A DNA stretch of 57,716 nt from Rhodoplanes tepidamans (lineage in GTDB: Bacteria > Pseudomonadota > Alphaproteobacteria > Rhizobiales > Xanthobacteraceae), in contig NZ_JAUSUJ010000035.1 of assembly GCF_030813915.1 (NCBI RefSeq), positions 1 to 57,716 of the forward strand, read 5' to 3'. A program made the position numbers and the translations under genes. Positions 1 to 57,716 of the stretch are shown in pieces (positions within the stretch are counted from its first letter, which is position 1; every line of letters starts with the position of its first letter). Under the pieces are notes generated by a model. That model saw only the letters and a list, made by a program, of their open reading frames with translations, made no database searches and was not told the origin of the DNA.

Positions 1-384
1 GTCGGCCATCCGGCCCCGATTCGCTGCTGTCCACATGGACAGCTTGAATCACGGCATCGACCGCCCCGCCACCTCAGTTTCCAAACGGGCTCTCAGACGG
101 TCCGCACCATCGCGGCCGCGCACGAGCGTCTGACGACCGAACTCGCCCGTGCCGGCGGCGTGCGCATCCGCCTCGACGACCTCGCCGAGTTCGACCTCGG
201 CCTCGTGCAGCTGGTGCTCGCCGCGCGGCGCAGCGCCGCCGCCGCCGGCAAGTCGCTCGCCCTCGCCGCGCCGGCGTCCGGCGCGCTGCGGACGACGCTC
301 GACCGGGCCGGCTTCCTCGCCATCGACCCCGCCGATCCGCTCGGCGGTCCCGCGTTCTGGCTGCAAGCAACGGACATCCCATGA
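1..384 (+). CDS. STAS-domain protein, 5' end unresolved
   Basis: The frame is open from the window edge to the TGA at 382-384, which overlaps the cheY start by four bases (ATGA). The clear part is a STAS fold: a helix (TIAAAHERLTTELARAG), a strand, an LDDLAEFD loop and an LVQLVLAARRSA helix. STAS proteins in chemotaxis operons are small phospho-acceptor or scaffolding proteins, and this gene leads into cheY. The only start codon in the frame is a GTG at 160, which would remove the first strand and helix. An ATG at 35 lies in another frame and stops after 32 codons. The gene therefore either begins before the window or carries a frameshift near 70-100. The family assignment is fairly safe; the start is not. 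Confidence 0.6.
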   Translation, partial: VGHPAPIRCCPHGQLESRHRPPRHLSFQTGSQTVRTIAAAHERLTTELARAGGVRIRLDDLAEFDLGLVQLVLAARRSAAAAGKSLALAAPASGALRTTLDRAGFLAIDPADPLGGPAFWLQATDIP

Positions 385-749
385 GCAAGACCATCCTCAA
401 CGTCGACGACTCCGCCAGCGTGCGCCAGATGGTGCAGCTCACGCTGCAGGGCGCCGGGTACCGGGTGCTCCAGGCCAACGACGGAGCCGACGGCCTCGCC
501 AAGGCGAAGGCCAGCCCGGTCGACATGGTCGTGACGGATCTCAACATGCCGGTGATGAACGGGCTCGCGCTGATCCGCGAGCTGCGCAAGCTGCCGAGCT
601 ACCGCGGCGTGCCGATACTGTTCCTGACGACGGAGTCGGACGCCGGCGTCAAGAAGGAGGCGAAGGAGGCCGGCGCCACCGGATGGATCACCAAGCCGTT
701 CCAGCAGGAGCAACTGGTCGCCGTGGTCAAGAAGGTGCTGGGCGCATGA
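381..749 (+). CDS. cheY: CheY-type single-domain response regulator
   Basis: A 122-residue receiver domain with no output domain. The acidic pocket is D9/D10, the phospho-acceptor is D53 (in VVTDLNMP), the switch threonine is T83 and the conserved lysine is K105 (KPF). CheY takes phosphate from CheA and binds the flagellar switch, or acts as a phosphate sink. It overlaps the STAS gene upstream and cheA downstream by four bases each, so the three are probably translationally coupled. Whether it is the motor-binding CheY or a sink cannot be told from sequence; no cheZ or fliM lies in the window. Confidence 0.95.
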   Translation: MSKTILNVDDSASVRQMVQLTLQGAGYRVLQANDGADGLAKAKASPVDMVVTDLNMPVMNGLALIRELRKLPSYRGVPILFLTTESDAGVKKEAKEAGATGWITKPFQQEQLVAVVKKVLGA

Positions 750-2806
750 CCATCATCGACGCGGCGGACACCTTCCGCCAGGAAGCCCAGGAGCTCCTGG
801 AGCAGCTCGAGCACACGCTGCTCGATCTCGAGCACAGGCCGGCCGACGCCGACCTGATCGACGGCGCCTTCCGGGCCCTGCACACGCTCAAGGGCTCGGG
901 CGCGATGTTCGGCTTCGAGCGACTCGCCGCCTTCACGCATCACGTCGAGACCGCGTTCGACCTCGTCCGCAAGGGCCGGGCGAACGCCAGCGCCGAGCTG
1001 ATCGCCCTGACCCTCCACGCCAAGGACCAGATGCGGCGCCTGATCGAGGCGCCCGCCGAGGCCGACGAGGCGGCCGGCGACACGATCCTGCGCGGCCTGC
1101 GCCTGATCCTCGAAGGCACGGCGGCGCCCGCCACCACCGACGCCACGCCGGCGCCCGTATCGGCACCGCCGTCCGGCGACGCCACCTGGCGGGTTTGCTT
1201 CCGGCTTCCCCGCGGCGCCATGGCGTCCGGAACCAATCCGCTGCTGCTGATCGAGGACCTGCACGCCCTCGGCAGCGCCACCGTGGTGGCGCGCAGCGGC
1301 GACATCCCGCCGCTCGAGGAGCTCGACCCCCTCGACTGTCATGTCGGCTGGGAGGTGCTGCTGACGACCGCGAGGCCCCGCGAGGCCATCGAGGAGGTGT
1401 TCATGTTCCTCCTCGACGACATGGAGCTGACCATCGAGCCGGTCGACGCCACCGACACTGCGCCCGCGACGCCGGCCGATCGGACCGCCGCGGCCGCGTC
1501 GTCGGCGCCGGCCAGTGACTCCGGCACCCGCACCGCGATGCCGGCCGAGACGCCGGCGTCCCCCGCCGCGGGCCCGTCCACGCCGGGCGCCGTGGCGGGC
1601 CCGTCCACGCCGGGCGCCGTGGCGGGCCGCGGCGGCGGCAGCGTGCGGGTTCCGGCCGAGCGGCTCGACGAGCTGATGGACCGGGTCGGAGAGCTGGTGA
1701 TCGCCCAGTCGCGGCTCAAGCAGATCGCCGCCGCCTCGCACGACCCGCAGGTCAAGTCGGTGACCGAGGAGATCGAGCGGCTCGCCCGCGAGCTGCAGGA
1801 CACCACCATGGGCGTCCGCATGATGCCGATCGGCTCGCTGTTCGGCCGCTTCCGCCGGCTCGTCCACGACCTGTCGCGCGATCTCGGGAAGGACATCGAG
1901 CTGATCACCTCGGGCGAGGAGACCGAGCTCGACAAGACCGTGATCGAACGGCTCGCCGATCCGCTGGTGCATCTCATCCGCAACGCCGGCGACCACGGGC
2001 TCGAGCCGCGTGACGGCCGCGCCGCCGCCGGCAAGCCGGCGACCGGGCGCATCACGCTGACGGCCCGCCATGCCGGCGCCGCCGTGCTGATCTCGGTCGG
2101 CGACGACGGCCGGGGTCTCGACCGCGACAAGATCCAGGCCCGCGCCGAGGAGAACGGCCTGCTCGCGCCCGGCGCCAAGCTCGCCGACGAGGAGCTGTTC
2201 AAGGTCATCTTCGCCCCGGGCTTCTCGACCGCCCACGAGGTGACCAACCTGTCCGGCCGCGGGGTCGGCATGGACGTGGTCAAGCGGACCATCGACGATC
2301 TGCGCGGCTCCATCGACGTCCGGAGCACGCCGGGGCAGGGCGCCGAGGTGACGCTGCGCCTGCCGCTCACCCTCGCCATCATCGACGGGCTCCTGGTGCG
2401 GGTCGGCCGCGGCCGTTACGTCATCCCGCTCGGCGCCGTCGAGGAGTGCGTCGAGCTGACGCCCGAGGACGATCTCCGCTCCAAGGGGCGGTGCTTCCTC
2501 AACATCCGGGGCGATCTCGTTCCCTACATCCGGCTGCGCGAGCAGTTCGCCTCGTCGCTCCCCGCCGATCCGTACCAGAAGGTCGTCATCGTCTCGGCCG
2601 GCGGGTTCCGGGTCGGCCTCGTGGTCGATCAGGTGATCGGCGACCACCAGACCGTCATCAAGTCGCTGTCGCGGCTCCATGCCGGCGTCGGCGTCTTCTC
2701 CGGCGCCACCATCCTGGGCGACGGAAGCGTCGCCCTGATCCTCGACGTGCCGCAGCTCGTCGCCGACGGGCAGGCCGCCGAGGAGCGGCTGAAGGCCGCG
2801 AGCTGA
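746..2806 (+). CDS. cheA: Chemotaxis histidine kinase CheA
   Basis: A 686-residue cytoplasmic kinase that autophosphorylates from receptor signals and passes phosphate to CheY and CheB. Domains in order: P1 HPt with phospho-His H46 (ALHTLKGSGAMFGF); a region near 145-225 that may be the CheY/CheB-docking P2; a Pro/Ala linker with a duplicated nonapeptide (see 1568-1621); P3 dimerisation from about residue 300 (VPAERLDELMDRVGELV); a P4 ATPase with N-box HLIRNAGDHGLE and G-boxes DDGRGLD and GRGVGMDVV; and a C-terminal CheW-like P5. Start ATG 746 overlaps the cheY stop. The frame is open further upstream to 149, but that part is antisense-type noise over the STAS and cheY genes. Confidence 0.97.
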   Translation: MTIIDAADTFRQEAQELLEQLEHTLLDLEHRPADADLIDGAFRALHTLKGSGAMFGFERLAAFTHHVETAFDLVRKGRANASAELIALTLHAKDQMRRLIEAPAEADEAAGDTILRGLRLILEGTAAPATTDATPAPVSAPPSGDATWRVCFRLPRGAMASGTNPLLLIEDLHALGSATVVARSGDIPPLEELDPLDCHVGWEVLLTTARPREAIEEVFMFLLDDMELTIEPVDATDTAPATPADRTAAAASSAPASDSGTRTAMPAETPASPAAGPSTPGAVAGPSTPGAVAGRGGGSVRVPAERLDELMDRVGELVIAQSRLKQIAAASHDPQVKSVTEEIERLARELQDTTMGVRMMPIGSLFGRFRRLVHDLSRDLGKDIELITSGEETELDKTVIERLADPLVHLIRNAGDHGLEPRDGRAAAGKPATGRITLTARHAGAAVLISVGDDGRGLDRDKIQARAEENGLLAPGAKLADEELFKVIFAPGFSTAHEVTNLSGRGVGMDVVKRTIDDLRGSIDVRSTPGQGAEVTLRLPLTLAIIDGLLVRVGRGRYVIPLGAVEECVELTPEDDLRSKGRCFLNIRGDLVPYIRLREQFASSLPADPYQKVVIVSAGGFRVGLVVDQVIGDHQTVIKSLSRLHAGVGVFSGATILGDGSVALILDVPQLVADGQAAEERLKAAS
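1568..1621 (+). repeat. 27-bp perfect tandem duplication in cheA linker
   Basis: Bases 1568-1594 and 1595-1621 are identical, and a shorter partial third copy (GCGGGC) follows. The unit is nine codons (AGPSTPGAV), so the duplication keeps frame and lengthens the flexible linker before the dimerisation domain. It is a candidate for length variation between strains. Confidence 0.9.
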
Positions 2807-2824
2807 GCCGCACAGGAGCGTGAC

Positions 2825-3361
2825 ATGACCGAATCCGAAGCCGGCCGGCCCCTCGAGGTGCTGACCATGGACCTGCAGGGCCAGACCTTCGCGCTCGAGG
2901 CCAGCCAGGTCCGCGAGATCCTCGATCTCGTGCCGATCACCGAGGTGCCTGGCAGCGAGCCCTTCGTCAACGGCCTGATCAACGTGCGCGGCAAGGTCGT
3001 GCCGCTCGCCGATCTCCGCCTCAAGTTCGGGATGGAGCAGGCGCCCGACACCATCGACACCCGCATCGTCGTCACCGAGATCGAGATCGACCGGGTGCCG
3101 ACCGTGATCGGCATCCGGGCCGACAAGGTGCACGAGGTGACCGAGCTCGCCGCCTCGGCTCTCGCCGAGGTGCCGCGCGTCGGCACGCGCTGGCGCCAGG
3201 ACTACATCCGCTTCATCGGCAAGCGGGGCGACGACTTCATCGTCGTCCCCGATCTCGCCCGCATTCTTTCGCCGTCCTCCGCCGATCCGGCGCTCGACAC
3301 GTCAAAGTCAGAACGACGAACCCCGGCTTCCGCGCATGCCGGGCGTTCAGGAGACCTGTGA
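2825..3361 (+). CDS. cheW: CheW coupling protein, first copy
   Basis: A 178-residue CheW that links receptors to the P5 domain of CheA. The fold is marked by the [12 protein letters not shown] strand-helix, the [17 protein letters not shown] segment that normally contacts the receptor tip, and the [10 protein letters not shown] repeat. Start ATG 2825 has AGGAG at 2814-2818, six bases upstream. The last 25 or so residues are a hydrophilic tail beyond the usual fold. The TGA shares one base with the ATG of the first receptor gene. A second, diverged cheW follows that receptor, so the two may serve different receptor subsets. Confidence 0.95.
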
Positions 3362-5112
3362 TGCGCTTCACCATCAAGCTCAAGCTCGGCCTCGCCTTCG
3401 CGGTGGTCATCGTCCTGTCCGGCATCACCGCCTGGCTCGGCATCTCCAACCTGTCTTCGCTGGACGCGACGCTGGTCCGGCTCGTCGACGTGCCGGTGCA
3501 GCGGCTCGCCTTCTCGCTCGAGATGAACACCGAGCTCGTCTCGCTGATCCGCGCCGAGCAGAACCTGATCCTCGCCGAGACCAAGGAGGACATCGCCAAG
3601 TACGAGAACGAGATCCTCCACGAGCGTCAGGCGCTCCTGGCGCGCATCGACAAGGCGGAGGAGACCGCGACGGCGCAGAACAAGCCGATCTGGGCCGCTA
3701 ACCGCAACACGCTGAACCAGATCGGGAGTCTGCAGGACAAGATCCGCGGTCTGGTCGCGCAGGGCGCACGGGACCAGGCGCGAGCCATCTCGGCCGGCGA
3801 CCGGCGCAAGCTGACCAGTGACCTCCAGAAGCAGCTCGAACGGGCCGCCGACATCAACCGCGCGATTCTCCAGGACGCCAAGAGCGACGCGAACGCGCAG
3901 TACGAGAGCGCCCGCAACCTGATGCTCGCCGTGGTCGGGATCTCGCTGTTGTTCGCCGCGGTGATCGCCGTCTGGATGGCGACCAGCATCAGCCGCAGCC
4001 TCGCCCGCGCCGGTGCACTCGCCCAGGCCGTGGCACAGGGCGACCTCACCCGGACGCTCGACAAGGCCTCGAAGGACGAGATCGGCGACCTCATCGGCCA
4101 CGTCAACGACATGGTGGCGAAGCTGCGCCAGGTGGTGGCTGAGGCGCTCTCGGCATCGGACAACGTCTCGGCCGGCAGCCAGGAGCTGTCCTCGAGCGCC
4201 GAGGAGCTGTCGGAAGGTGCGACCGAGCAGGCCGCTTCGGCCGAGGAGGCGTCCTCGTCGATGGAAGAGATGGCCGCGAACATCAAGCAGAACGCCGACA
4301 ACGCGACGCAGACCGAGACGATCGCGCGCCAGTCGGCGGCGGACGCCGAGAAGAGCGGCGAGGCGGTCGGCCGCGCCGTCGACGCGATGCGCACCATCGC
4401 CGAGAAGATCACCATCGTGCAGGAGATCGCCCGCCAGACCGACCTCCTCGCCCTCAACGCGGCCGTCGAGGCGGCGCGGGCGGGCGAGCACGGCAAGGGT
4501 TTCGCCGTCGTCGCCTCCGAGGTCCGCAAGCTCGCCGAGCGCAGCCAGACCGCGGCGGCCGAGATCGGAACGCTGTCGTCGCAGACCGTCAAGGCCGCCC
4601 AGGAGGCCGGCGAGATGTTGACCCGGCTGGTCCCGGACATCCAGAAGACGGCCGAGCTCGTCTCCGAGATCAGCGCCGCCTGCCGCGAGCAGGACATCGG
4701 GTCGGAGCAGATCAACACGGCGATCCAGCAGCTCGACAAGGTGACGCAGCAGAATGCCTCGGCGTCGGAGGAGATGTCGGCCACCTCGGAGGAGCTCGCC
4801 GCCCAGGCCGAGCAGCTCCAGGCCAGCATCGCCTTCTTCCGTACCGACGACACCGAAGATGCACCGCGTCGGGCCCAGTCCGCGCGGGCGACGACGCGAC
4901 CCGCCAAGGCGGCCGCCGCGGCGGAGTCCGCGTCGCGAACCGCGAGGCTCGCGAAGCCGGCCGCCAAGTCGGCCGCCGGCGCCGCCGCGCTCGTCGATCA
5001 GGTGCGTGCTGCCTATGCCACTGGAAAGACGCCGACGAAGGCGGGTTTCCGGCTCGACATGTCGTCGGGGGGGCCGGACGCCCATGACGTCCAATTCGAG
5101 CGTGCGAGCTGA
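3361..5112 (+). CDS. Methyl-accepting chemotaxis protein with one HAMP unit
   Basis: A 583-residue transmembrane receptor. TM1 is near residues 9-28, a periplasmic four-helix-bundle type sensor lies at about 30-180, TM2 is near 190-210, and one HAMP unit follows ([20 protein letters not shown]...). The cytoplasmic hairpin has the usual tip ([21 protein letters not shown]). The C-terminus is an Ala/Lys-rich linker plus a tail ending [14 protein letters not shown], shared with the two receptors downstream. ATG 3361 is preferred over the GTG three bases earlier because both paralogues begin at the equivalent Met and AGGAG lies upstream at 3350-3354. No NWETF-like CheR/CheB docking peptide is present. 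The ligand is unknown. Confidence 0.93.
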
Positions 5113-5115
5113 GCC

Positions 5116-5643
5116 ATGACGCAGACCGGCACTGGCGAGACCTTCTACGTCACCATCGGGATCGGCCGCGAGATCTTCGCCGTGCCCGTGTCGATGGTGC
5201 TCGAGATCCTGCCGATGCGGGACGTATTCCGCATCCCCGACGCGCCGGCGCATCTCGACGGCCTGATCGACGTGCGGGGCCGCGCCGTCGCCGTGATCGA
5301 CCTGCGAACCCGGCTCGGGCTGCCGCGGGTCGGATCAGACGAGCAGACCCGCATCGTCGTGCTCGACGTGCCGCTGCCGGGCCGCAAGCTCGCCATAGGC
5401 CTCGTCGCCGATCGCGTGTTCGAGGTGGCGACGCTCGACGACGGGCGGCTCGAGCCGCCGCCCGATATCGGTACGCCGTGGAGCCACGACCACATCCTCG
5501 GAGTCGGCCGCCACGGCGGTGGCTTCGTCGCCGTGCTCGACATCGTGCGGTTGTTCACGGCGGACCCGGCCCTCGTCTCGGCGCAGCGGGCGATGCCCGC
5601 GGCCGCCGCCATCCTCGCGACGCCGGCCGAGCAGGCCGCCTGA
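5116..5643 (+). CDS. cheW: CheW coupling protein, second copy
   Basis: A 175-residue CheW-like protein lying between the first and second receptor genes, three bases after the upstream stop. It keeps the fold ([48 protein letters not shown]) but differs clearly from the first copy. It ends in an Ala-rich tail. A separate coupling protein suggests that the receptor arrays may mix two CheW types. The family is certain; the division of labour is inference. Confidence 0.93.
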
Positions 5644-5681
5644 CCACTGCCTCTGGAATGCCTCTTGCCAGGAACGCCCCG

Positions 5682-7541
5682 ATGCGCCTCACGATCAAGC
5701 TGAAGCTCGCACTCGCCTTTGCGACCATCATCGTCCTGTCCGGCATCACCGCCTGGCTCGGCATCTCCAACCTCGCCTCGCTCGACCAGACGCTGCAGCG
5801 GCTCGTCGACGGGCCGATGCAGCGCATGCAGTTCTCGCTGGAGCTCAACAGTGAACTCCTGACCCTGGTACGGGCCGAGAAGAACCTCATCACCGCGTCC
5901 TCGAAGGAGGAGACGGATCGGTTCGAGACCGAGATGGCTGCGATCCGCCAGTCGATCGGTGGCGCGCTCGAGAAGGGTGAGGCGACGGCCGCGACCGAGC
6001 GCCGACCGCTCTGGGTCGCCAGTCGGACGGCGTTCCAGCAATATGCCCTGGTTCAGGACAAGATTCGTGAGGCGATGCGGCGAGGTGAGCAGAACGAGGC
6101 TCGAGTTCTGTCCGGAACAGCCGCGCGCCAGCATGTCGGTGACGTGCAGAAGAGCTTGCGATCGCTCATCGAGGCCAATCAGAAAATTCTCGCTCAGGCG
6201 AAGGCCAACGCGGCCGAGCAGTACGAGAGCGCCCGCACGATGCTGATCGGCCTCGTCGCCTTCGCACTCTTCGTCGCGGTCGGCACCGCGCTCTTCATGG
6301 CGCTGTCGATCAGCCGCGGCCTCGCCAAGGCCGGTGCGCTCGCCCAGGCGGTGGCGATCGGCGATCTGAGCCAGGAAGTGACGGTCAAGTCGAACGACGA
6401 GATCAAGGACCTGGTCGATTCGCTCAACCAGATGACCACCAATCTGCGCACCAATGCGCAGGTGGCCGACACCATCGCCAACGGTGACCTCACCGTGCGG
6501 GTGCAGCGCTTCTCCGACAAGGACACGCTCGGCATCGCGCTGGAGCGCATGGTCTCGAAGCTGCGCCAGGTGGTGGCGGAGGCGCTGTCGGCCGCCGACA
6601 ACGTCTCGGCCGGCAGCCAGGAGCTGTCGTCGAGCTCGGAGGAGCTGTCGCAGGGCGCCACCGAGCAGGCCGCCTCGGCCGAGGAGGCCTCATCGTCGAT
6701 GGAGGAGATGGCCTCCAACATCAAGCAGAACGCCGACAACGCGACGCAGACCGAGAAGATCGCCCGGCAGTCGGCTGCCGACGCCGAGAAGAGCGGCGAT
6801 GCCGTGACCCGCGCGGTCGATGCGATGCGCACCATCGCCGAGAAGATCACCATCGTGCAGGAGATCGCGCGGCAGACGGACCTTCTGGCCCTCAACGCGG
6901 CCGTCGAGGCGGCGCGGGCCGGAGAGCACGGCAAGGGATTCGCCGTCGTCGCCTCCGAGGTCCGCAAGCTCGCCGAGCGCAGCCAGACCGCGGCGGCCGA
7001 GATCGGCACGCTGTCCTCGCAGACCGTCAAGGTCGCCCAGGAGGCCGGCGAGATGCTGACCCGGCTGGTCCCGGACATCCAGAAGACCGCCGAGCTCGTC
7101 TCCGAGATCAGCGCGGCGTGCCGCGAGCAAGACATCGGGGCGGAGCAGATCAACCAGGCGATCCAGCAGCTCGACAAGGTGACGCAGCAGAACGCCTCGG
7201 CCTCGGAGGAGATGTCGGCGACCTCGGAGGAGCTCGCCGCCCAGGCCGAGCAGCTCCAGGCCAGCATCGCCTATTTCCGCACCGACGAGAGTGCGGCGGC
7301 GGCTCCCGCGGCGGTGCGTCGCCCGGCGGTGCGCCAGTCCGCGGCGCCGAAGCAGGCCGCCGCGCCGGAGGGCGCGTCGCGGACCGCCAAGCCGGCCTCC
7401 AACGGTGCCAACAAGCTCGTCGATCAGGTTCGGGCCGCCTACGCTCAGCCGGGCCGCACCCAGTCGCGCGGCGGCTTCAAGCTCGACCTCTCGGCCGGCG
7501 GACCGGACGCCCACGACGCGCAGTTCGAGCGCGCGAGCTGA
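5682..7541 (+). CDS. Methyl-accepting chemotaxis protein with two HAMP units
   Basis: A 619-residue paralogue of the receptors on either side. It has the same N-terminal TM ([20 protein letters not shown]), a four-helix-type periplasmic sensor and TM2 near 190-210. Two HAMP units follow: one beginning [20 protein letters not shown] and a second with [20 protein letters not shown]. The signalling hairpin is nearly identical to its neighbours. The tail ends [17 protein letters not shown] 5682 has AGGA at 5670-5673; an in-frame ATG at 5658 is possible but has a poorer ribosome site. An 11-bp hairpin follows the stop. Confidence 0.92.
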
Positions 7542-7554
7542 CGCAAGCAGCTCC

Positions 7555-7595
7555 GGGCGCCGCGGATAGGGGGTCCCCCCGGTCCCGCGGCGCCC
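7555..7595 (+). terminator. Strong hairpin between second and third receptor genes
   Basis: Arms 7555-7565 and 7585-7595 are perfect 11-bp inverted repeats of pure G+C. The intervening 19 bases hold a run of G followed by a run of C. No T tract follows, so it is not a classical intrinsic terminator. It could attenuate read-through or stabilise mRNA ends within the operon. Confidence 0.55.
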
Positions 7596-7670
7596 CTCGC
7601 CGTCCACTCCGAAAGGGCTCCTGGCCCTCGAGTCCGATACCATCACCGCCGCACCGTTGACAGGTGACCG

Positions 7671-9632
7671 ATGCGCTTCACGATCAAGCTCAAGCTCGCC
7701 CTCGCCTTCACGACCATCATCGTCCTGTCCGGGGTCACGGCGTGGCTCGGGATCGCCAATCTCTCCAGTCTCGACGCCACGCTCGAGCGCATGGCCGACG
7801 GGCCGGTGAAGCGCATGCAGATGTCGCTCGAGCTGAACAACAACCTGCTGGCGCTGGTGCGGGCCGAGAAGAACCTGGTCATGGCCTCGACCAAGGAGGA
7901 GGTCCAGACCTACGACGCCGAGATCGCCAAGGATCGTCAGCAGCTGATCTCGCGCGTCGAAAAGGCCGACGAGACGGCGAGCGTGCAGAACAAGCAGCTG
8001 TGGGCGACGACGCGGAACGCCCTGCAGCAGCTCGCCACGGTGCAGGATCGACTGCGGGAGCATGTCCGGCAGGGCCAGCTCGACCAGGCCCGTGAGCTGT
8101 CGAACGGCCGGGGCCGCCAGGCCGTCGCCGAGATGCAGAAGAACCTCGCCACCGTCGTGGAGATCAATCAGCGTCGGCTGGAAGAGGCCAAGCAGGCCGC
8201 CAAGCAGGAGTACGAGAACGCCCGGCTGATGCTGATCGCCATCGTCGCCGCGGCGATCGCGATCGCCGCCGTGATCGCGATCTGGATCGCGCTCTCGATC
8301 AGCCGTGGCCTGTCGAGCGCCGGCGCACTGGCCCAGGCGGTGTCGCTCGGCGACCTCGATCAGACGCTCGCAGTCCGCACCAACGACGAGATCAAGGATC
8401 TCGTGGACGCCCTCAACCGCATGACCGCGAACCTGCGGGCCACGGCGGCGGTGGCCGAGAAGATCGCCGACGGCGAACTGAACGTCGCCTTCCAGCGGCT
8501 GTCGGACAAGGACGCGCTCGGCATCGCCTTCGAGCGGATGACCGCCAATCTGCGCACCAGCGCGGAGACGGCCGACACGATCGCCAGCGGCGACCTCACC
8601 GTGCAGGTCAAGCGCTTCTCGGACCGCGACATGCTCGGCATCGCGCTCGAGCGGATGGTCGAGAAGCTGCGTCAGGTCGTGGCGGAGGCGCTGACCGCCG
8701 CCGACAGCGTCTCGGCCGGCAGTCAGGAGCTGTCGTCGAGCTCGGAGGAGCTGTCGCAGGGCGCCACCGAGCAGGCCGCCTCGGCCGAGGAAGCGTCCTC
8801 GTCGATGGAGGAGATGGCCTCGAACATCAAGCAGAACGCCGACAACGCCTCGCAGACCGAGACGATCGCCCGCCAGTCGGCCGCCGACGCGGAGAAGAGC
8901 GGCCAAGCCGTCACCCGCGCCGTCGAGGCGATGCGCACGATCGCCGAGAAGATCAACATCGTCCAGGAGATCGCCCGGCAGACGGACCTCCTCGCCCTCA
9001 ACGCCGCCGTCGAGGCGGCCCGGGCCGGCGAGCACGGCAAGGGCTTCGCGGTGGTGGCGTCCGAGGTCCGCAAGCTCGCCGAACGCAGCCAGACCGCGGC
9101 GGCCGAGATCGGCACGCTGTCGTCGCAGACCGTCAAGGCCGCCCAGGAGGCCGGCGAGATGCTGACCCGGCTGGTCCCGGACATCCAGAAGACCGCCGAG
9201 CTCGTGTCCGAGATCAGCGCGGCGTGTCGCGAGCAGGACATCGGGGCGGAGCAGATCAACCAGGCGATCCAGCAGCTCGACAAGGTGACGCAGCAGAACG
9301 CCTCGGCCTCGGAGGAGATGTCGGCGACCTCGGAGGAGCTCGCCGCCCAGGCCGAGCAGCTCCAGGCCAGCATCGCCTATTTCCGCACCGAGGAGAGCAC
9401 GGCGGCGGCCCCGGCGCGTCGTCCGGCCGCCGCTCCGGGGGCGACCAAGTCCGCGGAGCGTACCGGGCGTCCGATGGCACCGTCCGCGAAGAGCGGCGCC
9501 GGCAAGCTCGTCGATCAGGTGAGGGCCGCCTACGCGCAGCCGTCCCGTGCGCCGGGAAGGAGCGGCGTCAAGCTCGACCTGTCGTCGGGTGGGCCGGACG
9601 CTCACGACGCGCAGTTCGAGCGCGCGAGCTGA
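7671..9632 (+). CDS. Methyl-accepting chemotaxis protein with three HAMP units
   Basis: A 653-residue receptor, third of the tandem set. TM1 and a four-helix-type periplasmic region resemble its neighbours, and TM2 is near residues 185-207. Three HAMP units are visible: [20 protein letters not shown], then [20 protein letters not shown], then [20 protein letters not shown]. The signalling hairpin and the C-terminal tail ([14 protein letters not shown]) match the first two. ATG 7671 has AGGTGA at 7662-7667. Poly-HAMP arrays are known from other receptors such as Aer2, where units alternate between conformations. The graded 1-2-3 series in one operon is the odd feature. Confidence 0.93.
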
Positions 9633-9653
9633 AGGCCGACGGGGACCGACGCC

Positions 9654-10556
9654 ATGAGTGGAGCTCTCGCCAGGGCGTCGTCCGACGCACAGAATGCCGT
9701 CGAGCCGAGCTGGGTCGACGGTCACGACAGGCTGAGGTCGCGGGACTTCCAGCGTCTCGCGACCTTCATTCACGGCTACAGCGGCATCAAGGTGCCGCCC
9801 AGCAAGGCGACCATGATCGAGGGGCGGCTGCGCAAGCGGGTCCGCGCCCTCGGCATGCGCAGCCTCGACGAGTACTGCGACTATCTCTTCCAGCGTGACG
9901 GTCTCGCCGCGGAGGAGATCCACCTGATCGACGTCGTCACCACCAACAAGACCGAGTTCTTCCGCGAGCCCGAGCATTTCCGCATCCTCGCCGAGGACGT
10001 GCTGCCGCGCATCATGGCGGAGCGGAGGGTGTCGGCACGTGCGCCCGTGAAGGTGTGGAGCGCCGCCGCGTCGACGGGCGCCGAGGCCTACACCATCGCC
10101 ATGGTTCTGGCGGAGCAGCGCCGCCGGATGCCCGATCTCGTCGGCGTCGTCTACGCGACCGACATCTGCACCGACGTGCTCGGCACCGCGCAGGGCGGCA
10201 TCTTCCCGGCCGAGATGGTGTCGCCGGTGCCGCCCGAGATGCGGTCCCGCTACGTCATGCGGGCCAAGGATCCAGCCTCGCGCCTGGTGCGGATCGTGCC
10301 GGAGCTGCGCGCCATGGTGCAGTTCGGTCGTCTCAACCTGATGGACGCGAGCTATCCGATGGACCGCGACCTGGACATTGTGTTCTGCCGCAACGTCCTC
10401 ATCTATTTCGACAAGCCGACCCAGCTCGCGGTTCTGCGCCGGCTCTGCGACCATCTGCGGCCGGGCGGCTACCTGCTGCTCGGCCATTCCGAGACGCTGT
10501 CCGGATTCGACCTGCCGGTGCGCCCGGCCGGCACCGCCGTGTTCCGCCGGAGCTGA
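9654..10556 (+). CDS. cheR: Chemotaxis glutamate methyltransferase CheR
   Basis: A 300-residue SAM-dependent methyltransferase that methylates receptor glutamates for adaptation. The N-terminal helical domain is followed by the Rossmann domain with TTNKTEFFREPEHF, an SAM-binding WSAAASTGAEAY segment, the YATDIC acidic loop and the CRNVLIYF signature. It follows the third receptor by 21 bases and precedes cheB by three. The receptors lack a terminal NWETF-type pentapeptide, so tethering, if any, would use another motif. Confidence 0.96.
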   Translation: MSGALARASSDAQNAVEPSWVDGHDRLRSRDFQRLATFIHGYSGIKVPPSKATMIEGRLRKRVRALGMRSLDEYCDYLFQRDGLAAEEIHLIDVVTTNKTEFFREPEHFRILAEDVLPRIMAERRVSARAPVKVWSAAASTGAEAYTIAMVLAEQRRRMPDLVGVVYATDICTDVLGTAQGGIFPAEMVSPVPPEMRSRYVMRAKDPASRLVRIVPELRAMVQFGRLNLMDASYPMDRDLDIVFCRNVLIYFDKPTQLAVLRRLCDHLRPGGYLLLGHSETLSGFDLPVRPAGTAVFRRS

Positions 10557-10559
10557 CGC

Positions 10560-11639
10560 ATGGCCTCGCCGATCCGTGTCCTCGTCGTCGACGACTCCGC
10601 CTCGGTGCGGCAGACGCTCGCCACCATCCTGGGCGAGGATCCGGACATCGAGGTGATCGGCACGGCCGCGGATCCGTTCGTCGCGGCGAAGCGGATCCAC
10701 GACGAGGTGCCGGACGTCATCACGCTCGACGTCGAGATGCCGCGCATGGACGGCATCACGTTCCTGCGCCGGCTGATGAGCCAGCGCCCGGTGCCGGTGG
10801 TGATGTGCTCATCGCTGACCGAGGCGGGCTCCGAGACGCTGCTCCAGGCGCTGGAGGCCGGCGCCGTCGACGTCATCCAGAAGCCGCGGGTCGGCGTCGC
10901 CCAGTTCCTGGTCGAGTCGCGCCTGCGCATCTGCGATGCCGTCAAGGCGGCGGGGCGGGCCCGGCTGCACTGCCTGCCACGGCGCCGGCCGGTCGCCGTG
11001 CCGCCCAAGAAGCTCACTGCCGACGTCATCCTGGCGCCGCCGCGGGCGAGCCAGGCGATGGCCCGCACCACCGAGACCGTGGTCTGCATCGGGGCCTCGA
11101 CGGGCGGCACCGAGTCGCTGCGGGCGCTGCTCGAGGTGCTGCCCGCCGACTGTCCGCCGATCCTGATCGTGCAGCACATGCCCGAGATGTTCACGGCCGC
11201 CTTCGCGCGCCGGCTGAACGGGCTGTGCGACGTTGAAGTGAAGGAGGCGGCCGACGGCGACACCGCGCTGCGCGGTCGCGTGCTGATCGCGCCCGGCGAT
11301 CGTCACATGCTGCTGCAGCGCAGCGGTGCGCGCTACTATGTCGGCATCAAGGACGGGCCGCTGGTGTCGAGGCACCGGCCGTCGGTCGACGTGCTGTTCC
11401 GCTCGGCCGCCCGCTGGGCCGGCTCGAACGCGGTCGGCATCATCATGACCGGCATGGGCGACGACGGCGCCCGCGGGCTTCTCGAGATGAAGCAGGCCGG
11501 TGCTCACACGGTCGCCCAGGACGAGGCGACGTCGGTGGTGTTCGGCATGCCCAAGGAGGCGATCGCGCTCGGCGCCGCCGATCGCGTGCTGCCGCTCGAT
11601 CGGCTCGCCAGCGAGATTCTGCGCGCCGGCGCTCCGTGA
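10560..11639 (+). CDS. cheB: Chemotaxis methylesterase/deamidase CheB
   Basis: A 359-residue response regulator with a receiver domain (D11/D12 pocket, phospho-acceptor D57) joined to a methylesterase domain. The catalytic triad is S180 (GASTGG), H206 (IVQHMP) and D302 (GMGDDGA). Phosphorylation by CheA activates removal of methyl groups from receptors. The linker between the domains is fairly long (about residues 125-170) and basic. It is the last gene of the operon and stops four bases before the stop of the converging gene downstream. Confidence 0.96.
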
Positions 11640-11643
11640 GCCT

Positions 11644-13614
11644 TCAGAACAGTACGTCGTCGAGGCTCGGCTCGGGCGCCGCGGCGATCGGCGGCGCCGC
11701 CGCGTGCGCCGGCAGGCCGGCCGCACGGCGCGCCGCGGGGGCATGGCGGGCGTGGATGTCGCGCTCGCGCGCCATCGTGTAGCGGGCGGCGATCTCGCCG
11801 AACACCGCCTCGGCCGCGGGGCCGTCCGGCGGCCTGCCGGCCGCGCCGGCCGCCACCTCGAAGTCCGCCGCGGCGGCACGCAGGGCGGCCTCGATCGTCT
11901 CGGCCCGGGCGAGGCCGGCGGCCGTCTCGTCGAGCAGGCCGACGACGGCGGTCCCGTCGCGGCCGAGCGCCACGAGCGCGCCGGCGAGGGCGTCGGCGAC
12001 GCCGTGCAGGCGCGCGAGGGCGGCATCCATCTGCGAGATGACCTCGGCGATCTCGGCGAGCCGCTCGGCCTGACGGCTGCCGGCGAGCGCGTCGGTGGTG
12101 TCGACGATGGTGCGGACGTCGGCGCCGGCCGCCACCGCCTCGGTCGCCGTGCGGGCGGAGGAGCGTGTGAGCTCGTCGGCGACCACGGCGAGGGGGCGCC
12201 CGATCGTGCCGAGCCGGCTGCTCTTCAGGGTCGCGTTGACGCCCATGATGCGGATGTCCGCCTCGACGGCCCGCACCGTTCCGATGTGGCCGACCAGCCG
12301 CTCGGCGATGCGCAGCACCTCGCTCATGATCGCGTCGGCCTGTTCGCGCGCGGTGCGGAAGTTCTCGAAGAGATCGCGGGCGCGCCGGACGTCGGCCTCG
12401 AGCTCGCTCAGGAACGAGTCGTCGGCGTGGGCGGCGGAGCCGTAGACCTCGCGGCCGAGCCGCACGATCTCGCGGGCATCGTGCCCGAGCTGGCCGAGCG
12501 AGCCGTGCACGGCGGCGATCTCGCGGGCGATCTCGTCGGCCGCGTCGGCGAGCTGGGCGGACTGCAGGGCGCATCCGGCGGCGGCGAGGGCGCGGCGCTC
12601 CTCGGCGGCGAGCCCGGCCCACGGACCGCCGTCGTCGCGCGCGTCGGCGACCCGGGCCAGCAGGGCGGCGCTGGCGATCACGTGCTCGATGCGCTGGCGT
12701 GTCGCGTCGCCGACCTGCAGGGCCATGACGACGCGGCCGACGCCGTCGGCGAGCTTGCGGGAGCGGCGGCCGACGTCGGCGGCGGCGCCGGCCGCGTTGC
12801 GCGACCGCGTCGTGATCAGTGCGATGCTGGCCTCGAGCCGGCGCGGCACCTCGACGGCCGTCTGGGCGTGGCGCGACGAGAAGTCCGCCTCGCCGGCGGC
12901 CGCCGAGGCGAGATGGCGGCCGACCTCGACCAGCTCGGCACGGAAATGCTGAAGATTGGTGTTGGTGATCGCCAGCGAACGGCCGATGCCGCCGATATAG
13001 TCGAGGAACTCGGCGCCGGCGTCGCCGATGCCGGAGGCGGTGATCCGCGCATTGATGGTCAGCACGTCGATGGTGCGGATCTCCTTGGCGATCTCGTCGA
13101 TGCGCCGGCGCAGGCCCGCCGTCACGGCGATCAGCCGGTCGAGGGTGGCGCGCTCGTCCCGCCGGGCGCCGCCGATCGCCCCGGCCCGGACTGCCACGGC
13201 GGACAGGCTCTCGGTGGCACGCCGGAAGGCGTCGCCGTCGAGCTCGCCCTGCAGGCTGCCGAACAGGCCGGTGAGATGCTCCAGGAGCTCCACCGAGGCG
13301 CCGAGCCGGCGGCCGGTTTCGAGGAAGGTCTCCTCTGCCACGCCGGCAGCAGCACCGAGCGCTTCGGCAGTGGCAAGGATGGCGTCACGCAAGGTCGGTC
13401 TCGCAAGCTCGGCGACGGCCGCAGTCGCGTCCGGGGACAGGGAGCGTCGCCGCGGGCCGGCGGCGAGGCCGGCTCCAACTTGATGATCTTTGGTTAAGGT
13501 CGGGTTGAGGACGCGAGCCGGAGCATCGCCGCGGTGCCGGCCGTCGCGGCGCCGGTCCGGGCCGATCCCGCCGTCGGGCGGTGCCAGGGTCGCAGATGCG
13601 CCAGGGGCGCGCAT
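11644..13614 (-). CDS. Soluble receptor-like chemotaxis protein with acidic C-terminal tail
   Basis: An Ala-rich, almost entirely helical protein of up to 656 residues with no membrane segment. Two segments echo the MCP hairpin tip: one near residue 190 (IDVLTINARITASG) and one near residue 440 (IRIMGVNATLKSSRLG) followed by RPLAVVADELTRSS, which parallels the receptor motif [13 protein letters not shown]. The final residues are PSLDDVLF, resembling acidic-hydrophobic CheY-binding tails such as that of CheZ. It converges on cheB with a four-base gap. The true start is probably downstream of 13614, since the first 50 residues look non-conserved. A role in the Che pathway is inferred. Confidence 0.7.
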   Translation of the reverse strand: MRAPGASATLAPPDGGIGPDRRRDGRHRGDAPARVLNPTLTKDHQVGAGLAAGPRRRSLSPDATAAVAELARPTLRDAILATAEALGAAAGVAEETFLETGRRLGASVELLEHLTGLFGSLQGELDGDAFRRATESLSAVAVRAGAIGGARRDERATLDRLIAVTAGLRRRIDEIAKEIRTIDVLTINARITASGIGDAGAEFLDYIGGIGRSLAITNTNLQHFRAELVEVGRHLASAAAGEADFSSRHAQTAVEVPRRLEASIALITTRSRNAAGAAADVGRRSRKLADGVGRVVMALQVGDATRQRIEHVIASAALLARVADARDDGGPWAGLAAEERRALAAAGCALQSAQLADAADEIAREIAAVHGSLGQLGHDAREIVRLGREVYGSAAHADDSFLSELEADVRRARDLFENFRTAREQADAIMSEVLRIAERLVGHIGTVRAVEADIRIMGVNATLKSSRLGTIGRPLAVVADELTRSSARTATEAVAAGADVRTIVDTTDALAGSRQAERLAEIAEVISQMDAALARLHGVADALAGALVALGRDGTAVVGLLDETAAGLARAETIEAALRAAAADFEVAAGAAGRPPDGPAAEAVFGEIAARYTMARERDIHARHAPAARRAAGLPAHAAAPPIAAAPEPSLDDVLF

Positions 13615-13867
13615 CCGCCGTATGCGTCCGGAACGCCAGTGTTCGGACGCGCACGTCTTGAGATTGCCAGCAGCGCGCCGGGATCGTCTGCGCGCGGGCG
13701 ATGCGGCGCGGTGGTGATTCAGTAGAGCCGGTCCATAGTTCTGCGCTCATCATGCAATTCCGACCCGGTGTTCGCGCCCGCCCGGATGCACGGCGCAATT
13801 CTGCGTGGTTCTACCGAAGCCTGTTTGTTTTCGCCCTTCTATATTGCGGGCCTGTCGAGGAGCCTCC

Positions 13868-16129
13868 ATGCAAGTGGGACCGAAGCCGGCGTGCCCGTCG
13901 CCGCCGGAGGAGACGAGTGCAGCGTCAGCGTCGCCTGGTGCCGGGGCGGACAAGTCCGCCACGCCCGGCCTCTCGGTCCGCCAGCGGCTGATCCTGATCG
14001 TCGTCATGGTCGCCCTGCCGATGGTGCTCCTGTCCGCCGCCACCGTCTGGCAGCTCGTCGAGCGGGAGCGCGCGAGCAACGCCCAGGCGATCCTCTACGC
14101 GGCGCATTCGATCATGAGCGCGGTCGAGGCGCAGCTCGGCAACTATGTCGCGGTCGGCCAGGCGCTCGGCGAGTCGCCGGCGCTGCAGGTGAACGATCTC
14201 GTCGTGTTTCGGGGCGAGGCGGAGCGGGCCACCATCGGGCTGCCCGGCGCCTGGGTGACGCTGGTGTCGCCCGACGGCCAGCAGCTGATGAACACGCTGC
14301 TGCCGCAGGACGAGGCGCTGCCGCGGGCGCCCGACAGCGTGATGGCGGGCGCGGCGCGCGCCTTCGCCGAGAGGCGGGTCGAGTTCACCGACGTCGTGAT
14401 GGGGCCGGTCGCCGGCGGTGCGGTGGTCGGCGCCGGCGTGCCGGTCTTCCGGGACGGTCGCCCCGCCTACTACCTGCTGATCGGCGTGCTGGCCAACGCG
14501 TTCCGGGATCTCCTCAACGACCGGCGCCTGCCGCCGGGCTGGCTGGTCGGGGTGGTCGATCGCGAGGGCAACTTCGTCGCCCGCTCCCTCGACCACGACC
14601 GCTGGGTCGGCAGCCCGGCCTCGGCCGAATGGCGCGCCGTCATGCATGTCGACGGCATGTCGGAGGTGCGCAGCGTCGAGGGCCGGCCGCTCATCAACGC
14701 CACCTCGGTGTCGCGGATGAGCGGCTGGGTGGTCGGGGTCGCGACCGAGCGGAACGTGTTCGAGGCTCCGATCCGCCGCACCATGATCACGGCCGTGCTG
14801 GTGACCTCGGGGGTGGCGCTGTTCAGCATGCTGCTCGCCGGCTGGGCGGCGCGGCGGATCACCGGTCCGATCGCCGCCCTGGAGACGGGCGCGGCGCGGC
14901 TGGAGCGCGGCGAACTGCCCGCCGTCCGCCCGACCTGGGTGCCGGAGGTCGATCACGCGCTCCACGCGCTCGACACGGCGGCCAGCACGATCGTCGCCCG
15001 CGAGCGGGCGCTGCGCGAGAACGAACACCGGATGGCGGCGATTCTCGACGTGCTGCCGGTCGGGGTGTCGCTGGTCGACCGCGAGGGACGGACGATCGTC
15101 GCCAACGGCAACTATCGCCGCTTCGTGCCGCGGATCGTGCCGTCGCGCGACGACGCCCGCCATCCGTTGTGGGAGGGCGTCGACGCGAACGGCCGGCGGA
15201 TCCCCCGCGAGGACTATCCATCGGCACGGGCGTTGCGCGGCGAGCCGGTCTGGCCCGGCGTCGAGTTCTTCTTCCGCGGCGACGCCACCCAGCCGCCGAC
15301 CTGGACGCGCGTCGCGGCGCTGCCGTTCCGCGACGAGAACGGCGCCGTCTCGGGCGCCGTGCAGATGATCGTCGACATCGACCAGGAGAAGCGCGCCGAG
15401 GAGGAGCGGCGGACCCTGCAGGCCGAGCTCCTGCATCTCTCCCGCCTGTCCGACATGGGGCAGATGGCGGCGGCCCTCGCGCACGAGCTCAACCAGCCGC
15501 TCACCGCGGTCGCGGTCTATATCGGCGGCTGCCAGCGCCTGGTCGGCCGGGACGGGCTCGACGAGGCCCGTCGCGACAAGCTGGTCGAGCTGATGCGCAT
15601 GATCAGCGAGCAGGCGCTGCGGGCCGGCGAGATCATCCGGCAGCTGCGCGACTTCGTGCGCAAGGGCGAGGGTGAGCTGAGGGTGGTCGGCGCCGCGACG
15701 CTGATGCGCGAGGCCTGCACGCTGGCGTTGGCGGCGGCGAAGCACAAGGGCGTCGCGGTCCGCCTCGACCTCGACGCGCCGGGCGAGATCCTGGTCAACA
15801 AGGTCCAGATCCAGCAGGTCGTCTTCAACCTGGTGCGCAACGCCGTCGAGGCGATGGAGACCAGCGAGCGCAAGGAGCTGGACATCCGGCTCGTCGCCGC
15901 CGGCGGGCACGTGGAGGTCGCCGTCGCCGACACCGGCTCCGGCCTCGCCCCGGAAATCGCCGACCGGCTGTTCATGCCGTTCGTCTCGACCAAGAGCCAG
16001 GGCATGGGAATCGGGCTCTCGGTGTGCCGCAATATCATCGAGGCACATCACGGGCGGATCTGGGCCGAGCGGAATCCCGCCGGCGGCACCGTGTTCCGCT
16101 TCCGGCTGCCGCGTCTCCGCGACGAATGA
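13868..16129 (+). CDS. Membrane sensor histidine kinase with PAS domain
   Basis: A 753-residue kinase. TM1 is near residues 40-60, a large extracytoplasmic sensor of dCache type lies at about 65-300, TM2 is near 310-330, then a HAMP-like segment, a PAS domain (MAAILDVLPVGVSLVDREG), a HisKA domain with the phospho-His in ALAHELNQPLTAV, and a HATPase with N-box NLVRNAVEAME and G-boxes DTGSGLA and GMGIGLS. The layout resembles DctB/FixL-type kinases. ATG 13868 has GAGGAG at 13857-13862; an in-frame start at 13805 has no such site. No response-regulator gene adjoins it, so its partner is elsewhere. Confidence 0.9.
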   Translation: MQVGPKPACPSPPEETSAASASPGAGADKSATPGLSVRQRLILIVVMVALPMVLLSAATVWQLVERERASNAQAILYAAHSIMSAVEAQLGNYVAVGQALGESPALQVNDLVVFRGEAERATIGLPGAWVTLVSPDGQQLMNTLLPQDEALPRAPDSVMAGAARAFAERRVEFTDVVMGPVAGGAVVGAGVPVFRDGRPAYYLLIGVLANAFRDLLNDRRLPPGWLVGVVDREGNFVARSLDHDRWVGSPASAEWRAVMHVDGMSEVRSVEGRPLINATSVSRMSGWVVGVATERNVFEAPIRRTMITAVLVTSGVALFSMLLAGWAARRITGPIAALETGAARLERGELPAVRPTWVPEVDHALHALDTAASTIVARERALRENEHRMAAILDVLPVGVSLVDREGRTIVANGNYRRFVPRIVPSRDDARHPLWEGVDANGRRIPREDYPSARALRGEPVWPGVEFFFRGDATQPPTWTRVAALPFRDENGAVSGAVQMIVDIDQEKRAEEERRTLQAELLHLSRLSDMGQMAAALAHELNQPLTAVAVYIGGCQRLVGRDGLDEARRDKLVELMRMISEQALRAGEIIRQLRDFVRKGEGELRVVGAATLMREACTLALAAAKHKGVAVRLDLDAPGEILVNKVQIQQVVFNLVRNAVEAMETSERKELDIRLVAAGGHVEVAVADTGSGLAPEIADRLFMPFVSTKSQGMGIGLSVCRNIIEAHHGRIWAERNPAGGTVFRFRLPRLRDE

Positions 16130-16143
16130 CGAATGAGGGCCGT

Positions 16144-17124
16144 TCAGGGGCCGCGCCCCGTCGCCACGGCGGGTGATGCGGCCGGCGCGACGGCCGCCGG
16201 CGTCTGAACGTCCGGGTCGCCGGCCGGCTCGCGCGCGGCTTTCGCGGCCGCCCGCGCCGCGGCCCGTTCCGCTCGCGCCGCCTCGCGGCGAGCCCGACGC
16301 TCCGCGCGGCGCGCGGCGCGGCGCTCCGCCCGGGTCTCGGCCCGCCGCGGCTCCCGCGTCTCGGCGTCGTTCCGAGTCGCGAGGCGCTCCGGCGCGCTCG
16401 CATAGGCACGGTCGATTTCGCTGAGATAGCGCTTCAGCTTCGCGGGCAGCCGTCCGGCTTCGCGATAGGGCGTGAAGTCGCGATCCTCGTGCGGCGGGCG
16501 TCCGCCGCCGGTGAAGATGTGGACGCCGGCCTCGGTGACGACGATGTCGCCCCGCACCAGCGTGGCGTCCTGGCGCAGCCGTGCCAGCGCGCCCTTCGGG
16601 GCGGCGCTGCAGCGGCAGGCCGCATCGAGCGCGGTGCGGTGCGAGAAGGCCTTCGGCAGCGCGCCGTAGCGCTTTCCGCTCGACGAGACCGCATCGGCGA
16701 TGCCGTCCGGACCGTCGGCGCCGCCGCGGAACACCGCGGTCTCGGTGCCGGGGCATATCGCGTCGCAGCTGCGCTTCGCCTCGGCACGGCTGACGCCCTG
16801 GTCGAGCGGGACGTAAAATCCGTCGCAGGTCCGCACGCACCAGGCGCGGCTGCCGCCGGAGCTGCGGCTCTCCGTGCCGCGGCTGTCCGTGCCGCGGCTC
16901 CGCGGCGTGATCGTGATCGACGGCGGCTGCCGAGGGGGCGCGGCCCACGGAGCGCCCCAAGGGTTGCCCCAGGAGCTTCCCCAGGACGGCGGCTGCGGTG
17001 GTGGCGTTGCGCCCCAGCCGGACCATTCGCGCCGCCAGAAGTCGAACGCGTCGTTGGCGCTCGGCTGAGAGACCGTCACGGCGCAGAACACGGCGACGCA
17101 CAGAGCGATCAGAATGCGGATCAT
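16144..17124 (-). CDS. Secreted DUF2865-family protein
   Basis: A 326-residue protein with a signal peptide (MIRILIALCVAVFCAVTV). A Trp/Pro/Gly-rich segment follows at residues 30-70. The cysteine-containing DUF2865 core at about 94-205 has WCVRTCDGFYVPL, then SCDAICPG and CRC, which suggests disulfides. A long Ala/Arg/Glu-rich low-complexity tail closes it. The family is typical of Hyphomicrobiales and has no known function. It converges on the kinase gene with 14 bases between the stops. The frame continues upstream to 17445, but the signal peptide fixes the start at 17124. Confidence 0.85.
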   Translation of the reverse strand: MIRILIALCVAVFCAVTVSQPSANDAFDFWRREWSGWGATPPPQPPSWGSSWGNPWGAPWAAPPRQPPSITITPRSRGTDSRGTESRSSGGSRAWCVRTCDGFYVPLDQGVSRAEAKRSCDAICPGTETAVFRGGADGPDGIADAVSSSGKRYGALPKAFSHRTALDAACRCSAAPKGALARLRQDATLVRGDIVVTEAGVHIFTGGGRPPHEDRDFTPYREAGRLPAKLKRYLSEIDRAYASAPERLATRNDAETREPRRAETRAERRAARRAERRARREAARAERAAARAAAKAAREPAGDPDVQTPAAVAPAASPAVATGRGP

Positions 17125-17344
17125 CACGGCCCACCTCGTCCCGGAGTCGTGGCGCGGCAGCCGTCGGCCGCCGTTCCGGAAACCGGGTCGTGGGCATGCG
17201 GTTCCTGACGGCGTCCCGGAGACGTCGATCGGTGGACGTCTCACGATGCCCCGAAGGAACAGGCCGGTGTCGCGATGGTTGATCCCCGGGCGAGGCACAC
17301 CGCTGCCGCCCGAATCTTCCCGACCGGAGCCGGAGACCGCCATC

Positions 17345-17839
17345 ATGCCGCACACTGCCCGCGACCTGTTCGTGACCGGCCTGCGCAACGCCCATGCGAT
17401 GGAGCGCCAGGCCGAAGAACTGATGGAGCGCCAGATCGAGCGCACCGACGATTACCCCGAGGTTCAGGCGCGCCTGCGCCGGCACCTCGAAGAGACGCGC
17501 TCCCAGATCGGGCGGCTCGATCGCTGCCTGGAGGCGTGCGACGCCAGCGCGTCGACCCTGAAGGACGTGACGATGGCGTTCATGGGCAACATGGCCGCGG
17601 TCGGACACATGCCGGCGGGCGACGAGATCCTCAAGAACACGTTCGCCAACAACGCGTTCGAGCACTACGAGATCGCCGCCTACAAGTCGCTGATCGCGCT
17701 CGCCGACCGCGCCGGCGTGGACGCCGCCTCGCTGCTGAGCCAGTCGTTGAAGGAAGAGGAGGAGATGGCGGCGTGGATCGATGCGCACGTGAAGGACGTG
17801 ACGCTCGCCTATCTGGCTCGCGAGGCGGCGGCGGCCTGA
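17345..17839 (+). CDS. YciE/YciF ferritin-like family protein (DUF892)
   Basis: A 164-residue, mostly helical protein of the ferritin-like DUF892 group. It opens with ARDLFVTGLRNAHAMERQAEELM, has paired Glu/His residues on long helices (for example HLEETRSQIGRL and EHYEIAAY) and ends with EEEEMAAWIDAHVKDVT. Such proteins are four-helix bundles, often induced by osmotic or general stress; metal binding is likely. Start ATG 17345 has GGAG at 17331-17334. An excellent intrinsic terminator follows at 17870-17903, so it is probably monocistronic. Confidence 0.85.
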   Translation: MPHTARDLFVTGLRNAHAMERQAEELMERQIERTDDYPEVQARLRRHLEETRSQIGRLDRCLEACDASASTLKDVTMAFMGNMAAVGHMPAGDEILKNTFANNAFEHYEIAAYKSLIALADRAGVDAASLLSQSLKEEEEMAAWIDAHVKDVTLAYLAREAAAA

Positions 17840-17869
17840 ACGCCGATCCGAACGACTGAACCGATCGAG

Positions 17870-17903
17870 CCTCCGGGGCGTCCTTTCACCCCGGAGGTTT
17901 TTT
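17870..17903 (+). terminator. Rho-independent terminator after the YciE-like gene
   Basis: Arms 17870-17878 and 17889-17897 form a perfect 9-bp stem (CCTCCGGGG with CCCCGGAGG), a ten-base loop lies between, and six T follow at 17898-17903. This is the clearest intrinsic terminator in the window. On the other strand no T run follows, so it acts only on plus-strand transcription. Confidence 0.93.
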
Positions 17904-18023
17904 CATGATGTGTGGTTTCACGTCGCGTCTTGTTCGCAAAGGCAGGTTCGCAAGAAGCGTCGCAAGAGCAAGAAGCGTAGCGTCGCAACAAGAGCGTCTC
18001 GCGCGCCGTCGGCTTCCGCACCG

Positions 18024-18809
18024 TCAGCTTCGGCCGGAGCCGGGCTCGGCCATCTTGCGATGCTGCTCGGCCAGCAGGCCGGACGGCGTCACGGTCGCCA
18101 GCATGGTCTGCAGCTTGTTCTTCCAGCCGCTGACCACGTCGCCGTCGCCCTTCATCATCGCCTGGAAGCCGGTCTCGGCGACCATGACGGGATCGTCCTT
18201 CTCGGCCGTCCCGACCTTGGTGTCCGTCATGCCGGCCCGCTCGAAGAACTCGGTATCGGTCGGTCCCGGCATCAGGCACGTCACGGTGACGCCCGTGTCC
18301 TTCAGCTCGTTGCGCAGGGCGAACGAGAAGGAATCGATGAACGCCTTGGTGCCGTTGTAGACGGCCTGATAGGTGCCGGGCACGAAGCCGGCGATCGAGC
18401 CGGTCAGCATGATGCGGCCGCGGCCGTGTGCACGCATGTCCCGGGCCACCTTCTGGACGAGATAGATGGTTCCCGTGATGTTGGTGTCGATGACGCGGCG
18501 GAAGTCGTCGAACGGCTGCTCGAGAAAGCCGTGGCCGAGACCGCGTCCGGCATTGGCGAGCAGCGCATCGATCGGTCGCCCGCCGGCGGCGGCATGGAAG
18601 CGGTCGACGCCCTCGCGGGTCGAGAGATCGACCTCCACGGCCTCGACCGACGCGCCGAGTTCGCGGAAGTTCTCGGCCGCGTTGTGGATGCGCGGCTCGT
18701 CGGCCGCGACGATCAGATCGAAGCCGTTGCGGGCGCAGACCTTGGCGAGCTCGAATCCGATGCCGGTGGAGGCACCGGTCACCATGGCGAGCTGACGGGT
18801 GTCGGGCAT
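18024..18809 (-). CDS. Short-chain dehydrogenase/reductase
   Basis: A 261-residue classical SDR: cofactor motif TGASTGIG at residues 11-18, an NAG motif, a catalytic Ser in LTGSIAGF, and a YxxxK motif (YNGTK). The Ala-Asp-Glu stretch after the second strand does not settle NAD versus NADP. The substrate is unknown. It lies 41 bases downstream of the metallo-beta-lactamase gene on the same strand, so the two are probably co-transcribed. Confidence 0.92.
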   Translation of the reverse strand: MPDTRQLAMVTGASTGIGFELAKVCARNGFDLIVAADEPRIHNAAENFRELGASVEAVEVDLSTREGVDRFHAAAGGRPIDALLANAGRGLGHGFLEQPFDDFRRVIDTNITGTIYLVQKVARDMRAHGRGRIMLTGSIAGFVPGTYQAVYNGTKAFIDSFSFALRNELKDTGVTVTCLMPGPTDTEFFERAGMTDTKVGTAEKDDPVMVAETGFQAMMKGDGDVVSGWKNKLQTMLATVTPSGLLAEQHRKMAEPGSGRS

Positions 18810-18850
18810 CGTGGTCTCCGGTGGTCTGGAGGATGTCTATCCGGGGATGT

Positions 18851-19747
18851 CTATCGGACATAGGCGGTGCCGTCGGCGGCGCGCGCCGGCGTGTCGACGT
18901 AGCGGCCGTGCTCGGGCACGGCGATTTCCGCGAAGTTGTCGGCGAGCAGGCGCAGGGCATCGCGCAACGCGGCTCCGCGCATCGGCCGGCCGTGACCCGC
19001 CATCACGATCTCCGGCTCGAGCGCGGCGAGGCGGCGGACCGATGCGGCCGACGCCTCCCAGTCGGTCGTGTAGTACATGGGCGGCCCGTGCAGCTCCGGC
19101 GTCTGCATGGCGGCGGCGTAGACCGACTCCTGCTTGGTGGTGACGAAAGCGTCGCCGACGATCAGGGTGGCGTCGGCCTCGCGCCAGAGCGACACATGGC
19201 CGGCCGAATGGCTCGGCGTCGCGATCCAGCACCAGCCGGGCAGCACCGGGACACTGCCGTCCGCCGGCAACGCACGCAGCCGTGTCCGCACGTCGACGGG
19301 GCCGCGGGGATAGAGCGGCGAGGCGAGCGCCATCAGGCCGCCGCCGACGGTCGGGTCGGGGGCCGGATAGGCGGCGTCGCCGGTGAGATAGGGATGCTCG
19401 AGGGGATGGGCGTAGATCGGGACGTCCCACGCGTCCGCTAGCGTCTCCAGCGCGCCGACGTGATCGAAATGCGCGTGGGTGAGCACGATCGCTGACGGGC
19501 GACTTGCTTCGCCGAACCGGCGTGCCGCGGCGGAGCGGATCAGTGCCGCCGTGCCGAACAGGCCGGCATCGACCAGCACCCAGCCGCCGTCGGCCGCGCC
19601 GATCGGGCCGACGAAGCACACGTTGACGATGGCGAGACGCTGATAGGCGAGGTCCGGCAACACCTCGTGGGTGCCGTCGTCGCGGGCCGCGTCGCGCCGC
19701 GGATCGTCGGCGCGCGTTCTGTCGTCGAGCGGAATCTGGCGGCCCAT
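18851..19747 (-). CDS. Metallo-beta-lactamase-fold hydrolase
   Basis: A 298-residue MBL-fold enzyme with the zinc motif THAHFDH near residue 90, a later His (PSHSAGHVSLW), a GDAF aspartate and a final His in MAGHGRP. These fit a binuclear metallo-hydrolase; families with this layout include glyoxalase-II-like and lactonase-like enzymes, and the substrate cannot be read. ATG 19747 has AGGAGGG five to six bases upstream on the minus strand. It is followed by the SDR gene. Confidence 0.9.
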   Translation of the reverse strand: MGRQIPLDDRTRADDPRRDAARDDGTHEVLPDLAYQRLAIVNVCFVGPIGAADGGWVLVDAGLFGTAALIRSAAARRFGEASRPSAIVLTHAHFDHVGALETLADAWDVPIYAHPLEHPYLTGDAAYPAPDPTVGGGLMALASPLYPRGPVDVRTRLRALPADGSVPVLPGWCWIATPSHSAGHVSLWREADATLIVGDAFVTTKQESVYAAAMQTPELHGPPMYYTTDWEASAASVRRLAALEPEIVMAGHGRPMRGAALRDALRLLADNFAEIAVPEHGRYVDTPARAADGTAYVR

Positions 19748-19760
19748 GCGGCCCTCCTGG

Positions 19761-19946
19761 TCAGCGGGTGCGGTTCGCGTCGCCGGAGGCGGCCGTGTCG
19801 CCGCCGTCCGTGCCGGCGCCCGGCGTCTGCGGCGCGTCTTTCGCCTGGCGCTCCTGGCGCGCGAGCTCGCGGTCGATCACCTCGCGCGAGCCCTCGGGCG
19901 GGTCCTTCTGCGACGTGAAGGTCTTCGACGTCTTCTCGGCCGACAT
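19761..19946 (-). CDS. Small hydrophilic conserved-type protein
   Basis: A 61-residue charged protein (MSAEKTSKTFTSQKDPPEGS...) with no membrane segment, likely disordered. A GGAGG sits about ten bases before the ATG. It lies 13 bases upstream of the MBL gene on the same strand, so it is probably the first gene of that unit. I do not recognise a named family. Confidence 0.6.
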   Translation of the reverse strand: MSAEKTSKTFTSQKDPPEGSREVIDRELARQERQAKDAPQTPGAGTDGGDTAASGDANRTR

Positions 19947-20193
19947 GGCGCGGTGCCTCCGGCGGGGATGATGCGCGTCCCGTGCCGGGCGGGACGGTCC
20001 GGCGGCACGGGTGCTCGTCCGGGCCAACGGGCGCAGCGCGCGAGCGTTCCTGGCGGTAGGAACGTCCTTGGGTTGCGCGTGGCCGCGACGCGGGCGGCAA
20101 CCCGGTGGCGCCGGCGGCGTTTCACCTGCGAGGGGCGGGCGATCGTGCGCTCGCCGACAGCTGCAACGCCGACAGCCGCGACGAGGAATGCTC

Positions 20194-20736
20194 ATGGACG
20201 TTTCGACTCCCCAGGACCGACGGGGAACCCGCCGGGTGATGATGGGCGGTGCCGCCGCGGCCGTTCTCGTCGGACTCGCGTTGCTGGTCTGGATGCTGGT
20301 GCCCGGCTACGACCGCCACCAGTCGACGACCGACGCGACCGGCCCGCGGTTCGGGCAGGACCAGGGCACCAGCACGGTCGGGCGCTCTCCGACGCCGCCC
20401 GATGCCGCCGCGGCGCCGCCCGATCCGATCGCTGTCGGCCGCAACGAGGGAATATCCGCGACCGCCGAGAACCAGGTGCAGCTGACGCCGCCGCAACAGG
20501 AGGCGCTCCGCAGTTTCGCGCAGGCCCATGCCGGGCAGCAGGCCAATCAGGTCGCGTTCACGGTCGCGGTCGGCGTCGCGGTGCCTCGCCAGGTCGAGTT
20601 GCAGGACGTGACGCCCGAACTCGCCGCGGCCTTTCCGGCCCATGCGGGCAAGCAATACCTCCTGATGCCCGGGCGGCTGGTGGTCGTCGAGCCGGAAACC
20701 CGCCGGGTCGTCGCGATTCTTCCGACCGCGGCGTGA
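20194..20736 (+). CDS. DUF1236-family membrane-anchored protein
   Basis: A 180-residue protein with one N-terminal TM helix (about residues 18-36, AAAAVLVGLALLVWMLVPGY), a Pro/Ala-rich periplasmic linker and a C-terminal DUF1236 domain (VAVGVAVPRQVELQDVTPEL, then YLLMPGRLVVVEPETRRVVAIL). The family is common in Rhizobiales envelopes and has no known function. ATG 20194 has GAGGA at 20183-20187 at proper spacing; an ATG at 20188 directly abuts that site. The stop codon lies inside the first copy of a 29-bp tandem repeat. Confidence 0.8.
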   Translation: MDVSTPQDRRGTRRVMMGGAAAAVLVGLALLVWMLVPGYDRHQSTTDATGPRFGQDQGTSTVGRSPTPPDAAAAPPDPIAVGRNEGISATAENQVQLTPPQQEALRSFAQAHAGQQANQVAFTVAVGVAVPRQVELQDVTPELAAAFPAHAGKQYLLMPGRLVVVEPETRRVVAILPTAA

Positions 20737-20775
20737 TGACGTCAGCTCTTCCGACCGCCGCGTGATGACGTCAGC
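20718..20775 (+). repeat. 29-bp tandem direct repeat with TGACGTCA cores
   Basis: Copies 20718-20746 and 20747-20775 differ at one base (20730 G versus 20759 C). Each contains TGATGACGTCA, with the 8-bp palindrome TGACGTCA, spaced 29 bp apart. The first copy overlaps the 3' end and stop codon of the DUF1236 gene; the second lies in the gap before pqqA. It may be a simple duplication or a paired operator ahead of the pqq operon. Confidence 0.9.
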
Positions 20776-20903
20776 GGACTCGGCTGCGGGGACGGCCCGG
20801 GACCGGGATGCCGGTGACGTCCGCGACATCGCCGCGCCGGCCCGGAACTTCGACGGGGCGGCGCGGTTTCCTTTCGGACCGCTTCGACCGCGAAAGGACC
20901 GTC

Positions 20904-20981
20904 ATGCCGTGGACCACCCCCGTCCTGATCGAGATCTGTCTCGGACTCGAGATCAACGGCTATCTGCCGCCCGAGATTTGA
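20904..20981 (+). CDS. pqqA: PQQ precursor peptide PqqA
   Basis: A 25-residue peptide, MPWTTPVLIEICLGLEINGY followed by LPPEI. It carries the invariant Glu-x3-Tyr pair (E16 and Y20) that PqqE crosslinks and that becomes the carbon skeleton of pyrroloquinoline quinone. AAAGGA at 20893-20898 precedes the ATG by five bases. It sits 18 bases before pqqB at the head of pqqABCDE. Its size and motif match PqqA peptides of related alphaproteobacteria. Confidence 0.93.
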   Translation: MPWTTPVLIEICLGLEINGYLPPEI

Positions 20982-20999
20982 GTTGCCGTAGGCGCCCCG

Positions 21000-21905
21000 G
21001 TGGTCGGTCTCAGGGCGATCGTGCTGGGCTCGGCTGCCGGCGGCGGCGTGCCGCAATGGAACTGCCGGTGCGGGATCTGCCAGGCCGCCCGTAGCTCGAA
21101 CGGAGCCGTTCGACCACGCACCCAGACCTGCGTCGCCGTCTCGGCGGACGGCGAGCGGGTCGTGCTTCTCAATGCGCCGCCGGACCTTCGTCAGCAGCTC
21201 CTGGCCGCGCCGGCGCTCACGCCGCGCGCGAGCGCCGGGCTGCGCGACAGTCCGATCGCGGCCGTGGTTCTGACCGGGGCCGAGATCGATCAGGCGGCGG
21301 GCCTGCTGCATCTGCGCGAGGGCCAGCCCTTCGCACTCCTGGCCGACGGTTATGTCCAGACCGTGCTGACCACCAATCCGATGTTCGACGTGCTCGCCGC
21401 GGATGCCGTGGACCGCCGTACCCTCGTGCCCGACGTGCCGGTGGACATCGCCGGCCTGTCCATCGAGCTGTTCCCGGTGCCCGGCAAGGTGCCGCTGTGG
21501 CTCGAGCGGGCCGTGGGGGAGGCGCCGGCGGACGGCGCCGTGACGGGGGTCTCGGTGCGTGCCGGCGGCCGGCATCTCGTCTTCGTGCCGGAGATCGCGG
21601 AGATCGGCCCCGCGATCCGCGCCCGGCTGGCCAGCGCCGACGTGGTGCTGATGGACGGGACCCTGTTCACCGACGACGAGATGATCACCTCCGGCACCGG
21701 ATCGAAAAGCTCGCGCCGCATGGGCCATGTGCCGATCACCGGGGACGGCGGTTCGCTCGATGCGCTCACCTTCCTGCACGGCCGGCGCATCTACATCCAT
21801 CTCAACAACACCAACCCGGTGCTGTTCGAGGACTCGCCCGAGCGCCGGCGTGTCGTCGCGGCCGGATGGGAGATCGCCGCGGACGGCATGGAGATCGTGC
21901 TGTGA
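21000..21905 (+). CDS. pqqB: PQQ biosynthesis protein PqqB
   Basis: A 301-residue metallo-beta-lactamase-fold protein with the PqqB opening AIVLGSAAGGGVPQWNCRC and a conserved Cys pair. PqqB is thought to hydroxylate the tyrosine-derived intermediate in PQQ synthesis; a transport role was proposed earlier. Start is GTG 21000, where MVGLRAIVLG fits the family N-terminus. It ends GTGA, overlapping the pqqC start by four bases. Confidence 0.95.
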   Translation: MVGLRAIVLGSAAGGGVPQWNCRCGICQAARSSNGAVRPRTQTCVAVSADGERVVLLNAPPDLRQQLLAAPALTPRASAGLRDSPIAAVVLTGAEIDQAAGLLHLREGQPFALLADGYVQTVLTTNPMFDVLAADAVDRRTLVPDVPVDIAGLSIELFPVPGKVPLWLERAVGEAPADGAVTGVSVRAGGRHLVFVPEIAEIGPAIRARLASADVVLMDGTLFTDDEMITSGTGSKSSRRMGHVPITGDGGSLDALTFLHGRRIYIHLNNTNPVLFEDSPERRRVVAAGWEIAADGMEIVL

Positions 21906-22648
21906 GCGTCCTGTCGCCGGACGAGCTGGAGGCGAGGCTGCGCGCCATCGGGGCCGAGCGCTATCACCATCACCATCCGTTCCACCGGCTGCTGCACACG
22001 GGTGGCTGCAGCCGGGGTCAGGTGCAGGCCTGGGCCCTCAATCGCTGGTGCTATCAGGCGGTCATCCCGCAGAAGGACGCCGCTCTGATGGCGCGCTGCG
22101 ACGATGTGGAGGTGCGGCGCGCCTGGCGCTCGCGTCTCGTCGACCACGACGGCGAGACGGCGGACGACGGTGGCATCGCCCGCTGGCTGAAGCTCACCGA
22201 CGGGCTCGGGCTCGATCGGGACATGGTCGTCTCCCAGCGGCAGGCGCTGCCGGCGATGCGCTTCGCGGCGCTCGCCTATCTCGACTTCGTGCGCAGCCGG
22301 CCCCTGGTCGAGGCGATCGGCTCGTCGCTGACCGAGCTGTTCTCGCCCGCCATCATCGGCGAGCGGGTCGCCGGGATGCTGAAGCACTACGATTTCGTCA
22401 CGCCCGAGACGCTCGCCTATTTCGCCGAGCGGCCGCCGCGAGCGGCGCGCGACAGCGCGTTCGCGCTTGCCTATGTGAAGCGCCACGCCACCACGCCGGA
22501 CGCGCAGCGTGGCGTCCAGGACGCGTTGCGGTTCAAGTGCGACGTGCTGTGGGCGATGCTCGACGCGCTGCACGCCGCCTATGTGGCGCCGGGCCTCGTC
22601 CCGCCGGGTGCCTTCGTGCCGGCCGATCATCCGGGAGCCGCCACATGA
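21902..22648 (+). CDS. pqqC: Pyrroloquinoline-quinone synthase PqqC
   Basis: A 248-residue helical, TenA-like oxidase that carries out the final ring closure and eight-electron oxidation to PQQ without metal. Family marks include [39 protein letters not shown] and the C-terminal [16 protein letters not shown]. The start is a GTG overlapping the pqqB stop. The reading frame extends far upstream as a shadow of pqqB, so 21902 is chosen from the family N-terminus and coupling. Confidence 0.95.
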
Positions 22649-22938
22649 CCATGCCGGGCCCGGACTCGATCGTCGCGGACGCGGTGCCGCGGCTCGCCCG
22701 TGGCGTCCGCATGGTCGAGAGCGCCGCGCACGGCGGCCGCGTGCTGCTCGCGCCGGAGCGGCTGTTCAAGCTCGACGAGGTCGCCGCGGCGGTGCTCGAC
22801 CTGTGCGACGGCACCCGCAGCGTCGCGGCAGTCGTCGACGATCTCGCGGGCCGCTACACGGCGCCCCGGGACCGCATCCTCGCCGATGTCTCGGCGCTAC
22901 TGCGCAGCTTGGCCGACAAGAGGCTGGTGGAGCTGTGA
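22645..22938 (+). CDS. pqqD: PqqA-binding chaperone PqqD
   Basis: A 97-residue protein of the RiPP recognition element type. PqqD binds PqqA and presents it to the radical SAM enzyme PqqE. Recognisable parts are [29 protein letters not shown] and the [18 protein letters not shown] helix-turn-helix-like region. ATG overlaps the pqqC stop by four bases, and its own TGA overlaps the pqqE GTG start. Confidence 0.95.
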
Positions 22939-24050
22939 CGGGCCGTGCCGCCACCGTGCCGCCGCCGCTCGGCCTCCTCGCCGAGCTGACCCACCGCTGT
23001 CCGCTCGGATGCCCGTACTGCTCGAATCCGGTGGCGCTCGAGCATCGCGCCGACGAGCTCGACACCGCGACCTGGACCCGCGTCTTCCGCGAGGCGGCCG
23101 GGCTCGGGGTGCTGCAGCTCCATCTGTCCGGCGGCGAGCCGGCGCTGCGGCGCGACCTCGTCGAGATCGTGGCGGCGGCCCGCGCCGCGGGGCTCTACAC
23201 CAACCTGATCACGTCGGCGGTCGGGCTCGACGCACGGCGGCTCGCGGCGCTCGCCGCGGCCGGGCTCGATCACGTCCAGATCTCCGTGCAGGACAGCGAC
23301 CGGGATGCCGCCGACCACGTCGCGAGGAGGCCCGGTGCCTTCGCGCGCAAGGCCGCGCTGGCGCGCGAGGCGGTGGCGCTCGGCCTGCCGCTGACGCTCA
23401 ACTGCGTGATTCACCGCGGCAACATCGGGCGCATTCCGGAGATGGTCGCGCTGGCGGCGGCGCTCGGCGCCGGGCGGATCGAGATCGCGCATGTGCAGTA
23501 TCACGGCTGGGCGCTCGCCAACCGGGCCGCCCTGATGCCGCGGCGCGGTCAGGTCGACGCCGCCGAGCGCGAGATCGCGATCCTGCGCGACAGGCACCGC
23601 GGCGACCTGGTGATCGACGCGGTCATGCCGGACCATTTCTCCGGCGTGCCGAAGCCGTGCCTCGGCGGCTGGGGACGGCGCTCGCTCGTCGTGACTCCGT
23701 CAGGCCTGGTGCTGCCGTGCCACGCGGCGCCGACGATCCCCGGTCTCGCATTCTGGTCGGTGCGCGACCATGCGCTCGAATCGATCTGGCGGGAGTCGCC
23801 GGCCTTCGCGGCGTTCCGTGGAACGGAATGGATGCGCGAGCCGTGCGCGAGCTGCCCGAAGCGGGAGCGCGACTTCGGCGGCTGCCGCTGCCAGGCCTTC
23901 GCCCTCACGGGCGACGCCCGGGCCACGGACCCGGCATGTGCGCTGTCGCCCGACCACGGCCTCGTCGCGGCGCTGGCCGCGGCGGCCGAGGACGGCCCCT
24001 GGCGGTGGCGGACCGACCGGCCCGCGACGGTGGATGCCCGGCGGAGTTAG
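22935..24050 (+). CDS. pqqE: PqqA radical SAM crosslinking enzyme PqqE
   Basis: A 371-residue radical SAM/SPASM enzyme that forms the carbon-carbon bond between Glu16 and Tyr20 of PqqA. The SAM cluster cysteines are C22, C26 and C29 (CPLGCPYC). The GGEPALR motif follows, and the SPASM cysteines occur in [17 protein letters not shown] and [19 protein letters not shown]. Start GTG 22935 overlaps pqqD. It is the last pqq gene here; no pqqF-type protease gene adjoins. Confidence 0.96.
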
Positions 24051-24159
24051 GAACCGGCCGCGGCCGGCCGATGAGACGCGATGACGCGGGCGGCGGTTAA
24101 CCGGGAATTGACGACCGCCGCGCATGCTCGATCGGCTGTTTCAGGTGGATTGGATTGCG

Positions 24160-24525
24160 ATGCAGAACCGTTCACCACGTCCTGTCGAGCGCCGGGTCGT
24201 TCAGAGCCGCAGGGTGGTGCTGATCTGCATCGTCTTCGTCGCCATGATCGTGGCCACCCTGACGGTCGAGCAGACCTTCGACCGGCCGATCCGTCGATTC
24301 CTGTCGACGCCGCCGCTCGATCGCGAGGTCAGCCATGTCGGCACGATCCGGCTCGCGCCCAACCACGACGGCCGTTGTCCCCGATACGTGTTCGACAACG
24401 ACACCGGCTGGATCGTCCCGTACGGCTCGGCCTCGTGCGACATCTTCGAGCAGCCGCCGGCCCGCTTCGGCAGCGGCGGCACCGATCGCATGGACACGAT
24501 CCGCGAGGGCTTCCGGCGCCGCTGA
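24160..24525 (+). CDS. Small single-pass membrane protein, unknown
   Basis: A 121-residue protein with one TM helix (about residues 17-38, VVLICIVFVAMIVATLTV) after a basic N-terminus, then a short extracytoplasmic domain with two cysteines (GRCPRYVFDNDTGW and GSASCDIFE) that could form a disulfide. I do not recognise the family, though the FDNDTG segment looks conserved-type. An in-frame ATG at 24124 would add 12 residues. It follows pqqE by about 110 bases. Confidence 0.6.
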   Translation: MQNRSPRPVERRVVQSRRVVLICIVFVAMIVATLTVEQTFDRPIRRFLSTPPLDREVSHVGTIRLAPNHDGRCPRYVFDNDTGWIVPYGSASCDIFEQPPARFGSGGTDRMDTIREGFRRR

Positions 24526-24600
24526 GCCGCAGACAACCACGACCGGACGCGAGCCGTCCGGCGCCGCGGGGTCTTCGACAGCTGCGGCTCGATGCGGCCG

Positions 24601-24900
24601 TCAGAACAGCCAGAGCAGCAGCAGGATGAGGATCACCAGGCCGATCAGGAAGTTCTTCTGCTTGACCGCGAACTTGACGAAGGCCGGCTTGATCTCGACG
24701 AACAGCACCTTGAGGTCGGCCCAGACATATTGCGCGTAGGCCTTGGTGACCTCGATCGCCTTGTCGACGATGGTGGTGGGCGGCTCGCGACGGGGCGGCG
24801 GCTCGGTGGTCCGCGGCGCCACGATCGGGTCGGCAGGTCGGGCGGTCGGGGTATCGACCGGAGTGATCGTGGGCTTGGTCACGGGCGAGGGATCAGACAT
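24601..24900 (-). CDS. Small C-tail-anchored protein, unknown
   Basis: A 99-residue protein with a Pro/Thr-rich N-terminal half, an amphipathic middle (VDKAIEVTKAYAQYVWADLK) and a C-terminal TM helix (FLIGLVILILLLLWLF). The topology suggests a tail-anchored inner-membrane protein. ATG 24900 is chosen over an upstream in-frame ATG at 24924. It converges with the preceding plus-strand gene. No function can be assigned. Confidence 0.6.
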   Translation of the reverse strand: MSDPSPVTKPTITPVDTPTARPADPIVAPRTTEPPPRREPPTTIVDKAIEVTKAYAQYVWADLKVLFVEIKPAFVKFAVKQKNFLIGLVILILLLLWLF

Positions 24901-25312
24901 GGTCGAACGCTCCTGATGCGGCATTTGAAATCACGGGCGACACGGCGACCGCGAGCGGGACGAAACGGTGCCGGGAGCCGCGGAGCGGCGAGACGATGCG
25001 GCGCGCTGGCGCACCGTCCTCCGACGCGATCGGCACGCCGGCCGATCGGGTCGTCCCTCGATCCAAATCCTTGTCCAAATCGACAAATCCAAATCGCCGT
25101 TCGCCGGCTGCGGCTTCCGAAAGGTGCTTGACGGACGCCGCCGATCTCGGTCCGGCACCCGCCTCATAGTACCTTGGATGAGCGCGCGATTCGAGATTTT
25201 GCGTCAAGCGGGGCGGCGCGTCATTCTGGGGGCCGTCCACTGCGGCCGTGTCGCACCCGGCCGATCGTCGTTCCTCGTCCACCCCACCGCGGGAGACCGT
25301 CCGATCAAAGCC

Positions 25313-26335
25313 ATGGTCCTCGAGGCCGCCGGATCGGCCTTCGTCATGACCGAGCGGCCGGACCCGGTGCCGGGCCCGGGCGAGGCGGTGGCCCGGGTGC
25401 TCGCCTGCGGCGCCGGCCTCACCATCCAGCACGTCAAGGCGGGGCGGAAGGCGGTGCGCTTCCCGCGGGTCATCGGGCATGAGATCACGGGCGAGATCGT
25501 CGCCGTCGGCCGCGACGTCGCCGGGCTGTCGGTCGGCGATGCCGTGACGGCCTACTACTACCTGAACTGCGGCCGCTGCGCGTGGTGCCGCGACGAGCTT
25601 GAGCCGCTGTGCCCGCACGGCGGTGGCAATGTCGGGGTCGACTGCGACGGCGGCTATGCCGAGTACGTCCGGCTGCCGGCCCACATCTTCGTCCGGCTGC
25701 CGCCCGGGCTCGACCACCGCGCCCGGCCGGCCGAGATCGCCGTCGTCACCGACGCCGTCGCGACGCCGTACAAGGTGCTCAGGCGGGCGCGCGTGAAGTC
25801 GGGCGAGACGGTCGCGGTGTTCGGGGCCGGCGGCGGGCTCGGCATCCACCAGCTCATGATGGCGCGGCGGGCCGGCGCCCGGGTCGTCGCCGTCGAGATC
25901 GCCGCCGACAAGGCCGAGGCGTGCCGCCGGGCCGGGGCCGACGAGATCGTGAATCCGCGCGACGGCGACGTCGCCGAGGTGCTGCGCGAGCTGACGAAAG
26001 GGCAGGGCGTGGACGTGGCGATCGACTATGTCTCGGCGACTGCGACCCTGGAGGCCGGTGTGCGGGCGCTCGGCCCGCGTGGACGCCTCGTCACGCTCGG
26101 CGGGGCCGGCCAGCCGTTCGGCGTGTCGTCGCTCGCGCTGCTCGCCGGCGAGCAGGAGATTCTCGGCAGCCGCTACGTCACGCGGCGCGACATCCACGCG
26201 TGCCTCGACCTCGTCGCCCGCGGCGAGATCCGGCCGCTGGTCAGCGTGGTCCGGCCGCTCGACGAGGCCGAGACCGTCCACGACCTGGTCGAGCGCGGCG
26301 CCGTGACGGGGCGCGCCGCGCTGCTGGTCGGCTGA
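25313..26335 (+). CDS. Zinc-dependent alcohol dehydrogenase family protein
   Basis: A 340-residue medium-chain dehydrogenase. The catalytic zinc region has the GHE pair (VIGHEITGEIVAVG), the structural zinc lobe has four cysteines (CGRCAWCRDELEPLC), and the Rossmann motif is GAGGGLG. The usual first zinc-ligand region reads ACGAGLTIQHV rather than the common CGxCxxD, so the inner-sphere residues deviate. The N-terminus KAMVLEAAGS supports ATG 25313, although the frame is open well upstream. The substrate is unknown. Confidence 0.85.
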   Translation: MVLEAAGSAFVMTERPDPVPGPGEAVARVLACGAGLTIQHVKAGRKAVRFPRVIGHEITGEIVAVGRDVAGLSVGDAVTAYYYLNCGRCAWCRDELEPLCPHGGGNVGVDCDGGYAEYVRLPAHIFVRLPPGLDHRARPAEIAVVTDAVATPYKVLRRARVKSGETVAVFGAGGGLGIHQLMMARRAGARVVAVEIAADKAEACRRAGADEIVNPRDGDVAEVLRELTKGQGVDVAIDYVSATATLEAGVRALGPRGRLVTLGGAGQPFGVSSLALLAGEQEILGSRYVTRRDIHACLDLVARGEIRPLVSVVRPLDEAETVHDLVERGAVTGRAALLVG

Positions 26336-26359
26336 CTACTCCATCTCGCGACGACGTCA

Positions 26360-26375
26360 CGGTCTCGCGAGACCG
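26360..26375. repeat. 16-bp perfect palindrome
   Basis: CGGTCTCGCGAGACCG reads the same on both strands. It lies 25 bases after the alcohol dehydrogenase stop, in the convergent gap before the DUF6481 gene. It has no loop, so it is more likely a protein site or small cruciform than a terminator. Confidence 0.6.
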
Positions 26376-26491
26376 ATGTCGGACGGCCGAAGACCGGCGC
26401 CGAGGGCGAGCCGGTGGCGGCGGGACGGGGATTCGGCGGTGGGCGGTCGGGAGCCGGCGAGGGGATCGGGCCGGCGGGCGCCGGCCGTGGC

Positions 26492-26908
26492 TCAGTAGCC
26501 GCGACGGCGCTCCTTCTTGGCGGCCTTGCGGGCGGCGTAGCGGGCATCGCGGGCGGCCTTCTGCTCCGCCTTGAGGGCGGCTTCGGCGGCGGCCCGTTCC
26601 TCCGCCTCGCGCGCCTCGCGCTCGGCCCGCTCGGCGGCCTCGCGGGCGGCGATGGCCTCGGCCTCGCGGCGGGCCTTCTCGGCCGCCTCGGCTTCGATGC
26701 GGGCCTTCTCGGCGGCCTCGGCTTCGCGCTTGGCGCGAATCGCGTCGCGCTCCGCCTTGCGGGCGAGGCGTTCCGCCTCCAGGGCGGCGCGTCGTTCTTC
26801 CAGGGCAGGATCCGTCACCGCGGTCTTGAACTTCTCCAGCAGCGCCTTCCTGGCGGCGTTGGCATTGCTCTGGCGGTCCTGCAGCTCGTTGTCGCGGAAG
26901 CGGGCCAT
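26492..26908 (-). CDS. DUF6481-type coiled-coil protein
   Basis: A 138-residue, extremely Ala/Glu/Arg/Lys-rich protein that is one continuous helix by composition, with heptad-like repeats (AEAAEKARIEAEAAEKARRE). It starts MARFRDNELQDRQSNANAARKALLEKF, as DUF6481 proteins of Rhizobiales do, and ends in a basic tail (RKAAKKERRRGY). Function is unknown; RNA or ribosome association is possible from the basic tail but unproven. Confidence 0.7.
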   Translation of the reverse strand: MARFRDNELQDRQSNANAARKALLEKFKTAVTDPALEERRAALEAERLARKAERDAIRAKREAEAAEKARIEAEAAEKARREAEAIAAREAAERAEREAREAEERAAAEAALKAEQKAARDARYAARKAAKKERRRGY

Positions 26909-27075
26909 TCGGTCTCCGGTGTCGTGCGGAACGGCCGGAGCGGGCCCGGGGCCCGTGGTCCGACCATCCCGCGGTCTGGTTGAGAGCCGCTGATATAGGC
27001 CGGTCCGGCCGCGGCTTCAACGCCTGCCGTATGCCACCGGCGCGACGCCGGAGTGCGCCCGGGACCGTGGCGGGC

Positions 27076-27849
27076 TCAGGCCAGGGCCGTCACCACGGTC
27101 GGAAAGGCGGCCAGGGACGCATTGGCGAGCCCGTGCGCCACCATCGGAACGAGGGTCGAGCCGCTCGCCAGCCGGAACGCCCCCAGCACGCCGCCCATCA
27201 CGAGATAGTGTACGACCGAAAGCAGGTCGATGCCGCCGCCCCGCATCCAGTAGCCCCAGTGGAACGCCGCGAACACCACCGAGGTCAGCACCAGGGCCGC
27301 GGCGACGCCGTGCCGGTTGGCGATGCCCCGCCACAGGAATCCGCGGAAGAGGCTCTCCTCGACGATCGGCGCCAGGAGCACGGTCGACGACCAGGCGAGC
27401 ACGACGGCGACCGGCCCGGCGCCCGGCGCGGTCCGGCCGGGACGGCCGGCATGCACGGCGGCGGTGTCGGCCAGCAGCGTGATGGCGACCAGGGCGCCGT
27501 AGAGCGTCAGCACGAAGCCCGCGGCCAGCACGAGGTCGCCCGGCCGCGGCCGCCGCCAGCCCAGGTAGTCGCGCAGCGGCACGTCGGTCAGCCGGACCGC
27601 CAGCACCACCACCAGGAGGATGCTGCCCCACGCGGCCAGCGAGTCGAGGGCCTGCGGCAGCCCGCCGCCACCGGCCCGGGCCGGCAGCCCCATCGCCGCG
27701 GCCGCGTCGCGCAGCGGCGGCTCGGCCGCGAAGGCGAGCACCACCCAGGCGAGCGACAGCACCGCACCCCAGGGGCCGCGGAGAACGGGAACCGGCCGAA
27801 CCGAGGCGGCCGCGGCGGCGTCACCGCGACGATGGACGAGAGGTGGCAT
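27076..27849 (-). CDS. CPBP-family intramembrane metalloprotease
   Basis: A 257-residue polytopic protein with about seven hydrophobic segments. CPBP/Abi motifs are present in order: EESLFRG (motif 1), FAAFHWG (motif 2) and HGLANA (motif 3), supplying the catalytic Glu and His residues. The family includes CAAX-type proteases and immunity-associated membrane proteases. The start at 27849 is chosen so the protein opens MPPLVHRRGD; an upstream ATG at 27879 is also in frame. Confidence 0.85.
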   Translation of the reverse strand: MPPLVHRRGDAAAAASVRPVPVLRGPWGAVLSLAWVVLAFAAEPPLRDAAAAMGLPARAGGGGLPQALDSLAAWGSILLVVVLAVRLTDVPLRDYLGWRRPRPGDLVLAAGFVLTLYGALVAITLLADTAAVHAGRPGRTAPGAGPVAVVLAWSSTVLLAPIVEESLFRGFLWRGIANRHGVAAALVLTSVVFAAFHWGYWMRGGGIDLLSVVHYLVMGGVLGAFRLASGSTLVPMVAHGLANASLAAFPTVVTALA

Positions 27850-27970
27850 CGCGCGGCTCCGGGCGTGCGTCGATGCCACGTCAACCCGGATGCGGCGCTG
27901 CGGTTCGAGGCCGGCCGGCGGTGCGATGCCGCGGCGGCCGGCCCGCCGCCGCGGGCTTACGGAGCGCCCG

Positions 27971-28966
27971 TCATTCGACCCGGGCGCCCGAGGCGACGAC
28001 CAGATCGGTCCACTTCTTCACCTCGTCCCGGCAGAACTTGTCCAAGGCGGCGGCGTCGAGGGGCAGCATCTCGACGCCCTGGGCGCGCAGCTGACCGGAG
28101 ACCTCGGCGCCGGTGAGCACCCGGGCGGTGGTGTCGCGCAGACGGGCGAGCACCGGCTCCGGCGTACCGGCCGGCGCATAGAGGACGAACCACGCCACCA
28201 GGTCGAAGCTCGGGAATCCCTGCTCGACCATGGTGGGCACGTCGGGCGCCGCGGCACTGCGGCGCGCGCTCGACACGGCGATCGCCTTGAGGGCGCCGGA
28301 GCGCACGTGCGGCATCACGGCGGCCGGGTGATAGAACATGAACTGCACCTGGCCGGCCATCAGATCGGTGAGGCCGGTGCCGCCCTCCTTGTAGGGCACG
28401 TGCACCATCTTGGCGCCGGACGCGCTCTTCAGGAACTCGCCGGCCAGATGGCCGGACGTGCCGGTGCCGGCGGACGCGAAGGCGACGCCGTCGGACCGCG
28501 ACTTCGCATGGGCGACCAGCTCGGCGACGTTGGCGACCGGCAGCGCCTTCGGTACCACGAGGAGCGTCGGCGTGTAGCCGACCAGCGCGATCGGCACGAA
28601 GTCCTTCAGCGGGTCGTAGGGCAGGCGCGGGAACAGGCCGGCATTGATGGCGTGGGTGCCGACCGTGCCCATCGTCAGCGTGTAGCCGTCCGGGGTGGAG
28701 CGGGCGACCGCGGCGGTGGCGATCGAGCCGCCGGAGCCGGGCCGGTTCTCGACCACGATGGTCTGGCCGAGCTCGGCCGAGAGCGCGTTGCCGATCAGCC
28801 GGGCGATGATGTCCGTGGACGTGCCGGGACCGAACCCGACGACCATCCGGACGATCCGGGAGGGATAGGTCTCGGCCGAGGCGGCGGCCGGAGCGGCGGC
28901 GACGGCGATCCCGGCGAGCAGGCCGGCGAGACCGCGGACAAGCGTGGATCGCGAGACGGTGACCAA
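27971..28966 (-). CDS. Tripartite tricarboxylate-type (TctC/Bug) binding protein
   Basis: A 331-residue periplasmic solute-binding protein with a signal peptide (LVRGLAGLLAGIAVAAAPAA, cleavage near ASA-ET). Bug-family marks are YPSRIVRMVVGFGPGTSTD, VVENRPGSGGSIA and the YKEGGTGLTDLMAGQV region. It binds small carboxylates or amides for TTT transporters, but no tctA/tctB lies near, as is usual for orphan Bug proteins. The start appears to be TTG 28966, seven bases after GGAGG. The polysaccharide deacetylase gene lies upstream on the same strand. Confidence 0.88.
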   Translation of the reverse strand: MVTVSRSTLVRGLAGLLAGIAVAAAPAAASAETYPSRIVRMVVGFGPGTSTDIIARLIGNALSAELGQTIVVENRPGSGGSIATAAVARSTPDGYTLTMGTVGTHAINAGLFPRLPYDPLKDFVPIALVGYTPTLLVVPKALPVANVAELVAHAKSRSDGVAFASAGTGTSGHLAGEFLKSASGAKMVHVPYKEGGTGLTDLMAGQVQFMFYHPAAVMPHVRSGALKAIAVSSARRSAAAPDVPTMVEQGFPSFDLVAWFVLYAPAGTPEPVLARLRDTTARVLTGAEVSGQLRAQGVEMLPLDAAALDKFCRDEVKKWTDLVVASGARVE

Positions 28967-29058
28967 GATCGTTCCTCCGTGTGGTTCTGTTTGGGGCGTT
29001 CGTCTTCGTGTGCTTCGGCGAGTCGTCCGGCCGCGGGGCGGTGGCTCGGTCCGGCCGA

Positions 29059-29709
29059 TCAGGCCTCCGCCAGATGGGTCGCCGAGAGGCTCACCGGCCG
29101 GCCGGCCCGCAGGAGCACCACGTCGTCGGGAAACTCCTGCGTCCAGGTCACGCCGAGATCGTCGAGGCGGGCGATCAGCTCGGCGAGGCGGGGCAGGCAG
29201 CCGGTGGCGATGTCGTGCAGCACCATCACGGTCCAGTCCCGCGCCGCGACGTCGGCGACGGCGCGATCGACCCAGCCCTCGGGGTCGCGCCAGTCGCCCG
29301 GCACGCTCGACCACAGGACGCAGGTGTAGCGCTGGCGCGCCAGCAGGTCGGCCGCCGCGCGGCTGAGCAGGTGCGGGCCGATCTTCCCCGAGTTCCCGTA
29401 GGGCCGGAACAGCCTGTCCGGGTGGGCCAGCGGGCCGATCAGCGCCTGCGTCGCCTCGATCTCGCGCGCCGCATAGGCCGCATCCGGATCGTCGCCGAAG
29501 GCGACCGAGTGCGTGAAGGTGTGGTTCCCGATCCAGTGACCGGCGGCGTGCGCGGCCTCGGCCAGCGCCGCGGCGTCGGGATCGAGCAGCTTGCGGCCGA
29601 TCACGAAGAAGGTCGTCGCGATGCCGCGCCGGGCGAGCAGGTCGAGCACGCCGGAGGTGACCCCGGCGGTCGGGCCGTTGTCGAACGTGACGGTAACGCG
29701 TCGTGTCAC
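29059..29709 (-). CDS. Polysaccharide deacetylase (NodB-homology) family protein
   Basis: A 216-residue NodB-fold protein. Motif 1 reads TFDNGP, with Asn replacing the second Asp that usually binds metal. Motif 2 is GNHTFTH with both zinc histidines. FRPYGNSG stands at motif 3 and VLHDI near the C-terminus. There is no signal peptide, so it is probably cytoplasmic and may act on a small amide rather than a polymer. The start is GTG. It is divergent from the LysR gene and upstream of the tctC-like gene, so all three may share control. Confidence 0.8.
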   Translation of the reverse strand: MTRRVTVTFDNGPTAGVTSGVLDLLARRGIATTFFVIGRKLLDPDAAALAEAAHAAGHWIGNHTFTHSVAFGDDPDAAYAAREIEATQALIGPLAHPDRLFRPYGNSGKIGPHLLSRAAADLLARQRYTCVLWSSVPGDWRDPEGWVDRAVADVAARDWTVMVLHDIATGCLPRLAELIARLDDLGVTWTQEFPDDVVLLRAGRPVSLSATHLAEA

Positions 29710-29808
29710 AAGCCGATTCCATTGAAAGCGCCGGCGCCGGACGGCGGGGCGGGGCCGACCATAGGGGGGCCCGTTTCAGTGACAAAGGTGATTGTTTGCA
29801 TTACATCC

Positions 29809-29823
29809 ATAGACGTTGTCTAT
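29809..29823 (+). promoter_or_regulatory. LysR-type T-N11-A box
   Basis: A perfect 6-3-6 inverted repeat, ATAGAC-GTT-GTCTAT, containing T-N11-A, centred about 25 bp before the LysR start codon in the 131-bp gap divergent from the deacetylase gene. This is the classic placement for a LysR-type recognition site used for autorepression and divergent activation. Confidence 0.75.
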
Positions 29824-29840
29824 CAAAGGGGCTTCGCTCC

Positions 29841-30767
29841 ATGGAACTCCGGCATCTGCGCTACTTCACGGCGCTCGGCGAGCAGCTCAGCTTCACCCGC
29901 GCGGCGACCCTGGTGCACGTCACCCAGCCGACCCTGTCGCACCAGATCCGACAGCTCGAGGACGAGCTCGGCGTGCGCCTGTTCGACCGCACCGGCAAGC
30001 GCGTCGCGCTGACCGAGCAGGGCGAACTGCTGCTGCCGAGCATCACCCGGGCCCTGAACGACATTGACGGGGCGATCCGCGCGCTGCGCACCGGCACCGA
30101 GGCGCTCGCCGGCACGCTCGCGGTCGGCGCCGTCCACAGCGTGCACATGCGGATGATGCCGGCCTGTGCCGCGACGTTCCTGGCGCGGCATCCCGATGTC
30201 CGCCTCGTGATCGAGGATCTCGCCGCACCGGTGATCGAGGCGCGGGTGGGCGACGGCACGCTCGACGTCGGGATCGCCTATGCGCCGGCCGCCGACGACG
30301 CCCTGGTGTTCGAGCCGCTCTACGAGGAGGAGCTGGTGCTCGCCGTCACGGCGGCGCATCCGCTCGCCACGCGGCGCCGCGTGCGGATGAGCGCGCTGCA
30401 CCGGACGCCCCTGATCCTGCTGACCCGCAACTTCGCCACCCGCCGCATGCTCGACGGCTGGTTCGCGGCGGCCGGAATCGCGCCGAACGTGATCGTCGAG
30501 ATGAACACCATCGGCTCGATGCTGGAGATGGCCCGGCGCTCCGACATCGCGGCGATCGTGCCGCATCGTGCGGTGGCGGCCGACGCCGATCTGGTCCCGG
30601 TGGCGATCGAGGCGCCGACGCCGCGCCGGGTGCCGGGGCTGCTGTGGCCGCGCAGCCGCGCACGCTCCGCCGGGGCCCGGTCGTTCGCCGCGATCCTCCG
30701 CAGAGCGGTGCGCCGGGAGGTCGACCGGGACCGTGCGCGGCGACCACGAGCCGCCGGCGGCGGCTGA
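29841..30767 (+). CDS. LysR-family transcriptional regulator
   Basis: A 308-residue LysR regulator. The winged helix-turn-helix is at residues 1-60 (MELRHLRYFTALGEQLSFTR, then VTQPTLSHQIRQLEDELG), and the effector-binding domain is at about 90-290. The N-terminus resembles CynR/CbbR-like members, which is not enough to name an effector. It is divergent from the deacetylase-tctC unit and a T-N11-A palindrome lies in the gap, so it probably controls that unit, the catabolic genes downstream, or both. The C-terminal 25 residues are an Arg-rich extension. Confidence 0.92.
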   Translation: MELRHLRYFTALGEQLSFTRAATLVHVTQPTLSHQIRQLEDELGVRLFDRTGKRVALTEQGELLLPSITRALNDIDGAIRALRTGTEALAGTLAVGAVHSVHMRMMPACAATFLARHPDVRLVIEDLAAPVIEARVGDGTLDVGIAYAPAADDALVFEPLYEEELVLAVTAAHPLATRRRVRMSALHRTPLILLTRNFATRRMLDGWFAAAGIAPNVIVEMNTIGSMLEMARRSDIAAIVPHRAVAADADLVPVAIEAPTPRRVPGLLWPRSRARSAGARSFAAILRRAVRREVDRDRARRPRAAGGG

Positions 30768-30813
30768 CCGGACCGTCAACGCGATCTCTCTCCAAGTCCT
30801 CGATTGCCAAGAA

Positions 30814-30870
30814 TTGATATAGCGGCTATTTGTCGTAAATATAATTATCAAAAAACGATAATCAGGGAGG
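30814..30870 (+). promoter_or_regulatory. AT-rich promoter/operator region of the dioxygenase gene
   Basis: An AT-rich island in GC-rich surroundings. It contains TATAAT at 30840-30845, the palindrome ATAGCGGCTAT at 30819-30829, and the inverted repeat ATTATC-N7-GATAAT (30844-30849 and 30857-30862) overlapping and following the -10-like element. AGGGAGG at 30864-30870 is the ribosome site. The second repeat is well placed for a repressor. No good -35 hexamer at 16-18 bp is seen, which suggests activator dependence. Confidence 0.6.
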
Positions 30871-30875
30871 ATGTC

Positions 30876-31715
30876 ATGCTGACGGCGATCCAGGCCGGCG
30901 CCTATCTGCACCACCTGCATCTGAAGAGCCCGGATCCCGAGCGGCTCGCCGCCTTCTACGCCGACGCGATGGACATGGCGCCGCTGCCGCGGGACGGGTC
31001 TGCCGGCGACCTCGTCCTCGCCGGGCCGGGCCGCCGCCTCGTCGTGACCGACGGGCCGGCCAAGACGCTCGGCCATGCCGGATTCGCGGTGCGCGACGCT
31101 GCCGGCCTCGACGGCCTGCGCGCATATGCGCGGGCGCAGGGGCTCGACCCGGCGCCGTTCCCGACCCCGCTGCTCGAGGACGGGGCGTTCGCGGTGACCG
31201 ACCCGAACGGCAACGCGATCGCGTTCGGGCTGGCCGCCCCGGAGCCGCCGCGCAGCGGCTTGTGCGGCCCGGTCCAGCACCTCACCCTCGCCACCCGCAG
31301 CGTCCAGGCGATCGAGGAGTTCTACGCGGGCCGGCTCGGCTTCGCGGTGTCGGACCGGGTGGTCGACGCGACCGGCAGGGTCACCACCTCGTTCATGCGC
31401 GCCAATCACGAGCACCACACCATCGCCTGCTTCCTGCAGGACCGCGCCGGCATCGACCACCACTCCTACGAGGCCGGCGAATGGGACATGATCCGCGACT
31501 GGGCCGACCGCTTCGCCGCCCGCGGCATCACCCTGATGTGGGGACCCGGCCGCCACGGGCCGGGTAACAACCTGTTCGTCTTCATCGAGGACCCGGACGG
31601 CAACTGGATCGAGGTCTCGGCCGAGCTCGAGGTCATCCACGATCGCCCGGTGAAGGAATGGCCGCACGCCGAGCGCACCCTCAATCTGTGGGGCCGCGCC
31701 ATCATGCGGGCGTGA
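30876..31715 (+). CDS. Extradiol-type ring-cleavage dioxygenase (VOC fold)
   Basis: A 279-residue two-module vicinal-oxygen-chelate protein. Modules lie at residues 8-120 and 131-255. The likely iron triad is in the second module: H135 (PVQHLTL), H195 or H196 (IDHHSYEAGEWD) and E246 (NWIEVSAE). This arrangement matches BphC/catechol 2,3-dioxygenase-type meta-cleavage enzymes. Genes downstream encode an FAH hydrolase and a flavin hydroxylase, giving a possible hydroxylation, cleavage and hydrolysis route for an aromatic acid or phenol. ATG 30876 has AGGGAGG five bases upstream. The exact substrate is not readable. Confidence 0.85.
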   Translation: MLTAIQAGAYLHHLHLKSPDPERLAAFYADAMDMAPLPRDGSAGDLVLAGPGRRLVVTDGPAKTLGHAGFAVRDAAGLDGLRAYARAQGLDPAPFPTPLLEDGAFAVTDPNGNAIAFGLAAPEPPRSGLCGPVQHLTLATRSVQAIEEFYAGRLGFAVSDRVVDATGRVTTSFMRANHEHHTIACFLQDRAGIDHHSYEAGEWDMIRDWADRFAARGITLMWGPGRHGPGNNLFVFIEDPDGNWIEVSAELEVIHDRPVKEWPHAERTLNLWGRAIMRA

Positions 31716-31770
31716 GGGGGGGCGCGAGCGTGTGGACGTCCGATGACCATGTGCCAAGCTCTCCGGCGTC

Positions 31771-31800
31771 GTCATGACCGCGCTTGTCGCGGGCATCCAC
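31771..31800. repeat. Short palindromic intergenic repeat, GCATCCAC type
   Basis: CCGCG-cttgt-CGCGG flanked by ATG and GCATCCAC. It matches the layout of the repeat at 48467-48491 (hairpin followed by GCATCCAC). Such elements are common between genes in Hyphomicrobiales. It sits in the gap before the FAH gene. Confidence 0.6.
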
Positions 31801-31922
31801 GCCTCCGCTGAGTGTCGCGATCGAGATCGTGGACGGCCGGACGGACCCGTCCGTGACGAGCGGATGGTGGATGTCCGGCCTGGCGGACCAAACGGCATCA
31901 CTCGCCGAACGAAGGACGTATC

Positions 31923-32780
31923 ATGAAATTCGTGTCGTTCACGGCGCAGGGGCGCCGCAGCTTCGGGATCGCCGTGACGGGCGGCGTGCACGATCTCGGC
32001 GCGCGTCTCGGCAGCGTCTTGCCTGATCTGAGAACCTTCCTGCAGGCGAAGGCGCTCGGCGCGACCTTCGACCTCTCCGCCGCGACCACGGTCGACTACG
32101 CGCCCGGCGAGTTCGGCCACGAGCCGGTGATCCCGAACCCGGACAAGGTCCTCTGTGTCGGGCACAATTACGAGGAGCATCGGCGCGAGACCGAGCGTGA
32201 TCCGACCGCGCACCCTTCCGTCTTCATCCGCTTCGCCGACACGCTGGTCGGCCACGAGGCGCCGATCGTGCGGCCGGCGGTCTCGCACGTGCTCGACTAC
32301 GAGGGCGAGCTCGCCATCGTGATCGGCCGGCCCGGCTGGCGCGTGCCGCAGGAGGCCGCCATGGCGCTCGTCGCCGGTTTCACGGTTTGCAACGAGGCCT
32401 CGGTGCGCGACTTCCAGCGCCACACCATCCAGTTCACACCGGGCAAGAACTTTCCGGGGACCTGCGCGCTCGGCCCCGCGCTGGTGACGGCGGACGAGAT
32501 CGACGGGCTCGACCATCGTGCCATCACGACGACGCTCAACGGCGAGGTGGTGCAGAACGCCACCCTCGGGGACATGATCTTCGGCATTCCCGAGATCATC
32601 GCCTACGTCACCACCTTCACGCGGCTCGCGCCGGGTGACGTGATCGCCACCGGCACGCCGGGCGGTGTCGGCTTCAAGCGCAATCCGCAGCTCCTGATGA
32701 AGCCCGGCGACGTCTGCGAGGTGGCGGTCGAGGACATCGGACGCCTGCGCAACCCGATCGCCGACGAGCCGGGAGGCTGA
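31923..32780 (+). CDS. Fumarylacetoacetate hydrolase (FAH) family protein
   Basis: A 285-residue FAH-fold enzyme with the catalytic region KVLCVGHNYEEHRRET, the metal ligands in DYEGELAIVIGR and the core segment TPGKNFPGTCALGP, followed by TGTPGGVGF. The family hydrolyses or decarboxylates acylpyruvates and ring-fission products. Here it fits the step after extradiol cleavage. It lies 207 bases after the dioxygenase and one base before the IclR gene, so it is probably co-transcribed with both. Confidence 0.9.
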   Translation: MKFVSFTAQGRRSFGIAVTGGVHDLGARLGSVLPDLRTFLQAKALGATFDLSAATTVDYAPGEFGHEPVIPNPDKVLCVGHNYEEHRRETERDPTAHPSVFIRFADTLVGHEAPIVRPAVSHVLDYEGELAIVIGRPGWRVPQEAAMALVAGFTVCNEASVRDFQRHTIQFTPGKNFPGTCALGPALVTADEIDGLDHRAITTTLNGEVVQNATLGDMIFGIPEIIAYVTTFTRLAPGDVIATGTPGGVGFKRNPQLLMKPGDVCEVAVEDIGRLRNPIADEPGG

Positions 32781-32781
32781 G

Positions 32782-33555
32782 ATGGCGGCGGGCCTGTCGC
32801 GGTTCGTACGGATCCTTCGCCTGTTCGGCGAGGCCAAGGCGACCTGGACGGTTCCCGAGATGGCGGCGGCGCTCGGCCAGCCGGCCAGCAGCGTCTACCG
32901 GGCGGTGCGCGAGCTCGTCGCCGAGGCCTTTCTCGAGCCGGCGACCGAGGCGCACTACCGGCTCGGCGCCGCCTTCGTCGAGTTCGACCGGCTGGTCCGC
33001 CGCACCGATCCGCTGACCCGGATCGGCGAGCCGCGGCTCGCCGACATCGCCGCGCAGGCGGGCGTGCCCTGCGCCGTGCTGCTGGCGCGGCTCTACGGCG
33101 ACACCGTGATGTGCGTCGCCGACACCCGGGCCGGCGATCTGCCGGCGACGCCGAGCTACGAGCGCGGCCGGCCGATGCCGCTCACCCGCGGCGCCACCTC
33201 GAAGACCATCCTGGCGCAGCTGCCCGCGCGACGGCTGGTCCGCCTGATCGACACCATCGACGGAGCCGCCGCGGCGCCCGAGCAGATAGCGGCGCTGCGT
33301 GAGATCCTCGCCGGGGTGCGCCGCCGCGGCCACTGCGTCAGCCGCGGCGATATCGACGACGGGCTCGCCGGCCTGGCCGTGCCGATCGCACTGCCGCAGC
33401 TCGGCATCGCGGCGAGCCTCAGCCTGGTGGTCGAGGCCGCCCGGCTCGACCCGGCGCTGGAGCACCGGCTGGTGCTGCTGCTCGTCGCCTCGGCCGGCTG
33501 GCTCGTCGCCCGGCTCGGCGCAGGTGACGACGCACCGACCGCGGCCGCATCGTGA
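32782..33555 (+). CDS. IclR-family transcriptional regulator
   Basis: A 257-residue regulator. The N-terminal winged helix-turn-helix (VPEMAAALGQPASSVYRAVREL) is at about 22-45 and the IclR effector domain is at about 80-245 (YERGRPMPLTRGATSKTILAQLP). IclR proteins often control aromatic-degradation operons. Its gene sits inside the operon it may regulate, one base after the FAH gene and overlapping the flavin monooxygenase start by four bases. Confidence 0.92.
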   Translation: MAAGLSRFVRILRLFGEAKATWTVPEMAAALGQPASSVYRAVRELVAEAFLEPATEAHYRLGAAFVEFDRLVRRTDPLTRIGEPRLADIAAQAGVPCAVLLARLYGDTVMCVADTRAGDLPATPSYERGRPMPLTRGATSKTILAQLPARRLVRLIDTIDGAAAAPEQIAALREILAGVRRRGHCVSRGDIDDGLAGLAVPIALPQLGIAASLSLVVEAARLDPALEHRLVLLLVASAGWLVARLGAGDDAPTAAAS

Positions 33556-35159
33556 CGCTCGCCTGCGACGTCGCCATCGTCGGCGCCGGCCCCACCGGGC
33601 TGACGCTCGCCAATCTGCTCGGCCGCGCCGGCGTCTCGGTGGTGCTGGTCGAGCGAAACGAAGGGACCGTGCAGGAGCCCCGCGCCGTCTCGATCGACGA
33701 CGAGTCGCTGCGCACCCTGCAGGCCGCCGGCCTGGTCGACGCGGTGCTGCACGACGTCGCCCTCGACTACGGCTCGCGCTATTTCGGGCCGGACGGCCGG
33801 CGTTTTCTCGCCGTCGAGCCGACCGCTCGCGACTACGGCTTTCCCCGGCGCAACGCCTTCGAGCAGCCGCGGCTCGAGGCCACGCTGCGCACGGGCCTGT
33901 CCCGTTTCCCCAATGTCACGCCGCTGTTCCGCCATGCCTGCGAGTCGGCCGTGGAGGACGCCTCCGGCGTCACCCTGACGCTGCGCGATCCGGCCGGCGG
34001 CCCGGTGGAGCTGCGGGCCCGCTTCGTCGCCGCCTGCGACGGCGGACGCAGCCAGTTCCGGAAGATCGTCGGTGCCACCATGACGGGCTCGACCTACCGG
34101 CAGCGCTGGCTGATCGTCGACCTCGCCGCGACCGCCGAGCGGCTGCGCCAGACGCGCGTGGTCTGCGATCCGGCGCGCCCGCTGATCACTTTGCCGGGGC
34201 CGGGTGGCATCCGCCGCTACGAGTTCATGCTGCGCGACGACGAGGACGACGCGACGGCGACGGATCCGTCCTTCGTGAGGACCCTGCTCGCCGCGCACGG
34301 ACCTGATGCCGATGCGCCGGTGGTCCGCCGGCAGGTCTACGTGTTCCACGCCCGCATCGCCGACAGCTGGAACACGGCCCGCCTGTTTCTCGCCGGCGAC
34401 GCCGCGCATCTGTCGCCGCCCTTCGCCGGGCAGGGCATGAACAGCGGCCTGCGCGACGCCCACAATCTCGCCTGGAAGCTCGCCGCCGTCGTGAAGGGCG
34501 AGCTCGGCGCCGATCTGCTCGCGACCTACCAAGTCGAGCGCGCGCCGCACGCCTGGGCCCTCATCAAGCTCGCCGTGACCATGGGGCGGGTGATGATGCC
34601 GACCTCGGCCGTGCAGGGCACGCTGGTGCGCGCCGGGTTCCGGCTCGCCGGCCTGGTGCCGCCCGTGCAGGCCTGGTTCGCCGAGATGAGATACAAGCCG
34701 AAGCCGTTCTACCGCGAAGGCCTCGTCGCGCCCGAGGACGACGGGCTCGGCCTCGCCGGCCGCATGCTGCCGCAGCCCGAGATCGAGCGGCCGGACCGCA
34801 GCCGCGTCCGGCTCGACGATCTGCTGGGCGACGGCTTCGCCCTGGTCGCGACCGGGGCGGAGGCGCAGGCGCATCTCGCCCGCCTCGACGGCGATCTCGG
34901 CCTGACACGCCTGCGCCGGCTCGCCGTGCTGCCGCCCGACTGCAATCCCTATCGCGGTCTCCCGGACGTGCCGGTCGGCCGCGACGTCGCCGGCCTGCTG
35001 ACCGGCCGGCTGCGTGGCCGCGACGCGCTGCTAGTGGTGCGGCCGGACCGCTACGTCGCGGCGGCCTGCACCGTCGGCCCGGGGCCGGGCGCCGCGGCCG
35101 ACGCGGCGCGACGCCTGGCCCTCCGCCTCGCCGCGCTGCCCGGCTGCGGCAGCCGCTGA
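33552..35159 (+). CDS. FAD-dependent aromatic hydroxylase (MhpA/PheA type)
   Basis: A 535-residue class A flavoprotein monooxygenase. The FAD motif GAGPTGLTLANLLGRAG is at residues 11-27, a DG motif occurs as ACDGGRSQFRK, and the second FAD motif is LFLAGDAAHLSPPFAGQGMN. The C-terminus has the thioredoxin-like domain of the 3-hydroxyphenylpropionate/phenol hydroxylase group, with LVVRPDRYVAAA near the end. It would hydroxylate a phenolic ring to feed the extradiol enzyme. GTG start, coupled to the IclR stop. Its last 129 bases are overlapped by the converging MarR gene. Confidence 0.9.
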   Translation: MTLACDVAIVGAGPTGLTLANLLGRAGVSVVLVERNEGTVQEPRAVSIDDESLRTLQAAGLVDAVLHDVALDYGSRYFGPDGRRFLAVEPTARDYGFPRRNAFEQPRLEATLRTGLSRFPNVTPLFRHACESAVEDASGVTLTLRDPAGGPVELRARFVAACDGGRSQFRKIVGATMTGSTYRQRWLIVDLAATAERLRQTRVVCDPARPLITLPGPGGIRRYEFMLRDDEDDATATDPSFVRTLLAAHGPDADAPVVRRQVYVFHARIADSWNTARLFLAGDAAHLSPPFAGQGMNSGLRDAHNLAWKLAAVVKGELGADLLATYQVERAPHAWALIKLAVTMGRVMMPTSAVQGTLVRAGFRLAGLVPPVQAWFAEMRYKPKPFYREGLVAPEDDGLGLAGRMLPQPEIERPDRSRVRLDDLLGDGFALVATGAEAQAHLARLDGDLGLTRLRRLAVLPPDCNPYRGLPDVPVGRDVAGLLTGRLRGRDALLVVRPDRYVAAACTVGPGPGAAADAARRLALRLAALPGCGSR

Positions 35160-35705
35160 CCGACGTCCCCCGCTCTTGGCGGGTGCCCCCCTGGCCGGCT
35201 TCGCCGTCTGCTCGACGGCGGCCAGCAGCTTCGCCAGCAGCGTCGCGAGCTGCTTGCGCTCGGCGCCCGACAGCACTCCCAGGAGACCGTCGACCCCCGT
35301 GATGTGATCGGCGATCGCCCGGTCGGCCAGCCGCTTGCCGGCCGGCGTGAGGCGAATGATGAAGCCGCGCCGGTCGCGCGGGTCGGGGTGCCGCTCGACC
35401 AGCCCGAGCGCCTCCACCTTGTCGATGCGGTTGGTGATGGCGCCCGAGGTGAGCAGCGACTCGGCGAGCAGATCGGTCGGGCGCAACGCGTAGGGCTTGC
35501 CGGAGCGGCGCAGCGTCACGATCAGGCTGAACGCCTCCCAGCCGAGTTCGAGCGGCGAGAGCCACGTGTCGGTGTGTCGCAGGAAGTGCGCGGCGAGCCG
35601 CATGACGCGGCCCTGCACGCCGATCGGCGTCGGATCGAGGTCGGGCCGCTCGCGCCGCCATTCGGCGAGCAGCTGGGCGACGGAATCGGTCTCTTCGGTG
35701 GTCAT
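35031..35705 (-). CDS. MarR-family transcriptional regulator with basic C-terminal extension
   Basis: A 224-residue MarR protein. The winged helix is at about 50-140 (LTSGAITNRIDKVEALGLVERHPDPRDRRGFIIRLTPAGKRL) in the canonical order. Typical members end near residue 170. From about 182 on this one continues as an Arg/Gly/Ala-rich tail that runs antisense through the 3' end of the flavin hydroxylase. The hydroxylase side carries family-conserved residues there, so the MarR tail is probably the less constrained side. It is divergent from the ABC transporter unit. Confidence 0.88.
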   Translation of the reverse strand: MTTEETDSVAQLLAEWRRERPDLDPTPIGVQGRVMRLAAHFLRHTDTWLSPLELGWEAFSLIVTLRRSGKPYALRPTDLLAESLLTSGAITNRIDKVEALGLVERHPDPRDRRGFIIRLTPAGKRLADRAIADHITGVDGLLGVLSGAERKQLATLLAKLLAAVEQTAKPARGAPAKSGGRRSAAAAAGQRGEAEGQASRRVGRGARPRADGAGRRDVAVRPHH

Positions 35706-35921
35706 GTCGGGTATCGGTGACGTCGTCGTGTGCGGATGAACGAAACGGGCCTGTGCATCCGCGAACGCCGGAAGCCGACGATTGCGGCAGTGCGCACGCA
35801 TAATGGGCTTGACGGAGCGGCCGGGCAAATGAAAAGCTCAACGTTAAGATAATTAATATCGAGCTTCCGATCCCCTCCGGAGGCTTCCCCCGATCGGCGC
35901 AACTCCGGCGAGCCCCCGCGC
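35706..35921. promoter_or_regulatory. Divergent control region between MarR and ABC ATPase genes
   Basis: A 216-bp gap. An AT-rich stretch at 35831-35866 is bracketed by the inverted hexamers AAGCTC (35834-35839) and GAGCTT (35861-35866), and a CCTCCGGAGG palindrome lies at 35874-35883. TTGACG occurs at 35809-35814 without a clear -10 at normal spacing. A MarR site is likely here, but I cannot single one out. Confidence 0.4.
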
Positions 35922-36728
35922 ATGGACATCATCGTCGAGAACCTGGTCCAGGTCTGGGACGACGGCGGCGACGGCGTACGCGCCCTCGACGGCATCAGTC
36001 ACCATTTCCGCTCCGGCACGCTCACCTGCCTGCTCGGTCCGAGCGGCTGCGGCAAGAGCACGCTCGCCCAGATCGTCGGCGGCATCGAGACCGCGACCTC
36101 GGGCGCCATCCGCATCGTCGATCCGAGCAACCCCGCCGTGCCGCCGGCGAAGCCGGGCCGGTGCTCGGTGATGATGTGGCAGTCGCTCAACCTGTTCCCG
36201 TGGCGCAACGTGATCGACAACGTCGCCTTCGGGCTGGAGATGGCCGGGGTTCCGCGCGAGGCGCGCTACGCCCGTGCCCGCGAGCTGATCGGCATGGTGG
36301 GCCTGCGGAACTTCGAGGAGAAGGCCTGCAGCCAGCTTTCCGGCGGCATGCGCCAGCGCGTCGCGCTGGCCCGCGCCCTCATCATGGACCGGCCGATCCT
36401 GCTGATGGACGAGCCCTTCGCGGCGCTCGACGCGCAGACCAAGATCGTGATGCAGGAGGAGCTCACCCGCATCTTCGAGCGGATGCGCAAGACCATCCTG
36501 TTCGTCACCCACGCCATCGACGAGGCCATCCTGCTCGGCGACGAGGTGGTGGTGATGACGGCGCGCCCGGGCCGCATCAAGGAGGTCATCGCCATCGACC
36601 TGCCGCGGCCGCGCACCCAGGAGATGGTCGGCACGAAGGCCTTCGGCGAGCTCTACGACCGCATCCTGCATCTCATCCGCGAGGAGGTCCTGAACGCCAT
36701 GCGCCAGCAGGACGAGGCCGTCCTATGA
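35922..36728 (+). CDS. ABC transporter ATP-binding protein (nitrate/sulfonate/taurine type)
   Basis: A 268-residue NBD of the NitT/TauT class. Walker A is GPSGCGKST, the Q-loop is MWQSLNLFPW, the signature is LSGGMRQR, Walker B is ILLMDEPFAALD and the switch His is in FVTHAIDEA. It works with the permease downstream and the binding protein two genes on, importing small organic solutes such as sulfonates, thiamine precursors or N-heterocycles. The stop overlaps the permease ATG by four bases. Confidence 0.94.
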   Translation: MDIIVENLVQVWDDGGDGVRALDGISHHFRSGTLTCLLGPSGCGKSTLAQIVGGIETATSGAIRIVDPSNPAVPPAKPGRCSVMMWQSLNLFPWRNVIDNVAFGLEMAGVPREARYARARELIGMVGLRNFEEKACSQLSGGMRQRVALARALIMDRPILLMDEPFAALDAQTKIVMQEELTRIFERMRKTILFVTHAIDEAILLGDEVVVMTARPGRIKEVIAIDLPRPRTQEMVGTKAFGELYDRILHLIREEVLNAMRQQDEAVL

Positions 36729-37585
36729 TCCCGAGCGGACGGGCCATGATCGGCCGCGGCTGGAACGGCCGCGCCGCGAGCGGACGGGCGAGGAGCGGTC
36801 GCCCGGCGAAGAGGCGTCGCGATCCCCTGTGGATGCGGCTGCTGCCGGCCCTCTCGGTCGTGCTGTTCGTCGCCGCCTGGGAGGCGGCGGTGAGATACGG
36901 CGACGTGCCGCCGATCATCCTTCCCGCCCCGTCCAGCATCGCGCGCTATCTGCTCGCGATGATCGCCGACGGGTCGCTGCCGTGGAATCTCGCCGTCACC
37001 TTCATGCGCATCATGGCCGGGTTCTTGGTCGCCGGCGTGCTCGGCGTGCTGGTCGGCGTGCTGATGGGCATGTCGAAGGTGGTCGCGCGTGTCCTCGACC
37101 CGTGGATCGCGGCGCTCTACCCGCTGCCGAAGATCTCGCTCATTCCGCTCCTGATCATCTGGCTCGGCACCGGTGAGGCCTACATCCTCACCATCAGCGC
37201 CATCACGGCGTTCTTCCCCGTGGTGATCAGCACCTATGCGGGCATCCGCCAGACCAGCCAGGAGCTCGTCAAGGCGGCCCGCGACCTCGGCGCCAACACT
37301 CGGCAGATCCAGATGAACGTGGTGATTCCCGCCGCGATCCCCAGCATCTTCGCCGGTCTGCATCTCGGCATGGGCGTCACCATCATCCTGGTGGTCGCCG
37401 CCGAGATGATCGGCGGCTCGAACCAGAGCGGGGTGGGCTGGCTGCTGATCCGCTACGGCCAGGTGATGGAGACCGAGAAGGTCTTCGCGGCGCTGGTGGC
37501 CCTCGCGGTGTTCGGCGGCATCATCATCAAGGCCCAGCAGGCCGTCGACCGCTGGGTCGCGCCCTGGGCCGTGGGCAGGAGCTGA
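36725..37585 (+). CDS. ABC transporter permease (SsuC/TauC family)
   Basis: A 286-residue inner-membrane permease with about six TM helices and the EAA-type coupling loop near residues 185-205 (ELVKAARDLGANTRQIQMNVV). The N-terminal 35 residues are Arg/Gly-rich; in-frame ATGs at codons 8 and 37 (36746 and 36833) offer alternative starts. ATG 36725 is chosen for its ATGA overlap with the ATPase. The amidohydrolase follows after two bases. Confidence 0.92.
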   Translation: MIPSGRAMIGRGWNGRAASGRARSGRPAKRRRDPLWMRLLPALSVVLFVAAWEAAVRYGDVPPIILPAPSSIARYLLAMIADGSLPWNLAVTFMRIMAGFLVAGVLGVLVGVLMGMSKVVARVLDPWIAALYPLPKISLIPLLIIWLGTGEAYILTISAITAFFPVVISTYAGIRQTSQELVKAARDLGANTRQIQMNVVIPAAIPSIFAGLHLGMGVTIILVVAAEMIGGSNQSGVGWLLIRYGQVMETEKVFAALVALAVFGGIIIKAQQAVDRWVAPWAVGRS

Positions 37586-37587
37586 CC

Positions 37588-39039
37588 ATGGCGCGCATCC
37601 TGATCGAGAACGGCCTCGTCGTCACGGTCGACGGCGACCGCAGCGTCTTCCCCGGCGGCGCCGTGCTGGTCGAGGACGGCCGCGTCGCCGCGGTGGGCGA
37701 AAGCCTCGATCCGGCGACGACGCGAGACGTCGACGAGGTGATCGACGCCACCGGCTGCCTGGTCATGCCGGGCCTGATCAACCTGCATCAGCACCATTGG
37801 TACGTGCTGTTCAAGGGGCTCGCCGACGGGATGCTGCTGGAGGACTGGATCACCGATCTGGTCTTCCCGCTGGTGTCGCGGCTGGACGACGAGGCGATGC
37901 GGGTGGCGAGCTGGCAGTGCGGCCTCGAGATGCTGGCCACCGGAACGACCTGCTCTCTGAATCACTCGGTCACCGTGACGACGCCGGAGACCGTGAAGGC
38001 GATCGTCGAACCGCAGGCCGCGCTCGGCATCCGCCAGATCTTCGCCAAGGAGCTGCGCTGCCGCAATGCGCGCTTCGCGACGCATCCGCTGTCGCTCGAC
38101 GAGTCGCTCGCCGCACTCGCCGAGGAGGTGCGGCGCTGGGACGGCGCCCATGGCGGTCTCGTGCGCATGGGCATGGTGATCGAGGCGAACGCCCACTGGA
38201 CCGCCTCCGGCATGAGCACCGAGGACCTGATCACCCGCGGCTATAAGCTCGCGCGTGACCTCGGCGTGCGGATCTCCAGCCACATCGCCGGCGGCACCTT
38301 CTCTCTGGAGAAGGGGTTCCTCAAGCACCTGCGCGAGACCGGCCGCACCGACGTGCGCTACCTGATGCAGCTCGGCGTCCTCGACGAGCGGTGGATCCTC
38401 GCCCACTGCATCCACTGTACCGAGCTCGACCTCGAACAGATGGCCCGGGTCGGCGCCAGCCTCGTCTACACCCCGACCAGCGAGTCGATCCGCGGCGGCG
38501 GCATCGGGCCGATCGCAAACGCGGCGAAGCTCGGCATCGTCACGGCGCTCGGCACCGACGGGCCGATGGTCGACTACACCGACGACATGCTGGAGCAGAT
38601 CAAGGCCTGCGTGCTGTTCCAGCACCAGCGCCACCTCGACCCGACCCGCATCTCGGTCGAGCAGGCGATCGAGATGGCGACCATCGACGCCGCCCGTGCC
38701 GCCGGGCTCGACGCCGAGATCGGCTCGCTCGAGGTCGGGAAGCGCGCCGACATCGCCGTGTTCGACATGCGCCGGCCCCATGTCGGGCCGCTGCTGCGGC
38801 CGCTCTCCGCCTTCGTGTGCGCCGGCAAGGGCTCGGACGCCAAGGTGGTGCTGGTCGACGGCGAAATCGTCTACCGCGACGGCGTCTTTCCGCAGTGCCC
38901 GGATCCACGCGAGATCCTGCGCGAGGCCGAGGCGATCGGGCGGAGCATCGTCGCGAGCGCCGGCCTCTCGCACCGGCTCGCCTCGTCCTGGCCGGTCCGG
39001 CCGGCATCGGTCCCGGCGTCCCGGCGGGCGCGGGCGTAA
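37588..39039 (+). CDS. Amidohydrolase of the guanine/8-oxoguanine deaminase and chlorohydrolase type
   Basis: A 483-residue metal-dependent deaminase or dechlorinase. Ligands and catalytic residues appear as HQHH (HxH) near residue 67, SSHIAGG, LAHCIHC and GTDGP. Families with this pattern include 8-oxoguanine deaminase, SsnA and triazine hydrolases (AtzB/TrzN-like). Placement inside a NitT/TauT-type uptake operon suggests that the imported solute is an N-containing ring. It lies two bases after the permease and 36 before the binding protein. The C-terminal 20 residues are an Arg/Ser/Pro tail. Confidence 0.88.
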   Translation: MARILIENGLVVTVDGDRSVFPGGAVLVEDGRVAAVGESLDPATTRDVDEVIDATGCLVMPGLINLHQHHWYVLFKGLADGMLLEDWITDLVFPLVSRLDDEAMRVASWQCGLEMLATGTTCSLNHSVTVTTPETVKAIVEPQAALGIRQIFAKELRCRNARFATHPLSLDESLAALAEEVRRWDGAHGGLVRMGMVIEANAHWTASGMSTEDLITRGYKLARDLGVRISSHIAGGTFSLEKGFLKHLRETGRTDVRYLMQLGVLDERWILAHCIHCTELDLEQMARVGASLVYTPTSESIRGGGIGPIANAAKLGIVTALGTDGPMVDYTDDMLEQIKACVLFQHQRHLDPTRISVEQAIEMATIDAARAAGLDAEIGSLEVGKRADIAVFDMRRPHVGPLLRPLSAFVCAGKGSDAKVVLVDGEIVYRDGVFPQCPDPREILREAEAIGRSIVASAGLSHRLASSWPVRPASVPASRRARA

Positions 39040-39075
39040 CCATCGTTCGGCAGCGATCCATCAGAGGAGACGGTC

Positions 39076-40128
39076 ATGAAGGCGTCAGGCAGGTTGTTGG
39101 CGGTCGTCGGCGCAGTGCTGTCACTCGCGGGGGCGCCGGCCACGGGGCGCGCGGCGGACGTGCTGCGCATCGGCGAGGGGCCGTTCATCACGGGCGGCGG
39201 ATTCCTGGTCGCCGAGCAGAAGGGCTACTTCAAGAGGGTCGGGATCGACGTCGAGAAGCGCATGTTCATCGACGGCCAGCAGGCCGTCCCGGCGCTGATC
39301 GCGGGCGAGCTCGATCTCACCTTCATGACGGCCAATGCCAGCCTGTTCAACTCGATCGCCCGCGGCGCGCCGCTCGTCGTCGTGCTCGACCGTGGCAACA
39401 ACAAGGCGGGGCGCGGCTACACGGTCATCAACGTCAGCAAGGAGATGGCCGACGCCGGCGTGAAGACGCTCGGCGATCTCGGCAGGCTCAAGGGCAAGAA
39501 GATCGGCGTCAGCGGCACCGGCAGCATCAACCAGTACGTCTTCTCGCTGGCGCTGCAGAAGGCCGGGCTCGATCCGCGCAAGGACGTGACCTGGGTCACC
39601 AACGTGCCGCAGCCCGACCTGATGAAGATGCTCGGCCAGAACCAGATCGACGCCACCGATCTCGCCTACCAGTTCGGCTTCTTCGCCGAGAAGAACGGCT
39701 GGGGCCCGATGATCGCCACCGGCGACAAGATCGATCCGGACGGCCCGATCGGCGTGTTCGCCACCCGCCAGTCGCTGGTGCGGGAGAAGCGCGACGTGCT
39801 GGTGCGCTTCGCCATGGCCTATCTGCAGGGGGCGAAGGAGTTCAACGCCGCCGCGGCGGCGCCCGACCAGCATCCCGAGATCGTCGACATCCTGGCCCGC
39901 ACCACGGCGCTCCAGAAGCCCGAGACCGTCAAGGCGATCGCTCCCAACTGGTCCTACGTCAACGAGGACGGGCTACCGAACGTCACCTCGATCATGAAGA
40001 TGCAGGATTACTGGGCCGACTATTACGACTTCGTCGAGAAGAAGGTTTCGGCCGAGCGGCTGTTCGACCTCACCATCGCCAAGGAGGCGCTGGCGCGGCT
40101 CGAGAGAGAGAAGCCGTTCGCGAAGTGA
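39076..40128 (+). CDS. ABC transporter substrate-binding protein (NMT1/SsuA-like)
   Basis: A 350-residue periplasmic binding protein with a signal peptide (LLAVVGAVLSLAGAPATGRA). The NMT1/SsuA pattern is seen in GGGFLVAEQKGYFKRVGIDV and VPALIAGELDLTFMTAN. It should deliver the solute to the permease and ATPase upstream. RBS AGAGGA at 39062-39067 precedes the ATG. The ligand is not readable; genome context favours an amide- or ring-nitrogen compound. Confidence 0.92.
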   Translation: MKASGRLLAVVGAVLSLAGAPATGRAADVLRIGEGPFITGGGFLVAEQKGYFKRVGIDVEKRMFIDGQQAVPALIAGELDLTFMTANASLFNSIARGAPLVVVLDRGNNKAGRGYTVINVSKEMADAGVKTLGDLGRLKGKKIGVSGTGSINQYVFSLALQKAGLDPRKDVTWVTNVPQPDLMKMLGQNQIDATDLAYQFGFFAEKNGWGPMIATGDKIDPDGPIGVFATRQSLVREKRDVLVRFAMAYLQGAKEFNAAAAAPDQHPEIVDILARTTALQKPETVKAIAPNWSYVNEDGLPNVTSIMKMQDYWADYYDFVEKKVSAERLFDLTIAKEALARLEREKPFAK

Positions 40129-40202
40129 CGCCGCGAGACGAGCGGCATCTGCGGGTCCGACCCGGGGATGCCGGCCGGGCGAATCGAAGCCTCTCCACGG
40201 TC

Positions 40203-40300
40203 GTGCTCCGCGAAGGCGGAGCACCCAGCAGGCCGCAGCACCTCGCTCGATCGCCAGCGTCGGTGGGTACCGGGGCGTCCGCCGGCGCGGGCGACGACGG
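40203..40300. repeat. Mosaic palindromic intergenic repeat, copy A
   Basis: It starts with a 9-bp hairpin (40203-40211 with 40216-40224) and contains the 14-mer GGCGGAGCACCCAG (40215-40228), then CCGCAGC, CGGTGGGTAC and a GTCCGCC...CGACGACG end. The same order of blocks occurs at 57403-57503. It fills most of the 232-bp gap between the binding-protein gene and the M24 gene; no promoter is obvious. Confidence 0.75.
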
Positions 40301-40360
40301 CGGAGAGGTCGGCGGACGGTCCGGCGGAGATTGAACGGAACGGAGCCGAGATTGCGAGCC

Positions 40361-41569
40361 ATGCCGGCGTTGTCGAACTTCGAGTCGGAGCTGCGGTCGC
40401 GCTACGGCGACCTTCTCGGCCCGAGCTATCCGAGCTTCTCCGCCGCCGAGATGCAGCGGCGCGAGGCGCTGGTCGGGGACATGATGGCGGCACAGGGGCT
40501 CGACGCCCTGATCGTCGCCGAGGCGATGCGGGCCGGCACCGCGACCGGCTGGCTCACCGGCTGGCCGGTGACGGCCGAGGCCGTCACCGTGGTGGTGCCG
40601 GGCGCGCCGCGGCGGATGTTCGTCCAGCACTACAACCACCTGCCGCTCGCCCGCCGGCTCGCCTGGAACACCGAGGTCCTGTGGGGGGAGGGGAGCGCCA
40701 TCGGCCGGGCCGCCGAGGCGGTCGCCGCCGCGACCTCGGACCTCGCCATCAAGGGACGCGCCTCCGTCGGGGTGATCGGCCGGATGCCGGCTGCCGAGGC
40801 GGAACGGCTGGCCGGCCGCTTCCGGGTGGTCGACATGAACCGCGCCTATGCGCAGCTGCGGATGATCAAGTCGGAGGAGGAGGTGCGCTGGCTGTCGCTC
40901 GCCGCCGGCCTCACCGATCTCGCCGTGCTGGCCTTCGCCGAGCGGGCGCGGCCCGGGCGCAGCGAGCGCGAGCTGATCGCGCAGGTGCAGGAGAGCTATC
41001 TGGCGCTCGGCGGCACCAATTTCATCCACTACGTCCACTCGACCCCCATGGACGCACCGGACGTCGCGGTGCCGCGCCAGTTCCCGTCGGCCCGCGTGCT
41101 GCAGACGGGCGACGTGCTGAGCTGCGAGCTGTCGGTCGACTTCTGGGGCTATACCGGGCAGATCCTGCGCACCTTCTTTCTCGGGACCGAGCCCGACGCG
41201 CTCTATCGCGAGCTGCACGCGGTCGCCGACCAGGTGCTCGACGCGGTGCTGGCGCGGGTGAAGCCCGGCACCCGTGCGCGCGAGCTGGTCGAGGCGTCGC
41301 GTGGCATCGAGGATGCCGGCTTCACCGTCATCGACGACCTCGTGCACGGCTACGGCGGCGGCTATCTGCCGCCGGTGCTGGGTACGGCGAGCCGGCCGTC
41401 CGCGGGCATCCCCGACCTGACGCTGCAGGCCGGCATGGCGCTCGTCGTCCAGCCCAACGTGACGACGCGTGACGGGACGGCCGGCGTGCAGACCGGCAAC
41501 CTCGTGCTGGTCACCGAGACGGGTTGGCGCAGCCTGCAGCAATACCCGCGCGGCTGGCGGGTGCTGTGA
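40361..41569 (+). CDS. M24 (creatinase/aminopeptidase P) family protein lacking most metal ligands
   Basis: A 402-residue pita-bread-fold protein with an N-terminal creatinase-like domain (1-165) and a C-terminal M24 domain. The positions of the five metal ligands read E256, Q267, H329, Q364 and G379 by alignment to the usual Asp-Asp-His-Glu-Glu, so only His is kept. The segments GDVLSCELSVDFWGYTGQ and GMALVVQPNV show this. Creatinase itself works without metal, so it may be an amidinohydrolase-like enzyme and not a peptidase. ATG 40361 is chosen; a TTG at 40331 is also in frame. Probably part of the upstream catabolic unit. Confidence 0.85.
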   Translation: MPALSNFESELRSRYGDLLGPSYPSFSAAEMQRREALVGDMMAAQGLDALIVAEAMRAGTATGWLTGWPVTAEAVTVVVPGAPRRMFVQHYNHLPLARRLAWNTEVLWGEGSAIGRAAEAVAAATSDLAIKGRASVGVIGRMPAAEAERLAGRFRVVDMNRAYAQLRMIKSEEEVRWLSLAAGLTDLAVLAFAERARPGRSERELIAQVQESYLALGGTNFIHYVHSTPMDAPDVAVPRQFPSARVLQTGDVLSCELSVDFWGYTGQILRTFFLGTEPDALYRELHAVADQVLDAVLARVKPGTRARELVEASRGIEDAGFTVIDDLVHGYGGGYLPPVLGTASRPSAGIPDLTLQAGMALVVQPNVTTRDGTAGVQTGNLVLVTETGWRSLQQYPRGWRVL

Positions 41570-41594
41570 GCGCGGCGGGCCGGGATCCGTCGGA

Positions 41595-42107
41595 TCACGT
41601 CCCCGCCTGCGAGGCCTGCGGCGACGGTCGGCCGAGCGCTGCGACGATGGCGTCCACGATCTCGTCCGGCGTGCGGTCGATATCCACCACGATCGCGTCG
41701 CGCGGCTCCTCCAGCGTCGCGAACTGGCTGTCGAGCAGGGCCGGGTTCATGTAGTGCCCGGTGCGGGCGGCGAGCCGCGGCGCGATCACGTCGGCCGATC
41801 CCCGCAGATACACGAAGGTGACGTCGCCGGCCGGCGACAGCACCTCGCGATAGGCCTGCTTGAGGGCCGAGCAGGCGAGCACGTGGTCGACGCCCTGCTG
41901 CTCCCAGCCCTCGATGGCGGCGCGCAGCGCCGCGAGCCAGGGCCGCCGGTCGTCGTCGTTCAGCGCGATGCCGGCGTGCATCTTCTCGACGTTCTCGGGC
42001 GGGTGGAAGCTGTCGGCATCGGAGAAGCCGCAGCCGAGCCGCGCGGCGAGCAGCATGCCCACCGTCGTCTTGCCGGATCCCGAGACGCCCATCAGCACGA
42101 CGATCAT
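41595..42107 (-). CDS. gntK: Gluconokinase
   Basis: A 170-residue GntK-type kinase that phosphorylates gluconate to 6-phosphogluconate. The P-loop is GVSGSGKT at residues 7-14, followed by DADSFHPPENVEKMHAGIAL, the ACSALKQAYR motif and a GHYMNPALLDSQFATLE segment. It lies 12 bases downstream of the gluconate permease gene on the same strand, so uptake and phosphorylation are paired. It converges on the M24 gene. Confidence 0.93.
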   Translation of the reverse strand: MIVVLMGVSGSGKTTVGMLLAARLGCGFSDADSFHPPENVEKMHAGIALNDDDRRPWLAALRAAIEGWEQQGVDHVLACSALKQAYREVLSPAGDVTFVYLRGSADVIAPRLAARTGHYMNPALLDSQFATLEEPRDAIVVDIDRTPDEIVDAIVAALGRPSPQASQAGT

Positions 42108-42119
42108 GGTCCGCTCCGC

Positions 42120-43478
42120 TCAGACGGCCAGCGACAGCAGCAGCGTGAAGCAGAAGGCCGACACCGCGAGGATCGTCTCCAGCGCCGTCCATGTCTTCAG
42201 CGTCTGCTCGACCGTCATGTTGAAGTACTCCTTGATCAGCCAGAAGCCGGAATCGTTGACGTGCGACAGGATGATCGATCCGGCGCCGGTGGCCAGCACC
42301 AGGAGCTCCGGCCGCACCGCGCCCGGCGTCGCCGCGGCGATCGGCGCGACGATGCCGGCCGCCGTGGTCAGCGCCACGGTCGCCGAGCCGGTGGCGACGC
42401 GGATCACCGAGGCGACCACGAAGGCGAGCACCAGCAGCGGCACCTGGAGCTGGATCGCCATGTCGGCGATCGCCTTGCCGACGCCGGAGTCGAGCAGCAC
42501 CCGGTTGAAGCCGCCGCCGGCACCGATCACCAGCAGGATGGTCGCGGTCGGCGCGAGGCAGTCGGTGGTGAATTTCAGGAGCTGGTTCCGGTCGAAGCCG
42601 CGCCGCACGCCGAACGTCCAGAACGCCACCAGCAGGGCGACGAGCAGCGAGATCACCGGATTGCCGATGAAGTTGAGGGTGTTGCGGGCCGGCGTTCCGG
42701 CCGCCAGCGTCAGATCCGCGAGGCTCGATCCGACCATCAGGAAGACCGGCAGCATGATGGTGAAGACCGACACGCCGAAGCCCGGGAGGTCGGCGCGCGG
42801 CTCGCCGACGAGCTGGTCGGCGAGCGGGTTGTGCGCCGGCAGCGTGATGCGCCGCGAGATCCACTGGCCGTAGATCGGCCCGGCGAGCGCCGCGGCCGGC
42901 AGGCCGACGATGATGGAATAGACGATGGTGAGGCCGACGTCGGCCTGGAAGGTGCCGACCGCCAGCATCGCGGCGGGATGCGGCGGCACCAGGCCGTGGA
43001 CGATCGACAGGCCGGCGACCAGCGGTACCCCGACCAGGATCAGCGACGTGCCGGTCCGCCTGGCGATGGCGAAGACCAGCGGTACCAGCAGCACGAAGCC
43101 GACCTGGAAGAACACCGGCATGCCGACGATGAAGGCGACGAACATGATCGCCCAGTGCACCCGCCGCTCTCCGAACAGGCCGATCAGCGTGCGGGCGATC
43201 CGCTCGGCGCCGCCGGACTCGGCGAGCAGCTTGCCCAGCATGGTGCCGAGCGCCACCACCACGGCGATGAAGCCGAGCACGCCGCCGACGCCGTTCTGGA
43301 ACGAGGTCACGATGGTCGGCAGCGGCATGCCGGCGGCGACGCCCATGGCGAGCGAGACGACGATCAGGGCGATGAACGGATTGAGCTTGAACCGTGCGAT
43401 CAGCACGATCAGGGCGACGATCGCCAGGGCGGCGTAGAGCAGGAGCAGCTCGCCGGTGGCCGTGCCGGGCGCGGGCAT
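42120..43478 (-). CDS. gntP: Gluconate:H+ symporter (GntP family)
   Basis: A 452-residue inner-membrane transporter with about 12-14 hydrophobic segments. GntP-family marks include FIALIVVSLAMGVAAGM, VPPHPAAMLAVGTF and HVNDSGFWLIKEYF near residues 410-425. It imports gluconate or a related sugar acid and is coupled to gntK directly downstream. No GntR-type regulator is adjacent. Periplasmic gluconate from a PQQ glucose dehydrogenase would be a natural source, which is a loose link to the pqq operon in the window. Confidence 0.92.
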   Translation of the reverse strand: MPAPGTATGELLLLYAALAIVALIVLIARFKLNPFIALIVVSLAMGVAAGMPLPTIVTSFQNGVGGVLGFIAVVVALGTMLGKLLAESGGAERIARTLIGLFGERRVHWAIMFVAFIVGMPVFFQVGFVLLVPLVFAIARRTGTSLILVGVPLVAGLSIVHGLVPPHPAAMLAVGTFQADVGLTIVYSIIVGLPAAALAGPIYGQWISRRITLPAHNPLADQLVGEPRADLPGFGVSVFTIMLPVFLMVGSSLADLTLAAGTPARNTLNFIGNPVISLLVALLVAFWTFGVRRGFDRNQLLKFTTDCLAPTATILLVIGAGGGFNRVLLDSGVGKAIADMAIQLQVPLLVLAFVVASVIRVATGSATVALTTAAGIVAPIAAATPGAVRPELLVLATGAGSIILSHVNDSGFWLIKEYFNMTVEQTLKTWTALETILAVSAFCFTLLLSLAV

Positions 43479-43692
43479 GGTCGTCTCCTTCTGGGCCGGC
43501 GGTCCGGACGACGTCGCCGACGTGCTGCCGGTCGGCCGGGCGGGCGTGTTCCGATGTCCGGATCATGCGCGTCCCGGCATCCGGCGCAAGCGCCCCGGAC
43601 ACCGGACCGGAAAAGCGGAACGGCGCGGCCTCGGGAGGCCGCGCCGTTCCGGTATCGCAATGGGTGAAGGAGCGGCGCTCGCGCGCTCGGCC

Positions 43693-44643
43693 TCAGCGGG
43701 CGCTGTGGCGGGTCGGGGCCGGCTCGTCGGCGCGGCCGTCGGCCGTCGCGAACGACACGTCGTCGGTGACGGCCGAGAACACCGCGGGCACCTGGGCGCC
43801 GCCGGTGGCCCGCGCCACGGTCTGGCGGGTGCGGTTGAACGCCTCCTCGGCGGTCTGGCCGGGCGCCCGCATCTGGGCGATCAGCTCGCGGGCGAAGACG
43901 CTCTGGCCGTCGGCCTCCTGGTCGGCGATCTTGCCGGGCGCGACCGCGTAGAGCACCAGCGTGCCCTCCGGGCCGGCGATCGGCGCGAGCCCGGTGGAGA
44001 AGCCGCGCAGCCGCCGCTCGAACGGGTTCCGCCGGGCGGCGTCGAGAATGACGAGCTTGCTCCTGGCGCCGCGGGCGTTCATGGCGGCGACCACCGGTTC
44101 GAGGCCGATGCCGTCGCGGCGCACGTCCTCGGCGCGCCAGATCTGGGCGCTCACCGGGACCAGGAAGCTCTCGCGGCCGATCTGCACGCCATGGCCGCTG
44201 AAATAGAGGAGGGCGGTGGCGCCCGGCGTGATCCTGCCGGTGAAGCGCTCGACCGCGCACTCCATCGCCTGCTTGCTCAGGTTCTCGCCGAGCTCGACGT
44301 CGAAGCCCTTCTCGCGCAGTTCGTCGGCCACGGCCCGTGCATCGGCGATCGGCGCGGTCAGCGGCGCGTCGCCGTCCGGATAGGCGCCGTTGCCGATCAC
44401 CAAGGCGAGCCGGGGTCCGGCGGCGGCGACCGGGCCGGTCGCGTCGGCCTGCTGGGCCGCCGGCTGTGCTGGCCTGGGCTCGCGGCGTGCCTCCGCGGCA
44501 GCATTGCCGCCGCTCGGCGCCATGGCGACCTGGGTGCCGGTTTCGAGCTGCTGCCCGACCGCGGTCCGGATGACCTCCGCCGAGACCAGCGTCAGGCTCA
44601 CGAAGGCGAGCGCCGCCGCCCCGGCGAATTTCACTGTCCGCAT
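43693..44643 (-). CDS. Caspase-family (C14) protein lacking the catalytic cysteine
   Basis: A 316-residue secreted or anchored protein. A signal peptide or TM anchor (KFAGAAALAFVSLTLVSA) precedes a low-complexity linker to about residue 75. The p20-like caspase domain runs from RLALVIGNGAYPDGDAPL. The His of the dyad is present (H151, YFSGHGVQ), but the usual DACRxNPF cysteine is alanine: ILDAARRNPF, A203. It should therefore be proteolytically dead and may act as a binding or regulatory module. The start at 44643 is chosen because MRTVKFAG opens a normal signal sequence. Confidence 0.85.
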   Translation of the reverse strand: MRTVKFAGAAALAFVSLTLVSAEVIRTAVGQQLETGTQVAMAPSGGNAAAEARREPRPAQPAAQQADATGPVAAAGPRLALVIGNGAYPDGDAPLTAPIADARAVADELREKGFDVELGENLSKQAMECAVERFTGRITPGATALLYFSGHGVQIGRESFLVPVSAQIWRAEDVRRDGIGLEPVVAAMNARGARSKLVILDAARRNPFERRLRGFSTGLAPIAGPEGTLVLYAVAPGKIADQEADGQSVFARELIAQMRAPGQTAEEAFNRTRQTVARATGGAQVPAVFSAVTDDVSFATADGRADEPAPTRHSAR

Positions 44644-44981
44644 GATCCCTCCTGCTGGAACGCAGCGCGACATACAGACAAACGAGGCGCGAGGCAAGCT
44701 TTATTGAATTTTGACGAGAATCAGGCGCCGCCATGGCGCCGTCGGAGCGAAGCTCTGGTCGAGTATCGCGAAGTGGAAATACATTATTCTGGGTTAAAAT
44801 ACGTCGGTAAAGATCGAAACTTCAGAGTTGTGGCGGTGAACTGCGTTCCGTTACAATCCCGTACGCCAAAACATCGCAGCGCCGGCATCGTCCACTCGCG
44901 AAAAATTGAACATCGCCGGCCCGAAGGGCGGTCGGGCCGGCGAATGACTGCGCTGCAGCATGATTGGTATCGCGTTGTGGC
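44644..44981. other. 338-bp intergenic region, no gene seen
   Basis: Less GC-rich than its surroundings, with short A/T runs at 44770-44830 that could hold the promoter of the caspase-like gene on the minus strand. The right part carries the hairpin at 44914-44942. No convincing reading frame was found. Confidence 0.5.
44914..44942 (-). terminator. Probable terminator of the hydroxyacid dehydrogenase gene
   Basis: A perfect 11-bp stem (44914-44924 with 44932-44942) with a seven-base loop, 40 bases beyond the stop of the minus-strand dehydrogenase. Reading on the minus strand, a run of five T begins about nine bases after the stem, so termination is plausible but not textbook. Confidence 0.6.
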
Positions 44982-45962
44982 TCACCCGCCGATCACACGC
45001 ACCGGTGTCCCGTCCAGGAAGGCCCGGATGTCCTCGACCATGTCGCGGAAATAGATCGCGTAGTTCTGCTTCGTCACGTAGCCGAGATGGGGCGTGGTCA
45101 CGACACTGTCGAGCGTGCGGAACGGGTGGTCCACGGGCAGCGGCTCGATGTCGTAGACGTCGAGCCCGGCGCCGCCGAGCTTGCCGGCCGTCAGGGCCGC
45201 CAGCAGCGCCGCCTCGTCGACGATCGGGCCGCGCGAGGTGTTGATCAGCAGGGCGTCGGGCTTCATCAGGCCGATCTCCCGGGCGCCGACCAGGCCGCGC
45301 GACCGGTCCGAGAGCTGGACGTGGATGGTGAGGATGTCGGAGCGGGCGAACAGCTCGTCCTTGCTCACCAGGGTGGCGCCGGCGGCGGCCGCCTTCTCGG
45401 CCGTCATGTTGGGGCTCCAGGCGATCACCGGCATGCGGAACGCGCTTGCGATGCCGGCCACCCGGGTGCCGAGCTTGCCGAGGCCGAGGATGCCGAGCGT
45501 CTTGCCCTCGATGTCGTCGCCGACCGTGGCCTGCAGGGGGGCGCCGGCCTTCATGCGGGCGTTCTCGAAGCCGATCCGGCGGGTCAGCTCGAGGATCAGC
45601 CCGAACACGATCCCGATGGTCGGATTGCCGTAGGCGCCGGTGCCGCAGACGACCACGCCGCGATCGCGGGCGGCGGCGAGGTCGATCGCCCGGTTGGCGG
45701 CGCCCGTGGTGATCAGGAGCTTCAGGTTCGGCAGCGCCTCGATCATGGCGCGCGGGAACGGGGTCCGTTCCCGCATCATGCAGACGATCGGGAACGGCTG
45801 CAGGGCCGCCCGGGCGGCCTCCGGCGAGGCGAAGGCGGTGTCGAAGACGGTGACGTCGACGTCCTCGGCGATGGACGACCAGTCGGCGCTGGTCAGGGCG
45901 ACATTCTGGTAATCGTCGAGGACGGCGCAGCGGACGCCCATGGGCCGGAACTCCCTTGCCAT
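44982..45962 (-). CDS. D-2-hydroxyacid dehydrogenase family protein
   Basis: A 326-residue NAD-dependent dehydrogenase of the 3-phosphoglycerate dehydrogenase/formate dehydrogenase fold. The Rossmann motif is GILGLGKLGTRVAG, the catalytic Arg lies in NTSRGPIVDE, Glu in YDIEPLP and His in TTPHLG. The N-terminal substrate domain starts near VRCAVLDDYQNVAL. Met1 or Met8 (MGVRCA) could be the start. It stands alone between intergenic regions; the substrate is unknown. Confidence 0.9.
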   Translation of the reverse strand: MAREFRPMGVRCAVLDDYQNVALTSADWSSIAEDVDVTVFDTAFASPEAARAALQPFPIVCMMRERTPFPRAMIEALPNLKLLITTGAANRAIDLAAARDRGVVVCGTGAYGNPTIGIVFGLILELTRRIGFENARMKAGAPLQATVGDDIEGKTLGILGLGKLGTRVAGIASAFRMPVIAWSPNMTAEKAAAAGATLVSKDELFARSDILTIHVQLSDRSRGLVGAREIGLMKPDALLINTSRGPIVDEAALLAALTAGKLGGAGLDVYDIEPLPVDHPFRTLDSVVTTPHLGYVTKQNYAIYFRDMVEDIRAFLDGTPVRVIGG

Positions 45963-46089
45963 GCGTGATACCGCCGGGAGCTAGCCCGGGGCGGCGAGAC
46001 GACACAAGGGATTTCGCGAAGATGCCGGCGTGCCCGGCGGAGCGGCGGTGCCGTGCAGCCGGCGCCGCCGCGGCAGGCCCGGAGGGTAC

Positions 46090-46308
46090 TCAGACGCGGA
46101 CGCGGATGCGGGCGGGCCGCCCGCGCATGCTGCGGTCGGGCCGCACCACGATATGCGTGATGGTGTTCTTCTCCCGCCACTTGGGGCCGGGGCCGCGCAT
46201 GTAGTGGCGCTCGGGGCGATAGGGGCGGAACAAGTCGGTCAGAATCGAGCGGCACGCGGCCAAGAGCGACTTGCCGAGCGGGGTCTCTGCGGAACTGGAG
46301 GCGTTCAT
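46090..46308 (-). CDS. Small basic protein, unknown
   Basis: A 72-residue protein (MNASSSAETPLGKSLLAACR...) with an amphipathic first half and a very basic C-terminus ending RGRPARIRVRV. GGAGGG lies four bases before ATG 46308 on the minus strand, which supports translation from there and not from the in-frame ATG at 46320. I do not recognise the family. It sits between the dehydrogenase gene and the ettA promoter region. Confidence 0.6.
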   Translation of the reverse strand: MNASSSAETPLGKSLLAACRSILTDLFRPYRPERHYMRGPGPKWREKNTITHIVVRPDRSMRGRPARIRVRV

Positions 46309-46780
46309 GGCACCCTCCATGGCTGGGCGATCCTGATCCGGCCTTCTGCCGTCGCCGATCCTGAGGACCGCTCTACGGCCTTTTGTCGGTCAAACTCGTT
46401 AAAATTCGGTTCATTTTCGCGGCCTGTCGCAACTTTGTCGGGCACCGTTACCGCGATGTTACAGTCGGTCGTTGTGGCCGGCGGCAGCCGGCCCGCGGGC
46501 GGGTCGGCGCCGGTGACGGTCCGCTGGCGCGTGCTCGGACGGGTCCGGGCGGTTTCAACAGGTCATGCCGGTTCGTCGCGTCGGAGCGGGATGCGGTTTG
46601 TGAGGCGGATCACCCTGGGCGGGACGGACCCCGGCTACCGGCGCGGACCCGGCGGCCGTGTTTCGCTCGGCGAGCGCTCGCACCGGCTTCCGGCGCGCCC
46701 AGCCCCAGCTTGCCCTTCGGCGCGGCGGTCGCTACATCAGCCGGCGAATCCCGACAACCGGACGAGGACGAGGCGCGGCA
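46309..46780. other. 472-bp divergent intergenic region before ettA
   Basis: Its left half (46380-46470) is relatively AT-rich (for example CTCGTTAAAATTCGGTTCAT) and is the likely place for the ettA and small-gene promoters. I could not assign -35/-10 pairs with confidence. The right half is GC-rich and holds no supported gene. Frames through it are open but lack any family-like sequence. Confidence 0.4.
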
Positions 46781-48433
46781 ATGGCCCGGCAGTTCATCTA
46801 CCACATGCAGGGTCTGTCCAAGACCTATCCGGGCAACCGCAAGGTGCTCGACAACGTCCACCTCTCCTTCTACCCGGACGCCAAGATCGGCGTGCTCGGC
46901 GTCAACGGCGCCGGAAAGTCGACGCTGCTGCGCATCATGGCCGGCATCGACAAGGAGTACACGGGCGAGGGCTGGGTGGCCGAGGGCGCCCGGGTCGGCT
47001 ACCTGCCGCAGGAGCCGCAGCTCGAGCAGGACCTGACGGTGCGCGAGAACGTCATGCTCGGCGTCGCCGCCAAGAAGGCGATCCTCGACCGCTACAACGA
47101 GCTGATGATGAACTACTCCGACGAGACCGCGGAGGAGGCGTCGCAACTCCAGGACAAGATCGACCATCAGAACCTGTGGGATCTCGACTCGCAGGTCGAG
47201 CAGGCCATGGATGCGCTCGGCTGCCCGCCGGACGACTGGGCGGTCGACAAGCTGTCCGGCGGCGAGCGCCGTCGCGTCGCGCTGTGCCGGCTGCTGCTGG
47301 AGCAGCCCGAGCTCCTGCTGCTCGACGAGCCGACCAACCATCTCGACGCCGAGACCGTGAACTGGCTCGAAGGGCACCTGCGCACCTATCCGGGCGCCAT
47401 CCTGATCGTCACCCACGACCGCTACTTTCTCGACAACGTCACGGGCTGGATCCTGGAGCTCGATCGCGGCCGCGGCATCCCGTACGAGGGCAACTACTCG
47501 TCCTGGCTCAAGCAGAAGCAGAAGCGGCTCGAGCAGGAGGGCCGCGAGGAGGAGAGCCGGCAGAAGACGCTGGCCCGCGAGCAGGAGTGGATCGCGTCCT
47601 CGCCGAAGGCCCGCCAAGCCAAGTCGAAGGCGCGTTATCAGCGCTACGAGGAGCTGCTGCAGAAGGCCAGCGAAAAGGCGCCGAGCACGGCCCAGATCGT
47701 CATTCCGGTGGCCGAGCGGCTCGGCCAGAACGTCATCGACTTCGAGGGCCTCACCAAGGCGTTCGGCGACAAGCTCCTGATCGACGACCTGACCTTCAAG
47801 CTGCCGCCGGGCGGCATCGTCGGCGTGATCGGCCCGAACGGCGCCGGCAAGACGACGCTGTTCCGCATGATCACCGGGCAGGAGAAGCCCGACAAGGGAA
47901 CGATCGTCGTCGGCGAGTCGGTCCAGCTCGGCTATGTCGACCAGTCCCGCGACAGCCTCGATCCGAAGAAGACCGTCTGGGAGGAGCTCTCGGACGGCCT
48001 CGACATCCTGATGCTCGGCAAGCGCGAGGTGAACAGCCGCGCCTATTGCGGCGCCTTCAACTTCAAGGGCGCCGACCAGCAGAAGAAGGTCGGCAACCTC
48101 TCGGGCGGCGAGCGCAACCGCGTGCATCTCGCCAAGATGCTCAAGTCCGGAGCCAACGTGCTGCTGCTCGACGAGCCGACCAACGACCTCGACGTCGACA
48201 CGCTGCGGGCGCTCGAGGAGGCGCTGGAGGACTTCGCCGGCTGCGCCGTGATCATCAGCCACGACCGCTGGTTCCTGGACCGCATCGCCACCCACATCCT
48301 CGCCTTCGAGGGCGACAGCCACGTCGAGTGGTTCGAGGGCAACTTCCAGGACTACGAGAAGGACAAGATGCGCCGGCTGGGCACCGACTCGATCGTGCCG
48401 CACCGGCTCAAGTACAAGAAGTTTTCGCGGTGA
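46781..48433 (+). CDS. ettA: Energy-dependent translational throttle protein EttA
   Basis: A 550-residue ABC-F ATPase that binds the ribosomal E site and gates the first elongation step according to ATP/ADP level. The first NBD has [17 protein letters not shown] and [13 protein letters not shown]; the EttA arm insertion lies between residues 90 and 140; the linker at about 240-310 contains [20 protein letters not shown]; the second NBD has [17 protein letters not shown] and [11 protein letters not shown]. Length and the C-terminal RLKYKKFSR match EttA. ATG 46781 gives the family start [18 protein letters not shown]. Confidence 0.97.
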
Positions 48434-48466
48434 GGTTCTGAACCCCGCGCCCCTTTCCGACAGCGT

Positions 48467-48491
48467 GATGCCCGGCCTCGCGCCGGGCATC
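48467..48491. repeat. Short palindromic intergenic repeat after ettA
   Basis: GATGCCCGGC-ctcgc-GCCGGGCATC, a perfect 10-bp stem followed by CAC. It is the same type as 31771-31800. Lying 34 bases after the ettA stop it may also act in 3'-end formation, though no T run follows. Confidence 0.75.
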
Positions 48492-48690
48492 CACTCCTCG
48501 CGGCAGCGCGACAGAGGCAGGGGAAGCGGGACCGAAGGTGGAACTGGTTCTTTCGAGCTCCACCGCTATCGACGCAAGCGACAAGGAGTTTTCGACTCCG
48601 GATAAATTTCAGCTTTGCTTGCGGTATCGTGCGTGTGGTGCATTGCGACGACGGATAGGGCTATCAAAACCGGGTCGTCCCCCAAGAAGA

Positions 48691-48716
48691 GTGACCCGGC
48701 CTTCGCCGGGGATCAC
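48691..48716. repeat. Short palindromic intergenic repeat, cttc loop
   Basis: CCCGGC-cttc-GCCGGG with outer GTGA and TCAC that also pair around a small bulge. The rest of the 419-bp gap between ettA and the small coiled-coil gene (48434-48852) shows no supported gene. Confidence 0.6.
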
Positions 48717-48852
48717 CCTGGTCACGGCGGGCTCCGACCGTCGAAGGCCCGAGGCTAGCGCCCCGCCGGAAAAGGTCAAACGGCCGTGGCACGGGGACTC
48801 GCGTTCGGTTCGTGTTCATGTTATGTTCGGTCGCGCTCAGTGAGGTCCGCAC

Positions 48853-49083
48853 ATGGCCGAGATCGAGAACCATACGATCCGACTGCTTCAGGAGTTGCGC
48901 GAGGGGCTGACCCGCCTCGAAGCCAAGGTGAACGACGGCTTCGAGCACATCTCCGACGAGTTCGAGGATCTGCGCAAGGTGATGGCCGGCGAGACGGTGC
49001 TCGGCCGGATGGCGGCGAAGTCGGTCGACGACCGCCTCACCGATCTGGAGCGTCGCGTCGGGGAGATCGAGCGCCGCGGTTGA
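48853..49083 (+). CDS. Small coiled-coil protein, unknown
   Basis: A 76-residue, acidic, helical protein with heptad-like spacing (HTIRLLQELREGLTRLEAKV and VDDRLTDLERRVGEIERRG). GTGAGG at 48840-48845 precedes the ATG. Similar short coiled-coil proteins are widespread in Rhizobiales, but I cannot name a family or a role. It converges with the reductase gene, 13 bases away. Confidence 0.65.
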   Translation: MAEIENHTIRLLQELREGLTRLEAKVNDGFEHISDEFEDLRKVMAGETVLGRMAAKSVDDRLTDLERRVGEIERRG

Positions 49084-49096
49084 CCGCGGTCCCGCC

Positions 49097-50071
49097 TCAC
49101 CCCTCCCGGTCGGCCGTGTCGATCGTGATGGTGCCGCCGGCGACACGCGAGACACAGGTGCAGAGCTTGGCGTCCGCCGCCTTCTCCACGTCGCTGAAGA
49201 ACACGTCGCGGTGGTCGACGACACCGTCGACCGCGAGGATCGGCAGGGCGCACAGGCCGCATTCGCCCTTGCGGCAGTCGGAGATCATCGCGACGCCGGC
49301 CGCCTCCAGGCTGTCCAGCATCGTGCGGTTCTCCGGCACGGCGATCTCCAGCCCCAGCCGCGGGATCCTGACTGTGAACGGCACCGTGGCGAAGCGGCCG
49401 CTGCTGCCGAAGGTCTCGAACCGCAGCTTCTCGGGCGGGCGGCCGCTCGCCTGCCAAGCGTGCTTGGCCGCCTCCAGCATGCCGATCGGCCCGCAGACAT
49501 AGAGCTCGCCGTCGGGGGCCAGCGCGGCGATCCCGGCCGCGAGGTCGACCCGCCCGCCGGTCTCGCTGGTGACGATCGTCAGCCGCTCGCCCAGGATCTC
49601 GCGCAGCTCGCCGGCGAAGGCGAGGTCGCAGGCGCGCCGCGCCGCATAGACGAGGCGCAGCGTCGCGCCGGCACGGGCGAGCGCCGTCGCCATGGTGTAG
49701 ATTGGCGTGATGCCGATACCGCCGGCGACCAGCAGATAGTCCGGCCGGCCGGTGCCGAGCGGAAACGTGTCGTGGGGCCCCGTGAACGAGAGCCGGGCCC
49801 CGGGGGTGAGCGACCACATCCAGGCCGAGCCGCCGCGGCTGTGCGGCAGGAGCTTCACGGCGATCCGGTAGAGGCCGTCGGCGCACGGCCCGACGATCGA
49901 GTAGGAGCGCAGGTCCGGCCGGTCGCCGATCCGGACCCGGATGTCGAGGTGACTGCCGGGCGGCGGTGGCACGAACGCCCCGTCCGGCTCGATCTCGAAC
50001 AGGCGGATGTCGGGCGTCAGGTCGGTGGTGGCGCGCAGCCGCGCGGTCCGCTGGTCGACGGCCTGGAGCAT
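49097..50071 (-). CDS. Phthalate-dioxygenase-type reductase (VanB-like)
   Basis: A 324-residue electron-transfer flavoprotein. An N-terminal flavin-binding barrel (RSYSIVGP) is followed by an NAD domain (LLVAGGIGITPIYTMA, CGPIGML) and a C-terminal plant-type [2Fe-2S] ferredoxin domain (SDCRKGECGLCALP and a later Cys in KLCTCVS). It passes electrons from NADH to the Rieske oxygenase encoded four bases upstream. The pair resembles vanillate O-demethylase and related aromatic demethylases. Confidence 0.93.
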   Translation of the reverse strand: MLQAVDQRTARLRATTDLTPDIRLFEIEPDGAFVPPPPGSHLDIRVRIGDRPDLRSYSIVGPCADGLYRIAVKLLPHSRGGSAWMWSLTPGARLSFTGPHDTFPLGTGRPDYLLVAGGIGITPIYTMATALARAGATLRLVYAARRACDLAFAGELREILGERLTIVTSETGGRVDLAAGIAALAPDGELYVCGPIGMLEAAKHAWQASGRPPEKLRFETFGSSGRFATVPFTVRIPRLGLEIAVPENRTMLDSLEAAGVAMISDCRKGECGLCALPILAVDGVVDHRDVFFSDVEKAADAKLCTCVSRVAGGTITIDTADREG

Positions 50072-50075
50072 GGCG

Positions 50076-51164
50076 TCACTCCGCCGCCTGGCTCGGCATC
50101 GGCCGGGCGCCGCCGCGCTCGGCCTCGAGCATGCGGTCGATCAGCTGGCGGGCCCACAGGGCGCCGGCGTCGATGTTGAGGTTGTAGAACGGCATGCGCG
50201 GATTGCGGTCGATCGCGCGCTGCTGCGCCTCCAGCACCACATGGTCCTGGTCGTAGACGCCCTTGCCCTGGTTCACGTGTCCCTTCTGGATCGCCCGCGT
50301 CAGCGCCTCGTCGTCGCGGCGGAAGTTGCGAACGAAGTTCCAGTGGTAGTGGCAGGTCGTCTCGGTCTCCGGCGTGATCGCTGCGAGAAAGCAGCCGTTG
50401 ACGCCCTGCGAGCGGTCGCCCCGCGGCGCGCCGGTCCCGGTCGGCGCCACGCCGACGTCGCCGGCGATCACCGACGGCGCCTGGAAATGGATGATCTGCC
50501 AACGGTCGACGTTGCCGGGCTTGCCGAGCAGTCTGGCCCAGAACGGCGGCGGCTCGATGTCGATCATCCAGCGCGTCACGGTGGCGCTGCGCGCCGTATG
50601 GGTGACCTCGAACGGGCTCTCCAGGATGGCGTCGTGGCCGATGCTGCCGGCATGCACATAGGTCTCGTGGGTCAGGTCCATCAGGTTGTCGATGACCAGC
50701 CGGTAGTCGCACTTCAGGCCGTAGAAGGTGCCGCCCTCGCCGACCCACTCCGTGCCGTCGTTCCAGTGGAAATCGGGGATCTTCGCCGGGTCGGCGAGCG
50801 CCGGATCGCCCGGCCACACCCAGACGAGCCGGTGTCGCTCGGCGACCGGGTAGGCGTGCACGCAGGCCGACGGGTTGATCGTCTTCTGGGCCGGCATGAA
50901 GGTGCAGCGACCGTCGGCGTCGAAGACCAGGCCGTGATAGCCGCACACCACCTGGTCGCCGTCGAGCCGGCCGAGGGAGAGCGGCAGCAGCCGGTGCCAG
51001 CAGGCGTCCTCGAGCGCGGCGACCCGGCCGTCGGCGCGGCGGTACAGCACCATGTCCCTGGCGCAGACCGTGCGGGCCGACAGCGTCCGGCCGATCTCGT
51101 GCGACCAGGCGGCGGCGTACCAGGCGTTCAGCGGGAAGGGGAGGTCGGGGGTCTCGGGCGTCAT
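50076..51164 (-). CDS. Rieske non-heme iron oxygenase (VanA-like)
   Basis: A 362-residue oxygenase alpha subunit. The Rieske ligands are C55-W-H57 and C74-G-Y-H77. The mononuclear iron site is probably D163, H166 and H171 (DLTHETYVH) plus a downstream acidic residue. Overall layout fits VanA-type aromatic O-demethylases, and the substrate may be a methoxylated aromatic acid. It is followed by its reductase. A set of alternative CCCAC/GTGGG hairpins lies 77 bp upstream of the ATG. Confidence 0.93.
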   Translation of the reverse strand: MTPETPDLPFPLNAWYAAAWSHEIGRTLSARTVCARDMVLYRRADGRVAALEDACWHRLLPLSLGRLDGDQVVCGYHGLVFDADGRCTFMPAQKTINPSACVHAYPVAERHRLVWVWPGDPALADPAKIPDFHWNDGTEWVGEGGTFYGLKCDYRLVIDNLMDLTHETYVHAGSIGHDAILESPFEVTHTARSATVTRWMIDIEPPPFWARLLGKPGNVDRWQIIHFQAPSVIAGDVGVAPTGTGAPRGDRSQGVNGCFLAAITPETETTCHYHWNFVRNFRRDDEALTRAIQKGHVNQGKGVYDQDHVVLEAQQRAIDRNPRMPFYNLNIDAGALWARQLIDRMLEAERGGARPMPSQAAE

Positions 51165-51240
51165 ATGCGTTTCCCTGAAGTGGTGCTTCTTGTTGAGCGG
51201 ATGCTAGGCGCCGAGCCGGCGGCGCGACCAGTGGAAAGAT

Positions 51241-51316
51241 GCCCACGCTGCCGTGGGCAGGCCGGGTCCACCCAAGCTACCGATTTTTCCCACAGATTTG
51301 GTGGGCGTTTGCCCAC
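51241..51316. promoter_or_regulatory. Cluster of CCCAC/GTGGG inverted repeats
   Basis: Three stems: GCCCACG-ctgc-CGTGGGC (51241-51258); CCCAC-agatttg-GTGGG (51289-51305); GTGGGC-gttt-GCCCAC (51301-51316). The second and third share the same GTGGG, so they exclude each other. The cluster lies in the 335-bp divergent gap between the Rieske gene (minus) and the UPF0114 gene (plus). It could be an operator array or a leader switch. No other gene is seen in the gap. Confidence 0.65.
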
Positions 51317-51499
51317 GCCGTCTGCCGTGCAGGTATTTTGAAACCTGCGGCGAAACGCCCCGGCGGGCGGTCACGCGGCTGCCAAGCTGTTCTGCTGCTT
51401 CGAGTCCGCCGCGGTGGACTTTTCGCCTGCCGCGGTCGTATCACCTGCAGCCCTTCACCCGCGCGCCCGCCGAACGGCGCGACGAGCGAGACCCGACGA

Positions 51500-52069
51500 A
51501 TGACCGAGACGACCCCGCACCTTCCGCAGCCGCTGCCCAAGTCGCTGCGTCCCCTGCCGCTGCTGATCTTCAGCTCGCGCTGGCTGCAGCTGCCGCTCTA
51601 TATCGGCCTGATCGTCGCCCAGGGCGTCTACGTGATCCTGTTCCTCAAGGAGCTCTGGCACCTCGTGACGCACTCGTTCGACTTCAGCGAGCTGCAGATC
51701 ATGCTGGTGGTGCTCGGCCTGATCGACGTGGTGATGATCTCGAACCTGCTGATCATGGTGATCGTCGGCGGCTACGAGACCTTCGTGTCACGGCTCGGCC
51801 TCGAGGGCCATCCGGACCAGCCGGAGTGGCTCAGCCACGTCAATGCGAGCGTGCTGAAGATCAAGCTCGCCATGGCGATCATCGGCATCTCGTCGATCCA
51901 CCTCCTGCGCACCTTCATCGAGGCGGGGGCGCTCGATTCCGGCCGCGGCACGCTGACCGCCACCGGGGTGATGTGGCAGACCATCATCCACTGCGTGTTC
52001 ATCCTGTCGGCGATCGGCATTGCCTATGTGGACCGGCTGAGCCAGCCGCCCGACAGCGCGCATCACTGA
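51500..52069 (+). CDS. UPF0114/YqhA-family membrane protein
   Basis: A 189-residue protein with four hydrophobic segments (near residues 34-52, 67-92, 122-140 and 155-175), opening [18 protein letters not shown] and containing [17 protein letters not shown] and [27 protein letters not shown], typical of the UPF0114 (TIGR00645) family. Function is unknown. ATG 51500 fits the family N-terminus; the frame is open upstream. A long imperfect palindromic repeat follows the stop. Confidence 0.9.
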
Positions 52070-52076
52070 CAGCGCG

Positions 52077-52210
52077 GTCGTTCCGGGGCGCGAGCCGACG
52101 GCTCGCGAACCCGGACTCCAGCGGCGGAGCTGGAATGCGTGGCTCGATTCCGGGGCGGCGCGCTCGGGCGGCGCGACGCGCCGAGCCGCGTGCCATCCCC
52201 CGGAATGACG
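52077..52210. repeat. Long imperfect palindromic repeat between convergent genes
   Basis: Outer ends GGTCGTTCCGGGG and CCCCGGAATGAC are near-perfect inverted repeats. Inside are GCGAGCC-gac-GGCTCGC (52090-52106) and TCCAGC-ggcgga-GCTGGA. Such 100-150 bp elements beginning near TTCCGGGGCGCG are frequent between genes in Rhodopseudomonas/Bradyrhizobium relatives. The position between the UPF0114 and MFS stops allows a bidirectional terminator-like role. Confidence 0.75.
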
Positions 52211-52223
52211 ACGTCGGCGTCGG

Positions 52224-53753
52224 TCAGATCCGGCGCAGCGGGTTGGTGAGCGCCAGCACCAGGCCGCCGAGCGTGAAGCCGGCGATGCCGAGGAACACCA
52301 CCCGGAAGGCGTCGCGAATGTCGCCCTGCACGGCGGCGAGCCGGGCGGCCGGCACGTGCGCGGCAGCGTCGCGGCCGCGCTGCACCAGCTCCGTGAAGAC
52401 CGCCATGGCATCGGGATTGTGCAGCGCCAGCCAGCCGAACAGCAGCGTCGCGATGATGGCGGTGCCGAGTCCGGCGCCGATCGAGCGGGAGAACTGCACG
52501 GAGGCGGCCGCCTCGCCGAGCCGGCCGGGCCCCGCGGCGCTCTGTACCGTCACCTGGACCACCGCCATCACGGTCCCCATGCAGGCGCCGTTCCACAGCA
52601 TCATGCCGCCGAGCGCCGGGATCGACAGCTCGGCGGCGAAGAACGCCAGCACGATCAGGTTGACGGCGGCGAGGCCGAGCCCGATCGAGGGGAACAGCGT
52701 GGTGTAGCCGGTGCGTGCCATCAGCCGGCCGGTGAGCAGCGAGCCGGTGCCGATGCCGATGGTGAGCGGAACCAGCACCAGGCCCATGGTCGAGGGCGAG
52801 GCCCCCCGCACCACCCCGAGAAACACCGGCAGGAAGGTGATGAGCGAGACGAGGGCGGCGCCGTGGCAGGCCGCCATGGCGTCGCTGCGCCAGATCGCCG
52901 GCTGCTTCAGGAGCCCGAGCGGGATCAGCGGCGATGGCGTGCGGCGCTCCTGCAGGATCAGCAGCACGAGGCTGAGTCCCGCCCCGGCGAGCAACGCCGC
53001 GGCGAGCGGCAGGGCCGAGAAGTTCGCCCGCTGCACCTGCTCGAGCGACAGCAGCGTGGTCGTCACGAAAACGGCGAACAGCATCAGTCCGAGCGGATCG
53101 GACCGCCACGCGACGCGCTCGACCTTGCGGGCCGGCAGGCGCAGCGCGAGCGCGATTGCGACGACGCTGACCGGCAGGTTGATCAGGAAGATCGATTGCC
53201 AGCCGAAATGCTCGGTCAGGAAGCCGCCGGCGACCGGCCCGAACGAGTTGGCCGTCACCGCCACGCCGGCGAGCCAGCCCTGGTAGCGGGCGCGTTCGCG
53301 CGGCGGCACCGCCTCGCCGATCAGCGCCTGGGACAGCGTCATCAGCCCGCCGCCCCCGAGACCCTGCAGCACGCGGGCGAGGGTCAGGACCTCGATGGTC
53401 GGCGACGCCGCGCACAGGAGCGACGTCGCGATGAAGATGCCGAGCGCGACCAGGAGCAGCCGGCGGCGGCCGAAGGAGTCGCCGAGGCGGCCGTAGAGCG
53501 GCGCCGCGACTGTCGCGGCGATCAGATAGGCGACCACCACCCAGGGCGCGCGCTCGATCTGGCCGGTCGAGGCGGCGATCGCCGGCAGGGCCGTCGCCAC
53601 GATGGTCTGGTCGACCACGGCGAGGAACATCGGCAGCATGATCGACGGAAACACGACCATGAAGGCGGTCGGGGCCGGCGATGGGGCGGCAGGCGAGGGC
53701 GGGGTGGGCGAGGGGGACGACGGCGGCGAGGGCTGTTCGGGGGAGGTCGACAA
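52224..53753 (-). CDS. DHA2-family MFS drug exporter (EmrB/QacA type)
   Basis: A 509-residue, 14-TM major facilitator. The DHA2 opening LPMFLAVVDQTIVATALPAI, the GRLGDSFGRRR loop between helices 2 and 3, and RVLQGLGGGGLM are clear. It probably exports hydrophobic drugs or dyes by proton antiport. The start is uncertain: TTG 53753 gives a short Pro/Ser-rich N-terminus and leaves a 19-bp inverted repeat (53775-53819) in the leader. An ATG at 53846 would place that palindrome inside the coding region. I favour the shorter form. Confidence 0.88.
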   Translation of the reverse strand: MSTSPEQPSPPSSPSPTPPSPAAPSPAPTAFMVVFPSIMLPMFLAVVDQTIVATALPAIAASTGQIERAPWVVVAYLIAATVAAPLYGRLGDSFGRRRLLLVALGIFIATSLLCAASPTIEVLTLARVLQGLGGGGLMTLSQALIGEAVPPRERARYQGWLAGVAVTANSFGPVAGGFLTEHFGWQSIFLINLPVSVVAIALALRLPARKVERVAWRSDPLGLMLFAVFVTTTLLSLEQVQRANFSALPLAAALLAGAGLSLVLLILQERRTPSPLIPLGLLKQPAIWRSDAMAACHGAALVSLITFLPVFLGVVRGASPSTMGLVLVPLTIGIGTGSLLTGRLMARTGYTTLFPSIGLGLAAVNLIVLAFFAAELSIPALGGMMLWNGACMGTVMAVVQVTVQSAAGPGRLGEAAASVQFSRSIGAGLGTAIIATLLFGWLALHNPDAMAVFTELVQRGRDAAAHVPAARLAAVQGDIRDAFRVVFLGIAGFTLGGLVLALTNPLRRI

Positions 53754-53774
53754 CGGCCTGGTCCTGGAGTCCGG

Positions 53775-53819
53775 AAGCGGGCACCGGTGTTCGCGTGTGG
53801 CGAACACCGGTGCCCGCTT
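53775..53819. repeat. 19-bp perfect inverted repeat
   Basis: Arms 53775-53793 and 53801-53819 are exact inverted repeats with a seven-base loop (cgtgtgg). The repeat lies immediately upstream of the preferred start of the MFS gene on the minus strand. It could be an operator for a dimeric repressor or an mRNA leader hairpin. No regulator gene adjoins. Confidence 0.85.
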
Positions 53820-53966
53820 TGGCGCGGGGGCGCTGCCGTCCCACATAGGCGCGGTCCGGCCGAATCCGCAAGCCGTCCGGCGCGCTCACCCGGGATGACG
53901 CCGGAGTCGGGGTGCCCGATGGCCGGCTCGACGGCATCGCGCCGACGCGCGCCGCTCCGCCGCTGT

Positions 53967-54749
53967 TCAGATGCCGCGCTCCTGCCGGCGAACCTCGTTG
54001 GCGATCGGATGCAGCGCCTCGGCCGGCAGCGGTCCCACCAGGCTGTAGCCGATGCCGTTCTCGGCCCACGCGAACCCTGCCGTCGATCCGCGCGAATGCG
54101 GGCGCATCGGCGCGTCCTGGTCGACCGCCATGCGGCGGCTCAGCACGGCGAGACGCGTGCCGCGATCGTCGTCGTACATGAACAGCACGGCCGGTCCCTG
54201 CGGCGTGGCCACCAGGCGTCCGCCCATGAAACGGTAGCCCGAGCGCGACAGGTCCGGCGCCGTGACGGCCCGGCCGAGACGCTGCGAGGCCCAGTCGACC
54301 AGCAGCGTGCGGTCCTCCGCGCGGAGCTCCACCGGACGGACATGGTCGGACGCGTAGACCTCGAAGCTCTCCGTCGCCTGCGACGCCAGCGCCGCGATGC
54401 CGCCGGCCGGCGGCTGCGACAGGTCGTGCAGCATCCAGCCGCCGGCCGCGCCGCCGCACAGCAGCACGATGGCGGCTGCCGCGGCGACCGCCGCCGCCCG
54501 CCATCCGACGCGCGAGGCTCGCCGCGCCTCGATCAGACGCCTCAGGTCGAGCCGCGACGGCACCGGCTCCTCGGCGATCGGCGCCAGGGCGGCGCGCAGC
54601 GACTCGCGCTGCCGGCGATAGTCTTCGACGCGCCCGGCGACATCGGGGTGGCTCTTCAGATACTCGGCGACCTCGGTGCGACGCGCGGGATCGAGCGCCT
54701 GATCGACAAAGGCGTGCAGGTCGTCTTCGGAGATCGGACGGCTGCTCAT
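53967..54749 (-). CDS. Anti-sigma factor, single-pass membrane protein
   Basis: A 260-residue protein with an N-terminal helical anti-sigma domain (SEDDLHAFVDQALDPARRTEVAEYL) at 7-60, a TM helix near residues 87-108 (AAVAAAAAIVLLCGGAAGGW) and an extracytoplasmic domain. There is no HxxxCxxC zinc motif, so it is not the ZAS type. ATG 54749 overlaps the stop of the ECF sigma gene by four bases, the standard arrangement for a sigma and its anchor. Confidence 0.88.
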   Translation of the reverse strand: MSSRPISEDDLHAFVDQALDPARRTEVAEYLKSHPDVAGRVEDYRRQRESLRAALAPIAEEPVPSRLDLRRLIEARRASRVGWRAAAVAAAAAIVLLCGGAAGGWMLHDLSQPPAGGIAALASQATESFEVYASDHVRPVELRAEDRTLLVDWASQRLGRAVTAPDLSRSGYRFMGGRLVATPQGPAVLFMYDDDRGTRLAVLSRRMAVDQDAPMRPHSRGSTAGFAWAENGIGYSLVGPLPAEALHPIANEVRRQERGI

Positions 54750-55270
54750 TTGATTCTCCGCAGATTCGGGGCCTTGGCGATCCTGTCCGGTTCCCCCAGA
54801 GCGCGCCGGAGCCGTTCGCGGCCGCGGGCCAGGCGGGACATCACGGTTCCGATCGGAACGTCGAGGACGTCGGCGGCCTCGGCATAGGACAGGTCCTCGA
54901 CGGCGACCAGGAGGAGCACGGCGCGCTGATCCTCGGGCAGATCGGCGAGCGCCTGAACGACGTCGTGATGCCGGATCCGATCCTCCTGTGCGGGTGGATG
55001 CGAGACCGAATCCTCGTCCGCGTCCTCGATCGCAACGTGCCGGCCGCGGCGCTGCGCCTGGCGGAGGCGGTTGATGGCGAGGTTGTGCAGGATCGTGAAG
55101 ATCCAGGTCCGGGCGTCGCCGTCCTGGCGGCGCTGATGCCAACGTCCGATCGCCCGCTCGAGGCAGTCCTGGACGAGATCGTCGGCGGCGGAGCTGTCCC
55201 GCAGCAAGGCCCGCGCATAGCGCCGCAGCGCTGGAATGAGCGGCTCGATCAGCGACGTCATCGTGGTCAT
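54746..55270 (-). CDS. ECF-family RNA polymerase sigma factor
   Basis: A 174-residue sigma-70 of the extracytoplasmic-function group, with region 2 (YARALLRDSSAADDLVQDCLERAI, WIFTILHNLAINRLR) and region 4 (LPEDQRAVLLLVAVEDLSYAEAADVLDVPIGTVMSRLARGRERLR). It is translationally coupled to the downstream anti-sigma gene. The beta-propeller and DUF305 genes lie upstream on the same strand. A GGGAATAAA-type promoter before DUF305 is a candidate target. Confidence 0.93.
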   Translation of the reverse strand: MTTMTSLIEPLIPALRRYARALLRDSSAADDLVQDCLERAIGRWHQRRQDGDARTWIFTILHNLAINRLRQAQRRGRHVAIEDADEDSVSHPPAQEDRIRHHDVVQALADLPEDQRAVLLLVAVEDLSYAEAADVLDVPIGTVMSRLARGRERLRRALGEPDRIAKAPNLRRIK

Positions 55271-55289
55271 GGCGAAACCCGCACGGCCT

Positions 55290-55314
55290 TCCCGGACGGC
55301 TCGCCCGTCCGGGA
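55290..55314. terminator. Hairpin between beta-propeller and sigma genes
   Basis: A perfect 10-bp stem (55290-55299 with 55305-55314) and five-base loop in the 79-bp gap. No T run follows on either strand. It could lower read-through into the sigma gene or protect upstream mRNA. Confidence 0.5.
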
Positions 55315-55349
55315 GGGTCGGATCCGGGCTGCCCCTCGGCGCGTCTTCA

Positions 55350-56828
55350 TCACATTTGCACCTGTACGGGCGCGCCGGTCTGGCCGGGCACCCCCGGAGC
55401 GATCACGAGATATCGCGGCGGCGACTCCACACCCTGTACCACCTGGCGGATCGGGCCGACTGCGTTGACGATGGCCGCCCCGGCCGGATTGGTGGTGAAA
55501 CCGGAGAGCGGCTGGAGCGCTCCGCTGCCGTCCGGGTTCGGCGCCAGAGCCAGCACATAGGGCTTCCTCGGTTCGAGGCCGGTCACCGATGCCTGCAGCA
55601 CCTGCGTCAGGCCCTGGTCGAACAGCGAGACGCTAGTCGGCGCCGCGTCGGCCTGGTGCGGCCCCGAAAGCGTGAACTGGGCAGCCGCTCCGGATGTCGC
55701 GAGCGGCTGCAGCCCCTGCTTTCCGTCGCCGGAGGGCACGGCGTTCGGAACATACACGACGGCCTGCGGCGCCTGGCCGATCGGAACGGTCGCCACCACG
55801 GTGTTGGACGCCGTGTCGATGGCCGTGAGGCCGTCGGCGTTCTCCAGGCCGACATAGATCCGGCTGCCGTCGCCGGACGGCCACAGGCCGTGCGGCAGCC
55901 TGCCGACCGGGATGGTCGCGACCTGCGAGAAGTCGTCGGTGCGGAACACCCTGACCTCGTTCAGCCCGCCGACCGTGACATAGGCGAACATGCCGGCGGC
56001 AGTGCGTGCGAAATTGACGTGGTTGGTGATCGGTCCGGTGTCGAGGGTCTTCAGCACCGAGAAGGGCGGTCGGGCGTCGAACACCATCGTCTTGCCCACG
56101 TCCTTGAGCGTCAACCAGACCTGCTTGCCGTCGGGCGTCGCTGCGATGTTGGGGCAGAACGGGCTCTCCTGCTTTACCCGCCCGACGATGCGACGGTCGG
56201 CCACCGAGATCACCACGGTTTCGGGATTGAAGGACGAGCAGACATAGCCGTAGGTGCCGTCCGGCGAGAAAATCTGCATGCCGGGGCCGCCCGGGACCTT
56301 GATGCGCGTCTTCTCGGCGAAGGTGGTGCCGTCCAGCACGGCGATATAGTCCTCGCCCCGCACCGTGACCCAGACCTCCTTGCCGTCCGGCGTGAAGAAG
56401 GCCTCGTGCGGTGCGCGGCCCACATAGGTCACGTGCTTCACCGCATTGGTCGCGGTGTCGATGAACGACACCGCGTTGGTGCCGATCGACACGACCGCGA
56501 GCGTCTTGTGGTCCGGCGAAAAGCCCATGCCGTGCACCAGCACCTGGCCGCGATAGAGCGGGCTCAGATTGCCCGGCTGCGGATCGCCGAGCCGGATGAC
56601 ACCGAGCAGAGTGTTGTCGGACGGGTCGGTCACCGAGACCGTGTTGGAGAACTGTTCGGCCGCATAGACGCGATCGTGCCGGCTCACCGGAATGTCCCGG
56701 GCAGCCGCCGCACCCGGGGCCTGGCCGGCCCACGCCGCAGACGTCCCGGCGAAGCAGGTGGTCACGAGGACCGCAGTCGCGAGGCACGTGGTCGCGAGCA
56801 GTCCCGTCGTCGAGCCGTTGCGGGTCAT
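55350..56828 (-). CDS. Secreted YVTN/YncE-type beta-propeller protein
   Basis: A 492-residue exported protein with a signal peptide (LLATTCLATAVLVTTCFAG, cleavage near AWA-GQ). Seven-bladed propeller repeats include DPSDNTLLGVIRLGDPQPG, DTATNAVKHVTYVG, TPDGKEVWVTVRG and DTASNTVVATVPIG. A C-terminal extension of about 120 residues (from SVSLFDQGLTQVLQASVTGL) is a separate beta-rich domain, unnamed here. It probably works in the periplasm with the DUF305 protein encoded ten bases upstream. Confidence 0.87.
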   Translation of the reverse strand: MTRNGSTTGLLATTCLATAVLVTTCFAGTSAAWAGQAPGAAAARDIPVSRHDRVYAAEQFSNTVSVTDPSDNTLLGVIRLGDPQPGNLSPLYRGQVLVHGMGFSPDHKTLAVVSIGTNAVSFIDTATNAVKHVTYVGRAPHEAFFTPDGKEVWVTVRGEDYIAVLDGTTFAEKTRIKVPGGPGMQIFSPDGTYGYVCSSFNPETVVISVADRRIVGRVKQESPFCPNIAATPDGKQVWLTLKDVGKTMVFDARPPFSVLKTLDTGPITNHVNFARTAAGMFAYVTVGGLNEVRVFRTDDFSQVATIPVGRLPHGLWPSGDGSRIYVGLENADGLTAIDTASNTVVATVPIGQAPQAVVYVPNAVPSGDGKQGLQPLATSGAAAQFTLSGPHQADAAPTSVSLFDQGLTQVLQASVTGLEPRKPYVLALAPNPDGSGALQPLSGFTTNPAGAAIVNAVGPIRQVVQGVESPPRYLVIAPGVPGQTGAPVQVQM

Positions 56829-56838
56829 GTCCTGATCC

Positions 56839-57276
56839 TCATCGCGTGGTCGGGGCGGAGGTCTGCGTCGGCGCCGCCGCCGGCGCCGGGAGCGGATCGC
56901 CGATGGCGAGCCGCATGGCCGCGATCTCCTGCTGCTGGGTGACGATGATCTCCTGCGCCAGCCGCCTGAGCTGCTCGTTGCGGCCGTAACGCAGCACCGC
57001 CACCGCCATGTCGATGGCGCCCTGGTGGTGCGGCACCATCATGGCGACGAAGTCGCGGTCCACGTCGCCGGACGGACGCACGGCCATGTCGGTCATCATC
57101 TTGTCCATCGCGACATCGTTCTCGCGCAGGAACGCGGCTTCCTCGTCGGATACGGGGCTCGTCGCGTCGGCCGGCGAGGCCGAAGCGTGGGGAGCGTGAT
57201 GCGTGTCGTGTGCGGCTGCGCCGGTCGCGGACAGCACCGCGACGGTGAAGGCGACCACGATGGTGTTTCGATCCAT
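56839..57276 (-). CDS. DUF305-family secreted protein
   Basis: A 145-residue exported protein with a signal peptide (IVVAFTVAVLSATGAAA), a His-rich stretch (HDTHHAPH) and the DUF305 signature MMVPHHQGAIDMAVAVLRYG, a helical bundle with candidate metal-binding histidines and methionines. Such proteins often sit with copper-handling or stress genes. It is the first gene of the minus-strand unit followed by the beta-propeller, ECF sigma and anti-sigma genes, and it has an ECF-like promoter upstream. Confidence 0.9.
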   Translation of the reverse strand: MDRNTIVVAFTVAVLSATGAAAHDTHHAPHASASPADATSPVSDEEAAFLRENDVAMDKMMTDMAVRPSGDVDRDFVAMMVPHHQGAIDMAVAVLRYGRNEQLRRLAQEIIVTQQQEIAAMRLAIGDPLPAPAAAPTQTSAPTTR

Positions 57277-57310
57277 ACGACTGCTCCTTGGCAGAGGGTG
57301 TCGTCGATGC

Positions 57311-57337
57311 AGACACGCGGAGCGCGGATTTATTCCC
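57311..57337 (-). promoter_or_regulatory. Candidate ECF sigma promoter for the DUF305 unit
   Basis: On the minus strand GGGAATAAA (57337-57329) stands ahead of GTGTCT (57316-57311), about 16 bases apart when measured from GGAAT to TGTCT. GGGAAT-like -35 and GTCT-like -10 elements are common for ECF sigmas. It lies about 35-60 bases before the DUF305 ATG. Control by the neighbouring sigma is inferred. Confidence 0.55.
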
Positions 57338-57402
57338 GGGCTTGCGCGAAAATCGTCGGTGACGGTGCGATGTTGCGGGAGGGAGCCGGGCTGGTCCCTC
57401 CC

Positions 57403-57503
57403 GCGGCGCCGCGCAGGCGGAGCACCCAGTACGCCGCAGCCTCACGACTAAAAGCAGCGGAGCTCGGTGGATACTGGGTCGTCCGCCTGCGCGGACGACG
57501 ACG
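57403..57503. repeat. Mosaic palindromic intergenic repeat, copy B
   Basis: It shares the 14-mer GGCGGAGCACCCAG (57416-57429) and the following block order with copy A at 40203-40300, and ends with a 9-bp hairpin GTCGTCCGC-ctgc-GCGGACGAC (57478-57499). The 57277-57637 gap holds this repeat, the hairpin at 57562-57581 and the DUF305 promoter; no gene is seen. Confidence 0.75.
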
Positions 57504-57561
57504 ATCGCGCGGCTCTCCCGTCGATCTTGTCTCAGCGCCCATGCGCCTTCGCGGGCTCTGG

Positions 57562-57581
57562 GTCCCCGCCTTCGCGGGGAC
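57562..57581. repeat. Short palindromic repeat GTCCCCGC-cttc-GCGGGGAC
   Basis: A perfect 8-bp stem with a cttc loop, preceded by CTCTGG. The cttc loop is shared with the repeat at 48691-48716, and this TGGGTCCCCGCC form is widespread in Hyphomicrobiales genomes. Confidence 0.7.
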
Positions 57582-57637
57582 GAACGGAGGTGGGGCCGAT
57601 CCATCGCAACCGGAAACAGCTCTAGAGCGGAATCCGA

Positions 57638-57716
57638 TCAGGCTGCATCGTATCCTGCGGCGGCGAAGTAGTTGGCACATTCCGCCGGGGTGAAGGTGCG
57701 GACGAGGCCGCCGATC
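57638..57716 (-). CDS. IS630-family transposase, C-terminal end only
   Basis: The last 25 codons of a minus-strand gene that runs off the right edge. The peptide contains GGLVRTFTPAECANYFAAAG and ends YDAA, and the (D/E)CANYF-AGY pattern is the conserved C-terminus of many rhizobial IS630 transposases. The stop is at 57638-57640. A CTAG, the usual IS630 target-type sequence, lies just outside at 57622-57625 and may mark the element end. Whether the gene is intact cannot be judged here. Confidence 0.75.
   Translation of the reverse strand, partial: IGGLVRTFTPAECANYFAAAGYDAA

What the first reader, a model, noticed from the sequence alone, without database searches (positions are those of the whole stretch)
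3361..9632. Three tandem chemoreceptors with one, two and three HAMP units
The paralogous receptors (583, 619 and 653 residues) share TM1, sensor type, signalling hairpin and tail, but carry 1, 2 and 3 HAMP units between TM2 and the hairpin (visible repeats of the GDLT/SDKD type). This looks like stepwise HAMP gain by duplication in one operon, giving a natural series for how HAMP number tunes signal phase or distance. Poly-HAMP receptors are known; an ordered 1-2-3 series in one operon is, as far as I know, not a described arrangement.
Basis: partly seen in the sequence, partly recalled or inferred. Interest (0 to 1): 0.75.

Follow-up and report, generated by a model that had tools for sequence, protein, structure and literature searches.

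The report
Chemoreceptor trio with stepped HAMP lengths
One bacterial sensing operon carries three receptors for what looks like one shared kinase, differing by one and two 39-residue relay blocks, and related bacteria often keep such unequal sets, which offers a natural test of what receptor length and relay number do.

Summary
MCP1, MCP2 and MCP3 (583, 619, 653 aa) carry one canonical HAMP plus 0, 1 and 2 divergent HAMPs. Profile comparison supports HAMP for the extra units (97% probability; helix controls at most 8.7%). They are the only receptors with a 34H-like tip among 43 receptor genes read in the genome, and sit in a complete cheY-cheA-cheW-MCP-cheW-MCP-MCP-cheR-cheB operon, an F8-type accessory system like Rhizobium leguminosarum che2. 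In related operons the HAMP-to-tip distance is 136, 175, 214 or 253 residues in 91 of 91 receptors: whole 39-residue steps, uncompensated. Receptors of one operon usually differ in HAMP number (9 of 11 genera in a CheW-recruited survey, shuffle p 0.003), but equal sets and single receptors occur. Gene order varies (1-3-2 in 9, 1-2-3 in 5 of 40 loci). MCP3's middle unit resembles middle units of other genera more than its neighbour, so recent duplication inside this operon is not supported, though 38 columns cannot exclude it. A one-unit change is visible in a relative. No structure or function was tested; published array rules predict height-sorted patches on one kinase.

The parts
381..749 (+). 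cheY
   Evidence: ORF; lies before cheA in relatives
746..2806 (+). cheA (start at ATG 746, overlapping cheY's stop)
   Evidence: NCBIfam CheA models, best E 1.5e-129, below their curated cut-offs
2825..3361 (+). cheW1
   Evidence: PF01584 above cut-off
3361..5112 (+). MCP1, 583 aa, one HAMP
3973..4131 (+). MCP1 canonical HAMP (aa 205-257), directly followed by the hairpin
   Evidence: PF00672 E 2.1e-10
4123..4887 (+). MCP1 signalling hairpin (approximate end), 34H-like: 7 residues shorter in each arm than E. coli Tsr
   Evidence: alignment to 3zx6 and 6s1k; start
5116..5643 (+). cheW2
   Evidence: PF01584 above cut-off
5682..7541 (+). MCP2, 619 aa, two HAMP units
6294..6449 (+). MCP2 canonical HAMP (class A)
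   Evidence: PF00672 E 2.5e-11
6453..6566 (+). MCP2 divergent HAMP (class Z, next to hairpin)
6561..7325 (+). MCP2 signalling hairpin (approximate end)
7671..9632 (+). MCP3, 653 aa, three HAMP units
8283..8441 (+). MCP3 canonical HAMP (class A)
   Evidence: PF00672 E 8.1e-9
8442..8555 (+). MCP3 divergent HAMP (class M, middle)
8559..8672 (+). MCP3 divergent HAMP (class Z, next to hairpin)
8667..9431 (+). MCP3 signalling hairpin (approximate end)
9654..10556 (+). cheR
   Evidence: NCBIfam CheR E 3.5e-59, below its curated cut-off
10560..11639 (+). cheB
   Evidence: NCBIfam CheB, above cut-off

Best explanation
This is a self-contained F8-type accessory chemosensory operon: one CheA, two CheW, CheR, CheB, CheY and its own three 34H-like receptors. 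The receptors share one hairpin type, so they should all report to the same CheA/CheW (inferred); in one relative two hairpins are identical in DNA, as gene conversion would leave them. Between TM2 and the hairpin they carry a canonical HAMP that takes the membrane signal and 0, 1 or 2 divergent HAMPs that relay it, each adding exactly 39 residues (length shown; relay role inferred from the family). Because nothing in the HAMP-to-tip stretch compensates this length, the receptors should stand at three heights, and by published rules for arrays they should sort into separate height-matched patches served by the same kinase (inferred). Units are gained and lost whole, by unequal exchange between neighbouring HAMP repeats (seen in one relative).
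For: Only 3 of 43 receptor genes read have this tip, and they lie beside their own cheA; CheW-domain matches elsewhere lie in one other cluster. 34H-like hairpin. Operon layout shared by relatives. HAMP identity of the extra units. Ladder 136/175/214/253 in 91 of 91 and 72 of 78 in the wider set, the 6 others off by one residue. Junction code: N before LR if a HAMP follows (56/56 canonical, 25/27 divergent), R/K if the hairpin follows (34/34, 56/56). G053: 988 identical nt from the HAMP/hairpin junction to the last codon of MCP1 and MCP2, whose sensors are 49% identical. Unequal HAMP numbers within operons: 19 of 21 CheW-recruited multi-receptor operons, 9 of 11 genera, p 0.0028. L100: two tandem receptors differing by one unit with a hybrid unit at the joint. 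Array rule: passages of PMC6759762 and PMC6628036.
Against: No array, protein or phenotype was measured, and no structure prediction ran (queue full in 11 tries), so rise per unit and height are not computed. 18 of 39 complete CheW-recruited operons have a single receptor, so the ladder is not needed for such a system. Operons with equal HAMP numbers exist: L129 [2,2,1], L146 [2,2], L111 [2,1,1], L045 [2,2]. Unequal sets may be inherited, not selected. Hairpin homogenisation is not general: R. elegans MCP2 and MCP3 hairpins agree at only 66% of fourfold sites. Chemoreceptors bend at hinges (PMC6628036 passages), so unequal lengths might still share an array.
Confidence: 0.45

Rival explanations
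1. HAMP number tunes the signal (sign, gain or resting bias) and not the place in the array: each divergent HAMP is a further two-state relay, and the receptors sit together, with hinges absorbing the length difference.
For: HAMP conformers can send opposite signals and divergent HAMPs need their glycine to pack in chains (PMC3570549 passages). Position classes and the junction code show units fitted to what follows them.
Against: Length changes by exactly 39 residues with no compensation, whereas in A. brasilense linkers keep receptor heights equal (PMC6759762 passages). No functional data either way.
Confidence: 0.3
2. Neutral outcome: tandem repeats are gained and lost by unequal exchange, any whole number of units works, and the unequal sets are inherited from an old 1+2 pair of receptors.
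For: A unit change by exchange is visible; in the 4-unit receptors of L043 and L049 the two middle units are nearest relatives; single-receptor operons are common (18 of 39); sister sensors with equal numbers exist (L045).
Against: Excess of unequal sets even at one operon per genus (9 of 11, shuffle mean 4.9); sister sensors of one operon with different HAMP numbers in L061, L055 and G113 (the two G113 genes lie on different contigs).
Confidence: 0.22
3. The extra segments are plain coiled-coil spacers, not HAMP.
For: PF00672 does not hit them on the full-length proteins, and single units alone stay below its cut-off.
Against: Profile comparison 97% against helix controls at most 8.7% (the two hairpin arms against each other 19.6%); Gly in 85 of 85, Pro in the connector of 73 of 85 and in no helix; isolated two-unit stretch of MCP3 passes the Pfam cut-off.
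Confidence: 0.02

Closest known systems
F8-class accessory chemosensory clusters with 34H receptors: R. leguminosarum che2 (mcrABC), B. diazoefficiens che3
   Same: [quoted passage not shown] Rhizobium relatives here share the operon and HAMP-number sets
   Different: The passages seen do not mention differing HAMP numbers, though PMC7617929 speaks of 'longer signalling domains' of mcrABC; figures and supplements were not seen. In the window cheW2 lies between MCP1 and MCP2 and the order is 1-2-3
Aer2-type poly-HAMP receptors (P. aeruginosa Aer2, three N-terminal HAMPs)
   Same: Canonical/divergent HAMP logic: DExG in membrane-proximal units, lone Gly in chained units (PMC3570549 passages)
   Different: Aer2 is described there as soluble; here the stack starts at TM2, repeats with a 39-residue period and varies within one operon. 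No Aer2 chain was among the 16 PDB matches
A. brasilense 36H and 38H receptors with extra HAMPs
   Same: HAMP number varies among receptors of one class (38H; PMC6759762 passages)
   Different: There linkers are reported to keep the height equal; here length differs by whole units
FrzCD di-HAMP (Myxococcus xanthus)
   Same: HAMPs missed by standard domain search, two in series (PMC12077210 passages)
   Different: Cytoplasmic DNA-binding receptor, about 53-residue spacing with a helical linker

Membership tests
HAMP domain, divergent (poly-HAMP) subtype | Two amphipathic helices joined by a connector with conserved GDL and hydrophobic connector residues | tested here: met
   Column pattern over 85 units; hhalign 97% to the canonical units; sequence level only
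HAMP domain, divergent (poly-HAMP) subtype | DExG in canonical units, single Gly without Glu in divergent units | tested here: met
   DE in 91 of 91 canonical (fourth residue K 53, G 30 of 91, so DExG is not full); D-x-L-G in 84 of 85 divergent, Glu in 0 of 85. Partly by construction: the seed patterns asked for these motifs. The window's own units show them by eye
HAMP domain, divergent (poly-HAMP) subtype | Passes the Pfam HAMP cut-off | tested here: inconclusive
   Five single extra units 14.9-18.6 bits (cut-off 25); two-unit stretch of MCP3 25.9 bits
HAMP domain, divergent (poly-HAMP) subtype | Parallel dimeric four-helix bundle structure | not tested
   Structure prediction never started, queue full (11 calls from 65 to 103)
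F8-class chemosensory system | 34H receptors: one heptad less in each hairpin arm than 36H Tsr | tested here: met
   7-residue gap in each arm against Tsr (MCP1 only); junction-to-tip distance is the same in MCP2 and MCP3
[quoted passage not shown]
   cluster content as in PMC8429497 passages
F8-class chemosensory system | CheA placed in class F8 by the published class models | not testable with these tools
   Class models not available; the label rests on receptor class and gene content
Array of receptors of one length | All receptors of one kinase have equal membrane-to-baseplate length | tested here: not met
   By sequence only: 0, 39 and 78 extra residues between canonical HAMP and tip

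The most novel reading that the evidence does not exclude
HAMP number is a height code: one kinase system deliberately keeps receptors of two to four fixed heights, in whole 39-residue steps, so that receptors with the same hairpin sort into separate array patches and can signal without direct receptor-receptor coupling. That would be an exception to, or a use of, the one-length-per-array rule.
Probability: 0.22. Interest if true: 0.85.

Novelty: new variant of a known kind. Interest (0 to 1): 0.6.

Why it matters
Array work holds that receptors only cluster with others of the same length class, and that as few as 14 extra residues in the signalling domain separate them (PMC6759762 passages). 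Here receptors with one hairpin type, beside one kinase gene, differ by 39 and 78 residues, and such sets recur in several families of the order. That gives matched material (down to a tandem pair 92-97% identical in DNA that differs by one HAMP, L100) for two open questions: what extra HAMPs do to a signal, and whether receptor height must match within an array.

Tried and rejected
Coiled-coil reading of the extra segments: rejected. Recent local duplication MCP1 to MCP2 to MCP3 in this operon: not supported by unit identities or the unit tree, but not rejected by the AU test (all Rhodoplanes-group M and Z units as one clade p 0.75; M units as one clade p 0.92; with junction columns removed 0.67 and 0.22). 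In that second tree the M units needed 2 changes, and 5 with the junctions removed, so M/Z differences sit largely at the junction. Hybrid-unit test in the window: MCP2's unit is nearer MCP3's Z than M in both halves, so no hybrid as in L100. 'The single-HAMP receptor always comes first' (my note): false; L043 and L045 differ, and 6 of 21 multi-receptor operons of the CheW survey do not start with it. Own-genome search with HAMP_2 (PF18947) did not hit the window. Surveys with CheA as query failed twice; CheW1 was used. Literature: 10 searches; passages only were seen of PMC12077210, PMC3570549, PMC6628036, PMC7184735, PMC6759762, PMC7617929 and PMC8429497. Airola 2010 is not held and Dunin-Horkawicz and Lupas 2010, both cited in PMC3570549, was not looked up; no supplement was read.

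Selection and dropped rows. HAMP models were built from seed patterns that already contain DE(I/V/L) or S-x-(K/R)-D-x-L-G, so motif tallies are partly circular; distances and junction residues were not in the patterns. Of 129 receptor ORFs 37 lay in L001-L026 and L059 and were left out: many repeat longer loci, but the receptors of G009, G028, G125, G064, G050, G024, G123 and G046 were thereby missing from the 91; all but G009 came back as L105-L111. Of the other 92, one (L057, no HAMP hit) was dropped. The sensor tree lacks L049's two cut sensors. L027's MCP3 is missing from the junction tally because a pattern picked the wrong Gly; it lies on the ladder. In L041 a HAMP hit at residue 141 was ignored. 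The unit tree used 22 of the 40 loci.
Full report
What is there. The window holds cheY (381-749), cheA (746-2806), cheW1 (2825-3361), MCP1 (3361-5112), cheW2 (5116-5643), MCP2 (5682-7541), MCP3 (7671-9632), cheR (9654-10556) and cheB (10560-11639), all on the + strand. The three receptors have the same Pfam layout with one PF00672 HAMP each.

The extra units are HAMP. Full-length Pfam search does not show them, which could have refuted the finding. But a profile of 91 canonical units against one of 85 extra units gives 97.0% probability over 48 columns with one 2-residue gap; six comparisons with hairpin or sensor helices give 0.09 to 8.7%, and the two hairpin arms against each other 19.6%. 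Isolated single units have HAMP as best Pfam hit below the cut-off; the two-unit stretch of MCP3 reaches 25.9 bits against 25, and 14 of 14 homologous stretches match HAMP at E up to 1. The PDB matches of that profile are HAMP entries, mostly named AF1503 (best E 0.0016). The 39-residue column pattern has Gly in 85 of 85, Pro in the connector of 73 of 85 units and in no helix, and hydrophobic positions spaced as in two helices. First units carry DE(I/V) in 91 of 91, extra units D-x-L-G in 84 of 85 with no Glu, the distinction between canonical and divergent HAMPs made in passages of PMC3570549; the seed patterns asked for these motifs, so the tallies are partly circular, and the wider survey has receptors whose first HAMP lacks DE.

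A private system. PF00015 finds 45 places in the genome. One search read 44 ORFs, one gene twice, so 43 genes; two weak places gave none. Only the three window receptors have the tip [13 protein letters not shown]; the other 40 have QTNLLALNATIEA. CheW-domain matches (6) lie in this cluster and one on C14. Against Tsr the MCP1 hairpin lacks 7 residues in each arm, so it is 34H-like; the class of the other 40 was not settled. PMC7184735 and PMC8429497 passages tie 34H receptors to F8 systems; the latter describes such clusters with three receptors in R. leguminosarum (mcrABC) and B. diazoefficiens. PMC7617929 passages say che2 had no effect on free-living motility or competitive nodulation but may influence bacteroid development.

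A length ladder. From the canonical HAMP Gly to the hairpin tip the distance is 136, 175, 214 and 253 residues for 1, 2, 3 and 4 units: 34, 33, 20 and 4 receptors, 91 of 91 (in one search one of the 20 read 223 because a pattern hit an earlier GEL, and the check put it on the ladder). In the wider set 72 of 78 lie on it and 6 single-HAMP receptors are off by one residue. So each unit adds exactly 39 residues and this stretch does not compensate. The residue before the LR that ends each unit is N when another HAMP follows (56 of 56 canonical, 25 of 27 divergent) and R or K when the hairpin follows (34 of 34 canonical, 56 of 56 divergent), whatever the HAMP type.

Distribution. Sample 1, recruited by similarity to MCP3, so not neutral: among 40 loci 1-2-3 occurs in 5 (window, R. 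elegans, Rhizobium sp. P32RR-XVIII, Neorhizobium galegae, isolate AFS048116), 1-3-2 in 9, 1-3-4-2 in 2, 1-2-4 in 1, and the rest hold one or two receptors; 32 of 33 operons with two or more receptors have all-different HAMP numbers (shuffle mean 15.3, maximum 24 in 10,000). Sample 2, recruited by CheW1: 50 of 397 genomes of the order match at 1e-32, own included, and 3 of 289 of the class at 1e-30, own included. I fetched 45 of the 51 other genomes' loci, leaving out 6 at contig ends. With the window 39 of 46 were complete, 18 of them with a single receptor. Of 21 with two or more, 19 have all-different HAMP numbers (shuffle mean 10.8, maximum 18); with five MCP-recruited loci added it is 21 of 24. 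Taking one per genus, and the non-distinct operon where there is a choice, it is 9 of 11 (mean 4.9, p 0.0028). Shuffles ignore inheritance, so this is suggestive only. In L061 (G037) the order is cheW1-MCP(1)-cheW2-MCP(3)-cheW2-MCP(4)-cheW2-MCP(2).

History. The sensor tree (89 rows) puts the Rhodoplanes receptors and two of G113 in one group of 10 (99) apart from Rhizobiaceae, and needs 19 changes of HAMP number. The unit tree (22 loci, 111 units) groups units by position, single, first, middle and last, with 3 changes, the minimum, middle units together at 94. MCP3's middle unit shares 33 of 38 residues with R. elegans' middle unit, 23 with MCP2's divergent unit and 20 with its own neighbour. 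AU tests reject neither history and a second tree does not keep the middle units together, so position could also act by convergence at the junctions. Hairpins can be homogenised: in G053 988 nt from the HAMP/hairpin junction to the last codon are identical between MCP1 and MCP2 while the sensors are 49% identical (an assembly artefact is not excluded). In the window MCP2 and MCP3 hairpins agree at 80% of fourfold sites, against 62% and 73% with their R. elegans orthologues; but R. elegans MCP2 and MCP3 agree at 66%, and window MCP1 with MCP2 and MCP3 at 73% and 72%, so the effect is weak there. In L100 (another family, 1-2-3) MCP2 and MCP3 are 92.0% identical in DNA up to the joint and 97.2% from it to the hairpin end, differ by one 39-codon unit apart from small tail indels, and the 2-unit gene's last unit matches the middle unit in its front (36 of 39 nt, 28 of 39 to the last) and the last unit in its rear (72 of 75, 49 of 75 to the middle), the mark of unequal exchange.

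How it most likely works. Shown: one cheA, three receptors of one hairpin type, lengths in whole HAMP steps. Inferred: all report to that CheA. PMC6759762 passages state that arrays form only between receptors of the same length class, that a 14-residue insertion in the signalling domain separates receptors, and that in A. brasilense linkers keep heights equal; PMC6628036 passages give 35 A per HAMP and say receptors of different lengths segregate. By those rules these receptors should occupy separate, height-sorted patches on the same kinase. The main rival is tuning of signal sign or gain by the HAMP stack; a neutral origin also remains. None was tested.

Verdict. A new variant of a known kind: an F8-type operon with a strict HAMP-number ladder that recurs across families, and for which my paper searches showed no description.

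Noticed in passing
window 11644-13614, - strand: Uncharacterised 656-aa protein convergent with cheB: no Pfam match at E 0.01, weak match to a Thermotoga-type MCP hairpin (2ch7, E 0.0012) and two MCP-tip-like segments by eye; a homologue lies in 63 of 76 loci that hold this CheA and CheB (some genomes counted twice). It may be a conserved soluble accessory of F8 systems.
   Followed up: partly
G000 contig C3:70085-72772 (locus L098): One 1965-aa frame with about ten HAMP units in a row (HAMP and HAMP_2 models), a long poly-HAMP protein outside this operon.
   Followed up: no
L060 (G053), MCP1 and MCP2: 988 identical nucleotides from the HAMP/hairpin junction to the last codon in two receptors with diverged sensors: gene conversion or an assembly effect.
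   Followed up: partly
L061 (G037) 5631-15295: A cheW copy beside each of four receptors with 1, 3, 4 and 2 HAMP units, as if receptor-cheW pairs were amplified together.
   Followed up: no
G000 contig C5:199420-218436 (loci L076, L077): A run of eight receptors of the other class in about 19 kb.
   Followed up: no
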